From: Pontibaca methylaminivorans
GTDB taxonomy: Bacteria > Pseudomonadota > Alphaproteobacteria > Rhodobacterales > Rhodobacteraceae
Reading direction: 5' to 3'
DNA length: 64,000 bases
Assembly (NCBI RefSeq): GCF_900156525.1
Contig: NZ_FTPS01000001.1
Coordinates: 248,001-312,000 of the forward strand
Shown here piece after piece: positions 1 to 64,000 of the stretch (positions are counted from its first letter, which is position 1; every line of letters starts with the position of its first letter). The notes below the pieces were generated by a model, which saw only the letters and a list, made by a program, of their open reading frames with translations, was not told the origin of the DNA and searched no databases. The translations under genes were made by a program, and so were the position numbers.

Positions 1-65
1 CAGGGCGCGGGGTGCGTCAAGGCCACAAATGGCCCGCACGGCCCTGCCCTCCCCGCCGCCCGGGA

Positions 66-1109
66 TCATTCGCGAATCGTGTCGATCATCCGCTGCACAT
101 TGGCCGGGTCGGCGTCGGGCGTGATGCCGTGGCCCAGGTTGAACACATGCGGCCCCCCGCTGAAGGCGTCGCGGATGCGGCGGGTTTCCTCGACCAGCGC
201 GCTGCCGCCGGTGACCAGATGCGAGGGCGCAAGGTTGCCCTGCACGCAGCCGTCCCGCTGCACATGTTCAGCCGCCCACTCGGGCGAGACCGAATTGTCG
301 AGCGCAACGCAGTCGATCCCGGTCGCCCGGCCGAAACCGATGTAACGCTCGCCCGCCTCGCGCGGAAAGCCGATCACCGCAATCCCGGGGTGGCGTTCCT
401 TCAGCGCGGCGGTGATGCGGCGGCAGGGTTCAAGCGCGAACTCGTCGAAATCCGCGCCCTTCAGCGATCCGGCCCAGCTGTCGAACAGCTTGATCACCTC
501 GGCCCCGGCCTCGACCTGCGCCGACAGGTAAAGGATCGTGGCTTCGGTCAGCCGCTCGATCAGCGCGCGGAACAGGGCGCGGTTTTCGCGCATGAGCGCA
601 TGGGCCGGTGCCTGATCCGGCGTGCCGCGCCCGGCGATCATGTAGGTCGCGACCGTCCAGGGCGCGCCGGCAAAGCCGATCAGCGTCGTTTCCGCCGGAA
701 GCTCCTGCGTGAGATTGCGCAGCGTCTGATAGATCGGGGCAAGCGTTTCGTGGATCACCTCGGCGGGTTTCAGCGCCTCGAAATCCCGCGCGGTGGTGAT
801 GGTGGACAGGCGCGGCCCCTCCCCCGTCACGAACCAGAGCTCGGCGCCGAGCGCCTGCGGGATCAGCAGGATGTCGGCAAACAGGATCGCGGCATCGAAA
901 CCGAAGCGGCGGATCGGCTGCAGCGTGACCTCGGTCGCCAGATCGCTGTTGTAGCAGAGCGACAGGAAATCCCCGGCCTGTTCGCGCGTCGCCCGGTATT
1001 CGGGCAGGTAGCGCCCGGCCTGCCGCATCATCCAGACCGGCGGCACGGCAAGCGTCTCGCCTGCGAGTGCGCGCAGCATCTTTTTCTTTGCCATTACATG
1101 CCCTTTCAT
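66..1109 (-). CDS. hemE: Uroporphyrinogen decarboxylase
   Basis: Removes the four acetate carboxyl groups of uroporphyrinogen III to give coproporphyrinogen III in cytosolic heme/chlorophyll synthesis. The 347-residue product has both family signatures: [17 protein letters not shown] near residues 23-39 (arginine-rich substrate-binding loop) and [13 protein letters not shown] in the middle of the chain. Length matches the family (340-355). A second possible start, MAKKK, lies 15 bases downstream; both have weak AGGA/AAGGG ribosome sites, so the start is uncertain by five residues. It is divergent from hemC across 110 bases, a shared heme regulatory region. Confidence 0.97.
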
Positions 1110-1219
1110 TCCGCTTCCTGTGATCGGTGCAACGGCTCGGCGCTCGGCTGCGCTTTGTCAAGCGCATGGGCGGGTTTCGCGTGGTTGTAAGGGCATTGTG
1201 ACGCGGTTAAAGACAGGGC

Positions 1220-2167
1220 ATGACACATGACCTCCCCTCTCCCGCCGCGCCGCTCAGGATCGGCACCCGTGGCTCGCCGCTGGCGCTTGCGCAGGCACAT
1301 GAGACCCGCGACCGCCTCGCGGCCGCCTTCGACCTTTCGGGCGACTGTTTCGAAATCGTCCCGATCCGCACCACGGGCGACCGCATCACCGACCGGCCGC
1401 TGAAGGAACTGGGCGGCAAGGGGCTGTTCACCCGCGAGATCGAATCCGCCCTGCTCGAGGGCGCGATCGACATCGCCGTGCATTCGATGAAGGACATGCC
1501 GGTGCTCCAGCCCGGGGGGCTCGTGCTCGACACCTATCTGCCGCGCGAGGATCCGCGCGATGCCTTCATCTCGCCCGCCAGGACCGCGATCGAGGATCTC
1601 GCCCCCGGTGCCGTGGTCGGCACGTCAAGCCTGCGCCGCCGCGCCCAGATCCTGAACCGCCGGCCCGATGTCCGGGTGGTCGAATTCCGCGGCAACGTGC
1701 AGACCCGGCTGCGCAAGCTGGCCGAGGGCGTGGCGGACTGCACCTTTCTGGCCATGGCCGGGCTGAACCGCCTGGGCCAGAGCGACGTGCCGGCGACCCC
1801 GATCGAGGTGACCGCGATGCTGCCGGCCGTTGCCCAGGGCGCGATCGGGATCGAGCGGCGCATGGATGATGCGCGCGTGGCGGCGATGCTCGCCGCGATC
1901 CATGACCGCGAAACGGGTGAACGCCTCGCGGCCGAACGCGCCTTCCTGGCCGAACTCGACGGCTCCTGCGAGACGCCGATCGCCGGGCTTGCGGTGATCG
2001 AGGGCGACCGATTGCGGCTGCGCGGCGAGGTGCTGCGCCCCGATGGTTCGCAGGCGCTGCGGGACGAGCGTGTCTGCGCGATCAGCGCCGGCGCCGAGAC
2101 CGGGCGCGCTATGGCGCGTGACCTGCTGGCCGAAGCCGGCCCCGGGTTTTTCGACTGGCGCGGCTGA
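1220..2167 (+). CDS. hemC: Porphobilinogen deaminase (hydroxymethylbilane synthase)
   Basis: Polymerises four porphobilinogens into hydroxymethylbilane, two steps before HemE. The N-terminus RIGTRGSPLALAQA is the family hallmark, and the dipyrromethane cofactor cysteine sits in LDGSCETP in the last third. At 315 residues it has normal length. It reads away from hemE and towards hemF, which follows after 61 bases, so hemC-hemF are probably co-transcribed. Nothing is missing or unusual. Confidence 0.97.
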   Translation: MTHDLPSPAAPLRIGTRGSPLALAQAHETRDRLAAAFDLSGDCFEIVPIRTTGDRITDRPLKELGGKGLFTREIESALLEGAIDIAVHSMKDMPVLQPGGLVLDTYLPREDPRDAFISPARTAIEDLAPGAVVGTSSLRRRAQILNRRPDVRVVEFRGNVQTRLRKLAEGVADCTFLAMAGLNRLGQSDVPATPIEVTAMLPAVAQGAIGIERRMDDARVAAMLAAIHDRETGERLAAERAFLAELDGSCETPIAGLAVIEGDRLRLRGEVLRPDGSQALRDERVCAISAGAETGRAMARDLLAEAGPGFFDWRG

Positions 2168-2228
2168 CGGACCTGCCTGACATGACGCTTTCCAACCCGG
2201 CACAGGGCCGGCCCCCGCAGGGACGATT

Positions 2229-3116
2229 ATGATGATGGATCAGGAAAAACACCGCGCCGCCGCCTGGTTCCGCGAATTGCGCGACCGGATCGTGGCGGCC
2301 TTCGAGGATCTCGAGGACAGCCACCACCGCGGCCCGCTCTCCGACGCGGCACCGGGGCGGTTCACCGTCACCGAAACCCGCCGCGCCGCGCCTGAAGGCG
2401 AGGATGCGGGCGGCGGGCTCATGAGCGTGATGCGCGGCGGGCGCGTGTTCGAAAAGGTCGGGGTCAATGTCTCGACCGTGTTCGGCACGCTTGGGTCCCG
2501 CGCGCAGGAAGCCATGGCCGCCCGCAAGGGCCTGCCGGGGATGCGCGAGGATCCCCGGTTCTGGGCCAGCGGAATTTCTCTCGTCGCGCATATGCAGAAC
2601 CCGCATGTGCCGGCGGTGCACATGAACACCCGCATGTTCTGGACCCCGCACGGCTGGTGGTTCGGCGGCGGATCCGATCTCAACCCGGCGATCGAATATG
2701 CCGAGGACACGGAGTTCTTTCACCGCGAGCAGCAGCGCTGGCTCGATCCGCACGGGACCGGGCTCTATCCCCGGTTCAAGGCCTGGGCAAACGAGTATTT
2801 CTATATCCCGCACCGTCACCGCGCGCGGGGCGTGGGCGGAATTTTCATGGATGATTACTGCACGCGGGACTGGGCAGCCGATTTCGCCCTGACCCGCGAC
2901 ATCGGCTGCGCCTTTCTGCCGGCCTTTCTGCCCCTGGTGGAAAAACGTCGGCCGCAGGACTGGACCGCCGCGGAAAAAGAGGCGCAGCTCGTGCATCGCG
3001 GGCTCTATGCCGAATACAATCTGGTCTATGACCGGGGCACGAAATTCGGGCTCGAGACCGGCCATGATGCCGACGCGGTGCTGATGAGCCTGCCGCCGAT
3101 GGCGAAATGGATCTGA
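2229..3116 (+). CDS. hemF: Oxygen-dependent coproporphyrinogen III oxidase
   Basis: Oxidatively decarboxylates coproporphyrinogen III to protoporphyrinogen IX using O2, the step after HemE. Visible family blocks include WWFGGGSDLNPA, LYPRFKAWANEYFYIPHR, RGVGGIFMDDY and RGTKFGLETG. The product has 295 residues and stops shortly after the SLPP motif, so its tail is shorter than that of E. coli HemF. Three in-frame ATG codons in a row open the gene, with AGGGA just upstream, so the exact start is uncertain by one or two residues. It follows hemC on the same strand. Confidence 0.96.
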   Translation: MMMDQEKHRAAAWFRELRDRIVAAFEDLEDSHHRGPLSDAAPGRFTVTETRRAAPEGEDAGGGLMSVMRGGRVFEKVGVNVSTVFGTLGSRAQEAMAARKGLPGMREDPRFWASGISLVAHMQNPHVPAVHMNTRMFWTPHGWWFGGGSDLNPAIEYAEDTEFFHREQQRWLDPHGTGLYPRFKAWANEYFYIPHRHRARGVGGIFMDDYCTRDWAADFALTRDIGCAFLPAFLPLVEKRRPQDWTAAEKEAQLVHRGLYAEYNLVYDRGTKFGLETGHDADAVLMSLPPMAKWI

Positions 3117-3150
3117 AAATCCCCCTTGAATTTCAGGGTCTCCGCGCTTT

Positions 3151-3168
3151 CATCACCTTCAGGTGATG
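3151..3168. promoter_or_regulatory. Inverted repeat ahead of the cbpA-like gene
   Basis: CATCACCTTCAGGTGATG is an 18-base perfect palindrome between hemF and the DnaJ-family gene. It could be a weak hemF terminator (no good T-tract follows) or an operator. A CTTGAA hexamer at 3125, resembling a heat-shock sigma-32 -35 element, lies just upstream, but no clear matching -10 element is visible. Function is inferred only. Confidence 0.4.
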
Positions 3169-3205
3169 TTGTGCCGCGCCCCCTGCGGCAGCGGAGAATG
3201 TTTTT

Positions 3206-4150
3206 ATGAACACCGATCCTTATGCAGCGCTGGGCGTCGCAAAGACCGCCAGCGATGACGAGATAAGAAAAGCCTACCGCAAGATCGCCCGCTCGAGCCA
3301 CCCGGATCTGAACCCGGACGACGCGGATGCCGAGGCCCGTTTCAAGGCGGCCTCGGCCGCCTATGACCTGCTGCGCGACCCCGAGACCCGGGCCCGGTTC
3401 GACCGCGGCGAGATCGACGCGAGCGGTGCCGAGACCCATGCCCATCAGCAGCGCCGCTATTACCGCGATTTCGCCGATACGGGCGACAATCCCTACGGCG
3501 AAGCCTTCGGCGGCTGGCAGCGCCATGACGCATCCGGCTTTGATGATGTTGATCCGTCGGATATCTTTGCGCAGTTCTTCCACCAGCGCGGCCGGACCGG
3601 TGGCGGAGAGCTTCGCGGGATGGATGCGCGCTATGCGCTCGAGGTGCCTTTCCTTGATGCGGTGAAGGGCGCGCGCACCCGGATCACGCTGCCCGATGGT
3701 GCCGCGCTCGAGGTGCGCATTCCCGAGGGCAGCGCCGACGGCCAGACGATCCGCCTGCGTGGCAAGGGCCATCCCGCACCGGGCGGCGGGCGGCCGGGGG
3801 ACGCGCTGGTGACGCTCGCCGTCACGCCGCACCCGCTGTTCCGGCGCGAGGGTGACGATATCGTCCTGACCCTTCCCGTCACCATCGACGAGGCGATCCT
3901 CGGCGGCCGGGTCGAGACACCGACCATCGAGGGGCCGGTGATGCTGACGATCCCGAAAGGAGCCAACAGCGGCCAGACCCTGCGGCTGCGCAACCGCGGC
4001 GTGAAGAAGCGCGGCTCTGACAGCCGCGGCGACCAGCGGGTCGAACTGGCGATCACGACACCACCGAAGATCGACCCGGACCTTGCCGAATTCATGGAGA
4101 AATGGCGCCGCGATCATGGCTATGATCCCCGCAAGAGGATGAAGACATGA
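3206..4150 (+). CDS. cbpA: DnaJ-family co-chaperone (CbpA-like)
   Basis: A 314-residue type II/III DnaJ protein expected to stimulate the ATPase of a DnaK partner. The J domain fills residues 4-70 with the HPD tripeptide in SSHPDLNPDD. A Gly/Asp-rich linker follows. The second half is the DnaJ C-terminal beta-sandwich (GDALVTLAVTPHPLFRREGDDI is a typical stretch). There is no Cys-rich zinc domain, which separates it from DnaJ proper and fits CbpA. GGAG lies nine bases before the ATG. The stop overlaps the next start by ATGA, and that neighbour looks like the CbpM modulator. Confidence 0.88.
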   Translation: MNTDPYAALGVAKTASDDEIRKAYRKIARSSHPDLNPDDADAEARFKAASAAYDLLRDPETRARFDRGEIDASGAETHAHQQRRYYRDFADTGDNPYGEAFGGWQRHDASGFDDVDPSDIFAQFFHQRGRTGGGELRGMDARYALEVPFLDAVKGARTRITLPDGAALEVRIPEGSADGQTIRLRGKGHPAPGGGRPGDALVTLAVTPHPLFRREGDDIVLTLPVTIDEAILGGRVETPTIEGPVMLTIPKGANSGQTLRLRNRGVKKRGSDSRGDQRVELAITTPPKIDPDLAEFMEKWRRDHGYDPRKRMKT

Positions 4151-4491
4151 CGGTTCTTTATTCGGAAACCCAGATCATCCAGCGCCTCGACGGGCTGAGC
4201 ACCACCCGCTTGCGCGCCTATGTCCGGGCCGAGATCGTGACCCCGGTCCAGACCGAGCGCGGCCCCGCCTTCCGTGAAATCGACCTCGCGCGGCTCGAAC
4301 TGCTTTGCGAGCTGAGCGATGAATTCGGCCTGAACGAGGATGCGCTCGGCATGGTCATGTCGCTGCTCGACCAGTTGCACCGGACCCGGCGCGAGTTGCG
4401 CGAACTGGTCGCCGCCGTCGAGCGGAAGCCCGAGATCTGCCGCGAAGTCACCCGCACCCTGCTCGCGCGCAAGGGCCCGGGCGATCGCTGA
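4147..4491 (+). CDS. cbpM: CbpM-like chaperone modulator
   Basis: A 114-residue MerR/HTH-like small protein translationally coupled to the CbpA-like gene. CbpM binds the J domain of CbpA and blocks its action with DnaK in enterobacteria. The sequence has a basic N-terminal helix-turn-helix-like part (ETQIIQRLDGLSTTRLRAYV), then a helical segment with LDLARLELLCEL-like spacing and a heptad-like tail. The call rests mainly on size, gene order and the MerR-like pattern. A stand-alone small regulator is the alternative. Confidence 0.7.
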   Translation: MTVLYSETQIIQRLDGLSTTRLRAYVRAEIVTPVQTERGPAFREIDLARLELLCELSDEFGLNEDALGMVMSLLDQLHRTRRELRELVAAVERKPEICREVTRTLLARKGPGDR

Positions 4492-4524
4492 AGCTGCGCC
4501 CGGGGCGCGCGCGTCCGGTCCTTG

Positions 4525-4541
4525 CAAGCCCGGCGGGCTTG
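4525..4541 (+). terminator. Probable terminator after cbpA-cbpM
   Basis: CAAGCCC-GGC-GGGCTTG forms a seven-pair hairpin with a three-base loop 33 bases after the cbpM stop. A CTTTTG stretch follows about eight bases later, so it is a weak rather than textbook intrinsic terminator. Confidence 0.4.
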
Positions 4542-4688
4542 AGAGCCCTTTTGACCGTTTCCGGCTGGCCGGCCGGGCCGGGCGCGCCGGCGAGCGCGGG
4601 GCGGTCATTGATGCCCCGCCGCAACCCGGGCATTCCGTCGCGATGCGCGATGCGAAATACATGCCCCGTCATGGCGGGGGCCGTTCCG

Positions 4689-6095
4689 TCACTCGGTCAG
4701 TTCGGCCGCGGTCGGGCGGCGGGCTTCGCGTTCGATCTGGGCGGGACGGGAGAGTTCGGTTCCGGCCGGCAGCACGCCCATCGATTCGAATTTGCGGGCG
4801 GTAGGCAGCACCCTGCCCTCCATCGAGCCGACCGCGCTGTTGTAGCTCGTCACCGCGCGGTCGAGCGAGGTGCCGAGCCGGGTGAGATGTTCGCCGAACT
4901 TCCCGAGGCGCTCGTAAAGATCCCGTGCGAGACGCTGCACCTCGACGGCATTTTCCGCCATCTTTTCCTGCTGCCAGCCATAGGCGATCGCCTTGACCAG
5001 CGCCATGAGCGTGGTCGGCGTCGCAATCAGGATCCGGTGCTCGAACGCGTATTCGATCAGTGCCGGATCGGCCTCGACCGCGGCAGCGACGAAGGTTTCT
5101 CCGGGGATGAACATGACCACGAAATCCGGCGTTTCGCGGATCGCCGCCTGATATTTCTTCGAGGACAGCAGCCGCACATGGCTGCGCACCTGTTCGGCAT
5201 GGCGGGTGATCTGGTGCTGCTGTGCCTCGGGCGTGTCGCTTTCGAGCGCGTTCAGATAGGCGTCGAGCGGGGTTTTCGCGTCAATCACGATGCTCTTGCC
5301 GCCCGGAATGTGGACGATCGCATCGGGGCGCTGCACGGTTTCGTCGGTGGTCACCTGCTGTTCAAGGCGGTAATCGACGTTTTCGCTCATGCCGGCCATC
5401 TCGAACACCTGCCGCAGCTGCATCTCTCCCCAGCGGCCGCGGGTCTTGGGCGTGCGCAGCGCCTGCACGAGGCGGCGGGTCTCGGTGCCGAGCGCGGCCT
5501 GCCCCTCGGCCAGTTCCTTCACCTGCTGGCGGATGGCCCCGTATGCCTCGTTGCGGGCGGTCTCGATTTCCTTGATGCGGCGGTCGAACTGGCCGAGCTT
5601 CTCGTCCAGCGGCTTGACCAGGCTGGAAATCGCGAGATGACGCTTTTCCAGATCCTCGCTGGCCGACTGGCTGTGTTTCTGGAAGCGTTCGCTCACGAGG
5701 CCGAGGAACTGCTCCGCATTCTTGCGCAGCACCCCGCTTGCGAGGGTTTCGAACCGGTCCTCGAGCTCTGTCTTCATGCCGCGCAGTTCTTCGAGCCGCG
5801 CCTCATGTGCCTGTTTCAGCGTTGCAAGTTCGCTTTCGGCGCCGATCCGGGCGGATTTTTCCCGCTCGCCGAGCGCCCGCAACTCGACAAGCTGCTGCTC
5901 CAGCCCGGCAGCACGCTCGGCCTCGGCGCCCCGGCGCGCGAGGTCCTCGCGAAGCCGGGCGACCTCGGCCTCGGCGGCGGCACGCGCCGTCGCTTCACCG
6001 GATCGAGCGGCGCGCGTCGACAGCCAGAGCAGCGCGAAAAGCCCCGCAACGGCGAAAGCGAGCCAGAGATAAGAATCAGCCAACATGTCGTTCAC
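4689..6095 (-). CDS. rmuC: DNA recombination protein RmuC
   Basis: RmuC limits genome rearrangement at inverted repeats and carries a PD-(D/E)XK-like nuclease fold. The product starts with one membrane helix (about residues 5-22), then a long Ala/Glu/Arg-rich coiled coil to about residue 150, then the conserved core with IDAKTPLDAYLNAL and FIPGETFVAAA. I place the start at GTG 6095 (GAGAA upstream) or ATG 6086; the frame stays open further up into mutL, but that part has no family similarity. About 467 residues is normal. It lies head to tail behind mutL, so two DNA-maintenance genes are grouped. Confidence 0.9.
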   Translation of the reverse strand: MNDMLADSYLWLAFAVAGLFALLWLSTRAARSGEATARAAAEAEVARLREDLARRGAEAERAAGLEQQLVELRALGEREKSARIGAESELATLKQAHEARLEELRGMKTELEDRFETLASGVLRKNAEQFLGLVSERFQKHSQSASEDLEKRHLAISSLVKPLDEKLGQFDRRIKEIETARNEAYGAIRQQVKELAEGQAALGTETRRLVQALRTPKTRGRWGEMQLRQVFEMAGMSENVDYRLEQQVTTDETVQRPDAIVHIPGGKSIVIDAKTPLDAYLNALESDTPEAQQHQITRHAEQVRSHVRLLSSKKYQAAIRETPDFVVMFIPGETFVAAAVEADPALIEYAFEHRILIATPTTLMALVKAIAYGWQQEKMAENAVEVQRLARDLYERLGKFGEHLTRLGTSLDRAVTSYNSAVGSMEGRVLPTARKFESMGVLPAGTELSRPAQIEREARRPTAAELTE

Positions 6096-6118
6096 GCTAC
6101 GTTCTCGCGTCTGAGCGG

Positions 6119-7999
6119 TCAACTGCGTTCGAACAGCCGCTCGATATCGGATAGTTTCAATTCGACATAAGTCGGGCGCCCGTGGTTGCACTGGCCGGAA
6201 TGGGGGGTTGCCTCCATCTCGCGCAGCAGGGCGTTCATCTCTTCGGCGCCCATCCGCCGCCCCGAGCGCACCGAGCCGTGGCAGGCCATGCGGCTGAGGA
6301 TCGCATTCAGCCGGGTTTCGAGCGTGGTGCTCTCGCCCTGATCGACAAGTTCGTCCAGCATGTCGCGCAACATGGCGCCGGCGTTCACCTCGCCGAGGAT
6401 CGCCGGGGTTTCGCGCACCGCGACCGCGCTGCCGCCGAAAGGCTCGATCACGAGGCCGAGCCGCGCGAAATCCGCCGCCATCTCCAGCAGCCGCGCGCAG
6501 TCCCCGGCGGAAAGCTCGACGATCTCGGGGATCAGCAGCGCCTGCGCGGCAACGCCGTTTTCCGCCATCTGCCGCTTCAGCCGTTCATAAACCAGCCGTT
6601 CATGGGCGGCGTGCTGATCGACGATCACGATGCCGGTTCCGGTCTGGGCGATGATATAGTTTTCATGCACCTGCCCCCGCGCCGCACCAAGGGGATGCGC
6701 GGTGGTGTCCTCCTCCGCTGCGGCAGGTTCGACGGGTTCGACGGTGCGGCCGCTCCAGGGCATCTGCATCTCGGCAAGGCCGGGCGCCCGGGTGTCGGGT
6801 GCCTGTGCGCGCCATGCGGCGGCGCGGGCCGGCACCGAGGCATGATCCATCTGATAGATGCGCGCGGGCGTCTCTTCGCCCGGCGCGCCGTCGAACGGTT
6901 CGGGTCGCAATGCACCGAGCGTCGCCGCCCCCACCGTGGTCGAGGCCCGGTGCCCGGCCCCGGCCAGCCCGTGACGCAGGGCCGTGACGATCAGCCCGCG
7001 CACAACGCCGGGTTCGCGGAACCGCACCTCGGCCTTGGCCGGGTGCACGTTCACATCGACCAGGTCCGTCGGGCAGTCGATGAACAGCGCCGCCGCCGGG
7101 TGGCGGTCGCGGCTCAGAACGTCCTGATAGGCGGCGCGCAAGGCCCCGGTCAGCGCCCGGTCCTTCACCGGGCGGCCGTTCACGAACAGGAACTGCGCGA
7201 CCGCCGCCCCGCGCGAATAGGTCGGCAGCGCCGCATAGCCGTGCAGGCGGATCCCCTCGCGCGTGGCGTCGATCCCGAGCGCATTGTCGATGAAATCACG
7301 CCCCATGATCCGCGCAAGCCGCGCCCCGAGCGCATCGAACAGGTCGCCGCCTTCGGAATCGGCGCGCAGGATCAGGCGCCCCTCGCCCCCGCCCGATATG
7401 TCGCGCAGGATGAATCCGACCGCAGGTTCCGCCATGGCGAGCCGCTTCACCACGTCACTGATCGCCTGGGATTCCGCCCGCTCCGTGCGCAGGAACTTGA
7501 GCCGCGCGGGCGTGGCGTGGAAAAGATCGCGCAGCTCGACCACCGTGCCCTCGCGCAGGGCGGCGGGCTCGACCTCGCCGGCCCGGCCGCCGTTCACGCG
7601 GATGCGCGCGGCCTCATGTCCGGCGGCGCGGCTCGTGAGTTCAAGCCGCCCGACCGCGGCCAGCGAGGCGAGCGCCTCGCCGCGAAAGCCGAAGCTGTGG
7701 ATGTTCAGCAGGTCGGAGCCGTCGAGCTTGGATGTCGCATGGCGGGCGAGCGCCACCGGCAGATCCGCGGGCGGGATGCCGCAGCCGTCGTCGGTGATAC
7801 GGATCAGTGTCTTGCCACCGTCGGCGATGTCGATGCGGATGCGGCCTGCGCCGGCGTCAATGGCATTCTCGACCAGTTCCTTGACCGCCGAGGCCGGGCG
7901 CTCGACCACCTCGCCGGCGGCGATGCGGTTGATCAGCGCCTCGTCAAGCTGGCGGATCACACGGGGATTCTGCATCATATTGGGGGCGGCTGTATTCAT
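6119..7999 (-). CDS. mutL: DNA mismatch repair protein MutL
   Basis: Links MutS mismatch recognition to strand incision. The GHKL ATPase motifs are present in order: ELVENAIDAGA, DDGCGIP and FRGEALASLAAVG. The C-terminal half holds DQHAAHERLVYE, the DQHA-x2-E-x4-E metal-binding endonuclease motif found in MutL proteins of bacteria that lack MutH. So this MutL is predicted to nick DNA itself. The start is set at the ATG of MNTAAP because the conserved MQNPRVIRQL segment begins eight residues later; 626 residues is standard. It is divergent from the oxoprolinase gene. Confidence 0.97.
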   Translation of the reverse strand: MNTAAPNMMQNPRVIRQLDEALINRIAAGEVVERPASAVKELVENAIDAGAGRIRIDIADGGKTLIRITDDGCGIPPADLPVALARHATSKLDGSDLLNIHSFGFRGEALASLAAVGRLELTSRAAGHEAARIRVNGGRAGEVEPAALREGTVVELRDLFHATPARLKFLRTERAESQAISDVVKRLAMAEPAVGFILRDISGGGEGRLILRADSEGGDLFDALGARLARIMGRDFIDNALGIDATREGIRLHGYAALPTYSRGAAVAQFLFVNGRPVKDRALTGALRAAYQDVLSRDRHPAAALFIDCPTDLVDVNVHPAKAEVRFREPGVVRGLIVTALRHGLAGAGHRASTTVGAATLGALRPEPFDGAPGEETPARIYQMDHASVPARAAAWRAQAPDTRAPGLAEMQMPWSGRTVEPVEPAAAEEDTTAHPLGAARGQVHENYIIAQTGTGIVIVDQHAAHERLVYERLKRQMAENGVAAQALLIPEIVELSAGDCARLLEMAADFARLGLVIEPFGGSAVAVRETPAILGEVNAGAMLRDMLDELVDQGESTTLETRLNAILSRMACHGSVRSGRRMGAEEMNALLREMEATPHSGQCNHGRPTYVELKLSDIERLFERS

Positions 8000-8141
8000 G
8001 CCACTATCCTTAGCATGCCCGCGCACGATTCTGCTACCGTGGATCCGCCCGCCCGGATGCGGCCTCCCGCACGGTGAGCAGGCGTTGACAAGGCAGGCCG
8101 CGCTTCGCACAACCAACGCCGGAACAGCGGGAGGGCGTGCC

Positions 8142-11100
8142 ATGGCCGGACAGTGGGAGTTCTGGATCGACCGGGGTGGCACCTTCATCGATGTGGTGGC
8201 GCGTCGCCCGGACGGGGCCCTTGTCACGCACAAGCTGCTCTCGGAAAACCCCGAACGCTACCCGGACGCGGCCGTGCAGGGGATCCGCGAGATCATGGGC
8301 CTTGGCGACGGCCCCCTGCCCGACCGCGCGATTTCGGCGGTCAAGATGGGCACGACCGTTGCCACCAATGCCCTGCTCGAACGCAAGGGCGAGCCGGTGC
8401 TGCTGATGATCACCCGGGGCTTTCGCGACCTTCCGGTGATCGGCTACCAGAACCGGCCGCGCCTGTTTGATCTGCATGTGGAACGCCCCCTGCCGCTGCA
8501 TGTGCAGGTGGCGGAACTGGACGAACGCCTTGATGCGCAGGGTCGCGTGATCCGCCCGCTGGACGAGGCCGCCGCCCGCGCGGCGCTCGATGCCGCGCAT
8601 GGCGAGGGGCTGCGCGCGGTCGCGATTGCCGGCTTGCATGCCTATCTGAACCCGGTGCACGAGGCCCGCATGGCCGAGATGGCGCGCGAGGCCGGCTTCA
8701 CGCAGATTTCGGTCAGCCACGAGGTCAGCCGCCTGTCCAAGCTGGTCGGGCGCAGCGACACCACCGTGGTCGATGCCTATCTCTCGCCGATCCTGCGCCG
8801 CTATGTGGATCAGGTCGCCGAGGCGCTCGACCTCGGGCGGGCCTGCGAGCGGCTCCTGTTCATGCAGTCTTCGGGCGGGCTTACGGATGCGCACCGTTTT
8901 CAGGGGCGCGACGCAATCCTGTCGGGGCCGGCCGGGGGGATTGTCGGCATGGTGAAGACCGGCGAGGCGGCGGGCTGTGGCCGGCTCATCGGCTTCGACA
9001 TGGGCGGCACCTCGACCGATGTGAGCCATTACGCCGGGGCCTATGAGCGCAGTTTCGAAACCGAAGTCGCCGGCGTGCGACTGCGCGCGCCGATGATGGC
9101 GATTCACACGGTGGCGGCCGGGGGCGGGTCGATCTGCCGTTTCGCGCAGGGGCGGTTTCAGGTCGGCCCGGACAGCGCGGGCGCCGATCCCGGCCCCGCC
9201 TGCTATCGCCGTGGCGGCCCGCTGACGGTCACCGACTGCAACGTGATGCTGGGCAAGCTCAACCCCGGGCATTTCCCCCATGTCTTCGGCCCCGAAGGAA
9301 ACGAGCCGCTGGACGCCGACACGGTGCGCGAGAAGTTCGCCGCGCTTGCCGTTGAAATCGCGGGTGAAACCGGTGAAACGCAGCGCCACCCCGAGGACAT
9401 TGCCGACGGCTTTCTGCGCATTGCGGTCGACAACATGGCGAATGCGATCCGCAAGATCAGCGTGCAGCGCGGCCATGACGTGAGCGATTACACGCTCCAG
9501 TGTTTCGGCGGCGCGGGCGGGCAGCACGCCTGCCTCGTGGCCGATGCGCTCGGGATGGAGCGCGTGCTGATCCACCCCCATGCCGGCGTGCTGTCCGCCT
9601 ACGGGATGGGACTGGCCGAAATCCGGGCGCTGCGCGAGGCGCAGGTGGATCTGCCGCTCGAACACGCGGACAAGGCCGCTGCCGCGCTCGCCCGCCTGCG
9701 CGACGAGGCCGAATCCGAGGTGCGCGCCCAGGGGCCGCGGACGGTCAGCAGCCGCGCCGGCGCGCATCTGCGCTATGAGGGCTCGCACCAGTCGCTCGAA
9801 GTGCCGCTCGGCGATGCGGATGCGATGAAAGCCGCCTTCGATGCCGCCCACAAGGCGCGATTCGGCTTTACCGCCCCGGGGCGCGCGATCCTGATCGAGA
9901 TGGTGACGGTCGAGGCGATGGGCGAAAGCGGCGCATCCCCCGCCCCCGCGCCCTTCGGCGATGATCCGGCGCCCTGCGCGCGCGTGCCCATGTTCGCGGG
10001 GGGTGAATGGCGCGATGTGCCGCTTCACCATCGCGGGGATCTGCCACGCGACGCCGCGATTGCCGGCCCCGCGATCATTACCGAAGCCACCGGCACCACC
10101 ATAATCGAGGACGGCTGGGCCGGGCGGCTCGACGGGTTCGGAAATCTCGTCCTCGACCGCATCGCGAAGCGACAGCGCGCGCAGTCCGGGACCGGTGCCG
10201 ATGCGGTGCTGCTCGAACTCATGGGCAACCTGTTCATGTCGGTGGCCGAGCAGATGGGCGCGACGCTCGCCAACACCGCATGGTCGGTCAACATCAAGGA
10301 ACGGCTCGATTTTTCCTGCGCGATTTTCGATGCGGGCGGCAACCTCGTCGCCAATGCGCCGCATGTTCCGGTGCATCTCGGATCCATGTCGGACAGCGTG
10401 CGCACGGTGATCCGGGAAAACGCGGGCGACATCAACGAGGGCGACGTGTTCATGTTGAACTCTCCCTTCAATGGCGGCACGCATCTTCCTGATGTCACCG
10501 TGATTTCCCCGGTGTTCGTTGGTGGGCAACCGGCCTTCTGGCTGGGCAGCCGGGGCCATCATGCCGATATCGGCGGGCGCACTCCCGGAAGCGGGCCGCC
10601 CGACAGCCGCCATATCGACGAGGAAGGCGTTCTGATCGACAATTTCCGCCTCGTGTCGAAAGGTCGCCTGCGCCGCGCCGAGGCCGAGGCGCTGCTCGGG
10701 TCCGGGCGCTGGCCCTGCCGCAACATCGCGCAGAACATGGCCGATCTCGAGGCCCAGATCGCGGCGAACGAGACCGGGCGGCAGGCGCTGCTTTCCGTGG
10801 TCGATCACTACGGGGCCGAGGTGGTGCGCGCCTACATGGGCCATATCCAGGACAATGCCGAGGAAAGCGTGCGCCGCGTGCTCGACGACCTGCCGGGCGG
10901 CAGCTTCACATATCCGATGGACGGTGGCGCCGAAATCCGCGTGAGTGTCGGCATCGACCGTGTGCGCCGCGAAGCCGTGGTCGATTTCACCGGCACTTCC
11001 CCACAGCAGGCGGGCAATTACAACGCGCCGCTCGCCATCTGCCGGGCGGTGGTGCTTTATGCGTTCCGCTGTCTCGTCGGCAGCGACATCCCGCTGAACG

Positions 11101-11720
11101 AGGGCTGCCTGAAGCCGCTGCGCATCATCGCCCCCGAGGGCAGCATGGTGAACGCGCGCTATCCGGCGGCGGTGATCGCCGGCAACACCGAGGTGAGCCA
11201 GGCCATGTGCAACGCGCTTTTCGGCGCGCTCGGGGTCATTGCGGGATCGCAGGGGACCATGAACAATTTCATCTGGGGCAATGACCGCTTCCAGAATTAC
11301 GAGACCATCGCCGGGGGCACCGGTGCGGGACCCGGATTCGACGGCTGCGACGCGGTGCAGAGCCACATGACCAACACCCGCATGACCGATCCCGAAATCC
11401 TCGAACAGCGCTTTCCGGTCCGGCTCGAGGAGTTTTCCATCGCGCCGGATACGGGCGGTGCCGGCCGGTGGCGCGGTGGCAACGGCGCGCTGCGGCGGCT
11501 GCGCTTTCTCGCGCCGGTGACCGTGACCACGCTGTCCTCGCACCGCCATGTGCCGCCCTTCGGGGCCCGTGGCGGCGCGCCGGGGCGGGTCGGCGCGAAC
11601 TGGGCCGAAATGCCCGGGGGCGAGCGCATCGACCTTGACGGCAATGACGAGATCGACCTGCCGGCAGGCGCGGCCTTCGTCATGCGCACACCGGGCGGCG
11701 GCGGCTGGGGGCGGGCGTAA
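8142..11720 (+). CDS. Fused hydantoinase A/B - 5-oxoprolinase family protein
   Basis: A 1192-residue ATP-dependent amidohydrolase of the HyuA-HyuB family, acting on 5-oxoproline, hydantoins or related lactams. The N-terminal HyuA half (about 1-690) opens with FWIDRGGTFIDVVARRPDG, a nucleotide-binding block, and has IGFDMGGTSTDVS and QCFGGAGGQHA. The HyuB half (about 700-1190) carries NIKERLDFSCAIFDAGG, HVPVHLGSMSDSVR and FNGGTHLPDVTVISPVF. The single-chain arrangement resembles eukaryotic-type 5-oxoprolinase (OPLAH). GGGAGG lies upstream of the chosen ATG. The frame is open further upstream inside mutL, which is antisense shadow. Exact substrate cannot be told from sequence. Confidence 0.9.
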   Translation: MAGQWEFWIDRGGTFIDVVARRPDGALVTHKLLSENPERYPDAAVQGIREIMGLGDGPLPDRAISAVKMGTTVATNALLERKGEPVLLMITRGFRDLPVIGYQNRPRLFDLHVERPLPLHVQVAELDERLDAQGRVIRPLDEAAARAALDAAHGEGLRAVAIAGLHAYLNPVHEARMAEMAREAGFTQISVSHEVSRLSKLVGRSDTTVVDAYLSPILRRYVDQVAEALDLGRACERLLFMQSSGGLTDAHRFQGRDAILSGPAGGIVGMVKTGEAAGCGRLIGFDMGGTSTDVSHYAGAYERSFETEVAGVRLRAPMMAIHTVAAGGGSICRFAQGRFQVGPDSAGADPGPACYRRGGPLTVTDCNVMLGKLNPGHFPHVFGPEGNEPLDADTVREKFAALAVEIAGETGETQRHPEDIADGFLRIAVDNMANAIRKISVQRGHDVSDYTLQCFGGAGGQHACLVADALGMERVLIHPHAGVLSAYGMGLAEIRALREAQVDLPLEHADKAAAALARLRDEAESEVRAQGPRTVSSRAGAHLRYEGSHQSLEVPLGDADAMKAAFDAAHKARFGFTAPGRAILIEMVTVEAMGESGASPAPAPFGDDPAPCARVPMFAGGEWRDVPLHHRGDLPRDAAIAGPAIITEATGTTIIEDGWAGRLDGFGNLVLDRIAKRQRAQSGTGADAVLLELMGNLFMSVAEQMGATLANTAWSVNIKERLDFSCAIFDAGGNLVANAPHVPVHLGSMSDSVRTVIRENAGDINEGDVFMLNSPFNGGTHLPDVTVISPVFVGGQPAFWLGSRGHHADIGGRTPGSGPPDSRHIDEEGVLIDNFRLVSKGRLRRAEAEALLGSGRWPCRNIAQNMADLEAQIAANETGRQALLSVVDHYGAEVVRAYMGHIQDNAEESVRRVLDDLPGGSFTYPMDGGAEIRVSVGIDRVRREAVVDFTGTSPQQAGNYNAPLAICRAVVLYAFRCLVGSDIPLNEGCLKPLRIIAPEGSMVNARYPAAVIAGNTEVSQAMCNALFGALGVIAGSQGTMNNFIWGNDRFQNYETIAGGTGAGPGFDGCDAVQSHMTNTRMTDPEILEQRFPVRLEEFSIAPDTGGAGRWRGGNGALRRLRFLAPVTVTTLSSHRHVPPFGARGGAPGRVGANWAEMPGGERIDLDGNDEIDLPAGAAFVMRTPGGGGWGRA

Positions 11721-11736
11721 CGGGACGGTTCAAGCG

Positions 11737-12123
11737 CTATTTCCGCGCCATCATGTCCTTGGGCGCGCCGCTCGCCATATCGGTGCCGATATAGCCGAGC
11801 CCGGCCTGTTTCCATGCGGCGAACCCGCCCTCCATATGGTCCGCCCCGCTCCAGCCGGCCCGGAGCGCAAGCTCCGCCATGCGCCGCGACCGCACGCCCG
11901 ATCCGCAGTGAAACACCACATGGCGCCGCCCGCCCGGCTGCGGCAGATGTTTGGGGTCAAGCTCCTGCATGGGTGACAGCAGCGCGCCGCGGATACGTTC
12001 AAAGGCGAACTCGGCCGGGGTGCGCACGTCGATCAGCACGACCTCGCCGCGGTCGAGCCCCTCGTGCACGTCCTCGACGCTCCAGTGGCGCAGCACGCCC
12101 GCTTCGGTGTCCTCGCTTCGCAT
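11737..12123 (-). CDS. Rhodanese-like sulfurtransferase domain protein
   Basis: A single rhodanese domain of 128 residues, able to carry a persulfide on its active-site cysteine. VVLIDVRTPAEFAFERIRGAL is the typical N-terminal block and the catalytic loop is HCGSGVRSRRMA with Cys followed by five residues to Arg. It lies 26 bases behind a metallo-beta-lactamase-fold persulfide-dioxygenase-like gene on the same strand. The two are often paired or fused in sulfide/persulfide detoxification, so a joint role is likely. Confidence 0.88.
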   Translation of the reverse strand: MRSEDTEAGVLRHWSVEDVHEGLDRGEVVLIDVRTPAEFAFERIRGALLSPMQELDPKHLPQPGGRRHVVFHCGSGVRSRRMAELALRAGWSGADHMEGGFAAWKQAGLGYIGTDMASGAPKDMMARK

Positions 12124-12149
12124 GGTGGCCTTCCTTTCCTGACGGCTGT

Positions 12150-13046
12150 TCAGAACCGGTTGAGCGGAATCCGCAGATAGCTGCGCCCGTCCGCCTCGGG
12201 CGCGGGGGCGCGTCCGGCGCGCAGGTTCATCTGCAGCACGTGCAGCATGCGGTCGGGCAGCGGCAGGCTGCGGTCCCGCGCCTCGCGCAGGGCGACATAA
12301 TCGGCCCGCGACACGCCGCCGCGCAGGTGGATGTTATGCGCCCTCTGTTCGCCCACGGTCGATTCCCACGCCGGTTCCTCGCGCGTGTCGGTGCCGTAAT
12401 CATGGCCGACGAACAGCCGGGTTTCATCCGGCAGCGCCAGGATCCGCTGGAGGCTGTCATAAAGCACGCCCGCATTGCCCCCCGGAAAATCGGCGCGCGA
12501 GGTGCCCGCATCGGGCTGCATGAAGGTGTCATGCACGAAGGCCGCGTCATCCCCGACCACATAGGTGACCGAACCGAGCGTATGGCCGGGCGAGAGCATC
12601 ACCCGCACGTCAAGCCCGCCGATCGTGAAACGCTCCCCGTCCGCGAACAGGCGGTCGAATTCATCCTCGACATGAAAGGCACCCGGCAAGTTATATATAT
12701 CGCGCCACAATCCGGCGATTTCGGCCACCTCGGCGCCGATCGCGTTCGGCACACCGAGCCGTTCCCTCAGCCAGGCCGAGGCCTGCAGGTGATCGGCATG
12801 GGGGTGGGTGTCGAGGATCCATTCGACCTCAAGCCCCTCGCGCTCCACATGGTCGAGGATCGCTTCCGCCGCATTCGTATCGGTGCGCGCATGCCGGTGG
12901 TCGAAACCCATCACCACGTCGATCAGCGCCGCACGGCGGCTGTCGGGATCGCTCGCCACATACTGGATGCTGCCGGTGTCCTCGTCGTAAAATCCCGTGA
13001 CCCTCGGCGATCCGGGCCCGCGCGAGGGGCTGGTTCGACTCTGCAT
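12150..13046 (-). CDS. MBL-fold hydrolase, persulfide dioxygenase-like (ETHE1/Blh group)
   Basis: A 298-residue metallo-beta-lactamase fold protein. The metal motif THPHADHLQ (HxHxDH, near residue 75), the [11 protein letters not shown] histidine and FVGHDYG near the C-terminus match the ETHE1-type non-heme iron persulfide dioxygenases rather than glyoxalase II. I choose the ATG at 13046, seven bases after AAGGAG; an upstream in-frame ATG lacks this. It heads a two-gene operon with a rhodanese and diverges from a taurine-type aminotransferase gene, a sulfur-metabolism context. Substrate is inferred from family and neighbour. Confidence 0.82.
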
Positions 13047-13270
13047 GGGGCAACTCCTTATCCGCTCCTTCGGGATCAATACATGCGCAGGATCGAAGTT
13101 CCATCCCGCACGCGGCAGTTCCGGTCACATCTTCGCCGGGCCATGCCGCTCTGCCCGCGGCTTCCATGCTGGACGCAACCGGCAGCGATCATGTAGCATG
13201 TTTTCGACAGATTGCCGGCGGCCCTCCGGGTGCGCACGCGGCAGCCGCCTTCCACCGGAAAGGACGGGCC

Positions 13271-14662
13271 ATGGACGGAACCATCAATGAAAACGACCTG
13301 AGCCGGATCATCGCAGCGGACAAGGCCCATGTCTGGCACCACCTGACCCAGCACAAGCCGTTCGAGACCTCGGACCCGCGCATCTGGGTCGAGGGGCGCG
13401 GCATGCGGCTCTGGGATCAGGACGGCAAGGAATATCTCGATGCGGTGTCGGGCGCGGTCTGGACCGTGAATGTCGGCTACGGGCGCGAACGGATTGCCGA
13501 TGCGATCCGCGACCAGCTGGTGCGGCTCAACTATTTCGCGGGCGCCGCCGGCTCGGTCCCCGGCGCGCGGTTTGCCGAGCGGATTATTGAAAAGATGCCG
13601 GGGCTTGCGCGGCTTTATTACTGCAATTCGGGCTCCGAGGCGAATGAAAAGGCGTTCAAGATCGTGCGCCAGATCGCCCACAAGCGCCATGGCGGGCGCA
13701 AGCACAAGATCCTCTATCGCGACCGCGACTATCACGGCACCACCATCACCGCGCTTTCCGCCGGCGGGCAGGACGAGCGCAACGCGCAATACGGCCCCTT
13801 CACCCCCGGTTTCCTGCGTGTGCCACACTGCCTGCAATACCGCGCCCATGAACAGGAGGGTGCGCCGCAGGAGAATTACGGCGAATGGGCCGCCGACCAG
13901 ATCGAGGCCGTGATCCTGCGCGAGGGGCCGGATACTGTCGGCGCGCTCTGCCTCGAACCCGTCACCGCGGGGGGCGGGGTGATCCCGCCGCCCTCGGGCT
14001 ATTGGGAGCGGGTGCAGGACATCTGCCGCCGCCACGACATTCTGCTTATCATCGACGAGGTGGTCTGCGGCGTCGGGCGCACCGGCACCTGGTTCGGCTA
14101 TCAGCAATACGGCGTGCAGCCGGACATGGTGACCATGGCCAAGGGGGTCGCCTCGGGCTATGCGGCGATTGCCTGTCTGGCCACGACCGAGGCGGTATTC
14201 GACCAGTTCAAGGACGACGCCAGCGATCCGCTCAACTATTTCCGCGATGTCTCGACCTTCGGCGGCTGCACCGCCGGGCCGGTCGCGGCGCTCGAGAACC
14301 TTGCGATCATCGAGGACGAGGGGCTGCTTGCGAACACCACCGCCATGGGCGCGCGGCTGATGGACAATCTGCGCGACCTGATGGAACGCCACGCCGTCAT
14401 CGGCGACGTGCGCGGCGCCGGGCTGTTCTGCGGCGCCGAACTGGTCACCGACCGCGAAAGCCGCGCCCCGGTGCAGGAAGCCCGCGTCGCCGCCGTGGTG
14501 TCCGATTGCGCGAAACAGGGCGTGCTGATCGGCATGACCAACCGTTCGATCCCGGGTTACAACAACACGCTCTGCTTCAGCCCGGCCCTGATCGCGACGG
14601 AAAGCGACATCGACGCGATCACCGATGCCGTGGATCAGGCGCTCGCCCGGGTGTTCGGCTGA
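13271..14662 (+). CDS. tpa: Class III aminotransferase, probably taurine-pyruvate aminotransferase
   Basis: A 463-residue PLP-dependent omega-aminotransferase. Family features are [16 protein letters not shown] (phosphate contact), [16 protein letters not shown] and the Schiff-base lysine in [11 protein letters not shown]. The N-terminus ([13 protein letters not shown], then [15 protein letters not shown]) resembles taurine-pyruvate aminotransferases of Rhodobacterales, which convert taurine to sulfoacetaldehyde. The start is at the ATG after AAAGGACGG; the frame is open further upstream without similarity. No xsc, tauR or taurine transporter lies beside it, so another beta/omega-amino donor is possible. 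Confidence 0.75.
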
Positions 14663-14702
14663 CAACGTGAACAGCGCGAACAGCGGGCGGGCGTGACACG
14701 TG

Positions 14703-15272
14703 TCAGCGGCGCTTGAGTTCGGCCCCCCAATACAGGAAATCGAGCCAGGTCCGGTGCAGTTGTGCCTCGGCCCCGGGGAGCTTGCGCGCCGCCGCATCGA
14801 GTTGAAACCCGGTCGGGCGGAACGGTTTGCGCAAAAGGCGCAGCCCTACCTCCGCCGGGGTGCGGTCCCCCTTGCGCAGATTGTCGCTCGCGCAGCAGGC
14901 CACGACATTGGTCCAGCTTGACGCCCCGCCCCGGCTGCGCGGCACCACGTGGTCAAAGGTCAGATCCTTTGCCGGCAGATGGCGGCCGCAATACTGGCAG
15001 CGGAATTCGTCGCGCAGGAACAGGTTGTAGCGGGTAAAGGCCACCGCCTTGCGCCGGCGGTATGTCTTGAGCGCGATGACGGCGGGCACTTCGTGTTCGC
15101 AACTGGCCGAACGAACGGTCACGTCGTCATAGGCCTTGACCTGAATGACCCGCCCCCGGAACACCGAGACGATGGCCTGCTGCCAGCTGCAGACGGAAAG
15201 CGGCGCATAGCTGAGCGGCTGCATGTCGGCGTTGAGCACCAGCGTGCGCAGATCAGGGGCCGGCGCGCTCAT
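14703..15272 (-). CDS. HNH endonuclease domain protein
   Basis: A 189-residue HNH nuclease-fold protein. The zinc/HNH core is visible as CQYCGRHLPAKDLTFDHVVP, then SRGG and NVVACCASDNLRKGDRTP, with two CxxC-type pairs and the central DH. This type (McrA-like, stand-alone, chromosomal) is widespread and conserved in alphaproteobacteria with no established role. There is no adjacent restriction or phage gene to give it one here. It is convergent with the aminotransferase gene. Confidence 0.85.
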   Translation of the reverse strand: MSAPAPDLRTLVLNADMQPLSYAPLSVCSWQQAIVSVFRGRVIQVKAYDDVTVRSASCEHEVPAVIALKTYRRRKAVAFTRYNLFLRDEFRCQYCGRHLPAKDLTFDHVVPRSRGGASSWTNVVACCASDNLRKGDRTPAEVGLRLLRKPFRPTGFQLDAAARKLPGAEAQLHRTWLDFLYWGAELKRR

Positions 15273-15311
15273 TGCCCTGCCCCGCGTTTCGACCGGATCC
15301 CCTGCGGGATC

Positions 15312-15339
15312 CTTTCTGTCGGACCTCTTTCTGTCGGAC
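15312..15339. repeat. Short tandem direct repeat
   Basis: CTTTCTGTCGGAC occurs twice with a two-base spacer (15312-15324 and 15327-15339) in the 214-base gap between the divergent HNH and VOC genes. A partial third TTTCTGTC follows near 15357. It may be a regulatory repeat or simple slippage. Confidence 0.5.
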
Positions 15340-15486
15340 TATCAGCCACCCGTCTGTTTCTGTCCTTTCGCGTCTGCCTTTCCTGCGCGCGTGGCCTGAC
15401 TATAACGCCCGCCCGCGCTCAGGCAAGCGCGACTGCGACAGGTTGCGGGACTGGCCGGAACCGGGCCGCGTGCTATAGTCCGGATC

Positions 15487-15918
15487 ATGACACATCTGCC
15501 CGACGCTCCCGCCCCGAGCGCCGTTCTGGAAAGCGCGGTCTATGCCGAGGATCTCGAGGCCGCGCGCCGCTTTTACGGCGATCTGATCGGGCTCGAACCG
15601 TTCCAGACGGTCGAGGGGCGCCACATATTCTTTCGCGTCGGCGCCGCGGTGCTGCTGGTGTTCAACCCCGAGGCGACGAAGCTCCCCTCGCGCAATCCGC
15701 GCCTGCCGGTGCCGACCCATGGGGCGACCGGGCCGGGCCACGTCTGTTTCGTGCTCGACCGGGAGCAGATCGCCGCGATGCGTGCCCGGCTGGTCGCGGC
15801 CGGGATCGGGATCGACGCCGAGTTCGACTGGCCGCACGGAGCGCGCTCGCTCTATGTGCGCGACCCGGCGGGAAATTCGGTGGAATTTGCGGAAAGCTGG
15901 CTCTGGGAGCCGCAATAG
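15487..15918 (+). CDS. VOC-superfamily (glyoxalase/bleomycin-resistance fold) protein
   Basis: A 143-residue single-domain vicinal-oxygen-chelate protein. The paired beta-alpha-beta-beta-beta units are recognisable: SAVYAEDLEAARRFYGDLIGL at the start, then VCFVLDRE and the closing YVRDPAGNSVEFAES. The terminal Glu in VEFAE is a usual metal ligand. Substrate cannot be assigned; members include glyoxalases, dioxygenases and antibiotic-binding proteins. It is a single gene, divergent from the HNH gene and convergent with the esterase. Confidence 0.85.
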   Translation: MTHLPDAPAPSAVLESAVYAEDLEAARRFYGDLIGLEPFQTVEGRHIFFRVGAAVLLVFNPEATKLPSRNPRLPVPTHGATGPGHVCFVLDREQIAAMRARLVAAGIGIDAEFDWPHGARSLYVRDPAGNSVEFAESWLWEPQ

Positions 15919-15925
15919 CCCCCCG

Positions 15926-16591
15926 TCAGAGCCCGAGCTTGTCACGCATGAAGGCAAGCGCGACGCTCAGCCCGTCGGGCGCAATACCGTGGCCCGTGCC
16001 CTTCATCACATGGGCGTAAAGATCGCTCCACCCGGCGGCCTGCAGCGCCTCGGCGCTTTCCGCCATGGACTGCACCGGCACCACGTCGTCGGCATCCCCG
16101 TGCACGAGCAGCACCGGCGGGCGCTGCACCACCTCGCCGGGAAGCAGCTCCGGCTGCAGCAGACGGCCGGAAAAGGCGACGACCCCGGCCACCGCATCCT
16201 CGCGCCGCGGTGCCACATGCAGCGCCATCATGCTGCCCTGCGAAAAGCCGAACAGCACCACCTGCTCCGGCAGCAGATCCTCGTCCACCATCACGGCATC
16301 GAGAAACGCGTTCAGATCCGTGACCGCCGCGCCCATGCCGCGCATGGCGACCTCTTCGCTCGATCCGTCGATCCAGGGAATCGGAAACCACTGGAAGCCG
16401 AACGGCGCGCCGGCGCAGCTTTCGGGCGCGTCCGGCGCCAGAAACAGCGTATCGGGCAGATGCGCCCCCAGGGGGTCGGCAAGCCCCAGCAGGTCCGCCC
16501 CGTTCGCCCCATAGCCGTGAAGAAACACCACCGCCGAGCGCGTCTCGCCCGAAACCGGCTCCCTGCGCCCCGTGTTCAGAACCCGTGTCAT
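15926..16591 (-). CDS. Alpha/beta-hydrolase, phospholipase/carboxylesterase family
   Basis: A 221-residue serine hydrolase of the YpfH/acyl-protein-thioesterase-like family. The nucleophile elbow is GFSQGS, the oxyanion region is VVFLHGYGANGADL, and VHGDADDVVPV supplies the Asp, with GTGHGI giving the His. The start is the ATG overlapping the upstream gene stop (ATGA). The open frame continues upstream through that gene, which is only a shadow. It is translationally coupled to the AlkA-type glycosylase gene. Confidence 0.88.
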   Translation of the reverse strand: MTRVLNTGRREPVSGETRSAVVFLHGYGANGADLLGLADPLGAHLPDTLFLAPDAPESCAGAPFGFQWFPIPWIDGSSEEVAMRGMGAAVTDLNAFLDAVMVDEDLLPEQVVLFGFSQGSMMALHVAPRREDAVAGVVAFSGRLLQPELLPGEVVQRPPVLLVHGDADDVVPVQSMAESAEALQAAGWSDLYAHVMKGTGHGIAPDGLSVALAFMRDKLGL

Positions 16592-17241
16592 CTGACCCCT
16601 TCCCTGCCCTTGAGCTCGCGGTAATAGGCCCAGAGAAGCTGCGCTGCAACCGCCCGCCACGGTGACCACTCTTGCGCCATCCCGCGCAGCGCCCGCTCGC
16701 GCGGCCGCTCGGGAAGCTCGAACAGCACCCGCGCCGCCTCCTGCAGGGCAAGGTCGCCGGGGGCAAAGACATCCGCATGGCCAAGGCTGAACATGGCATA
16801 GATCTCGGCCGTCCAGCGCCCGATCCCCGGCACCTCGATCAGCGTGGCGACGACCTCCCCGGTCGGCACCCCGCGCAACGCGGCATAGTCGATCCTGGCC
16901 CCCGCGAGCGCCCTGGCATAGCGGACTTTCTGCCGGCTCAGCCCGGCGGCGCGCAGGTCGGCCTCGTCCGCCCCGAGTATCCGCTGCGGATCGGTCAGTC
17001 CGGCGGCCTGCAGCCGCGCCCAGATCGTCGCCGCGGCGGCGGTGCTGAGCTGCTGGCTCACGATCGCATTCAGAAGCTCGGAAAACCCGTCGCCGCGGCG
17101 GCGCAGCGGCAGCGGCCCGCTGCGCTCGAGCGCCGCCGCAAAGCGGGGCTCCTGTATGGCAAGCCAGGCCGCACCCTCGGCAAGGCACTGTTCGGTCTCG
17201 ATGATCCGGCCATGCGGCCATGGGGTGCTGATCGTGCTCAT
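16588..17241 (-). CDS. alkA: DNA-3-methyladenine glycosylase II (AlkA-type)
   Basis: Excises alkylated bases from DNA. The 217-residue product lacks the N-terminal Ada-like domain and is the compact helix-hairpin-helix form. The HhH motif is LIEVPGIGRWTAEIYAMFSLG and the catalytic Asp follows in FAPGDLAL. It is the first gene of a two-gene unit with the esterase and is divergent from an MFS carrier. Confidence 0.88.
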   Translation of the reverse strand: MSTISTPWPHGRIIETEQCLAEGAAWLAIQEPRFAAALERSGPLPLRRRGDGFSELLNAIVSQQLSTAAAATIWARLQAAGLTDPQRILGADEADLRAAGLSRQKVRYARALAGARIDYAALRGVPTGEVVATLIEVPGIGRWTAEIYAMFSLGHADVFAPGDLALQEAARVLFELPERPRERALRGMAQEWSPWRAVAAQLLWAYYRELKGREGVR

Positions 17242-17330
17242 GGCGCCACTCTCGCCCCCGGCGGCGCGGGGTGCAACCGCCTTGTGGCGCCCGTCTTGTG
17301 CTGCCGCGGTTTCGCGGCTAGGGCCGGGGC

Positions 17331-18545
17331 ATGAGCGAACTCACCATTGACCATCGCGCGCGGCGCAACGTGATCGTGCTGGCGGCGGCGCAGGCGTTCC
17401 TCGGCGCGCAGATGCCGATCATCTTCACGATCGGCGGGCTCGCCGGGCAGTCGCTGGCCGCCAATCCCTGCCTTGCGACCCTGCCCATTTCCCTGATCGT
17501 GCTCGGTTCGATGCTTTCCGCCTCGCCCAATGCGATGATCATGCAGCGGCTGGGGCGGCGCGCGGGCTTCATGATCGGCGCGGGCGCCGGCGCACTCGGC
17601 GGTCTCGTGGGGGCATGGGGGCTCTACCTCGGCTCGTTCCCGGTCTTCCTTGTCGGCAGCTTCATCACCGGCATCTACATGAGCGCCCAGGGCTTCTACC
17701 GCTTCGCCGCCGCCGATACCGCCTCCGAAACCTTCCGGGCGCGGGCGATCTCCTATGTGCTCGCGGGGGGGCTGGTCGCGGCCATGCTCGGGCCGCAACT
17801 GGTCAAGGTCACGGTCGATGCCTTCGTGATCCCCTTTCTCGGCAGCTACATGGTGGTGATCGCGCTCAATCTCGTCGGATCGCTCCTGTTCCTGTTCCTG
17901 CGCATCCCCCGGCCCGCGCGGCCGGCGGCCGATGCGCCCCGCGGGCGCAGCCGGCTGCAACTGCTGAAAACGCCCCGGATCGCGGTCGCGATCATCTGCG
18001 CGACCGTGTCCTACGGGCTGATGAACCTCATGATGACATCGGCGCCGCTCGCGGTGGTGGGCTGCGGCTTCGGCACCGGGCAGGCGGCCGATGTGGTCTC
18101 GGCCCATGTGCTGGCCATGTATGTGCCGGCCTTCTTCACCGGGCACCTCATCAACCGCTTCGGGGCCGAGCGCATCATCGCCGCCGGCCTCGTGATCCTG
18201 GCCGGCGCGGGCGCGGTCGCGCTGCAGGGCATCGAACTCGAAAACTTCATGCTCGCGCTGGTGCTGCTCGGGATCGGCTGGAACTTCGGCTTCATCGGCG
18301 CGACCTCCCTGCTCGCGGCGTCCCATGACGAATCGGAGCGCGGAAGGGTGCAGGGCATGAACGACCTGATCGTCTTCGGCGGCGTGACGCTCGCCTCGCT
18401 TGCCTCGGGCGGGCTCATGAACTGCAGCGGCGGCACCCCGGTCGAGGGCTGGACAGCCGTCAACCTCGCCATGCTGCCGGCGCTGGTGCTGGCCGCAAGC
18501 GCGCTGATCTGGCTCGCCTTCCAGCCCCGTGGCCGCGGTTTCTGA
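17331..18545 (+). CDS. MFS transporter
   Basis: A 404-residue inner-membrane protein with about twelve hydrophobic segments, two bundles of six with a central loop near residues 195-215 (ARPAADAPRGRSRLQ). The loop GRRAGFMIGAGAGALGG resembles the conserved motif A/B region of the major facilitator superfamily. Substrate is unknown. It stands alone between alkA and the squalene/phytoene synthase-like gene. Confidence 0.85.
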   Translation: MSELTIDHRARRNVIVLAAAQAFLGAQMPIIFTIGGLAGQSLAANPCLATLPISLIVLGSMLSASPNAMIMQRLGRRAGFMIGAGAGALGGLVGAWGLYLGSFPVFLVGSFITGIYMSAQGFYRFAAADTASETFRARAISYVLAGGLVAAMLGPQLVKVTVDAFVIPFLGSYMVVIALNLVGSLLFLFLRIPRPARPAADAPRGRSRLQLLKTPRIAVAIICATVSYGLMNLMMTSAPLAVVGCGFGTGQAADVVSAHVLAMYVPAFFTGHLINRFGAERIIAAGLVILAGAGAVALQGIELENFMLALVLLGIGWNFGFIGATSLLAASHDESERGRVQGMNDLIVFGGVTLASLASGGLMNCSGGTPVEGWTAVNLAMLPALVLAASALIWLAFQPRGRGF

Positions 18546-18579
18546 TCCCGCCGCGCGCACATGCCCTCCTCTGGCCTTC

Positions 18580-18598
18580 TTCTGGCCGGAAATATCCC
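18580..18598. repeat. Dispersed intergenic repeat, copy 1
   Basis: TTCTGGCCGGAAATATCCC lies in the short gap between two convergent genes. The same 19 bases (within a longer match CTTCTTCTGG...) recur at 28951-28969. I recall such a sequence as a frequent intergenic element of Rhodobacterales genomes; two copies are seen here. Confidence 0.6.
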
Positions 18599-18637
18599 CG
18601 CCGGAGGCATGAAGATTCTGCCCTGCCCCTGCCGCCC

Positions 18638-19417
18638 TCACCAGCGCCCGCCAACCGCGCGCAGCATGAGCCGCAGCCGCGCCCGCGCCTCGCTCGATCC
18701 AAGCCGCCCGGCAGCGACGCGCCCGGGCTCGTCGCGTGCCTGGCGCAGGATCGCACCGGCCTGCCAGCCGGCCAGCAGCGCGGGTGCGGCCCGGCGCGAC
18801 ACCCGCGCCCGGGACCGGCGCGCCCGCGCAAGCCGCTCGAGCGCCGCCGCGGCCAGTTCTGCGATCGCGCTCCCGCTCCTGTCCGGCAGCGGGATGCGCC
18901 CGCGCGCCTCGAGCGCGGGAACCGCGCGCAGCCAGTTCGCCACCCCGACCCCATGGGCGAAATCGCGCACCACCGCCTCGTCCGCCGGCCCGAGGCTCTG
19001 CGCGGCGGCGACAAGCAGCGTGCCGGTCGTGTCGTCGATATAGCGCCCGAACTGCGCCGCATCCTCGAAAGGCTCGTGATGGATATCCCAGCGGCGCGCC
19101 GCGATCAGCCCGTCAAGCGAGGCAGCCGTATGAGGGGCCAGCACATCGGCAAGCGGCGTCAGCACCTCGTGCCGGCGCGGGCGTTCCCCGGCCGCGATCC
19201 GCTCGATCCCCTCGCGCCACCACTGCAGGCGCATTTCAGCGATCATCGGCTCTTCGCTGACCCAGGGGGCGCGGGCGATCTCGACATTGAAGGCGTGAAT
19301 CGGGAACAGCACCCGCCGCGCCACGGGCGGGGCGGCCATGGTGGCGCGGAAGCGCTCGGGATCGGCCCGCTGCAGCAGCGCGGCGCAGGCGGCGATGTCG
19401 GCGTCATGCTCCATCAT
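18638..19417 (-). CDS. Squalene/phytoene synthase-family protein
   Basis: A 259-residue all-helical protein of the isoprenoid-synthase fold. Family-like segments are FPIHAFNVEIAR, MIAEMRLQWWREGIERI and GRYIDDTTGTLLVAAAQSLG. The first Asp-rich DxxxD motif of true squalene or phytoene synthases is not obvious. It therefore resembles the NDUFAF6-type members, which assist complex I assembly in mitochondria, rather than a carotenoid enzyme. The start (ATG 19417) overlaps the end of cimA by 14 bases, so it is the last gene of a cysS-cimA operon. Confidence 0.78.
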   Translation of the reverse strand: MMEHDADIAACAALLQRADPERFRATMAAPPVARRVLFPIHAFNVEIARAPWVSEEPMIAEMRLQWWREGIERIAAGERPRRHEVLTPLADVLAPHTAASLDGLIAARRWDIHHEPFEDAAQFGRYIDDTTGTLLVAAAQSLGPADEAVVRDFAHGVGVANWLRAVPALEARGRIPLPDRSGSAIAELAAAALERLARARRSRARVSRRAAPALLAGWQAGAILRQARDEPGRVAAGRLGSSEARARLRLMLRAVGGRW

Positions 19418-21121
19418 CGGCCGGCTCCTGCCGCAGCGCGCGGCGTCCTTCGGCCGGTGCCGGAGCGGATGGCCCCGGAGGGTCGCGCAAGAGCTTCCAG
19501 CGGATCGCGTCAAGCAGCGCCTCGAAGCTCGCATCGACGATATTCGCGCTGACCCCGACGGTGGCCCAGCGGCGCCCCTGCCCGTCCTCGCTGTCGATCA
19601 CGACCCGCGTCACCGCATCGGTGCCGCCCTGCGTGATGCGCACCTTGAAATCCACGAGCCGCATATCGGCGAGCCGTTCGGAATACTGGCCGAGATCCTT
19701 CATCAGCGCCCGCGCAAGCGCGTTCACCGGGCCCCGGTCCTGCCCCTCGCCGTCAAGGGATTCGCTGACCGAAAGGCGCTTTTCCCCGTCGACCAGCACC
19801 ACCACGACCGCTTCCGAGACCGACACCACCCGCCCCTCGCGACTGCGGCGGCGTTCGACCGTGACGCGGTAGCGTTCGACCTCGAAGAAGCGCGGCATCT
19901 GCCCGAGCTCCGCCCGCGCCAGCAGCTCGAAACTCGCCTGCGCGGTGTCGTAACTGTAACCCTGATCCTCGCGCAGCTTCACGGTCTCGAGTATCCGCGC
20001 AAGCGCGGGATCGCCCGGCGCCGGGGCCAGCCCCGCCTCGGCCAGGCGGCGGCGCAGGTTGCTCTGCCCGGCCTGGTTCGACATCGGGATGACACGGCTG
20101 TTGCCCACGGCTTCGGGCGGCACATGTTCGTAGGTTGCCGGATCCTTGAGGATCGCGCTGGCATGAAGCCCGGCCTTGTGGGCAAACGCGCTTGCCCCGA
20201 CATAGGGCGCCTGCCGCAGCGGCACGCGGTTCAGGATGTCGTCGAGCATCCGGCTCGTGCGGGTGAGCCCGGCAAGCGCGGCCCGGTCCACCCCGGTTTC
20301 GAACCGCGACGCATAGGGTTCCTTCAGCAGCAGCGTCGGAATGAGCGTGGTGAGACTGGCATTGCCGCACCGCTCCCCAAGCCCGTTCAGCGTGCCCTGG
20401 ATCTGACGCGCCCCGGCATCGACGGCGGCCAGCGCGTTGGCGACCGCATTGCCGGTGTCGTCATGGGGATGGATGCCAAGGCGAGCGCCCGGAATGCCGG
20501 CGGCGATCACCTCGCGCACCACAGGGGCGATCTCCGCCGGCAGGGTTCCGCCATTCGTGTCGCAAAGCACGATCCAGCGCGCCCCCGCTTCCAGCGCCGC
20601 ATGGCAGCAGGCCAGCGCATGGCCCGGATCAAGGCGGAAGCCGTCAAAGAAATGTTCCGCATCGAACAGCGCCTCGCGCCCGTTCTTCACCACATGGGCG
20701 ATCGAATCGCGGATCGCAGCCAGGTTTTCCTCTGCCGTGATGCCGAGCGCCTGCGCGACCTGCCCGGAATGGGCCTTGCCGACAAGGCAGACGGCGGGGG
20801 TGCCCGCGTTCAGAACCGCCGCCAGCAGATCGTCGTTCCCGACCGAGCGCCCGGCCCGCCTCGTCATGCCGAAGGCCGCGAGCCTCGCCCGGGTCTCGGG
20901 TCGTGCGTCGAAAAAGGCGCTGTCGGTCGGATTGGCACCGGGCCAGCCGCCCTCGATGTAATCGACCCCGAGCGAATCGAGCGCCGCCGCAAGCGTCAGC
21001 TTTTCCCGGGTCGAAAACTGCACACCATGGGTCTGCTGCCCGTCGCGGAGCGTGGTGTCGTAAAGATAGAGGCGCTCTTTCGCGCCGCCCCGGGCCCGGT
21101 CGTCATGGTCCCGGCGCGTGC

Positions 21122-21125
<4 letters not shown>
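19404..21125 (-). CDS. cimA: (R)-citramalate synthase
   Basis: Condenses acetyl-CoA and pyruvate to citramalate, a threonine-independent route to 2-oxobutyrate and isoleucine. The catalytic TIM barrel shows [20 protein letters not shown] at the start, [26 protein letters not shown] (metal HxH) and GERCGNASL. The C-terminal LeuA-dimer regulatory domain spans about residues 400-540. The 573 residues and GQQTHGV favour CimA (long form) over 2-isopropylmalate synthase. It overlaps cysS by ATGA. Confidence 0.9.
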
Positions 21126-22591
<1,466 letters not shown>

Positions 22592-22756
22592 GGCCCGGTC
22601 CTCGCCCGTTCTGCGATACGGTATTGTCAGCGCGGGCTTAGCAACTTGCCGGATGGTTGGACAGGGCCGAATGGCCACGCGGCCGCAACCCCCCACCGGA
22701 GGGCGGGCGGAAGCCGCATGGCCCGGCCCCGGTCGCCGCAGACCCGGAACCCGGGT

Positions 22757-23278
22757 TCAGAACCGGAACGAGGCCCGGAACATCAGCGAATCCACGTCGT
22801 AGCGGTCGTTCGATCCGGCGAAATTGGTAAAGCGGCTGCGCGTCATTTCGCCGCCCAGGCTCACGTTCGGAGTGAGCGAATAGGCGACGCCGATCCCGAA
22901 CACATTGCCGTTGCCGCTGCCTGCGTCGGATTTCATCCGCGCCCGGCCCAGCAGCGCATAACCCATGAAATCGCCGAAATCATAGCCGCCCTTGAGCTTG
23001 AGGCGGTCGATGTCGCTGACCTTCCCCGCGCCGCCGACCAGGCCGATATTGGCAATCTCGTGTTCGAATTCGCCGCCGACGACCCATTCGCCGAAATCGA
23101 AATCGTAGCCGCCGTGAAGGCCATAGACCGCGTCGCTGCGCCCGCCCGGCCCGTCGACATCGCTCCAGCCGATGCCGAGGCCGAAATAACCGCCGGTCCA
23201 TTCATTCGCCAGGGTCGGCGTCACGGCAACCGGTCCAAGCAGCAGCGCGAGCGCGGCCGCATGGGCAAACTTTTTCAT
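22757..23278 (-). CDS. Small outer-membrane beta-barrel protein
   Basis: A 173-residue secreted protein with a signal peptide (residues 1-24, cleavage about PTLA-NE). Alternating hydrophobic strands rich in Gly/Tyr/aromatic residues follow, and it ends in Phe (MFRASFRF), a terminal signature of outer-membrane barrels. It resembles the OmpW/opacity-type eight-strand porins. AGGAGAG eight bases before the ATG fixes the start. No ligand can be proposed. Confidence 0.8.
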   Translation of the reverse strand: MKKFAHAAALALLLGPVAVTPTLANEWTGGYFGLGIGWSDVDGPGGRSDAVYGLHGGYDFDFGEWVVGGEFEHEIANIGLVGGAGKVSDIDRLKLKGGYDFGDFMGYALLGRARMKSDAGSGNGNVFGIGVAYSLTPNVSLGGEMTRSRFTNFAGSNDRYDVDSLMFRASFRF

Positions 23279-23406
23279 ACCTGCTCTCCTCTGGTATCGG
23301 ACCCGTCTTTGCGCGGGCCTCACCCGTGCCCACTATGGGCGCAGATTCCACCAAGATCAAGCGCAGGCGAATCACCCGGTCATGCGGACCCGCAGGGCAG
23401 CACATG

Positions 23407-23442
23407 AAAAAGGCGCCCGGCCTCTTGTCGAGACCGGGCGCC
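23407..23442 (-). terminator. Rho-independent terminator of the EF-hand gene
   Basis: Reading leftward, the nine-pair stem GGCGCCCGG / CCGGGCGCC with a 13-base loop is followed directly by a run of five T. It lies about 60 bases after the EF-hand stop codon. Confidence 0.75.
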
Positions 23443-23499
23443 CTGTTGCCCCGCGATCAGGCCCTTGCGGACCCTTTCACGGATATGCCGGCAGGACGA

Positions 23500-23808
23500 T
23501 TACTCGATCGGGAGCTCGTCGCCTGCACCTTCGTCGCCGAAGCCGTCGTCGGCTGCGCCGTCGTCGGCAGCACCTGCGTCACCGCCCAGCAGGCCGGCTT
23601 CTTCGGCTGCGCTCACTTCTTCCGGGCTCAGCACGCCATCGGAATCGGTGTCCATCTCCGAAAAGTCCTCGGCGGTCACATCGGGATTGACTGCCTGAAC
23701 CTCGTCGAGGGTCACGACACCGTCGCCATTGGCGTCCAGATCGGCCTGTGCCCATGCGGGCGCAGTCAGGGCGAGGGTTGCAACGGCGGTCATCAGAATC
23801 TTTTTCAT
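23500..23808 (-). CDS. Secreted EF-hand calcium-binding protein
   Basis: A 102-residue acidic protein. Residues 1-21 form a signal peptide (MKKILMTAVATLALTAPAWA-QA). Two EF-hand loops follow, DANGDGVVTLDE and DTDSDGVLSPEE, each with the usual Asp/Asn/Gly positions and a final Glu. The tail is a low-complexity stretch of Ala, Asp and Gly. GGAG lies seven bases before the ATG. It is likely a periplasmic calcium binder or sensor. It stands alone with its own strong terminator. Confidence 0.85.
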   Translation of the reverse strand: MKKILMTAVATLALTAPAWAQADLDANGDGVVTLDEVQAVNPDVTAEDFSEMDTDSDGVLSPEEVSAAEEAGLLGGDAGAADDGAADDGFGDEGAGDELPIE

Positions 23809-24163
23809 CAAGATACTCCATTCATTGGTTTGCGGAAGGCTCTTGATTGCCTTCGTGGAGAGATAACGACAGAATTGTGCTTTGGGTCCAGCGGGATCCG
23901 CAGACCGGCACAAGACAGCCGTTCCCCGCCGATTCCGGCTTTTCGACTGTGCGGCCTCTTGCCGAACCCGCCGCTTCCGGGCGCGTTTTCACCCCGAGGG
24001 ACGAATGAAGGCGCAGGGCCTTCTGGACATCTGGAAATTCCTTCCTAGCTCGTCGGGTCGGTCGCGCGCCGGAATGGCGGAATCGGGCGAATCGAGCGCC
24101 CGCACCGGCCGCCAGCACCGGACAGTCCATGAAATGAATGCCGGACCTGAAGCGCTCCGCCCC
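23809..24163. other. Intergenic stretch with no gene seen
   Basis: These 355 bases separate the EF-hand gene start from the znuB stop, both on the minus strand. They should hold the EF-hand promoter and the znuB terminator, but no convincing -35/-10 pair or T-tailed hairpin was found. No open frame here has a plausible ribosome site or recognisable sequence. Confidence 0.6.
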
Positions 24164-24982
24164 TCAGCGCGGGCTGGCCGCCCTGCCCCGCGCCCCGAGC
24201 GCCGAGCCCGCGAACAGGACCGCGGCAAGGCAGACGATCGTCGGGCCGGTCGGCGTGTCGAGGTGCCAGGAAACGACAAGCCCCCCGAGCGCCGCGATGC
24301 TCCCGAAAAGCGCCGCGACCAGCGCCATTCCCTCGGGCGTGCGCGAGAACGGGCGCGCCGCGGCGGCGGGCAGGATCAGCATCGCCGCGATCAGCAGCGC
24401 TCCCACCACCTTGATCGCGACCGCCACGACCAGCGCGAGCGCGAGCGTCAGCACAAGCTGCTCGCGGCGCGGGTCGATGTCGCTGGCATGGGCCAGGTCG
24501 GGGTTGAGCGTGGCCGTCAGCAGCGCCGACCAGCGCCACAGGATCAACGTGCAGACCATGAGCGCGCCGCCCCAGATCACGACGAGGTCGCCCCGCGACA
24601 CGGCCAGGATGTCGCCGAAGAGATAGGCCATGAGGTCAAGGCGCACCCCGGGCAGGAACGACACCGCCACCAGCCCGAAGGCGAGCGTCGAATGGGCAAA
24701 GACGCCAAGCAGCGTATCCATCGCATGGCCGCGGCGCGAGAGGGCGGCGATCGACAGCGCCATGACCAGCGACACGGCCAGCACGCCCGGCGCCAGGGGG
24801 AGGTCCAAGGCCAGCGCCAGCGCCACCCCGAGCACCGCCGCATGTGCCGTCGCCTCGCCGAAATAGGCCATGCGGCGCCAGACCACGAAACAGCCGAGCG
24901 GCGCCGCCGCCAGCGCCACCCCGAGCCCGGCAAGCGCCGCGCGGACCATGAAATCGCCCAGAAGCTCCTGCAGTGCCATCAT
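24164..24982 (-). CDS. znuB: Zinc ABC transporter permease ZnuB
   Basis: Inner-membrane subunit of the high-affinity zinc importer. The 272-residue protein has about eight hydrophobic helices and family segments such as RMAYFGEATAHAAVLGVAL and ALNPDLAHASDIDP. The start is the ATG overlapping the znuC stop (ATGA); the second Met follows immediately. It is the last gene of zur-znuC-znuB. Transcription is expected to be repressed by Zur with zinc. Confidence 0.93.
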   Translation of the reverse strand: MMALQELLGDFMVRAALAGLGVALAAAPLGCFVVWRRMAYFGEATAHAAVLGVALALALDLPLAPGVLAVSLVMALSIAALSRRGHAMDTLLGVFAHSTLAFGLVAVSFLPGVRLDLMAYLFGDILAVSRGDLVVIWGGALMVCTLILWRWSALLTATLNPDLAHASDIDPRREQLVLTLALALVVAVAIKVVGALLIAAMLILPAAAARPFSRTPEGMALVAALFGSIAALGGLVVSWHLDTPTGPTIVCLAAVLFAGSALGARGRAASPR

Positions 24983-25761
24983 TCGGCCGTCTCGTGGCAT
25001 TCATGGTCATGGTCGTGGGCATGGTTGTGATGGTGCCGGTAAAGCGCCAGTGCCCCGTGGGTGCCGCCCCCGAACAGGGCGCGGTATTCGGGCGCCGAGG
25101 CCACATGATCCGGCGCGCCCTCGCAGCAGATATGCCCGTTCAGACAGATCACCCGGTCGCTCGCGCTCATCACCACATGCAGGTCGTGACTGACCATCAG
25201 CACCGCGCAGCCGAGCCGCTGGCGCACCTCTTCGATGCGCAGGTAGAACGCCGCCGCCCCCGGCTGGTCGAGCCCCTGCGTCGCCTCGTCGAGGATCAGC
25301 AGTTCGGGCCGCTCGAGCAGCGCCCGCGCCAGAAGCACGCGCTGGAACTGCCCGCCGGACAGCGCGCTCATCTGCCGCTCGGCCAGCGCCGCGACGCCGG
25401 CCTGTTCCAGCGCCTCGCGCGCCGCCTCGGCGCCGACCCGGCGCGGCAGGCCCAGGAAGCGGCGCACCGTAAGCGGCAGCGTCGCATCCACATGGAGGCG
25501 CTGCGGCACGTAGCCGACCCGGAGCCCCGGCCGGCGCCGGATCCGTCCCGTGTCGGGGGCGATCGCGCCAATGATCACGCGCAGCAGGGTGGTCTTGCCC
25601 GATCCGTTCGGGCCGACGACGGTGACGATTTCACCCGGCGCGATGCCAAAGCTGATGTCCTGCAGAACCTCGGCCCCGCCAAGGCGGACCCCGAGCCCGG
25701 TCAGGTCCACAAGATTGCCGCCGCCATCATTGTCGCCGCTGTCGGTATCGGCCGGTGTCAT
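24979..25761 (-). CDS. znuC: Zinc ABC transporter ATP-binding protein ZnuC
   Basis: ATPase subunit of the zinc importer, 260 residues. Walker A is GPNGSGKTTL, the ABC signature is LSGGQFQRVLLARALL, Walker B is ELLILDEAT and the switch histidine is in MVSHDLHVV. The C-terminus is His-rich (HRHHHNHAHDHDHECHE), which could bind zinc. It overlaps zur and znuB by ATGA at both ends, giving a three-gene coupled operon. Confidence 0.95.
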   Translation of the reverse strand: MTPADTDSGDNDGGGNLVDLTGLGVRLGGAEVLQDISFGIAPGEIVTVVGPNGSGKTTLLRVIIGAIAPDTGRIRRRPGLRVGYVPQRLHVDATLPLTVRRFLGLPRRVGAEAAREALEQAGVAALAERQMSALSGGQFQRVLLARALLERPELLILDEATQGLDQPGAAAFYLRIEEVRQRLGCAVLMVSHDLHVVMSASDRVICLNGHICCEGAPDHVASAPEYRALFGGGTHGALALYRHHHNHAHDHDHECHETAE

Positions 25762-26255
25762 GCGTGCGCCTCGTTTCCGGCGGTTCCCGCCCGGCAGGCC
25801 GGGCAGAGTCCGGTTGCTTCTATCACCGTCTCCTCGACGGCAAAGCCGATTTCTCGCGCCGCATCGCCAAGCGTGCCGCGCATCGGGGCCGAGGGCGCCT
25901 CGGCCACCATGTCGCAGCTGCGGCAGATCAGGAAGGCCGGCACATGGGGCACGCCCGGAAAGGCGCAGGCCACATAGGCGCTGCGCTGCTCGATCCGGTG
26001 CACGAGCCCGTGCTGCTGCAGGAAATCCAGCGCCCGATAGACCACCGGCGGCTGCGAGCCGAGCCCCTCGCGCGACAGGCGTTCCAGAATGTCATACGCG
26101 CCGAACACCTGATGTTCCTCGGCCAGGATCTCGAGCACCCGGCGCCGGCCCGGTGTGAAACGCAGGTTGTTTTCGCGGCAGAGCGTCTCGGCGTGGGCGA
26201 TCAGTTCGCCGACGCAATTCGCATGATCCTGACAGTGAAAGCCGATGGTGCCCAT
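25758..26255 (-). CDS. zur: Zinc uptake regulator Zur (Fur family)
   Basis: A 165-residue Fur-family repressor. The winged-helix part contains RFTPGRRRVLEILAEE and SQPPVVYRALDFLQQHGLVHRI. The metal-binding half has the CxxC pairs ICRSCDM and GLCPACRAG, the structural zinc site. The N-terminal HCQDHANCVGEL adds His/Cys residues. The identity as Zur rather than Fur rests on the znuCB operon it leads and the divergent znuA. The start at MGTIGFH fits; the upstream open frame overlaps the operator. Confidence 0.92.
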   Translation of the reverse strand: MGTIGFHCQDHANCVGELIAHAETLCRENNLRFTPGRRRVLEILAEEHQVFGAYDILERLSREGLGSQPPVVYRALDFLQQHGLVHRIEQRSAYVACAFPGVPHVPAFLICRSCDMVAEAPSAPMRGTLGDAAREIGFAVEETVIEATGLCPACRAGTAGNEAHA

Positions 26256-26287
26256 GATCCGATCCTCGCAGACGATTTCGTTTGATA

Positions 26288-26302
26288 TGTAATAATGTTG
26301 CA
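26288..26302. promoter_or_regulatory. Candidate Zur box between zur and znuA
   Basis: TGTAATAATGTTGCA is a 15-base dyad of the form TGYAA-N5-TTRCA in an AT-rich island within GC-rich DNA, close to alphaproteobacterial Zur sites as I recall them. It lies between the divergent zur and znuA starts (26255 and 26345), so one site could repress both directions. Confidence 0.6.
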
Positions 26303-26344
26303 GATAAAGCAAGGCGGCTTCAGTCCCGATTCGAGGAAATCGCC

Positions 26345-27337
26345 ATGCGACATCTCTTTTCTGCCCTCGCGGCGACCGCCCTGACCGCGCTTTCCGCCCA
26401 TGCCGTCCGTGCCGAACCGCCAAGCGTCGCGACCGACATCGCGCCGGTTCATTCGCTGGTCGCGGCGGTGATGGGCGACCTCGGCACACCGGCGCTGCTG
26501 GTCGAGCCGGGCGCCTCGCCACATGGCTATTCGCTGCGCCCCTCGCAGGCGCGCGCGCTCGGTCAGGCCGACGTGCTGTTCATGGTGAGCGACGCGCTCA
26601 CCCCCTGGCTTGTCGAGGCGGCCGAAAGCCTTGCCCCCGGGACCGCGCGGCACCGGCTGGCCGAGGTCGAGGGCACGCACTTGCTGCCGACGCGCGAAGG
26701 CGCGGATTTCGAATCCGACCATGACCATGGGCACGATCATGATCATGGGCACGATCATGATCACGAGCACGACCATCACGATCACGACCACGACCACGGC
26801 GGCACCGATCCCCATGCCTGGCTCGACCCGGAGAATGCGGACCTCTGGCTCGATGCGATCGCCGCGGAACTGGGGCGGCTCGACCCGGACAACGCCGGGC
26901 GCTACAGCGCCAATGCCGCCGCGGCGCAGCAGGAACTCGATTCGCTCTCGGCCGGGATCGCCGACCGCCTCGCCCCGCTGCATCACCTGCGTTTTGTCGT
27001 CTTTCACGATGCCTTCCAGTATTTCGAGACCCGTTTCGGCCTGCAGGCCTCGGGCGCGATCGCGCTCAGCGACGCGGCCCCGTCCGGCCCGGCCGCGCTG
27101 GCGCGGCTGCGCGACCGGATCCGCGACTTCGGCGCCGCCTGCGTCTTTTCCGAGCCGCAGCAGAACCCGGCCCTGATCGATTCGATCAGCGGCGCGGACG
27201 GGCTCCCCGTGGTGGAACTCGACCCGCTCGGGGCACGGATCGAACCGGGGGCCGGGCTTTATCCGACACTCCTGCGCAACATGGGAACGGCCTTCCAGGA
27301 CTGTGCGGCAGGGGGCGCGGCGGCGGGCGCGCAATGA
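26345..27337 (+). CDS. znuA: Zinc ABC transporter substrate-binding protein ZnuA
   Basis: Periplasmic zinc-binding protein delivering Zn2+ to ZnuBC, 330 residues. A signal peptide covers residues 1-23. Ligand histidines appear in ASPHGYSL (His60), DPHAWLDP (His157) and FHDAFQYF. Between them is an Asp/His loop at residues 125-151 with 14 histidines, the charged loop typical of gammaproteobacterial and rhizobial ZnuA. The start follows the signal peptide; an in-frame TTG further up lies inside the operator. Divergent from zur. Confidence 0.95.
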   Translation: MRHLFSALAATALTALSAHAVRAEPPSVATDIAPVHSLVAAVMGDLGTPALLVEPGASPHGYSLRPSQARALGQADVLFMVSDALTPWLVEAAESLAPGTARHRLAEVEGTHLLPTREGADFESDHDHGHDHDHGHDHDHEHDHHDHDHDHGGTDPHAWLDPENADLWLDAIAAELGRLDPDNAGRYSANAAAAQQELDSLSAGIADRLAPLHHLRFVVFHDAFQYFETRFGLQASGAIALSDAAPSGPAALARLRDRIRDFGAACVFSEPQQNPALIDSISGADGLPVVELDPLGARIEPGAGLYPTLLRNMGTAFQDCAAGGAAAGAQ

Positions 27338-27457
27338 GCGCCGGGGCCGGGGATTGCCCCTTGCACCACAGGGCGTGCGCCAATAGAAGGCCCGGGATTT
27401 CAGCGTAATCCGCACCGCCGGGGCGATCACGCGCGCACAGCCGATGGGAACAGCAAG

Positions 27458-28798
27458 ATGCAGGTCACCGAGACATTGAAAGACGGTCTGAAGCGCGGCT
27501 ACGCGATCACCGTCACCGCCGCGGAACTCGACCGGAAGGTCACCGAGAAGCTGACCGAGGCCCAGCCCGAAGTCGAGATGAAGGGATTCCGCAAGGGCAA
27601 GGTGCCGATGGCCCTGCTGCGGCGCCAGTTCGGCGAGCGGCTTATGGGCGAGGCCATGCAGGAAGCCATCGACGGCGCCATGAACCGCCATTTCGAGGAA
27701 AGCGGCGAACGCCCCGCCCTTCAGCCCGAGGTCAAGATGACCAACGAGGACTGGAAGGAAGGCGACGACGTGGAGGTTGCGCTGACCTATGAGGCGCTGC
27801 CCGAGATTCCCGATGTCGATCTTGGCTCGATCACGCTCGAACGGCTGGTGGTCAAGGCCGACGATGCCGCCGTGGACGAGGCGCTGGCCGGGCTGGCCGA
27901 GAACGCGCAGAATTTCGAGCCGCGCGAGGATGGTGCCGCCGCCGAGGACGGCGACCAGGTGGTGATGGATTTCGTCGGCCGCATCGACGGCGAGGCGTTC
28001 GAGGGCGGCGCGGCCGAGGATTACCCGCTGGTGCTCGGCTCCGACTCCTTCATCCCCGGTTTCGAGCCGCAGCTTGTCGGCGTCAAGGCCGGCGAGGAAA
28101 AGGACGTGACGGTGAATTTCCCCGAGGAATACGGGGCCGAGAACCTTGCCGGCAAGGAAGCGGTGTTCTCCTGCACGATCAAGGAAGTGAAACGTCCGGT
28201 CCCGGCCGGGATCGACGACGATCTGGCCAAGAAATTCGGTGTCGAAGACCTCGAGACCCTCAAGGGGCAGATCCGCGAGCGGCTGGAATCCGAATACGGC
28301 AACGCCACGCGCGCGCTGATGAAACGCGCCCTGCTGGATGCGCTGGACGAGAAGGTCTCGTTCGAACTCCCGCCGAGCCTTGTCGAGGCCGAAGCCAACC
28401 AGATCGCGCATCAGCGATGGCACGACGAAAACCCCGAAGTCCACGATCACGATCACGACAAGATCGAACCGGGCGCCGAACACCGCGAGCTTGCCGAGCG
28501 CCGCGTGCGCCTTGGCCTGCTGCTGGCGGAACTCGGCACCAAGGCCGAGATCGAGGTCACCGACGCCGAAATGGGCCAGGCCGTCATGGCGCAGGCGCGG
28601 CAGTATCCGGGACAGGAGCGCCAATTCTTCGAATTCGTGCAGAAGAACCCGCAGATGCAGCAGCAGATCCGCGCCCCTCTCTTCGAGGACAAGGTCGTCG
28701 ATTACGTCTTTGAACTGACCGAGGTCAGCGACAGGGAAATCAGCAAGGACGACCTTCAGAAGAAAATCGAGGAAATGGACGGCGACGACGAAAGCTGA
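27458..28798 (+). CDS. tig: Trigger factor (ribosome-associated chaperone, PPIase)
   Basis: Folds nascent chains at the ribosome exit. The ribosome-binding N-domain has the GFRKGKVP signature (FRK motif, residues about 45-52). The FKBP-type PPIase domain spans about 155-245 ([31 protein letters not shown]), and the helical C-domain follows to residue 446. An unusual HDHDHDK cluster sits near residues 328-334. Length is slightly above E. coli (432). In many bacteria tig heads a clpP-clpX cluster, which is absent here. Confidence 0.95.
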
Positions 28799-29145
28799 GC
28801 CCAAGGCTCGCACGACCGGAAAACGCCGCCCGCGGCAACATCCGGGACGGCGCTCCGGTCCCCTCAGGCGATGCCCGTTCCCGCTCTGCGAATCGCTCTC
28901 CACGGTCGCCCGGGACCGCGCGCATCCGCTTCCCGTGCCCCGGGGGCTTCTTCTGGCCGGAAATATCCCGGGGAGCGCGAGGGGCAGCGCCCCTCGCCCC
29001 CGCCGTGCCTGCGGCGCATATGAGCGCAGCACCGGGCGCCCCGGGGTGACCGGCGCCCGCCCTGTCGCCCCCGCGGCCCATCCGGCAAGACCACTTGCGC
29101 CTCAACGAATCCGTGAACAATAATGAACGGCAAGGAGGAGCTGTC
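28799..29145. other. Intergenic region carrying a dispersed repeat
   Basis: These 347 bases between tig and acs contain no convincing gene. They hold the second copy of the dispersed repeat with its hairpin (28951-28995) and the acs leader with a strong AAGGAGGAG ribosome site. No clear acs promoter was identified. Confidence 0.6.
28951..28995. repeat. Dispersed intergenic repeat, copy 2, with hairpin
   Basis: The 19-base core TTCTGGCCGGAAATATCCC (28951-28969) is identical to that at 18580-18598. Nine bases further on, GAGGGGC-AGC-GCCCCTC (28979-28995) forms a seven-pair hairpin that copy 1 lacks. The composite looks like a mobile intergenic repeat of which copy 1 is a shortened form. Confidence 0.6.
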
Positions 29146-31107
<1,962 letters not shown>

Positions 31108-31108
31108 C

Positions 31109-31795
31109 ATGATGGATGCTGCGACCACGACCACACCGGCCGTTCTGATCCTGCTGGGCCCCCCGGGCGCCGGCAAGGGCACCCAGGCGCGCAAGCTCGA
31201 ACAGGAATTCGGGCTGGTGCAGCTTTCCACGGGCGACATGCTGCGCGCCGCCGTCGCGGCCGGGACCGAAGCCGGGAAGCAGGCCAAAAGCGTCATGGAG
31301 GCCGGGCAGCTTGTCAGCGACGAGATCGTGATCGCGATCCTGCGCGAGCGGATGGACGGGCCGGATTGCCGGCGCGGGGTGATCCTCGACGGCTTTCCGC
31401 GCACCACGGTGCAGGCCGAGGCGCTTGACGCGATGCTCGCCGAGAGCGGGCAGTCGGTCAGCGCGGCGATCAGCCTCGAGGTCGAGGACGAGGCCATGAT
31501 CGAGCGGATCTCGGGGCGCTTCACCTGCGCGACCTGCGGCGAGGGCTATCACGACAGTTTCAAGCCGACCCGCGTGCCCGGCGTCTGCGACAAATGCGGC
31601 GGCACCGAGATGATCCGCCGCGCCGACGACAATGCCGAAACCGTGGCGAGCCGCCTTGCCGCCTATCACGAACAGACCGAGCCACTGATCCGCTATTATG
31701 GCGACCGCGGGCTGCTGAAATCGGTGGATGCGATGCAGGGGATCGAGGCGGTGACCCGCGATCTGGACGCGATCGTGCGCGATCTGGCGCGCTGA
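31109..31795 (+). CDS. adk: Adenylate kinase
   Basis: Interconverts AMP+ATP and 2 ADP. P-loop GPPGAGKGTQ, AMP-binding STGDMLRAAV and LDGFPRTTVQAEAL are all present. The LID domain is the long, zinc-type form with Cys pairs CATCGEGY and CDKCGG, as in Gram-positive Adks and some alphaproteobacteria. The 228 residues fit. Being cotranscribed with acs makes sense, since AMP made by Acs is recycled by Adk. Note that this may be one of two adk genes, the other often lying near secY. Confidence 0.96.
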   Translation: MMDAATTTTPAVLILLGPPGAGKGTQARKLEQEFGLVQLSTGDMLRAAVAAGTEAGKQAKSVMEAGQLVSDEIVIAILRERMDGPDCRRGVILDGFPRTTVQAEALDAMLAESGQSVSAAISLEVEDEAMIERISGRFTCATCGEGYHDSFKPTRVPGVCDKCGGTEMIRRADDNAETVASRLAAYHEQTEPLIRYYGDRGLLKSVDAMQGIEAVTRDLDAIVRDLAR

Positions 31796-31861
31796 ACCTG
31801 AACGGGCTGCCGCCCGGCCGGGCGGCGGCTGCACCGCCATTGGTCCCGGTGGGGGAAAACG

Positions 31862-31892
31862 TCGGGCCGGTCCCATCACAGGACCGGCCCGA
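31862..31892. terminator. Bidirectional terminator between adk and the transglycosylase gene
   Basis: TCGGGCCGGTCC - seven bases - GGACCGGCCCGA is a perfect twelve-pair hairpin. TTGCGTTT follows on the plus strand and CGTTTTCC on the minus strand, so it can serve both convergent genes. Confidence 0.75.
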
Positions 31893-31935
31893 TTGCGTTT
31901 CGAAACCGGCGCGCAAAGGCACAATGAGGGGAGTA

Positions 31936-32427
31936 TCAGCCCTTGCGCAGCCCGGTTTCGACCAGCATACCGCGCCGCTTGGCTTCGTAGTAATAGCCCC
32001 TGGCATACCAGCCGATGGCGCGATCCTGGCTGCCGTCGGACAGCAGCCACGCGCCACGAAGATATCTTCCGGCGTATTTCAGGTTGGTTTCCGCATCCAG
32101 AAGGTCCGAGGGCTGCCCCCGGAATCCCATGGAGCGCGCCGTTGCGGGCAGAATCTGGAGCAGCCCGTAATAGGGGCCGTTGCGCGCACCCGGCCGATGC
32201 GTGCTCTCGCGAATCGCGAGCTTGTGAATCAGCGTCGGGGGCAGATCGTATTCGGCGGCGTATTTGTTGATAAGCTGGCGCAGTTCGGGCGTCTCGTTGG
32301 GGTGCAGCGGCATTTCGGCGGTCCGCGGAGGGCGGCGTTCACGGCGGTTTCCCGGGTTTCCACAGGCTGACAGCAGGACCGGTGCGGTGACGAGCGCCAG
32401 GAAACGGCGACGCGAATGAAGCTGCAT
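31936..32427 (-). CDS. Lytic transglycosylase lipoprotein (SLT domain)
   Basis: A 163-residue peptidoglycan-cleaving enzyme. A lipoprotein signal with lipobox LLSAC covers residues 1-17. The SLT core shows LIHKLAIRESTHRPGARN (catalytic Glu in RES) followed by YYGLLQILPATARSMGF and NLKYAGRYL. It is small and lacks the superhelical U domain of Slt70, so it resembles EmtA/MltC-like or secretion-associated transglycosylases. The start at MQLHSRR precedes the signal peptide. No secretion system genes are near. Confidence 0.85.
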   Translation of the reverse strand: MQLHSRRRFLALVTAPVLLSACGNPGNRRERRPPRTAEMPLHPNETPELRQLINKYAAEYDLPPTLIHKLAIRESTHRPGARNGPYYGLLQILPATARSMGFRGQPSDLLDAETNLKYAGRYLRGAWLLSDGSQDRAIGWYARGYYYEAKRRGMLVETGLRKG

Positions 32428-32527
32428 GAGATGTTCTGCCCGCTTATTGATTTGCGGGCACACTAGGGAACTCGTCCCTCCTGACAACCCGTAGCGGATT
32501 CTTGCGCAGAACCCCGCCGATCCGGCG

Positions 32528-33274
32528 TCAGGACAACAGCAGAGCTCCGCCCATCCAAACGGCCATTAACATCATCATAACGTTTTCGGTCAGCGAGACG
32601 AAGCCGAGCGGCACGTTGCTGTTCCCCCCGACACAGGCGCATTTCAGTTCCCGTCGGTCGATATAAACCGCCTTGATCACGCTCGCCGCGCCGATCGTGC
32701 CGATGAACAGCGCCAGCGGCGCGGCGATCCAGATCAGCGCCCCGGCGATCATGAGGATGCCGGCCAGCGCCTCGGCGAAGGGATAGACATAGGCATATCC
32801 CACATGGCGCCGCGCCAGCAGGTCGTAATTCAGGAACATGGTCGAGAAGCTCTCGACATCCTGCAGCTTCTGCAACGCAAGGAGCACCATCGCCGTGGCG
32901 ATGAACCACTCCACCGTCCGGGGCGCAAACAGCCGGCCCGTCGCCGCCCATGTCACGGCAAGCGCCACCAGGAAGGCCACCGCAAAGATCGCGATCACCG
33001 GGCGATAGCTCGTGTCATCCGCTCCCGGAAGCGGCCGGCCGAACCAGGCGCGCAACTCGTCATATCCACCGATCCGCCTGCCCTCGATATAGGTCTGCGG
33101 CGTCGTCGACACGCCCTCGCGCGCCATGAAGGCATCGGTCTCTTCACGGGTTGTCAGGTGATGGTCCTCGACGCGATAGCCCTTCCGTTCAAGCAGCGCC
33201 TTTGCCTTGAGCCCGAAGGGGCACAGGTGATCGGGCATCACCATCCGGTAAAGCACTGCTGTCTTTTCTGCCAT
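32528..33274 (-). CDS. Glutaredoxin-MauE/DoxX-like membrane fusion protein
   Basis: A 248-residue protein with two parts. Residues 1-85 form a glutaredoxin-like domain with CPFG in place of the dithiol CPYC and the cis-Pro segment VSTTPQTYIEGRRIGGYDEL. Residues 90-248 contain about four or five hydrophobic helices and resemble the MauE/DoxX membrane family, which supplies reducing power for disulfide handling. A later CAC motif (ELKCACVGG) could be a redox pair in the membrane part. Function is inferred as membrane thiol chemistry. GGAAAGGCGG lies upstream of the ATG. Confidence 0.75.
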   Translation of the reverse strand: MAEKTAVLYRMVMPDHLCPFGLKAKALLERKGYRVEDHHLTTREETDAFMAREGVSTTPQTYIEGRRIGGYDELRAWFGRPLPGADDTSYRPVIAIFAVAFLVALAVTWAATGRLFAPRTVEWFIATAMVLLALQKLQDVESFSTMFLNYDLLARRHVGYAYVYPFAEALAGILMIAGALIWIAAPLALFIGTIGAASVIKAVYIDRRELKCACVGGNSNVPLGFVSLTENVMMMLMAVWMGGALLLS

Positions 33275-33418
33275 GATCCGCCTTTCCGCACCGCTGGTGC
33301 ACTCATCCGCCGCGCCCCGCGCCTGTCCGGCCAACGCCGGGCCCGGGGGCGATGTTCCAGCCGCGCCGCCGGCCTCGCCGGGTCCGGGACGGGAATGGAA
33401 TGGAAAACGGAATGGAAA

Positions 33419-33444
33419 GGGCGCGGGAATTCCTCCCCGCGCCC
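33419..33444 (-). terminator. Probable terminator of the hemP-bfd-bfr operon
   Basis: Reading leftward, GGGCGCGGG / CCCGCGCCC pairs nine bases around an eight-base loop, followed by TTTCCATTCCG with modest T content. It lies about 50 bases after the bfr stop. Confidence 0.5.
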
Positions 33445-33492
33445 GTCAATCCACCGGCGGTTGCCGGACTATGCGATTTGCCTGTGCGGGCC

Positions 33493-33978
33493 CTATTCGG
33501 CCTCGTTCGCCGGCTTGGCGTTCAACTGGCCGTAATGCGCATGGCCCAGATCCTCGTAAAGGTCGATCTGGGTCTCGAGGAAGTCGATATGCCCCTCCTC
33601 ATCCGCGGTCAGTTCGTCAAACAGCGCCTTGCTGACGTGGTCGCCCACCTTGTCGCAATGCTCGCGCGCCTCGATGTAAAGCGTGCGCGCCTCGTGCTCG
33701 GCGGCCAGGTCGGCCTCGAGCGTTTCCTTCAGGTTCTGGCCGATCCGCAGCGGATCGAGCTTCTGGAGGTTGGGATGGCCGCCAAGAAAGATGATCCGCT
33801 GGATCAGCTTGTCGGCATGGTGCATCTCCTCGATGCTCTCTTCGCGGGACTTGTCGGCAAGGCGGCCGAACCCCCAGTCTTCCTGCAGGCGGTAATGCAG
33901 CCAGTACTGGCTGACAGCGGTCAGCTCGCTGCGCAAAGCCTTGTTCAGATACTCGATGACCTTGTCATCCCCCTTCAT
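33493..33978 (-). CDS. bfr: Bacterioferritin
   Basis: Iron-storage 24-mer subunit with heme at the dimer interface and a dinuclear ferroxidase centre. The 161 residues match the family. Visible are [21 protein letters not shown] at the start (Glu18 region), the heme-ligand Met within the helix-two region [13 protein letters not shown], which also gives ferroxidase Glu/His, and [12 protein letters not shown] for the last ligands. It is the last gene of the unit and overlaps bfd by ATGA, so store and release partner are made together. Confidence 0.95.
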
Positions 33979-34223
33979 GGGCCGACTCCTTCTTTTCGGG
34001 CGGTGCCGCGCAGGTTGCGCAGCTGCATGGGAACCCCAAAAGTGTCACAGGAGCGCATGCTGTCAAGGAACAACGGCATGCAGCCCCCGCAGTCGGCCCT
34101 TTTGCCGAGCGCGCGATAGACCTTTCCGGGGGTGACGATGGTGCCCGGGTCGGCGGCGCGCATCCAGTCCACCGCGGCGCGGATGTCCTGATCGGTAATT
34201 CCGTGACAGTGACAGATGATCAT
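33975..34223 (-). CDS. bfd: Bacterioferritin-associated ferredoxin
   Basis: An 82-residue [2Fe-2S] protein that reduces bacterioferritin and mobilises its iron. The four cluster cysteines are in [11 protein letters not shown] (Cys4, Cys6) and CGGCMP (about 45 and 48). The C-terminal 20 residues are a variable tail. It is coupled to bfr by a four-base overlap and follows the unknown 164-residue gene. Confidence 0.92.
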
Positions 34224-34236
34224 GAAGAAAGCAGCC

Positions 34237-34731
34237 TCAATGCAGGGATCGATTCGGTGGAAGGGCGCCGGTCGTGCCGGCCTGCAGATCGCTGCGGGCG
34301 AACCGCAGGAACATCCGCCCGAGCCCCTCGGCGAGCAGCGTCACCTCCCAGGCGACGCTGCTGTCCACAAGCCGCCCGGCAAGTTCGACCGCGCCGTCGC
34401 GGTTCCAGGCCGCCGCCGCCCCGATCATCTGCGCAAAGGCATGTTCGTCGGCGCCGACACAGGGACAGGCGAGCCCGTGCCGCAGCAGCGGGCGGCGCGC
34501 GTTCAGGATGCAAAGCCGCATGAGACGGGCGAAATTGCTGTAATCGCGTGCGCCCGTGTCGGTGCCGAGCCGCGCCAGACAGTCGCGCTCGAGCATGGCG
34601 CGATGGGCCTCGCCCTCGCACCAGTTGCGCAGGAAGACGACGACCGATCTTTCGAGCGCCGGCAGTTCCTGCAGCAGCCCGACATGCTCGGCGCCCCGGG
34701 TGCGGGGCGATATGGGGCGGAAGATGCTCAT
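34237..34731 (-). CDS. Unknown protein in the hemP-bfd-bfr iron operon
   Basis: A 164-residue protein I do not recognise. It looks soluble and helical, with conspicuous cysteines: RNWCEGEAHR, LMRLCILNARR and the motif ACPCVGADE (CPC). No signal peptide or membrane segment is seen. It sits between hemP (ATGA overlap with the hemP stop) and bfd (13 bases), so co-expression with iron storage and heme uptake genes is nearly certain. A role in iron or heme handling is a guess from position only. Confidence 0.8.
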   Translation of the reverse strand: MSIFRPISPRTRGAEHVGLLQELPALERSVVVFLRNWCEGEAHRAMLERDCLARLGTDTGARDYSNFARLMRLCILNARRPLLRHGLACPCVGADEHAFAQMIGAAAAWNRDGAVELAGRLVDSSVAWEVTLLAEGLGRMFLRFARSDLQAGTTGALPPNRSLH

Positions 34732-34919
34732 TTCGTCAGGATCAGTTTGCCCGCGCGGGTGATGCGGAGCATGTAGGGCTTGCCGTCCAGCACGAGTTCG
34801 GCGGTGTCGCCGCCCCTGGTCAGTTCCCGCGCGTCATGGGATGGCGCACGCCGGGGCCTGTCCCGTGCAGGCGCGGGTGCGGCTTCTTCGCTGTTCTTCT
34901 TTTCGGTGCTCGCCATCAT
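34728..34919 (-). CDS. hemP: Hemin uptake protein HemP
   Basis: A 63-residue small basic protein. The C-terminal half RELTRGG...LVLDGKPYMLRITRAGKLILTK closely fits the HemP/HmuP family, whose hallmark is the LRITR-x2-KLILTK ending. Family members promote hemin uptake, possibly as activators of heme-transport genes. Two ATG codons in tandem open the gene. It is the first gene of an iron operon ending with bfr, and the 316-base gap upstream should hold the control region. Confidence 0.88.
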   Translation of the reverse strand: MMASTEKKNSEEAAPAPARDRPRRAPSHDARELTRGGDTAELVLDGKPYMLRITRAGKLILTK

Positions 34920-35235
34920 TCTGGTCCGGTCTCTTCAGATTCGCGTTTGCGGATCCGTCGCGCCTGCCGCCGCTGTCACCGCCGCCGGCACGCTGTGCGT
35001 CGACGGTCGGGTTCGGGCGTATGCGGCAAAGTTCAGCATGGGATCCCTGTTCATGTGGAGACTTCCGGGCTGCCAAGGTTTGGTGGCTGGGACAGCGGCT
35101 AACCTGACCAAAACGATCACCAATGTCAAACCCGATTCATATGGTCAGGATATAATCGCTCCGCAACCGTCGAAAGCCCGGGCCGGCCCTTGCAGCTTGT
35201 GCCGTAAAGAAAGGAATGCTAATGGCCCGGCCATT
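34920..35235. other. Intergenic region upstream of hemP and tRNA-Thr
   Basis: No gene is supported here. The left side must contain the leftward hemP promoter; I did not find a convincing Fur, Irr or RirA site. The right side contains a perfect TATAAT (35151-35156) suited to the rightward tRNA-Thr. Its -35 element is not clear. Confidence 0.55.
35151..35156 (+). promoter_or_regulatory. Possible -10 element for tRNA-Thr
   Basis: A consensus TATAAT stands out in GC-rich sequence about 80 bases before the tRNA. TGTCAA at 35124-35129 could be a poor -35 element but the spacing is too long, so only the -10 call is supported. Confidence 0.35.
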
Positions 35236-35311
35236 GCCCCTATAGCTCAGCTGGTAGAGCAACTGATTTGTAATCAGTAGGTCCGCGGTTCGAGTCCGTG
35301 TGGGGGCACCA
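35236..35311 (+). tRNA. tRNA-Thr (anticodon TGT)
   Basis: A full cloverleaf can be drawn. The acceptor stem is GCCCCTA / TGGGGGC and the D arm is GCTC...GAGC. The anticodon stem is ACTGA/TCAGT around loop TTTGTAA (anticodon TGT), and the T arm contains GGTTCGAGTCC. Discriminator A is followed by an encoded CCA. An integrase gene begins 135 bases downstream in the same direction, so the 3' end is the likely integration target. Confidence 0.96.
35280..35311 (+). other. Probable attachment site (attL) in the 3' end of tRNA-Thr
   Basis: Tyrosine integrases of this kind commonly target tRNA 3' ends, and the integrase lies immediately downstream. No second copy of the T-arm/acceptor sequence was seen between 35.3 and 43 kb, so the boundary is inferred from gene order and the opposite end is not located. 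Confidence 0.35.
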
Positions 35312-35445
35312 TACTTTCCCGAGAATATCGCATGTTCTGCCATTGTTTTCCCTTTGGTCTCGTTTTGGTCCAGCTTTGGAAGGTCGCGGGAGGATCGTGA
35401 CCCATTCTTTGCCAACCCAGATACGATGCGATTACTATCCTGGGC

Positions 35446-36474
35446 ATGGCGACGATTCTTAAGACGGCCCATGGTTGGCAGGCGCAGGTTGCGCGGCGCG
35501 TAGACGGCAAGACCATCCGCAAGGCGAAGACCTTCCGGACCAAGCGCGACGCTCAGGTATGGGCGCGTGAATTTGAGGTTGGCCTTGCCGCCGGAACCGC
35601 CAGCAGCGACACAATGCGTCAGGTCTTTGATCGTTACGCCCTCGAGCGATCCAAGGGCAAGAAAGGCGAACGCTGGGAAGTGATCCGGCTCAATCGGTTC
35701 GCTGCCGATCTGGTCAATGGTAAGCCTCTGGGAGAATACGTCATTGGCGACGTGACCACCGCCGATCTGGTTGCATGGCGCGACATGCGCCTGGGCCACG
35801 TCCTGCCCGCCAGCGTCTCGCGGGAAATGAACCTGCTCAAGCATGTCTTTGTCACCGCGACGAAGGAATGGGGCTTGCTGAAGATCAACCCGATGGAAGA
35901 GGTAAAACGCCCCCCGCGCGCCAAGCGCCGCAAGCGCCGCGTCTTTCAGAATGAAATCGACAAGCTGACCGAGGTGCTGGGCCTTGCCGCTCACCCGTGG
36001 GTCAGTGAGAAACAGATAACCGGCGCGATGTTCATTTTCGCCATCGAAACCGCCATGCGCTCCGGTGAAATTCGCGCCATCCAGAACCGGCACGTCACCG
36101 ATAACGTGATCCACCTGCCCGAGACAAAGAACGATCACGCCCGCGATGTTCCCTTGACCACACGGGCGCTGGAAATTCTCGAAAGCGTCCGGGGCAACAG
36201 GACCGAACCCGCTCAGCACCCATTCGAGATTGACGCGGAAAGCCGGGACAGCGTGTTTCGCGCCGCCGTGAAGCGGGCCAAAATCGAAAACCTGCATTTC
36301 CATGACACGCGGCATGAGGCCATCACCCGCTTGGCGAAGCGGTTGGAAATTCTCGATCTGGCGCGCATGACTGGGCATAAGAACCTGAATGAGCTGCTGA
36401 CCTACTATGAAGCGTCAGGTGTCGAACTGGCAGAGCGGCTCAACTCATCGACCTCCAAGGATGAAATCAAGTAA
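35446..36474 (+). CDS. int: Tyrosine-type site-specific integrase
   Basis: A 342-residue phage-type recombinase. An N-terminal arm-binding part (HGWQAQVARRVDGKTIRKAKTF) is followed by a SAM-like core-binding domain and the catalytic domain. The catalytic residues appear intact: Arg205 in ETAMRSGEIR, Lys228, HDTRH (His286, Arg289), TGHKN (His311) and the Tyr nucleophile at 320/321. Directly downstream of tRNA-Thr and in the same direction, it probably integrated there. Its last 70 bases overlap the convergent HTH gene. Confidence 0.92.
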   Translation: MATILKTAHGWQAQVARRVDGKTIRKAKTFRTKRDAQVWAREFEVGLAAGTASSDTMRQVFDRYALERSKGKKGERWEVIRLNRFAADLVNGKPLGEYVIGDVTTADLVAWRDMRLGHVLPASVSREMNLLKHVFVTATKEWGLLKINPMEEVKRPPRAKRRKRRVFQNEIDKLTEVLGLAAHPWVSEKQITGAMFIFAIETAMRSGEIRAIQNRHVTDNVIHLPETKNDHARDVPLTTRALEILESVRGNRTEPAQHPFEIDAESRDSVFRAAVKRAKIENLHFHDTRHEAITRLAKRLEILDLARMTGHKNLNELLTYYEASGVELAERLNSSTSKDEIK

Positions 36475-36680
36475 GGCGAACCATCACCGCCAGAAACGCG
36501 GGTGAACCTGCCGTCCTTAATCCAATTGCGAATTGTCTTTTCAGACTTGCCCAGGCGACCCGCGACAATTGCCACGGGCAACCACGCCTCGGGCCGCTTA
36601 GACGCGCCTAGGGCCTTGCTCACGGCGCGCTCAATGATCGTCTCAAGGTCGCCGGGGGATATGACGACAACTTGGCTCAT
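36405..36680 (-). CDS. Excisionase-like helix-turn-helix protein
   Basis: A 91-residue protein with a MerR/excisionase-type DNA-binding segment, VAGRLGKSEKTIRNWIKDGRF, near residues 39-59, followed by the wing-like YLISSLEVDEL. It is antisense to and overlaps the integrase 3' end by 70 bases. Its start overlaps the upstream unknown gene by ATGA. A recombination directionality factor or small regulator is the best guess. Confidence 0.72.
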   Translation of the reverse strand: MSQVVVISPGDLETIIERAVSKALGASKRPEAWLPVAIVAGRLGKSEKTIRNWIKDGRFTRVSGGDGSPYLISSLEVDELSRSASSTPDAS

Positions 36681-37336
36681 TCGCCCACACCATCCATCAG
36701 CGCCGTGAAGTATGCCGCCAGTGTTCTGATGCTAAATTCAGTGATTGACTTGCGATCAGCATTCATCGCGTCCTTGTATTCATCTATACGATCATCATTG
36801 ACGATATATTGCGCCTCCCAAAGCGGGCGTTGCGCCTGCATGATGGCGATACTTGCAAAAGTCGGATAGAGACGAACCTTTACATCCGCCGGCCCCATGC
36901 CCTGCGAAATTCGCTCGCGCCAAGAACATTCATCTTCATCCGAAAGTTGGCAATTGGGATCCATAATCCTCACAATCGACGTAAGAATTTCGGGAACACC
37001 AAGTATCAATTCCTCAAGGGCTTCCCCAAAGGTTTCTTTCTCCATGATGTCGCGCAGGACTTCGCAGCCCTCATGAAAATTGCCCTCGAACACGAAGGCT
37101 TGCAGTGTCCGCAGGTTCGCGACCGCTTTCGGCCCATCCTTGGGGGAAGCCGCGCCATAGGTTCCAAGCAGCAGATTGGCTGCATGTTCCAGACCTAAAT
37201 CGGGCGCGCCCCTGCCCCGCTTTCCAGCGGGAATGTATCCAGCCTCACGCAAGACGCGCCCGAATTGCAGCAACGTGCCATCGTCGCGACCGTCGAACGG
37301 TTGAATAAGTTCAAGCATCTTGGGGAGCGTTGCCAT
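36677..37336 (-). CDS. Unknown island protein coupled to the excisionase-like gene
   Basis: A 219-residue acidic soluble protein that I do not recognise. It opens with MATLPKMLELIQPFDGRDDG and contains AGYIPAGKRGRGAPDLGLEHAANLLLG, which recalls small phage regulators binding DNA or RNA, but no clear motif is present. The start at 37336 has GAGGTG eight bases upstream; a longer start exists at 37357. It overlaps the HTH gene by four bases, so the two work from one transcript. Base composition is lower in GC than the chromosome. Confidence 0.72.
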   Translation of the reverse strand: MATLPKMLELIQPFDGRDDGTLLQFGRVLREAGYIPAGKRGRGAPDLGLEHAANLLLGTYGAASPKDGPKAVANLRTLQAFVFEGNFHEGCEVLRDIMEKETFGEALEELILGVPEILTSIVRIMDPNCQLSDEDECSWRERISQGMGPADVKVRLYPTFASIAIMQAQRPLWEAQYIVNDDRIDEYKDAMNADRKSITEFSIRTLAAYFTALMDGVGE

Positions 37337-37440
37337 GTCGGACACCTCATTTATCAATTGTGTGTAGCGCCCGCAAAGCCCTGCGTCAAGCCATTGCGGG
37401 CATCACGCACAATTATTCAGTGAGGCAGTAAGCATGGCGG

Positions 37441-37773
37441 CTAGGAAACCAACGCCCGCGCCTCTTCCCAAATGATCGGGATATATGGGCTGTCATGCTC
37501 CAAGTCCCCCTCGCCGAACCCTGTCCAAGCCGTGATCTTGAGAAGCACATCGAGCGCGCTGCGGCTGGGTTCGCGGATCATGCGTTTTTCATTTTCCCAG
37601 CGAAGGTCGTGAAGCCGTTCATACTCATCACCCTCGGCAGCATGAGCGGCAGATTCCAGACGCTGCCACTCCCGGAACAGCTTCATGACGGGTGTTTCTG
37701 GCTCGGCGCTGGCTGGCAGCACCCCGCCGGCAGCAGCAGCTGGCGCGGCGGCGAGGAAGGTGCGGCGGTTCAT
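37441..37773 (-). CDS. Small exported protein of the island, Tat/Sec signal-like
   Basis: A 110-residue protein starting MNRRTFLAAAPAAAAGGVLPASA, a twin-arginine-like signal (NRRTFLA) with likely cleavage after ASA. The mature part is acidic and helical (REWQRLESAAHAAEGDEYERLHDLRWE). I recognise no family; similar small exported proteins occur in prophages of Rhodobacterales. Coupled by ATGA to the small gene upstream. Confidence 0.65.
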   Translation of the reverse strand: MNRRTFLAAAPAAAAGGVLPASAEPETPVMKLFREWQRLESAAHAAEGDEYERLHDLRWENEKRMIREPSRSALDVLLKITAWTGFGEGDLEHDSPYIPIIWEEARALVS

Positions 37774-37961
37774 GCTTCACCCCCGATCATCTTGCCCACA
37801 TTGCGCAGTGCCGATCGAACGTAGCTGCGGGCTTCGCGCTCGGATTGGGAATAGCCGGCCGGGTGCTCGGTCGCGTCCAGGGCGAGGGTCAGGCAGTCGT
37901 GGATTTCGAAGAGGCGAGCAATAGGCAAGCCGGTAATGGCTGCTGGAACAGGCTTCCGCAT
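37770..37961 (-). CDS. Small unknown island protein
   Basis: A 63-residue protein (MRKPVPAAITGLPIARLFEI...) without recognisable domains. It is mostly helical and may be a partner of the exported protein with which it overlaps by four bases. The start at 37961 lies next to the dyad in the divergent promoter of the XRE gene, so expression may be repressed by that protein. Confidence 0.6.
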   Translation of the reverse strand: MRKPVPAAITGLPIARLFEIHDCLTLALDATEHPAGYSQSEREARSYVRSALRNVGKMIGGEA

Positions 37962-37979
37962 GACAGACTCCGTTGTCAA

Positions 37980-38011
37980 GTATGTCGGTTCTGATTACAC
38001 TGAGAACATAC
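37980..38011. promoter_or_regulatory. Dyad operator in the divergent promoter of the XRE gene
   Basis: GTTCT-N10-AGAAC (37988-38007) is nested in GTATGT ... ACATAC (37980-37985, 38006-38011), centred about 30 bases before the XRE start. It sits midway between the leftward small-gene start (37961) and the XRE start (38028), as expected for a phage-type repressor operator. Confidence 0.5.
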
Positions 38012-38027
38012 ACTAGATATTGATACC

Positions 38028-38276
38028 ATGTCAACAGGCTTGCATACAGTGATAACACCAGAGCAATGTCGCATGGCCCGAGCGGCCCTAAGACTTGGCG
38101 TTCGTGACCTTGCTACAAGGTCTGGCGTGTCAAGTATGACTATCAGTAGATTCGAGAACGGCCATTCGGGAGGGCAAGCGGTGACTTTGCGCAAGATACA
38201 AGCTGCTCTCGAGGCCGCCGGCGTCGAATTCATCGCTGAGAACGGGAGCGGAGCTGGTGTAAGGTTGATAAAGTGA
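38028..38276 (+). CDS. XRE-family transcriptional regulator
   Basis: An 82-residue Cro/CI-type helix-turn-helix protein; RMARAALRLGVRDLATRSGV and SSMTISRFENGHSGGQAVTLRKIQAALEAAGVEFI form the five-helix domain. No Shine-Dalgarno sequence precedes the ATG, and a TAGATA hexamer lies at 38014-38019, nine to fourteen bases before it, so the mRNA may be leaderless as for lambda cI. The stop overlaps the following GTG start (GTGA). Confidence 0.85.
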   Translation: MSTGLHTVITPEQCRMARAALRLGVRDLATRSGVSSMTISRFENGHSGGQAVTLRKIQAALEAAGVEFIAENGSGAGVRLIK

Positions 38277-38821
38277 GTTTTGCCACTGACTGGAGCGCGC
38301 AAGACATCGCGTTAATTCTCACAACTCTCACGACTTCGGCGGCGGCTATCGCTGGGATAATATTACCGCTGTTAGGTGCAAGATCAAATCGACGGCATGA
38401 GAGAAACGTAAGAATTCATCAAGAGTTTCGCAGCGCGTTTAATGAAATGTTAGCGGAAGCGGACAAATACGCCCTAAGCTACCGGAACGGGTTGCTCAAC
38501 ACAAAGGTGTTAGAGGCCGCCACCAAACATGGAAGAGCGCCTCAACTAGCTGATACTTCAAGCAGATACGAAGTCGCAAGGTTAACATTTGTTGCCCTCG
38601 GAAGTAGCTATGGCATCAATTCGACAAAGCTATCAACTCTGGTTCATGCTAGGTTTAGTGCTGACTTTGAGTTCTGGCGGAATAAAATTATTGCGCATGA
38701 TAATGTTGCGGCCGATACCGCATTAAGGCTAGCGATTGATAATCAGGGAGAGCTTGACAAATCTATAGGTGAAGCCTGCGAAGTTATGTGGAGTTCTCTA
38801 CAACGGAAATTTCCATGTTGA
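38273..38821 (+). CDS. Unknown membrane-anchored island protein
   Basis: A 182-residue protein starting at GTG. One membrane helix spans about residues 13-35 (IALILTTLTTSAAAIAGIILPLL). A basic stretch (RSNRRHERNVRIHQEF) follows, then a soluble helical cytosolic part to the end. It is clearly more AT-rich than the rest of the window (ATTA, TAAG codons), a sign of transfer. Translation is coupled to the XRE regulator. Such regulator-membrane pairs in prophages can act in superinfection exclusion, but nothing in the sequence proves it. Confidence 0.72.
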   Translation: MSFATDWSAQDIALILTTLTTSAAAIAGIILPLLGARSNRRHERNVRIHQEFRSAFNEMLAEADKYALSYRNGLLNTKVLEAATKHGRAPQLADTSSRYEVARLTFVALGSSYGINSTKLSTLVHARFSADFEFWRNKIIAHDNVAADTALRLAIDNQGELDKSIGEACEVMWSSLQRKFPC

Positions 38822-38833
38822 TTAACAATTGCG

Positions 38834-38868
38834 GCCGGGGGCCGGCGCATCATCCCGGTGCCCCCGGC
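38834..38868. terminator. Hairpin between the convergent membrane protein and portal genes
   Basis: GCCGGGGGC and GCCCCCGGC pair over nine bases around a 17-base loop, 12 bases after the membrane-protein stop. There is no T-tract on either side, so its terminator role is uncertain. Confidence 0.4.
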
Positions 38869-39021
38869 TCTCATCCCCGCGCCAACCTGCGCCGCGCCTG
38901 CCATAAGGAGTGAACAGGCCGCGCCATGACGGGGTTTTCGGCATGACGGTCGCCGGGCACTCGCCGTCTAATCCCAGATGCTTTTGCGGGGGGCCGCGGG
39001 GCGCATCCTTGCCCTATTCGG

Positions 39022-40683
39022 TCAATCCTCCTGCCAGTCCACGAACGCGAGCGCGTCTTCCAGGGTCGCGCCGTCAAGCCCGGCTTCCTTGGCGGTGGCA
39101 TAGGCTTGCAGCATCGCGCCGAAGGCCCGTGCCTTGCCGCCGTGGTCGAAGGCTTGCATCGGCCGCACCACATCGAGGCTGACAGCCGCGCCCAGCTTGT
39201 CGGTCGCTTCCTCGGCGATCAGGCCGGCGATGGGTTGCAGAGTCAGCTGCGCAAGATGCCGCTGCGCCTCGCGCACCATCGGCCCCGTGGTCGCGGCGTT
39301 CATGAGCCCCGGCAGGATGCCGAACGCCGCCCAGACCGATCCGCGCGCGTCCGCAAGCAGCTTGTCGGCAAGGCTTTTGTCCAGGTGCGGCGACAGCTGG
39401 TCCGGGTGCTGCCCGATGTTCGGGTTCATGCCCGCCGCCGTCGCCTGCGCCACGCCCTCGATGACAAGGGTCGAACCGCGCCGGCCCCGGAAGGCATGGC
39501 GCATGTTTTCCATGTCATCGGCCGAGCCCTCGGGCAGCGGCACGATCAGGCTGCCGAGCGGTGCATCGCGGAACACGTCGCGCAATGCGGTTTCGATCTC
39601 GTGCAGGAACTGCGCCGACACCTGGTCGAGATCGGGCTTCAGTTCCAGCGTCTCACCCGCGAACCGGCCAAGCCATACCGACAGCGCCGCCGCCACCCGC
39701 GTCGCCAGCGGCACCACGGTCAGGCGGTAAAAGGCCCGGTTCGCTTCCTGGTAATTGGCATAGGTCGCATCGCCCTGGATGCCGATCAGCATCGGCGGCA
39801 CCCCGAAGGCGAGCGCGATCTCGCGCGCCGCCGCCTCCTTGGTCTTGTGAAACTCCATGTCGCTGGGCGAAAATCCCATCGGCTTCCAGTCGAGCCCGCC
39901 CTCCAGCACCATCGGCCGCCCCGCATTGCGCGCGCCTTGGTAATTCGCCGAAATCTCGTCCGACAACCGCTGGAACTGCTCCTCGCTCATGGCGTCGCCG
40001 CTCTCGCCGCCGCGGAACACCAGCGCACCGCTCGGCCGCGCGGCATTGTCGAGCAGCGCCTTCGACCAGCGGCTTGCGCTGTTGTGAACATCAAGCGCCA
40101 TGGCCGCCGCCTGCAGCGGCGAAAGCCCGTAGTGATCGTCCTGCGGATGAAATGCCTTGATGTGACAGATCGGTGAAACCGGACCGCCCGCATCGAAACG
40201 CACCTTGCGCGCGCCCACGGCATATTCATAGGCCGCAGGCCAGCCGTTGCTGCCGGGCACCACGCTCATGCGGTCCGAGCGCAGCACATGAAGCTCCGCG
40301 GGCACCACGTGATCGTCCCCGAAGACCGCCTCGACATAGGCATTGCCGGACAGCAGCAACTGCGCGAACAGCGCCTCCAGAAGCTCGGCCCGCCCCTGCC
40401 CCGGATTGGGCTGGCGCAGCAGCCCGAGCAGCGGATGCCGCTCATAACGGCGCTCGCAATCCTGCAGCACCAGCGGCAGCGCCGCCGCCGCCTCGGCGAT
40501 CAGCTTGACGGACCGGAACCCGACCGGATTGCCGGAAAATCCGCTCCGCGTCAGCGAAACCGTGTCGCGCGGGCTCCAGGCCACCCGGCCCGCGCCGGTA
40601 TAGGCGATCACCGGCCCGGTCGCGCTTGCCTTGGCATCGGGCGCGCTCTCATCGGCCCCGCGGCGCAGGAAATCGAATATCAT
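39022..40683 (-). CDS. Chimeric phage/GTA portal protein
   Basis: A 553-residue portal protein. Residues 1-355 resemble the HK97-type portal of the Rhodobacterales GTA (RVAWSPRDTVSLTRSGF, GNPVGFRSVKLIAEAAAALPL, FGVPPMLIG, ANYQEANRAFYRL). Known GTA portals have about 395 residues. The rest resembles the C-terminal half of another phage portal family (FRGRRGSTLVIEG, ATTGPMVREAQRHLAQ). The segment FG..P.L..., then REA..., occurs twice (293-318 and 454-477). GGGAG precedes the start at 40683; an ATG five codons earlier lacks a ribosome site. Probably not a functional portal. Confidence 0.8.
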   Translation of the reverse strand: MIFDFLRRGADESAPDAKASATGPVIAYTGAGRVAWSPRDTVSLTRSGFSGNPVGFRSVKLIAEAAAALPLVLQDCERRYERHPLLGLLRQPNPGQGRAELLEALFAQLLLSGNAYVEAVFGDDHVVPAELHVLRSDRMSVVPGSNGWPAAYEYAVGARKVRFDAGGPVSPICHIKAFHPQDDHYGLSPLQAAAMALDVHNSASRWSKALLDNAARPSGALVFRGGESGDAMSEEQFQRLSDEISANYQGARNAGRPMVLEGGLDWKPMGFSPSDMEFHKTKEAAAREIALAFGVPPMLIGIQGDATYANYQEANRAFYRLTVVPLATRVAAALSVWLGRFAGETLELKPDLDQVSAQFLHEIETALRDVFRDAPLGSLIVPLPEGSADDMENMRHAFRGRRGSTLVIEGVAQATAAGMNPNIGQHPDQLSPHLDKSLADKLLADARGSVWAAFGILPGLMNAATTGPMVREAQRHLAQLTLQPIAGLIAEEATDKLGAAVSLDVVRPMQAFDHGGKARAFGAMLQAYATAKEAGLDGATLEDALAFVDWQED

Positions 40684-40808
40684 CCCAATTGCTCCCATCT
40701 GTTCTGAGCGCGACCTTGCGAACGCGCCAACCGGCCCTTCGCGAACCGTTCTGACAGGTCTTTGCTAAGGCCGCGGAAAGCGACCGCACGCTGCCTGCGC
40801 AACGGGGC

Positions 40809-42179
40809 TCAAAGCATACGCAGACGCGGCCGCAGAATCCGGCGCGAGGGCGCGATGACGAGCTCATGCAGCGCCCAGACCAGCGCATCCACCCGGTCGG
40901 GAGAGCCCGGCCCCTCGTATCCGCGCGCGGTCATGAGGCACATCTGCTCTTCCAGCAGGTCAAGCCCCGCCACATGGCGCACCCGTCCCTGTTCATAAAG
41001 CGCCGCTACGGGTTCCGCCCGCGCGGCCTTGCCCCGGCTGGCCCTGACCGCCCGGAACGGCAGCAGCGGATCCACCTGCCGCAGCACCTCCTCGACCAGT
41101 TGCCCGCCCTGGTTCACCTCGGCCACGAGCCTTGCCGCACCGAAACGCTCCATCGCCGCGATCGCGGCCCGCGCCCAGCCGAGCGGCCCGACCCCCTGCA
41201 CCGTGCAATCGGCCAGCACATAGGCGCACCAGTCCTGCGGCGGCCCCTGCGTGCAGGCGCCGGCGACGATGATGCCGCACTCATCCGCCGCCGCCCCCGC
41301 GCTCACCGCCGGGTCAAGCGCAACGACGACACGGTCCAGATCCGGCACCGTCTCGACCCGCGCCTGCTCCAGCATCGCAGTGGTCCAGAGCGCCCCTTCC
41401 GCATCCGCAAGCAGCACCCCGTCAAGCTCCTGCCGCCCGAGCCGCGTGCCGGCATAACGCGCCCGCACCTCGGTCAGGAAGGATTGCGCCAGATTCGCCC
41501 GGTTCGCCTCGGTCGGCGCATGGGTCAGCACCGTCGAGGGCGCGGCCAGCAGCCGTTTCAACACGCCCACATTGCGCGGCGTGGTGGTCACACAGGCCCG
41601 CGGTCGCTCGCCCCGGCGCAGCGCGAACTGCAGCATGTCCCAGGTCGCCTCGCCCCGGCCCCATTTGGCCAGCTCGTCCGCCCAGGCGGCATCGAACTGC
41701 GGCCCCCGAAGGCCCTCGGGGTCATGTGCCGAATAGGCCTGCGCCTCGGCCCCGTTCGGCCAGACCAGCTTGCGCTCGCTCGCCTTCCAGATCGGGCGGC
41801 GATCGGGGGGCGAACAGGCGATGATGCCGCTCTCGCCCATCACCATCACGTCGCGCACCTGATCATAGGTCTCCCCGACCAGCGCCACCCGCCGCGCCCG
41901 GCCAGAATCGAGCGGCCGGGGCCCTTCCACCTCGGCCCGCACCCACTCCGCCCCGGCGCGGGTCTTGCCGGCACCGCGCCCGCCCATGACCACCCAGGCC
42001 CGCCAGTCGCCTTCGGGGGCGATCTGGTGCGGCAGCGCCCAGAACTCGAAAAGAAAAGGGAGGGCGCAATGCCCTCCCTCCCCGATCTCATCCAGAAACC
42101 TCTCCCGGATCGCAACAGGCGCGCAGGCGAGCCAGCCTGCACCCGATTTCAAACCGAGCCCGCTCAAGGTCGAGCGCAT
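40809..42179 (-). CDS. Terminase large subunit (GTA g2-like)
   Basis: A 456-residue packaging motor. Walker A is GGRGAGKT (66-73), the Walker B pair is Asp168-Glu169 in AAWADELAKW, the coupling motif is VTTTPR, and the nuclease half starts with VVVALDPAVS. The first 60 residues (FLFEFWALPHQIAPEGDWRAW) match the GTA-type terminase. All key residues are present, so it could still be active. The start is inside the g1-like gene, as in other GTA clusters; it has another frame beyond it that is not conserved. Upstream of a portal fragment. Confidence 0.88.
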   Translation of the reverse strand: MRSTLSGLGLKSGAGWLACAPVAIRERFLDEIGEGGHCALPFLFEFWALPHQIAPEGDWRAWVVMGGRGAGKTRAGAEWVRAEVEGPRPLDSGRARRVALVGETYDQVRDVMVMGESGIIACSPPDRRPIWKASERKLVWPNGAEAQAYSAHDPEGLRGPQFDAAWADELAKWGRGEATWDMLQFALRRGERPRACVTTTPRNVGVLKRLLAAPSTVLTHAPTEANRANLAQSFLTEVRARYAGTRLGRQELDGVLLADAEGALWTTAMLEQARVETVPDLDRVVVALDPAVSAGAAADECGIIVAGACTQGPPQDWCAYVLADCTVQGVGPLGWARAAIAAMERFGAARLVAEVNQGGQLVEEVLRQVDPLLPFRAVRASRGKAARAEPVAALYEQGRVRHVAGLDLLEEQMCLMTARGYEGPGSPDRVDALVWALHELVIAPSRRILRPRLRML

Positions 42180-42432
42180 AGCCCCCCTGCGCGATTCCCG
42201 CCTGCCTGTGCTGTTGCTCGACAAGGCTTGCCTCCACTTTCAGACAGGTGCGGATCAACGCTTCGAGCGCCGCCACCTGCCGGGTTCCATTGACGATATC
42301 CGCGTCTCCCCCCGCCCTGATCCGCCTGCTCAGATCTTCCGCCTGCCAGCGCAGATTGCGAACCGAATCCTCCAGCGACGCCAGCAGTTCCGCCGTGCGC
42401 CGGATTCGCTCCTCCGGGGTCAGTAAAGTCAT
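42088..42432 (-). CDS. GTA g1-like small protein (small terminase)
   Basis: A 114-residue basic helical protein, MTLLTPEERIRRTAELLASLEDSVRNLRWQ, with 92 bases overlapping the terminase gene. The size, the position just before TerL and the helical character match GTA gene g1, which supplies the small-terminase role. A long spacing of 176 bases to the mltG stop holds a terminator, so these genes have their own promoter region. Confidence 0.72.
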   Translation of the reverse strand: MTLLTPEERIRRTAELLASLEDSVRNLRWQAEDLSRRIRAGGDADIVNGTRQVAALEALIRTCLKVEASLVEQQHRQAGIAQGGYALDLERARFEIGCRLARLRACCDPGEVSG

Positions 42433-42469
42433 GTCTGCTCATGCCCTCATGCGAAAATTGCCCCCGCAC

Positions 42470-42513
42470 GAGAAAAATGAAAAACGGCCGGCGAACCTTG
42501 TCCGCGGCCGTTT
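42470..42513 (-). terminator. Rho-independent terminator after mltG
   Basis: AAACGGCCG / CGGCCGTTT pairs nine bases with a 14-base loop (42482-42513). Leftward it runs into TTTTTCATTTTTC. It ends the fab-mltG transcript and insulates the GTA remnant from it. Confidence 0.68.
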
Positions 42514-42608
42514 GCCACCTCTCCTAGCATGTCATGATCCTTACGCGGCAGCGCGCGAAAAGTCAAGCGAAAACGCAACCTTAAGCAGAGCGATGCGCAA
42601 CGCGGGCA

Positions 42609-43763
42609 TCATTCACCCGCGGATTCGGCCTCGATGCGGCGCCAGTTCGCGACGTTGCGGTTGTGCTCGTCAAGCGTCGCGGCAAAGCTGTGCCCGCCGG
42701 TCCCGTCGGCCACGAAGAACAGGTAATCGGTCTTTTCCGGCGCCACCGCGGCCTCGAGGCTGGCCACGCCGGGATTGGCGATCGGCGTCTCCGGCAGCCC
42801 CTCGATCACATAGGTGTTCCAGGGCGTCGCCTTGCGCAATTCGCTCTGGCGCAGCCCGCGCCCCAGCACGCCCTTGCCGTTCGTGATGCCATAGATCACC
42901 GTCGGGTCGGTCTGCAGCCGCATGCCGCGTTCCAGCCGGTTGACAAAGACGCTGGCCACCTGCCCGCGCTCCTGCGGCACCCCGGTCTCCTTTTCGATGA
43001 TCGAGGCCATGATCAGCATCTGGTCCGCCGAGTCATAGGGCAACCCCTCTTCCCGTCCCTCCCAGGCGGCGGCGATGCGCAACTCCTGCCGCTGCTGCAT
43101 CCGGTCCAGCAGCGCCGCGCGCTCCATGCCGGGGGCCGCATCATAGCTGTCGGGCGCGAGATGCCCTTCGGGCGGGAGTTCCCCGACCTCCCCCTCAAGG
43201 ATGTCGATGGCCTTCAGCGCCTCGACCACCTGCCAGTTGGTCACCCCTTCGGCCAGCGCGATACGATAGCGCGTGTCGGGCTGTTTCAGCTGCTCGGCAT
43301 ATTCCTCGGGCGCCTCGTCGCTGATGGTGTCGAACTCGACCAGTTCCACGAACCGGCCCTCGGCCGGATCAAGCTGGCGCACCCGGGTCTGGGTGTGGTT
43401 CACGCCGACGCGATAGATGATCTCGGTTCCGCAGGTGCTGGCGCCGCCGCGGGTGATCTCGTCCATGATCTCGTCCATGGAGGCCCCGGGGCGGATCAGG
43501 AAGCTGCCCGCCTTCAGCTTGTCGGCCTTCTCGGTATAGCCCGCGCCGATGCGAAAGATGCTCGGATGGCGCACCGCGCCCTGCTCGGCCAGATCGCGGC
43601 TCACCCGCGCGATATTCGCGCCGCGCTCCACCCGCAGGCAGATCGCCTCGGCCAGCGGTCCCTCGGTCGTATATTGCCGCTTGCCCCAGAGGATCACGCC
43701 CCCGATCGCCAGCAAAACGATGATGAGAAAGCTGACCATGTTCGAGGCGATGCTGCGCCACAT
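42609..43763 (-). CDS. mltG: Endolytic murein transglycosylase MltG
   Basis: Cuts nascent glycan strands at the inner membrane, releasing growing peptidoglycan. The 384-residue protein has one N-terminal membrane helix (about residues 10-26), then a LysM-like region, and the YceG catalytic domain. The catalytic Glu is in IIEKETGVPQERGQVASVFVNRL, with QTDPTVIYG and PETPIANPGVASLEAAV as further blocks. Its ATG shares one base with the fabF TAA stop (TAATG), so it is coupled to fatty-acid synthesis genes, a usual arrangement. Confidence 0.95.
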   Translation of the reverse strand: MWRSIASNMVSFLIIVLLAIGGVILWGKRQYTTEGPLAEAICLRVERGANIARVSRDLAEQGAVRHPSIFRIGAGYTEKADKLKAGSFLIRPGASMDEIMDEITRGGASTCGTEIIYRVGVNHTQTRVRQLDPAEGRFVELVEFDTISDEAPEEYAEQLKQPDTRYRIALAEGVTNWQVVEALKAIDILEGEVGELPPEGHLAPDSYDAAPGMERAALLDRMQQRQELRIAAAWEGREEGLPYDSADQMLIMASIIEKETGVPQERGQVASVFVNRLERGMRLQTDPTVIYGITNGKGVLGRGLRQSELRKATPWNTYVIEGLPETPIANPGVASLEAAVAPEKTDYLFFVADGTGGHSFAATLDEHNRNVANWRRIEAESAGE

Positions 43764-45022
43764 TATGCGGGCTTTCCGAACACGAGGCTCGCATTGGTGC
43801 CGCCAAAGCCGAACGAGTTGGACAGCGCGACATCAATCTTCCGCTCGCGCTTCGCATTCGCCGCCAGGTCGACCACGGTTTCCGCCGCCGGATTATCCAG
43901 GTTGATCGTCGGCGGCGCCACCTGGTCGCGCAGCGCAAGCACCGTAAAGATTGCCTCGATCGCGCCCGCCGCGCCAAGCAGATGCCCGGTCATCGACTTG
44001 GTCGAGGACATGGTGACATCCTTCGCCGCATCGCCCATCATCCGCTCCACCGCGCGAAGCTCGATCGTGTCGGCCATGGTGCTGGTGCCGTGGGCATTGA
44101 TATAGTCGATGGCCCCGGGTTCCAGCCCCGCATGCCCGAGCGCCGCGCGCATCGCCCGCTCGGCCCCGTCGCCGTCCTCGCTCGGTGCGGTGACGTGATA
44201 GGCATCGCCCGACAGGCCATAACCCAGAATTTCAGCATAGATCGTCGCGCCGCGCGCCTTGGCGTGTTCATATTCCTCCAGCACCACGACACCCGCACCC
44301 TCGCCCATCACGAATCCGTCGCGGTCCACATCGTAGGGGCGGCTCGCCGCCTGCGGATTGTCACCGAATTTCGTGCTGAGCGCCTTGCAGGCGTTGAACC
44401 CGGCGATGCCGATTTCCGAAATCGCCGCCTCTGCGCCACCCGCGACCATCACGTCGGCATCGCCATAGCGGATCAGCCGGCTTGCATCGCCGATGGCATG
44501 GGCGCCGGTCGAACAGGCCGTGACCACCGCATGGTTCGGCCCCTTGAAGCCATAGCGGATGCTGACCTGGCCCGAAATCAGGTTGATCAGCGCCCCGGGG
44601 ATGAAGAACGGCGAAACCCGGCGCGGACCCCGCTCCTTGAGCAGGATCGCCGTGTCGGCGATGGAGCCAAGCCCCCCGATCCCCGATCCGAGCATGACGC
44701 CGGTGCGCAGCCGGTCCTCTTCGGCCTCCGGGGTCCAGCGGGCATCCCGCACCGCCATGTCCGCAGCGGCGATCCCGTAAAGGATGAAATCCGCGATCTT
44801 GCGCTGGTCTTTGGGTTCGACCCAGTCATCGGCGTTGAAGCTGCCGTCGCTGCCGTCCCCGCGCGGAACCTCGCAGGCATAGGTCGTGGCCAGCCGGCTC
44901 GGATCGAACTGCCGGATGGTCCCGGCCCCGGAACGCCCTGCAAGAATTCCCTCCCAGCTGTGCTCGACCCCGGTGCCCAGGGGCGTCACCAGCCCCAGTC
45001 CCGTAACCACAACTCTTCGCAT
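43763..45022 (-). CDS. fabF: 3-oxoacyl-[ACP] synthase II
   Basis: Condenses malonyl-ACP with acyl-ACP in fatty-acid elongation. The catalytic Cys is in VVTACSTGAHAIGDA, the two His in NAHGTSTMAD and KSMTGHLLGAAGAIE. The 419 residues and GFGGTNASLVF ending are normal. The start is the ATG of MRRVVVTGLG; upstream open frame is not similar. Transcribed after acpP and a HisA-like gene, coupled to mltG. Confidence 0.97.
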   Translation of the reverse strand: MRRVVVTGLGLVTPLGTGVEHSWEGILAGRSGAGTIRQFDPSRLATTYACEVPRGDGSDGSFNADDWVEPKDQRKIADFILYGIAAADMAVRDARWTPEAEEDRLRTGVMLGSGIGGLGSIADTAILLKERGPRRVSPFFIPGALINLISGQVSIRYGFKGPNHAVVTACSTGAHAIGDASRLIRYGDADVMVAGGAEAAISEIGIAGFNACKALSTKFGDNPQAASRPYDVDRDGFVMGEGAGVVVLEEYEHAKARGATIYAEILGYGLSGDAYHVTAPSEDGDGAERAMRAALGHAGLEPGAIDYINAHGTSTMADTIELRAVERMMGDAAKDVTMSSTKSMTGHLLGAAGAIEAIFTVLALRDQVAPPTINLDNPAAETVVDLAANAKRERKIDVALSNSFGFGGTNASLVFGKPA

Positions 45023-45155
45023 CCGCCGCCCTCTCGATTGTTCTTCCTGGCATGCCCGCTCATCAGACGCTCTTAGCCTGCGGGGGGGCAAAGGGGCAAG
45101 AGCGAGCATGGCACGGATGCGTCACCGGTCGTTCCGGCAGGGCTCCTGGCGGGAG

Positions 45156-45899
45156 CTACTGAAGCGCCGCGGTCGGCTCTGCCGAGGGCTGGGCCACCGA
45201 AAGCGCAAGCGGCAGATCGACCGTCCGCTGCAGCAGCGCGCGGCCGATGATCGCGCCGGCGATATTCGGATCGTGGGCAAGCCGCGCCACATCGTCGATA
45301 TGCCGCACCACGCCGCTTGCAATCACCGGCGCGCGCGCCCCGGCCGCGAGCCCCGAAATCAGCCCGAGCGTCGCGTCGATCTCGCCCACATCGCTGTCGA
45401 TGTCGGTCACGAGGATCCCGGCAAGCGGCAGGTCGTCGAAACTGCTGATGAACTGATCGGGCGGAAAGGCGCTTTGCTGGCGCCAGCCGTTGATCATGAC
45501 CTGGCCCTCGCGCACATCCACGGCCAGCACGACCTGATCGGGAAGGAACTTCACCAGGTCGCGCACCATTTGCGGCTCCCAGACCGGCCAGCTGCCCAGC
45601 ACGACCCGCCCGACGCCGCGCTCCAGCCAGTAATCGACGCTTTCGCGGCTGCGGATCCCGCCGCCAAGCTGCACCGGGATGCCGGCGACGCGGATGATCT
45701 CCTCGATCAACTCGGCATTGTTGCCCTCGCCCGCCGCGCCGTCGAGATCGGTCACATGCATCCATTCGGCCCCGGCGCGCGCAAAGCTCGCGGCAAGCTC
45801 CAGCGGATCGTCGTCATGAATGACCGGATCCCTCAGATCCCCCTTTGGCAGCAGCGCGCAGCGGCCCTTGTGCAGCTGGAGGGTTGGATAGAGTCTCAT
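45156..45899 (-). CDS. HisA-like TIM-barrel protein with altered active site
   Basis: A 247-residue beta-alpha barrel related to HisA, the ProFAR isomerase. The scaffold is clear: LHVTDLDGA-like EWMHVTDLDGAAGEGNN, IPVQLGGGIRSRESV, VVLAVDVREGQV and IIGRALL. But the catalytic Asp8 of the HisA motif PAIDLxxG is Gln8 in PTLQLHKG, and the second phosphate motif reads ASGVV instead of a double glycine. The second catalytic Asp (VDVREG) is kept. It lies between acpP and fabF, away from his genes, so it likely has another substrate. Confidence 0.8.
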   Translation of the reverse strand: MRLYPTLQLHKGRCALLPKGDLRDPVIHDDDPLELAASFARAGAEWMHVTDLDGAAGEGNNAELIEEIIRVAGIPVQLGGGIRSRESVDYWLERGVGRVVLGSWPVWEPQMVRDLVKFLPDQVVLAVDVREGQVMINGWRQQSAFPPDQFISSFDDLPLAGILVTDIDSDVGEIDATLGLISGLAAGARAPVIASGVVRHIDDVARLAHDPNIAGAIIGRALLQRTVDLPLALSVAQPSAEPTAALQ

Positions 45900-46079
45900 C
45901 GGTCTGCTCCTGATCATTGCCGGTCGGCCGAAGTCTAGCATGCGCCGCAGCAATATCCCACCGGCTTCCGGTTTCAGCACCGGAAGCGTCGGTTTCAGAA
46001 CAGAAATATTGGCCCGTTACGGCAGCCCTCTGATTCGGACACGGATCATATCCGCCGCCCGGCAGGGGTGCCGTGAAAT

Positions 46080-46118
46080 GAAAAACGGCGCCTGCCCGGT
46101 TCTGCGGGAAAGCGCCGT
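46080..46118 (-). terminator. Rho-independent terminator after acpP
   Basis: Leftward from the acpP stop, ACGGCGC and GCGCCGT pair around a 20-base loop and are followed by TTTTTCATTT. This suggests acpP is mostly transcribed alone, apart from the HisA-like gene. Confidence 0.65.
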
Positions 46119-46144
46119 CTGCAATCCGCCTCCGGCGGGAAGGA

Positions 46145-46378
46145 TCAGGATGCTTCGCTGATGAACTTCACCGCGTCGCCGACCGTCTGGATCGTCTCGG
46201 CCGCGTCGTCGGGAATCTCGATCCCGAACTCTTCTTCGAAGGCCATGACGAGTTCCACCGTGTCGAGGCTGTCCGCCCCCAGATCGTCGATGAACGAGGC
46301 GCTTTCGGTCACCTTGTCCTCTTCAACGCCCAGATGCTCAACAACGATCTTCTTTACGCGGTCTGCGACATCGCTCAT
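46145..46378 (-). CDS. acpP: Acyl carrier protein
   Basis: A 77-residue acidic four-helix carrier. The phosphopantetheine serine is in [19 protein letters not shown]. Start at MSDVADR is the family start; a longer frame is not conserved. It lies between fabG and the HisA-like/fabF genes. A strong hairpin follows, fitting the separate high expression of acpP. Confidence 0.97.
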
Positions 46379-46667
46379 TTCAGTTCCTCGTTCCTTTGCG
46401 GGCCTCTGGCCCAAGTCTTCGCCCGAACCGGGCCGGTGATCCCGGGTGTCCGGGCGTGGAATGGCGGCACCTGCGGCCCGCTCGCGTATACCGGCTGCCT
46501 AATAGCACAGTCCTTCCCGATGGCAAACGCTTTCACCGCAGTCTGTTGCGCCCCGGTTCCGCCGTCTCGGGCGGCGCGGGGCAGAGGCGCCGTCAATGGC
46601 AATGACGGGTGCCATGGCATCAGATTCGCCCGCCTGCCGCAAGCCTGTTCCTGCTGCCGGCACCGGT

Positions 46668-47405
46668 TCAGAGCATCGCCATGCCGCCGTTCACATGCAG
46701 CGTGGCGCCGGTCACATAGGCCGCTTCGGGGCTCGAAAGATAAAGCACGGCGGCGGCGATTTCCTGCGGCGTGCCCATGCGCCCGGCGGGCACCTTGGCC
46801 AGAATCGTCGCCCGCTGCTCGTCGTTCAGCTTTTCGGTCATGGCGGTCGAAACGAAACCCGGCGCAACCATGTTGACGGTGATGCCGCGGGTCGCGACCT
46901 CGTGCGCGAGCGATTTTCCCATCCCGCCGAGCGCGGCCTTGGCGGCGGCATAGTTGCTCTGGCCCGGGTTGCCGATCGCGCCGACCACGCTCGACACGTT
47001 CACGATCCGCCCCCAGCGGGCCTTCATCATCCCGCGCAGCACACCCCGGCACAGCCGGAACGCCGCCGTCAGATTGACGTCGATCACGTTCTGCCATTCC
47101 TCGTCCGCCATGCGCATGAACAGGTTGTCACGGGTGATGCCGGCGTTGTTCACCAGGATGTCGACGCCGCCCATGGCCTCGACCGCCTGGCGGGGAAGCG
47201 CCTCGACCGCGTCCGGGTCGGACAGGTTGCAGGGCAGCACATGCGCCCGCTCGCCCAGCTCCGCCGCGAGGCTCTCGAGCGGCTCCCGCCGCGTTCCCGA
47301 AAGCCCGACATTCGCGCCCGCGCCATGCAGCGCGCGGGCGATCTCGCCGCCGATCCCGCCGGACGCACCGGTAACGAGCGCCGACTTTCCCGTCAGATCA
47401 AACAT
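46668..47405 (-). CDS. fabG: 3-oxoacyl-[ACP] reductase
   Basis: NADPH-dependent reductase of fatty-acid elongation, 245 residues. The Rossmann motif is TGASGGIGGEIA; the catalytic Ser-Tyr-Lys are in VNVSSVVGAIGNPGQ and SNYAAAKA, and LVNNAGITRDNLFMRM fits FabG closely. Start at MFDLTGK with weak upstream site. Order fabD-fabG-acpP is normal for this family. Confidence 0.95.
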   Translation of the reverse strand: MFDLTGKSALVTGASGGIGGEIARALHGAGANVGLSGTRREPLESLAAELGERAHVLPCNLSDPDAVEALPRQAVEAMGGVDILVNNAGITRDNLFMRMADEEWQNVIDVNLTAAFRLCRGVLRGMMKARWGRIVNVSSVVGAIGNPGQSNYAAAKAALGGMGKSLAHEVATRGITVNMVAPGFVSTAMTEKLNDEQRATILAKVPAGRMGTPQEIAAAVLYLSSPEAAYVTGATLHVNGGMAML

Positions 47406-47430
47406 CTCTCGTCTCCTGACTTGCAACCTG

Positions 47431-48369
47431 TCAGCCGCGGCTTGCGGCTGCCTCTATAATCTCTGCCGGCGTGCCCATGTTCCGGGTCGCGATGCTGCGG
47501 TCGATGCGGCGGATCATGCCCGAAAGCGCCTTGCCGGCACCGATCTCCCAGATTTCATCGACACCGGCCGCCTTCATCGCCAGCACGCTTTCGCGCCAGC
47601 GCACCGCGCCCGTGACCTGCTCCACCAGCAGCGCGCGGATTTCCTCGGGGTCGCTGACCGGCGCGGCGCGCACATTGGCCACCAAAGGCACTGCCGGCGC
47701 CTGGATCGTGATACCGGCCAGCGCCTCCTGCATCGCCCGTGCCGCGGGCTCCATCAATGCACAATGGAACGGGGCGCTGACCGGCAGCATGACCGCCCGT
47801 TTCGCACCTTTTTCCCTGGCGAGATCCGCGGCACGCTCGACCGCCGCGCGATCGCCCGAAACCACGACCTGCGCCGGGTCGTTGTCGTTCGCGGCGGCAC
47901 AGACACCATCGCCCGCCGCCTCTTGCGCGATCTCGCGCACCGCCCCGAGATCAAGCCCCAGGATCGCCGCCATCGCCCCGTCGCCGACCGGCACCGCCTC
48001 CTGCATGGCCTGCCCGCGCAGCCGCAGCAGACGCGCGGTATCGGCCAGGCTGATCGCGCCGGCGGCCGCGAGCGCCGAATATTCACCGAGTGAATGACCG
48101 GCGACAAAGGCCGCATCCGCGATCGTGACACCCTCGGCTTCGAGCGCCCGCATGGCGGCGAGCGATGTCGCCATCAGCGCCGGCTGCGCGTTGCGCGTAA
48201 GCGTCAGTTCGTCAATATCGCCCTGCCAGATCAGCGCGCTGAGCCGTTCGCCAAGGGCTTCGTCCACTTCCTCGAACACGGCACGCGCGGCGGCATAGCT
48301 CTCCGCCAGCGCCTCGCCCATGCCGATGGTCTGCGCACCCTGCCCGGGAAAAACGAATGCCCTGCTCAT
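47431..48369 (-). CDS. fabD: Malonyl-CoA:ACP transacylase
   Basis: Loads malonyl groups onto ACP. The active serine is in AGHSLGEYSAL, the N-terminus FVFPGQGAQTIGMG is the family start and VSAPFHCALM carries the catalytic His. 312 residues is standard. GGAG lies seven bases before the ATG. First gene of fabD-fabG and divergent from rpsF across 299 bases. Confidence 0.96.
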   Translation of the reverse strand: MSRAFVFPGQGAQTIGMGEALAESYAAARAVFEEVDEALGERLSALIWQGDIDELTLTRNAQPALMATSLAAMRALEAEGVTIADAAFVAGHSLGEYSALAAAGAISLADTARLLRLRGQAMQEAVPVGDGAMAAILGLDLGAVREIAQEAAGDGVCAAANDNDPAQVVVSGDRAAVERAADLAREKGAKRAVMLPVSAPFHCALMEPAARAMQEALAGITIQAPAVPLVANVRAAPVSDPEEIRALLVEQVTGAVRWRESVLAMKAAGVDEIWEIGAGKALSGMIRRIDRSIATRNMGTPAEIIEAAASRG

Positions 48370-48530
48370 GATGTCTCCGCCAGTTCCGCCAGTTTCCGCT
48401 GATGACCGCTCCGCCGTCCGGTCGGCGCCCGCCTTAGCTTGCGCATCGCGAAAGCACAATGTCCGACGCAGGCCGGTGCGGGGAACCGGCGGGAAAACCG
48501 CACAACCCCGCGGTCCACGGCCATCCGCCC

Positions 48531-48558
48531 TTGCCTCGCGCCCCCGAGCGTGTATGAG
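48531..48558 (+). promoter_or_regulatory. Candidate promoter of the rpsF operon
   Basis: TTGCCT and TATGAG are spaced 16 bases apart about 110 bases before rpsF. Both match the sigma-70 consensus in four of six positions. The leader between it and rpsF could hold a ribosomal-protein binding structure, which I did not identify. Confidence 0.35.
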
Positions 48559-48668
48559 GGGCCATCCCGGCGCGGAGGACCGTATCGCGCAGACTCTCGT
48601 GGCAGGGCCGCGCCCGGGGAAACCGCCCTGCCTATGAAATGCGCCTCGACACAAGAACAGGAGTCTAC

Positions 48669-49022
48669 ATGCCACTCTATGAGCATGTCATGATCGCCCG
48701 TCAGGATCTTTCCGGCACCCAGGCCGAAGGGCTGATCGAACATTTCGGCGGCGTGCTGACCGACAACGGCGGCAAGCTGGTCGACCAGGAATACTGGGGC
48801 GTCAAGACCATGGCCTACCGGATCAACAAGAACCGCAAGGGGCATTACCTTTTCATGCGCACCGACGCGCCCGCCCCGGCGGTGCAGGAGATGGAGCGCC
48901 TGATGCGCCTTCATGACGACGTGATGCGCGTGCTCACCATCAAGGTGGACGAGCACAAGGAAGGCCCCTCGGTGCAGATGCAGAAGCGCGACGATCGCGA
49001 CAGCCGCCGCGACAACCGCTGA
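48669..49022 (+). CDS. rpsF: 30S ribosomal protein S6
   Basis: Binds 16S rRNA with S18. 117 residues, MPLYEHVMIARQDLSGTQAE start, YRINKNRKGHYLFM core, and a basic-acidic tail (KRDDRDSRRDNR). AGGAG seven bases before the ATG. First gene of rpsF-rpsR-rplI. Confidence 0.98.
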   Translation: MPLYEHVMIARQDLSGTQAEGLIEHFGGVLTDNGGKLVDQEYWGVKTMAYRINKNRKGHYLFMRTDAPAPAVQEMERLMRLHDDVMRVLTIKVDEHKEGPSVQMQKRDDRDSRRDNR

Positions 49023-49051
49023 TCCATCGCTTCAGGAAAGGATAACAAGCC

Positions 49052-49279
49052 ATGGCAATGAGACCATTTTTCCGCCGCCGCAAGGTCTGCCCCTTCTCCG
49101 GGGAGAACGCGCCCGTCATCGACTACAAGGACACCCGGCTTCTGCAGCGCTACATCAGCGAACGCGGCAAGATCGTGCCCTCGCGCATCACCGCCGTGTC
49201 CGCCGGCAAGCAGCGCGAACTGGCCCGCGCGATCAAGCGCGCCCGCTTCCTCGCGCTGCTGCCCTATGTCGTGAAATAA
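49052..49279 (+). CDS. rpsR: 30S ribosomal protein S18
   Basis: 75 residues, basic; [14 protein letters not shown] and [32 protein letters not shown] are typical of S18. AGGAAAGGA precedes the ATG. It is 29 bases after rpsF in the same transcript. Confidence 0.98.
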
Positions 49280-49292
49280 GGAGCAGACGACC

Positions 49293-49919
49293 ATGCAAGT
49301 CATTCTTCTCGAACGCGTGGCCAAGCTGGGCCAGATGGGCGACATCGTCGACGTCAAGCCCGGCTTTGCACGCAATTACCTGCTGCTGCAGAAAAAGGCG
49401 CTGACCGCCAGCAAGGAAAACATCGAAGCCTTCGAAGACCAGAAGGCACAGCTCGAGGCGCGCAACCTCGAAAGCCGGAAGGAAGCCGAATCCCTGGCCG
49501 AGCGTCTCGACGGGGAAACCTTCGTCGTGATTCGCCAGGCATCGGACGGCGGCCACCTCTACGGGTCGGTCACGACCCGCGACGCCGCCGTGACGGCGAC
49601 CGAGGCCGGCTATTCGATCGACCGCAAGCAGGTTCTGATCCGCCAGCCGATCAAGGATCTCGGCCTCCACGAGGTCGAAATCCACCTGCACCCCGAAGTG
49701 TCGGTCGCGATCACGCTGAACGTTGCGCGCTCGCCCGAAGAGGCCGAGCTTCAGGCTGCGGGCGGCACGATCCAGGAACGCGCAGCCGAGGAAGAAGCCG
49801 CCGCCGAATTCGAGATCGCAGAGCTTTTCGATGACATCGGCGGCTCGCTTTCGGATGACGACGCGGCCCCGGCCCGGGACGACTCCGAAACCCCGGACGA
49901 GAGCGCAGAGCAGAACTGA
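49293..49919 (+). CDS. rplI: 50S ribosomal protein L9
   Basis: 208 residues. The N-terminal domain has [31 protein letters not shown], then the connecting helix and C-domain up to about 150. A further 55 acidic residues (Glu/Asp/Ala) follow, longer than the E. coli protein (149) but usual in Rhodobacterales. Third gene of the operon, followed by a strong terminator. Confidence 0.97.
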
Positions 49920-49980
49920 TCGGGACACGGGGCGCGCGCACACGCACGCGCGCGCCTGCCCCGACAGCGCCAGACATAAC

Positions 49981-50012
49981 CGGCCGCGAGCAGCCCGCGC
50001 TGTTCGCGGCCG
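49981..50012 (+). terminator. Terminator after rplI
   Basis: CGGCCGCGA / TCGCGGCCG pairs nine bases, with further pairing inside (GCAG/CTGT), followed by TTTCAC. It ends the ribosomal operon and faces the convergent recG. Confidence 0.62.
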
Positions 50013-50045
50013 TTTCACACGGGCTGCCGGATGTTCGGCCCGGAC

Positions 50046-55488
<5,443 letters not shown>

Positions 55489-55496
<8 letters not shown>

Positions 55497-56088
55497 TGCC
55501 TGCGTCCTTGCCCACATCCTCGAAAAACGATCCGATCGATTCACTCAGGGCAGCGATCAGGCCCGGCGCGTCGATCTCGTGCTCGCGCTCTCCGATCCGG
55601 ATGATCGCGGCCCCCTCGTCGAGCGCAGGATCTTCCGCCACCGTGACCCGCAGCGCGACGTCCGGCGCCAGCAATTCGCGCAGCCCCTGCCCCTCGCCCG
55701 TCGCGACCGTGATCCGCACCGGCCCGGCCATCCGCTCGCGGCTGAGATCGCCAAGCTTTTCCACGACATGATGACCGAAGCCGCGCATCATGACCTCGGG
55801 AAGGACCGCGGCGGTGAGGCTGCGGAACACGGGCTCGATGGCCTCGAGAAGCTGCCCGCGCACCTCGTGATAGGTAAAGGACAGATCCTCGAGCGTGCGG
55901 GCAAGCGCGGCCGAGACCCGGGCGCGCTCCTGATCGCGGGCCGCCATCGCGTCGTCCCAGCCGGCCGAATATCCCTGCTCGAAGGCCGCAAGCCGGTGAT
56001 CCTCGAGCGCCTCTTCGGACAGGATCCGCAGGCCGCTGCCAGCGGGATCGTCATTGCCGAAGTCCTCGAACAGATGCGAGACGGGCAT
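55489..56088 (-). CDS. fliH: FliH-like flagellar export regulator
   Basis: A 199-residue protein between fliF and fliN. FEQGYSAGWDDAMAARDQERARVSAALARTLEDL is like the FliH/YscL helical segment (AxxxGxxxG-like spacing around GYSAGWD), and the C-terminal part VRITVATGEGQGLRELL fits the ATPase-binding domain. FliH holds the FliI ATPase. The family is poorly conserved, so the call rests on position and this pattern. Overlaps fliF by ATG/TGA. Confidence 0.72.
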
Positions 56089-57701
56089 CAGGCGCTCTCT
56101 CCCTGTTCGTCAAGCCAGCTGCGCAGGATCTCGACGGTCTGCTCCTGGCGCTCTCCGATCATCGCGCGCAGCCGCTCCGACGGGCTGGCCGCGCCGGCAC
56201 CGGCGAGGGCGACCTCGTTCTCGCGGCGCCGCACCGGCGCAGTTTCAAAGCGGGGATCCGGCCCGTCGTCGATCTCTCCGGTCAGCGCCTCGGGCGCATC
56301 GACCGGTTCGCTGCGCGCGGGTTTCGGCAGGGCGCCGGTCTCCGGTCGGGGCAGCGCCGGGTGCGGCCGGGCGAGAATCGGGCGCACGACGAACAGGCCG
56401 AGAACGATCGCGACGATCGCCAGCGCCAGGATCTGGATGAGCGACATGAGATCGAGCCCGAGCCCCTTGAGGAACGTCGTGCTGGCCATGGTGCCCTCCT
56501 CCGCGACCGCCGGCAGTTCCATCGAGCGCAGCGTGATGACGTCGCCGCGCTCCGCGTCGAATCCGACCGCCGAGGCAACCAGTTCGCGCAGCGCCTCGAG
56601 TTCGGCCTCCGCACGCGGCTGCACCGTGACCGCGCCGGTCGCATCCGCGCCGCTCACCCCGTTCACGAGCACCGCGACCGTGAGCCGGCGTACCGCCCCC
56701 GGCCCGCGCAGGATTTCATGTTCGGTCTGCGAGACCTCGTAGTTCACGCGCTCGCGCGTCTCGCTGCTCTGGGCCTGCGAGCCGTCGGAGCGTGCGCCGT
56801 CGCCCTCCGGCAGATGCGAGGCGATCGTGACCTCGCCCTGCCCCTGGTTGCGCGAGGAATCGCGCCGCTCCTCGGTGTCGGTGCTGATCGCGACGCGTTC
56901 CTCCGGGTCGATCTGGCGGCGGCGGATCGATTCGGTGTCGGTCACGGTCTCCACGCTCACCTCGACCACGGCATTGCCGGCCCCGACCCGGGCCTCGAGC
57001 AGGCGCAGAACCCGGCTGCGCAACTGCTGGGAGCGCTCGTCGGCGGAATTCGCGACCGTTTCGCTCTCCGCCGGGCCGACGAGCCCGCGGCGCGAATCGA
57101 TCACCGCAACATTCTCGACCTCCATCCCGGTGATGGCCGAAGCCACCAGATAGCGGATGGCATTGGCCTGTTCGGGAGAGATCGGGCCGCCCCGCGCGGT
57201 CAGCAGAACCGATGCGGTCGGCGCGGCGGCGCGCTGGAACGGGCCCGCGGCGGCATGGGCGATATGCACCCGCGCCTGCGAGACATGGGGGCTTGCGACG
57301 ATGGTGCGGGCCAGTTCGCCCTCCTTCGCGCGCCAGTATGTTGCATCGAACATCTGCGCCGTGGTGCCGAATCCGCTCAGCGAATCAAGCAGCTCATAGC
57401 CCCGCCCGCCGGTCGCGGGCAGCCCGTCACCGGCCAGGATCATGCGCAGTTCATCCCGCCGGGCCGCGGGCACGTGGATCGCGTTGCCGCTGATCCGGTA
57501 GGCGACCCCATGCTGTTCAAGCGCCTGCACGACCTCGCCGGCCGCATCCGGCTCGAGCCCCGCGTAAAGCAGCTGCATCGAGGGGCGCGCGGCCAGCGCC
57601 GACATGACCATGACGATCAGCACCGTTGCCGCGCCCGCCGCGGCGACGATGATCTGCCGGCGTCTTCCAAGTCCGCTCCATGTCCTGACGAGCTGCTGCA
57701 C
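56088..57701 (-). CDS. fliF: Flagellar MS-ring protein FliF
   Basis: Forms the MS ring in the inner membrane. 537 residues. The first membrane helix is at about 18-38 and the second at about 430-455. The periplasmic part has YAGLEPDAAGEVVQALEQHGVAYRISG, GFGTTAQMFDATYWRAKEGELARTI and RVHIA. C-terminal about 80 residues reach the cytoplasm to bind FliG. First gene of the leftward unit, whose promoter region contains a CtrA-like box. Confidence 0.95.
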   Translation of the reverse strand: MQQLVRTWSGLGRRRQIIVAAAGAATVLIVMVMSALAARPSMQLLYAGLEPDAAGEVVQALEQHGVAYRISGNAIHVPAARRDELRMILAGDGLPATGGRGYELLDSLSGFGTTAQMFDATYWRAKEGELARTIVASPHVSQARVHIAHAAAGPFQRAAAPTASVLLTARGGPISPEQANAIRYLVASAITGMEVENVAVIDSRRGLVGPAESETVANSADERSQQLRSRVLRLLEARVGAGNAVVEVSVETVTDTESIRRRQIDPEERVAISTDTEERRDSSRNQGQGEVTIASHLPEGDGARSDGSQAQSSETRERVNYEVSQTEHEILRGPGAVRRLTVAVLVNGVSGADATGAVTVQPRAEAELEALRELVASAVGFDAERGDVITLRSMELPAVAEEGTMASTTFLKGLGLDLMSLIQILALAIVAIVLGLFVVRPILARPHPALPRPETGALPKPARSEPVDAPEALTGEIDDGPDPRFETAPVRRRENEVALAGAGAASPSERLRAMIGERQEQTVEILRSWLDEQGESA

Positions 57702-57757
57702 CTGTTCCTCCGTTCCGCCGTGTTTCGTCCGGCAGGGAGATGTTTCGCCGATCGGTC

Positions 57758-57772
57758 TTAACAGTCGGTTAG
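57758..57772. promoter_or_regulatory. CtrA-like box in the divergent fliF/fliL promoter
   Basis: TTAACAGTCGGTTAG fits the CtrA consensus TTAA-N7-TTAA in all but the last base. It lies in the 117-base gap between the leftward fliF and rightward fliL, 46 bases before the fliL start. CtrA controls flagellar and GTA genes in Rhodobacterales, so the position makes sense. Confidence 0.6.
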
Positions 57773-57818
57773 TTCCTCAGCGCTTATGCAGAAATCCCGG
57801 AACCAGAGAGGGACGAAG

Positions 57819-58295
57819 ATGACCGACGCAACGACCGAGCCCGCCGCGAACCGGCGGCGCGGTGGCAGGGGGACGCTGATCGCGGCGCTGATTGTCGCGC
57901 TCCTCGGCGCGGGCGGGAGCTACTACGCCGTTGCCTCCGGCCTGATTCCGCTCGGCAAACCCGCTCTTCCGGCGCTGTCCCGGGGGGCCGCGCCGGAGAC
58001 CGCGTTCATCGCGCTCGAGCCGCTGATGATCACGCTCGAAAGCGGCGACTCCCGCCACCAACTGCGTTTTACCGCGCAGATCGAGGTGGCGGCAGACGCG
58101 CGGCGCGAGGTCGAGGACCAGATCCCCCGCATCATTGACGTGCTGAACGTTTATCTGCGCGCGCTCGGGCTGCAGGATCTGCAGGACCCGCTCGCCCTGA
58201 CCCGGATCCGCGGCCAGATGCTGCGGCGCATCCAGGTGATCGTCGGAGACGACCGTATCCGCGATCTTCTGGTCATGGAATTCATGCTGAACTAG
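57819..58295 (+). CDS. fliL: Flagellar basal body protein FliL
   Basis: A 158-residue stator-associated protein with one membrane helix (about 16-34, TLIAALIVALLGAGGSYYAV) and a periplasmic stomatin-like domain. FIALEPLMITLES and DQIPRIIDVLNVYLRALGLQDL are typical. The ATG follows GAGGGACG. First gene of the rightward fliL-orf146-motE-motA-orf771 unit. Confidence 0.93.
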   Translation: MTDATTEPAANRRRGGRGTLIAALIVALLGAGGSYYAVASGLIPLGKPALPALSRGAAPETAFIALEPLMITLESGDSRHQLRFTAQIEVAADARREVEDQIPRIIDVLNVYLRALGLQDLQDPLALTRIRGQMLRRIQVIVGDDRIRDLLVMEFMLN

Positions 58296-58304
58296 GAGGC
58301 GGAA

Positions 58305-58745
58305 TTGGAACTCATTGCCGATATTCTTCTGGTTGCCGGGGCCGTCGGGGCCGGTTTCTACTGCTTCGTCCTGTCCCGGCGCCTGAGCCGTTTCAACGAC
58401 CTGGAAACCGGCATGGGGGGCGCGGTCGCGGTGCTGTCCTCCCAGGTCGACGACCTCAACCGCTCGCTGGTTTCGGCGCGCGCGGCCTCGGACGGCTCGA
58501 ACGCCGCGCTCGACGACCTGACGCGGCGGGCCGAATCGGTGGCCGGGCGGCTCGAACTCCTGATGGCCTCGCTCCACGACATCCCCGAGGCCGGGGCGGA
58601 GCCGCCGTCGCCAACCACCGAAGCGGAGCCCGCGCGCGCCACCGAAGCCACCGAAATCACCGGGGCCGCGGATGACGACGCGCCGTCGCCACCCATGGCG
58701 GCAGCACCCTTCATCCGGCACGCGCGCGGCGGGGCGGCATCATGA
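58305..58745 (+). CDS. Small membrane-anchored flagellar-locus protein
   Basis: 146 residues, starting at TTG with GAGGCGGA upstream. One membrane helix at residues 5-22 is followed by a short helical coil (SRRLSRFNDLETGMGGAVAVLS) and a variable acidic tail. Resembles the DUF6468-type proteins found next to fliL and motE in alphaproteobacteria; function not established. Last codons overlap the motE start by ATGA. Confidence 0.72.
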   Translation: MELIADILLVAGAVGAGFYCFVLSRRLSRFNDLETGMGGAVAVLSSQVDDLNRSLVSARAASDGSNAALDDLTRRAESVAGRLELLMASLHDIPEAGAEPPSPTTEAEPARATEATEITGAADDDAPSPPMAAAPFIRHARGGAAS

Positions 58746-59332
58746 GCCGGCCCCTCCCGGCCGCCGGGAAACGGGCAAGGCTCGGCACCCTGTCGCTGGT
58801 CGCAACCTTCCTGATCGGCTCGGCGCTGATCCGTGCCGGTCTGGGCATCGGGCCCGCGATTTCGGCCGAACCCGAACCGCGCGACGCCGGCGCCGAAGCG
58901 GCGGAAACCGTGCCCCGGGCGGGTGCGGATCCGGGCTCCCTTCTGGCGCGCCTGCAGGAGCGCGAGCGCAAGCTTGCGGAGCGCGAGCGGCGCATCGAGG
59001 ATCGCAGCCGCGCGCTCGAACAGGCCGATGCAGCCCTGCGGCAGAAGCTCGTCGCGCTCGAAAGCGCCGAAGAGCGCCTGCGCGCCACCATCGCCATGGC
59101 GGAGGGGGCCTCGGAAGACGACATCAGCGGGCTCACAGCGGTTTACGAGCGGATGAAGCCGCGCGAATCAGCCGCATTGTTCGAGACCATGACGCCCGAA
59201 TTCGCGGCCGGTTTCCTGTCCCGGATGCGGCCCGAGGCGGCGGCGGCGATCCTGTCGGGCCTCAGCCCCGAGGCCGCCTATGCGGTCAGCGTCGTCCTCG
59301 CGGGCCGCAATGCCAATGTGCCGACGCAATGA
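58742..59332 (+). CDS. motE: MotE-like flagellar chaperone
   Basis: 196 residues: one N-terminal membrane helix (about 15-32), a charged coiled coil (LARLQERERKLAERERRIEDRS..., 70-125), then an MgtE-N-like helical domain with YERMKPRESAALFETM and FLSRMRPEAAAAILSGLSPEAAYAVS. MotE is a periplasmic helper of MotC/MotB stators in rhizobia. Coupled to the upstream gene by ATGA. Confidence 0.8.
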   Translation: MSRPLPAAGKRARLGTLSLVATFLIGSALIRAGLGIGPAISAEPEPRDAGAEAAETVPRAGADPGSLLARLQERERKLAERERRIEDRSRALEQADAALRQKLVALESAEERLRATIAMAEGASEDDISGLTAVYERMKPRESAALFETMTPEFAAGFLSRMRPEAAAAILSGLSPEAAYAVSVVLAGRNANVPTQ

Positions 59333-59452
59333 AGACGCAAGGGACCGGCGGCGGGCCGGCCCGCAAGGCAGCGCGAGATCCGGCCGGCGCCCGTTTCGAC
59401 TTTTTAAAAGAATCGCCGCCATGCTCGGATCGCGCGGAAGATGGAGAATGAC

Positions 59453-60322
59453 ATGCTCGGGATGATCGGCGTCGTCTTGGTGTTCGTGATGGTGTTCGGC
59501 GGCTATCTGGCCGCCGGGGGAAAGCTGGCGGTCGTGCTGGCGTCCCTGCCCTATGAACTGGCCATCATCGGCGGCGCGGCGGTCGGCGCTTTCCTGATCG
59601 GCAACGATCTCGGCGGTATCAAGCGGACGCTGAAGGACATCGGCAAGGTGTTCCGCGGGCCCAGATGGAAGCCCGACGATTACCGCGACCTTCTCTGCCT
59701 GCTGTTTGCCCTGATCCGGATCGCGCGGCAGAATCCTGTCGCGCTCGAGCCGCATATCGAGGATCCCGGCACCTCCCCGATCTTCGGCGCCTATCCCAGG
59801 ATCCTGCAGGACCGCGAGGCGGTCGAACTCATCTGCGACACCCTGCGCTCGGCCTCTATGAACTACGACGATCCCAACCAGGTCGAGGAAATCCTGGAAA
59901 AGCGCACCGCCGCCAATCTGCACCATGCCCTGCATTCGAGCCGCGCACTCCAGACCACGGCCGATGCGCTGCCGGCGCTCGGCATCGTCGCGGCGGTGCT
60001 CGGGGTCATCAAGACGATGGGCGCGATCGACCAGCCGCCCGAGATCCTCGGCAAGCTCATCGCCGGCGCGCTGGTCGGAACCTTTCTCGGGGTGTTCCTG
60101 GCCTATGGTCTGGTCGGGCCCTTCGCCGCGCGGGTGCAGGGCACGGTGGAGGAAGACCGGCATTTCTACCAGCTTATCCGCGAGGTTCTGGTCGCGAACC
60201 TGCACAGCCACGCGGTTTCGCTCTGCATCGAGGTCGGGCGCCAGAACACGCCGGCCCATGTCCGCCCCCGCTTCGACGAACTCGAGGATGCGCTGCGGGC
60301 GGTCAAGCAGGAAGCCGCCTGA
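59453..60322 (+). CDS. motA: Flagellar stator protein MotA
   Basis: 289 residues, four membrane helices. Membrane segments at about 2-20 and 32-48, then the cytoplasmic loop with charged residues that act on FliG, and the last two helices at about 170-190 (LPALGIVAAVLGVIKTMGAID) and 205-228. The start is the ATG nine bases after GGAG. motB is not adjacent, unusual; here it is replaced by a gene for a 771-residue exported protein. Confidence 0.95.
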   Translation: MLGMIGVVLVFVMVFGGYLAAGGKLAVVLASLPYELAIIGGAAVGAFLIGNDLGGIKRTLKDIGKVFRGPRWKPDDYRDLLCLLFALIRIARQNPVALEPHIEDPGTSPIFGAYPRILQDREAVELICDTLRSASMNYDDPNQVEEILEKRTAANLHHALHSSRALQTTADALPALGIVAAVLGVIKTMGAIDQPPEILGKLIAGALVGTFLGVFLAYGLVGPFAARVQGTVEEDRHFYQLIREVLVANLHSHAVSLCIEVGRQNTPAHVRPRFDELEDALRAVKQEAA

Positions 60323-62637
60323 TGCGCCGGCTGCTCCTGACTCTGGCGCTGGTCCTGCTCTGCGGCCCGGCGGCGGCGCTCACCCTCACCGTCCGTTCGG
60401 GCGAGCACGACGGATTCTCGCGGCTGGTGATCCCGCTGCCGCCCGGGGTGGACTGGACCCTGTCGCAACAGGGGCGCGGCGCGGAAATCCGGCTCACCGG
60501 CGATGATATCCTGCTCGGGCTCGGCCAGATATTCGAACGCATCCCGCGCCACCGTATCGGGGCCCTGTCGCAGGCCGGCCCGGGGGCCCCGCTCAGGATC
60601 GCGCTTGGCTGCAACTGCCGGGTCGAGGCGGTTATGCTCGAGGATCGCCGTCTGGTTATCGACGTGAAGGATGGCACCAGCCCCCTGCCCGATCCGCCCG
60701 CCCGCGCCGTGCGCGCCCATCCCGGCGGCACGCCGGCGCTGCGCTTCGGGGTTGCCACGGCGCAGACGCAGGACGTTCCCGGTTTTCCTTCGCTCTTTCG
60801 CGCGAACACTCCGCGGCCCGCGCCGTCCATGCAACCGCCCCTGCCCGAGGCCGGCACCTACCCCTGGGCCGGCGCCGGGGGGCAACTGCCGGTGCTGCTC
60901 GACCGGGGGGGAAACCGGTTCTCCTCCGAGCCCGCGCGCCGGCTGCGCGAGAACATCGACGTCGCCGTCCATCGCGGTCTGCTTGAGGAATCGGGCACGC
61001 ATTCGCGCCACGAGGACCATCACGCACCGCCCGCGCAACATGCCGGCGCCCGGGCGGACGTGGCACCGGATGCCGCCCCGGGCCTCGCCCGCCCCGGGCT
61101 CAATGTCGAGAACACCATCGACCTCCAGCTTGCGGAAATCCGCAAGACGCTCCGGCAGCAGGACAGCGGGACGCTCTGCATCGCCGATGACAGGCTCGCG
61201 GTGCAGACCTGGGGCCGCGACGATATTGACTTCGGGGCCCAGATCGGCGCCTGGCAGCGGCGGCTTTTCGGCGAATTCGACCTGGTGGATCCGCAGGCCC
61301 AGCTTGGGCTTGCGCGCGGATATATCCATTTCGGCTACGGGGCCGAGGCCGCTTCCGTTCTGCGCCTGTCGCCGGACCTGCCCGGAAATTCGGAGCTCCT
61401 GCCCGCCATGGCGCAGATCGTCGACGGCCGCCCCCTTGCGGCGGCGAACCCCTTCGCCGGGCAGCATGTCTGCGGCGGGAATGCCGCTCTCTGGGCGCTG
61501 CTCGCGGCCGGGCGGCGCGAACCGGAAACCAATGACGATGCGGTGCTGCGCACCCTCGGCACCCTGCCCCGGCACCTGCGGCACCTGTTCGGTCCGCGCA
61601 TCGCGCGGCTCTATGCCGATGCGGGGGCTGCGGAACAGGCCGAACTCAGCCTGCGCCTGACCGGGCCGGATGATGGCCGTCCGGTTCCCGGGGCCGCACT
61701 TGCGCGCGCCGAACTGCACCGGCAACAGGGCAAGGCGCCGGGGCGCGAACTGGCAGAGCTTGCCCGTTCCGGCCGGGACCAGGCGCCCGAGGCGCTGATC
61801 GGCGTGATCGGCGACGCATGGGCAAAGGGAACCGCCCCGCCGCCGCAGACGGCCGAACTCGCCGCCGGCTATGCGCTGCAGCATCGCGGCTCCGGCCTCG
61901 GTCCCGCGCTGCAAGTGGCCCATATCCGCGCGCTCGCGCTCGAGGGTGCCTTTGCCGCCGCCTTCGCGGAGCTTGCCCGTTACCTCCCCCCGGCCAGCGG
62001 CGGCGAGACGGCACCCGCGATCCGTGCCGGTCTGCTCGACCGTCTTGCCGAGCGTGCGGGCGATGTGGAGTTTATCGAACTCCTGCTCGCGAACACCGGC
62101 CCCGAATCCGGCCCGCTCCCCCTGCCGACGGTCGAAACCCTCGCGCGGCGCCTGCTCGACCTCGGGTTCACGGCCGAGGCTCAGGATCTGCTGCGCGGGA
62201 ACGTGACCGGCACCCCGCCCGACGGCATTGCGCTGATCGAGGCCGAGATCGCGCTTGCGCTTATCCGCCCGCACCGTGCGCTCGCGATTCTGGACAGGCG
62301 CGGGGGCGCGCAGGCCGAGGCGTTGCGGGCGCAGGCACTGCGGCTGATCGGCGATCATGCCGGGGCGGCGGCGCATTTTGCCGGGGCCGGCCAACCGGCC
62401 GAAGCCGCGCGCAGCCGCTGGCTCGCGGGCGGCGGAGCGGGAGCGGACCCCGCGCAGGACGACGAAAGCGCCGGCGCCTATGCCGCGGTGGCGCGGATTG
62501 CGCATGACCTTGGAACGGCGCCGGACATTCAACGCCCGGCGACGCCGATTGCGGGTGCGGAGATGCTCCTTGAACAGTCGAAGAATGCGCGCGAGGGGAT
62601 TGCCGAGCTTTTCGAGGCCCTTTCGGTGCAGGATTGA
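60322..62637 (+). CDS. Large exported protein of the flagellar locus, unknown
   Basis: 771 residues. A signal peptide (MRRLLLTLALVLLCGPAAA) starts at the ATG sharing one base with the motA stop (TGATG). The next 100 residues (LTVRSGEHDGFSRLVIPLPPGV, then ITGDD-like strands) look like an AMIN-type peptidoglycan-linked beta domain. Residues 250-770 are Ala/Leu/Arg-rich helical repeats suggestive of TPR. I do not recognise the full protein. Located right after motA, it is likely periplasmic and part of the motor or its anchoring. Confidence 0.8.
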   Translation: MRRLLLTLALVLLCGPAAALTLTVRSGEHDGFSRLVIPLPPGVDWTLSQQGRGAEIRLTGDDILLGLGQIFERIPRHRIGALSQAGPGAPLRIALGCNCRVEAVMLEDRRLVIDVKDGTSPLPDPPARAVRAHPGGTPALRFGVATAQTQDVPGFPSLFRANTPRPAPSMQPPLPEAGTYPWAGAGGQLPVLLDRGGNRFSSEPARRLRENIDVAVHRGLLEESGTHSRHEDHHAPPAQHAGARADVAPDAAPGLARPGLNVENTIDLQLAEIRKTLRQQDSGTLCIADDRLAVQTWGRDDIDFGAQIGAWQRRLFGEFDLVDPQAQLGLARGYIHFGYGAEAASVLRLSPDLPGNSELLPAMAQIVDGRPLAAANPFAGQHVCGGNAALWALLAAGRREPETNDDAVLRTLGTLPRHLRHLFGPRIARLYADAGAAEQAELSLRLTGPDDGRPVPGAALARAELHRQQGKAPGRELAELARSGRDQAPEALIGVIGDAWAKGTAPPPQTAELAAGYALQHRGSGLGPALQVAHIRALALEGAFAAAFAELARYLPPASGGETAPAIRAGLLDRLAERAGDVEFIELLLANTGPESGPLPLPTVETLARRLLDLGFTAEAQDLLRGNVTGTPPDGIALIEAEIALALIRPHRALAILDRRGGAQAEALRAQALRLIGDHAGAAAHFAGAGQPAEAARSRWLAGGGAGADPAQDDESAGAYAAVARIAHDLGTAPDIQRPATPIAGAEMLLEQSKNAREGIAELFEALSVQD

Positions 62638-62645
62638 CCGTGGAC

Positions 62646-62673
62646 CCGGCCGGTCCCGACCAGTCCCGGCCGG
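62646..62673. terminator. Possible hairpin after the flagellar unit
   Basis: Two CCGGCCGG arms, each self-complementary, are 12 bases apart, nine bases after the orf771 stop. No T-tract follows, so the call is weak. Confidence 0.3.
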
Positions 62674-62760
62674 CTGCGGCAAGACCCGGGAGGATCGGAA
62701 ACCGCCGCGCCTTGCCCGGGCGGCGCCGCTTCCCGCGCCCGGTCCCGCGCGCGCCGCGGC

Positions 62761-63786
62761 TCAGCCCCGGTCGCGCGACAAAAGGACGATGAAGAACAAT
62801 CCGCCGATCAGCCCCGTCACCACCCCGACCGGCATGTCGTTCGGTGCCGTGATCCGGCGCGCGGCAATATCCGCCAGCACCAGGAAAATTGCCCCGAGCA
62901 GGGCGCTGACCGGCAGCACGCGACGGTTGTCGCCGCCGACGAGAAGCCGCGTGATATGGGGCATCATCAGCCCGACAAAGCCGATCATGCCGGAAAACGC
63001 CACCAGCACCCCGGTCAGGAAGGCGCTGACGGTCAGGGTCAGGATGCGCAGGCCGCGGGGGTTGACGCCAAGCGTCGCGGCGGTTTCCTCGCCCATGGCG
63101 AGCGCGTTCAGCTGCTCGGCCAGATAGCGGAACACGACACCTGAAAACAGCAGCGCCACCGCCGGAAAGACCAGGTTGTTCCACTGTGCGAAACCGAACC
63201 CCCCGAGCGACCAGAACACGACCGAACTGATCGCGTGGGGATCGGCCAGCATGATCATGACATTGCTGCCCGCGGCAATGACGAAGGACACCGCAAGCCC
63301 CGCGAGGATCAGCCGCGTCGGCCCTCCGGCACGCGAAATCCCCCCGACCATGACCACGGCCGCTGTCGCGCCGAGCGCCCCCATGAAGGCAAAAAGCGGC
63401 AGGGTATAGACCCCGAGCAGGCTGCCCAGAAACAGGATCGCGAGATTGGCCCCGAACCCGGCCCCGGCCGACACGCCGAGCAGATGCGGATCGGCCAGAG
63501 GGTTGCGCGTCACCGCCTGCATCACCGTCCCCGCCAGCCCGAGCCCGGCCCCCACCATCGCCGCCAGCAGGGCGCGTGGCAGACGCAGTTCCCAGACGAT
63601 GTTTTCGCGCCCCATGTCCCAGTGCGGCGCGATCGAGGCGAGCGAAGCCTTGTTGAGGATGATCGACCAGACCGTCAGGAACGGAATCCGCGCCGATCCG
63701 ATGCTGACCGAAAGCGTGATCGAAAACAGGCACAGCACGGCAAGGACGGCGCAGACCGCCGGATAATGCGGGCGCAGGAACCCCAT
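62761..63786 (-). CDS. Iron-siderophore type ABC permease (FecCD family)
   Basis: 341 residues, about nine to ten hydrophobic helices. RLPRALLAAMVGAGLGLAGTVMQAVTRNPLADPHLLGVSAGAGFGA is the family hallmark, and GMIGFVGLMMPHITRLLVGGDNRRVLP is the other (the second includes the EAA-like loop that contacts the ATPase). Substrate may be an iron chelate, heme or cobalamin. Its ATG overlaps the binding-protein stop by one base (TGATG). Confidence 0.93.
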   Translation of the reverse strand: MGFLRPHYPAVCAVLAVLCLFSITLSVSIGSARIPFLTVWSIILNKASLASIAPHWDMGRENIVWELRLPRALLAAMVGAGLGLAGTVMQAVTRNPLADPHLLGVSAGAGFGANLAILFLGSLLGVYTLPLFAFMGALGATAAVVMVGGISRAGGPTRLILAGLAVSFVIAAGSNVMIMLADPHAISSVVFWSLGGFGFAQWNNLVFPAVALLFSGVVFRYLAEQLNALAMGEETAATLGVNPRGLRILTLTVSAFLTGVLVAFSGMIGFVGLMMPHITRLLVGGDNRRVLPVSALLGAIFLVLADIAARRITAPNDMPVGVVTGLIGGLFFIVLLSRDRG

Positions 63787-64000
63787 CAGCCGGGCCCGCC
63801 GTGCAGGAACGCCGCAAGCTTTTCCACCGCGTCGACATTGCGCGGTCCCGGCGTCAGTTCGTCATAGCTCAGCACCAGAAGGCGGTCGTTGCGCACCGCG
63901 CCGACATGGGAAAGCGCCGGGTGGGACCTGAAAAAGGCGATCTTGTCGCGGGCCGAAATCTCTCCGTAATCGACGATCACGACCGCTTCGGGGTCCAGGT
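63786..64000 (-). CDS. ABC transporter substrate-binding protein, C-terminal fragment
   Basis: The last about 71 residues of a protein whose start lies beyond the window. The segment VIVDYGEISARDKIAFFRSHPALSHVGAVRNDRLLVLSYDELTPGPRNVDAVEKLAAFL fits the end of a class III (BtuF/FecB/FhuD-type) iron or cobalamin binding protein. Coupled to the FecCD permease. Confidence 0.85.
   Translation of the reverse strand, partial: LDPEAVVIVDYGEISARDKIAFFRSHPALSHVGAVRNDRLLVLSYDELTPGPRNVDAVEKLAAFLHGGPG

Follow-up and report, generated by a model that had tools for sequence, protein, structure and literature searches.

A portal gene of Pontibaca methylaminivorans composed of gene transfer agent and satellite portal sequences

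Introduction

Two described systems come closest to the locus studied here. The first is the gene transfer agent (GTA) of R. capsulatus (RcGTA), whose portal protein Rcc01684, the product of g3, has been solved at 393-396 residues across PDB entries 6tba, 6te8 and 6toa. In the available part of PMC9836097, GTA genes are described as particularly well conserved in Rhodobacterales, and the excerpt of PMC8224337 at hand places cysE on the flank of the GTA in this order. The second is the capsid-forming PICI (cf-PICI), a satellite whose components are listed in the accessible section of PMC10690885; the part of PMC13230959 that we consulted describes an element from Vibrio that contains these components too.

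To our knowledge, genomes rarely reveal the way in which a GTA is lost. Here we analyze a window of 64,000 nucleotides from Pontibaca methylaminivorans (positions 248,001 to 312,000 of contig NZ_FTPS01000001.1, called C1 below; bare coordinates are those of the window). It contains a portal gene whose N-terminal part comes from a GTA and whose C-terminal part comes from a small satellite. We consider it very likely that the gene is a genuine chimera confined to this lineage, produced when a rearrangement joined GTA g3 to a satellite portal and thereby ended both elements locally.

Results

The chimeric portal gene occupies 39022..40683 on the minus strand and reads without a stop from 40683 to 39022, giving 553 codons, or 558 if translation starts at an ATG at 40698, five codons upstream in frame. 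A preliminary description of this DNA had reported the same frame without its strand, together with two sets of portal motifs, and retranslation placed both sets exactly where they had been reported: FGVPPML at residues 293-299, QEANRAF at 312-318 and ELKPDLDQV at 347-355, then FGILPGL at 454-460 and REAQRHL at 471-477. It had also considered 553 residues too long for a GTA g3, which agrees with the solved GTA portal, a protein of 396 residues that matches fusion residues 5-359 only. When the gene is held against the definition of g3 (HK97-type, ~395 residues, near Rcc01684), its N-terminal 355 residues fit, whereas its length and C-terminus do not. The Pfam Phage_portal match covers residues 54-355 only, and beyond residue 371 no match was found in Pfam, PHROGs or NCBIfam.

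Residues 1-355 (39619..40683, minus strand) represent g3 without its last ~40 residues, as judged by identity to GTA portals and by comparison with 6tba and 6te8. Fusion residues 1-357 are 85% identical to the portal of Pontibaca salina (L034) and 83% identical to that of L035 (among the best 80 of 184 relatives), and a search of 61 whole genomes gave 84% and 83% identity between the GTA half and two congeners, G001 (taken as P. salina) and G002. Residues 5-363 of the RcGTA portal align to fusion residues 5-359. As in RcGTA, the terminase precedes the portal. The GTA large terminase g2 (TerL; 40809..42224, minus strand; Pfam Terminase_6N and Terminase_6C) has an intact frame with an uncertain start codon. 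A small ORF (42088..42432, minus strand) is assigned to g1 by position only; tblastn matches covering more than 80% of it occur in 24 of 80 relatives' loci. Unlike RcGTA g3, the fusion ends in 198 residues of a satellite portal and has no GTA genes after it.

The GTA clusters of both congeners are collinear with window positions 39612-45904 at 77-79% DNA identity, the comparison with G002 covering the flanks only. G001 has an intact portal of 396 residues, after which come genes for protease, capsid, head-tail adaptor, major tail protein, tape measure, a glycoside hydrolase and tail assembly. In P. methylaminivorans, by contrast, the g1-g15 cluster expected around a GTA portal is reduced to the terminase and the ORF at the g1 position, both upstream of the fusion.

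Residues 356-553 (39022..39618, minus strand) come from the C-terminal half of a satellite portal. From about residue 354-356 to residue 553, the fusion is 90% identical to residues 159-358 of P0002, a complete 358-residue HK97-type portal (359-codon frame; L114:10995-12071) encoded in the same genome, so the second half does derive from a separate portal family, as had been proposed. P0002 belongs to an element (L114:5292-15653, at ~1.579-1.590 Mb of C1) that carries genes for an adaptor, TerL, HNH nuclease, capsid, protease, portal and an integrase adjoining tRNA-Cys. An exact 47-bp repeat of the 3' part of the tRNA marks both ends of the element, which spans 10,315 bases. The donor, earlier thought to be a prophage, is a capsid-forming phage satellite and not a prophage with a full gene set.

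The P0002 portal had no match among 50,697 phage records at E 1e-5 and no sequence match in the PDB up to E 1. Its predicted structure resembles portals of known structure, among them that of the R. capsulatus GTA (6tba; Foldseek E 4.6e-6), with a VIA-align Z of 14.2 and an rmsd of 3.8 over 221 aligned residues. In the structure alignment, satellite-portal residues 45-357 lie against residues 55-391 of the GTA portal. The model covered the satellite portal alone rather than the whole 553-residue chain, and it is of moderate confidence (mean pLDDT 70, with values below 50 at residues 1-5, 7-39, 177-189, 207-243 and 356-358).

The junction lies at residues 354-358 (39610..39624, minus strand), where we compared nine bases, TGTCGGCGC, between the fusion and its parents. 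The satellite is identical to the fusion over this stretch and the G001 GTA shares 8/9 bases; the G002 GTA shares only 7/9, a point against the explanation that we favor. Codon 355 is GTG, as in the GTA, and satellite codon 161 onward comes next. Separate alignment of the halves agrees with the proposal that two portals of different origin were joined in frame near residue 355. By profile alignment, the joint is out of register, because GTA residue ~355 leads into satellite residue ~160, the equivalent of about GTA residue 200. Consequently, the region equal to about GTA 200-347, roughly 150 residues of the portal core, occurs twice, and this accounts for the segment that had been seen twice. 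Joining at non-corresponding positions with few common bases is not what an ordinary crossover at equivalent portal positions would give. The recombination suggested in the preliminary description therefore holds in that two elements were joined, but the joining was no ordinary crossover and it took place within a chromosomal rearrangement.

The duplication of the core is only moderately evident in a plain pairwise test within the fusion, in which the repeat scored 57, whereas shuffled sequences averaged 34.8 (sd 5.3) and 1 of 500 reached the score of the repeat. In a profile-profile comparison, GTA columns 144-347 fell onto satellite-portal columns 110-309 (E 8.7e-5, although with a probability of only 59.9). 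This alignment and the structural match of the satellite portal back the view that a core portal segment is present twice. The repeated core also explains why MAFFT, given both parent families in one alignment, aligned the GTA sequences to the satellite half of the fusion.

Beyond the joint lies the integrase side of a satellite, which extends from the 3' end of tRNA-Thr to the junction (35312..39618) and is recognized by its DNA match to the tRNA-Cys satellite (L114). Window positions 38874-39620 and 37435-37907 are 87% and 86% identical to that element. The tRNA-Thr(TGT) itself (35236..35311, plus strand) is the presumed attachment site. It is followed by a tyrosine integrase (35446..36474, plus strand; Pfam Phage_integrase, phrog_1) and by an excisionase-like HTH protein (36405..36680, minus strand; phrog_66 at E 2.7e-5, HTH_17 below the Pfam cut-off). 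Next come a 110-residue protein (37441..37773, minus strand) with 93% identity to L114:13350-13679 and a 69-residue protein (37770..37979, minus strand) that matches L114 and was recovered from 9 of the 50 satellite loci, a set in which some loci overlap. An HTH regulator (38028..38276, plus strand) is convergent with the portal, and its homologues stand right behind the portal in the same convergent arrangement in L230, L238, L229 and other satellites. A tblastn search of the 50 satellite loci with the remnant integrase returned no match at E 1e-4. The remnant element thus had a different integrase from those, which also weighs against the favored explanation.

What is left beside tRNA-Thr is an integrase, regulators and half a portal, rather than a full set of head genes between two att sites. 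A genome-wide search for the final 25 bases of tRNA-Thr, allowing up to two mismatches, found a single copy, and the satellite TerL likewise occurs once, within the tRNA-Cys copy. These single occurrences indicate that the far half and the att site of the tRNA-Thr satellite have been lost. No orphan N-terminal half of a satellite portal was found, the genome having just three Phage_portal matches.

These data also bear on whether the fusion could be an artefact in which contig ends were misjoined inside portal genes. The assembly is a draft of eight contigs, the joint is known from the assembled sequence only, and a few bases are common to the parents at that point. Still, the parental portal DNAs are unlike each other at the joint, and the fusion lies inside a contig of 2.34 Mb. 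Moreover, the tRNA-Thr side forms a coherent satellite remnant, and the satellite DNA flanking the joint differs by 13% from the tRNA-Cys copy, so that a collapse of that copy does not explain it. We regard a misassembly as highly improbable.

GTA genes downstream of g3 were not recovered from the source genome. A 9.6 kb DNA query from G001, running from the end of g3 onward and including the protease, capsid, adaptor and tail genes, matched nothing there except 98 bp at the end of the portal part and a 239-bp stretch belonging to another phage relic. TIGR02217, which we take to be a GTA tail-gene family, had no match in the genome. A candidate for a second GTA remnant at C1:14937-17907 (L115) was rejected: its capsid is only 43% identical to GTA g5, a further gene reaches 29%, and its portal stretch carries two TAG stops. 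We take it to be a relic of another HK97-type phage. DUF2793, presumably a GTA spike or tail-fibre domain, occurs in no protein of the source genome, compared with one in G001 and three in G002; GTA accessory genes outside the cluster may also have been lost from this genome.

The DNA on the two sides of the GTA is now separated. GTA-upstream DNA lies at C1:287612-302238 and the cysE side at C1:350655-359189. Their relative orientation is that seen in the congeners, but about 50 kb now lie between them. In both congeners, tRNA-Thr is adjoined by a stretch matching an operon at C1:360.5-363.1 kb, which encodes an ATPase with a TOBE domain, a permease and a solute-binding protein and which we read as a molybdate-type ABC transporter operon, modABC. 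In the source genome, by contrast, 1.4 kb containing an alpha/beta hydrolase gene separate this operon from cysE, which encodes serine acetyltransferase (L148:9344-14131, equal to C1 358344-363131). The swapped neighborhoods indicate that the GTA and tRNA-Thr regions were both opened and that their displaced partners now adjoin each other. The observed order would follow either from circle-like insertion of the segment that bears the GTA or from two inversions. The genomes of the genus are highly rearranged; this general scrambling prevents a choice between the two and lends some uncertainty to the meaning of the new neighborhoods.

A simpler course would be a local deletion between a satellite and a GTA that lay side by side, which is a variant of the favored explanation and not exclusive of it. 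The two halves have the same orientation, and such a deletion would remove just those genes that are missing from both elements. Two observations led us to drop it as the simplest model in the form of a sole event: tRNA-Thr and the GTA lie on separate contigs in both congeners (more than 100 kb apart in G002, judged by contig ends), and the cysE side of the GTA survives elsewhere in the source genome. We consider a simple local deletion unlikely, and a deletion that followed an earlier rearrangement possible.

Neither half of the fusion nor the neighboring terminase shows decay in conserved-site and dN/dS tests. Conserved sites were scored over rows with at least 80% coverage from 80 loci plus the source, giving 81 rows for the portal, 77 for TerL, 25 for g1, 55 for mltG and 50 for fabF, the source included. 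At sites at least 97% conserved, the GTA half has 2/152 violations (rank 16 of 81 sequences) and TerL 1/157 (rank 21 of 77), both inside the range of the other loci. The satellite half has 0/53 departures at sites at least 95% conserved (44 rows). In the same genome, fabF has five violations (rank 3 of 50) and mltG three (rank 4 of 55), ranks that point to a lineage that is fast in general.

Substitution rates give a similar picture. On the source branch, dN and dS are 0.074 and 0.32 for the portal part and 0.073 and 0.44 for TerL, which resemble the values for the genes next door, 0.119 and 0.47 for mltG and 0.064 and 0.50 for fabF. For hisA, they are 0.222 and 0.73, with dS estimates that are saturated. 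Between the satellite half and the donor copy P0002, dS is 0.311 and dN is 0.065. The lack of decay means either that the fusion is young or that its frames are still constrained. It is unlike what an old dead relic would show and to that extent counts against the favored explanation.

One reading of this constraint is that selection maintains the fusion and g1-g2 because they have taken on a new role; the fusion might, for instance, be a decoy portal subunit that would spoil the assembly of satellite or phage heads. The open frame of 553 codons, the scarcity of conserved-site violations in the GTA half and TerL and their absence from the satellite half, and branch rates like those of mltG and fabF would all fit. 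So would the absence of DUF2793, which suggests that the loss of the GTA may not be very recent and stands in tension with a young fusion. However, DUF2793 is not confined to GTAs, and a recent event accounts for the same sequence data, since recent fusion and selection give the same outcome in the decay tests. Among the matches listed for the 394 family genomes, the fusion appeared in no second genome. We therefore consider retention by selection very unlikely; a new function of the fusion is possible but unsupported. The slimmest chance that we assign is to a more specific version, in which the fusion and the GTA terminase genes would have been recruited as a host protein acting against satellite or phage packaging or assembly. 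If this were true, a satellite would have turned a gene transfer agent into a defense gene.

The preliminary description had named the recurrence of the same long portal in many genomes as the finding that would speak against a fusion. No such recurrence was seen in the 61 whole genomes, among the best 80 of 184 relatives or in the 394 family genomes. In the 61-genome search, nothing but the fusion itself matched across both halves, and two matches read through a TGA stop as far as residues 392 and 397. Among the matches listed in the portal search and in the satellite-portal search of the 394 family genomes, there was no second fusion of a GTA with a satellite; up to three and up to five candidates per genome were scored, respectively, so a diverged fusion could be missed. 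Two long stop-to-stop frames were set aside. That of G345 (550 codons) is on checking an ordinary portal of 380 residues, and the match in G142 (502 codons) begins at residue 1 of the satellite portal.

The family from which the donor comes resembles the cf-PICIs. Like them, its members have their own capsid, protease, portal and head-tail connectors (L114, L121 and L248), large terminase and HNH endonuclease (L114 and L121), an identified integrase (L114 and L121) and tRNA attachment sites. A head closure protein was found in L121 and L248. Direct repeats at a specific tRNA were present in three of three loci tested (L120, L122 and L123 lay outside this test), and in the two other than the tRNA-Cys element the exact repeats are 51 and 52 bp long, at tRNA-Lys and tRNA-Asn, with spans of 10,158 and 10,427 bases. 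In the scanned ORFs of L114, L121, L248 and L252, a set that held some but not all of the small ORFs, neither a tail gene nor a lysis gene was recognized.

There are differences as well. At about 10.2-10.4 kb, these satellites are smaller than the cf-PICI average of 14 kb, and they occur in Rhodobacteraceae, outside the taxa named in the available part of PMC10803314. No small terminase was recognized, the candidate ORFs scanned before the satellite TerL giving no match to a terminase small subunit, and the gene order is TerL-HNH-capsid-protease-portal. Their gene content fits cf-PICI-like capsid-forming satellites, with helper dependence and tail use being putative. Relatives of P0002 are present in 49 of the 394 family genomes, and near-full-length ones with at least 52% identity in 36 by row count, the source genome included. 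They also occur in 14 IMG/VR contigs of 8.6-12.4 kb. We noted L114, L121, L124 and L246-L259 as members of the family.

Discussion

Our best reading of this locus is a young scar that ended two elements at once. A capsid-forming satellite of ~10 kb would have been integrated at tRNA-Thr beforehand, as the remnant there suggests. A chromosomal rearrangement would then have joined a break in GTA g3 at codon ~355 to a break in the satellite portal at codon ~160, with a few common bases perhaps mediating the joining and the frame being kept by chance. The later GTA genes would have been lost on the far side of the joint, and the terminase, capsid, protease, N-terminal half of the portal and distal att site of this satellite copy would likewise have been lost beyond it. 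This would leave GTA g1-g2 and the 553-residue fusion, followed by the satellite regulators and integrase, a locus from which neither particle could be built.

Most likely, the fusion protein would not function as a portal, because the searches recovered no GTA capsid gene for it and because a portal ring would probably not accommodate a core present twice. The preliminary description had gone further in holding that the recombination killed the GTA. The genes after g3 are indeed not found, but the fusion event as the cause is our inference, and they could possibly have been lost earlier.

In this chromosome a GTA and a satellite equipped with head genes of its own have met, and the fusion draws attention to a family of capsid-forming satellites of ~10 kb that is common in Rhodobacteraceae but has been little described. 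Our search of the open-licence literature found no description of this satellite family or of a GTA-satellite fusion, and the available parts of PMC11389934 and PMC9836097 contain nothing on GTA loss or on such a family.

As a scar of GTA loss, the locus still displays the two portal sequences together with their joint and the flanks that were rearranged. In the portal search, 67 of the 394 family genomes gave no portal match. In one relative, Shimia sp. SK013 (L049), an in-frame stop interrupts the sequence that tblastn aligned to the GTA large terminase; the GTA of that strain may possibly be decaying.
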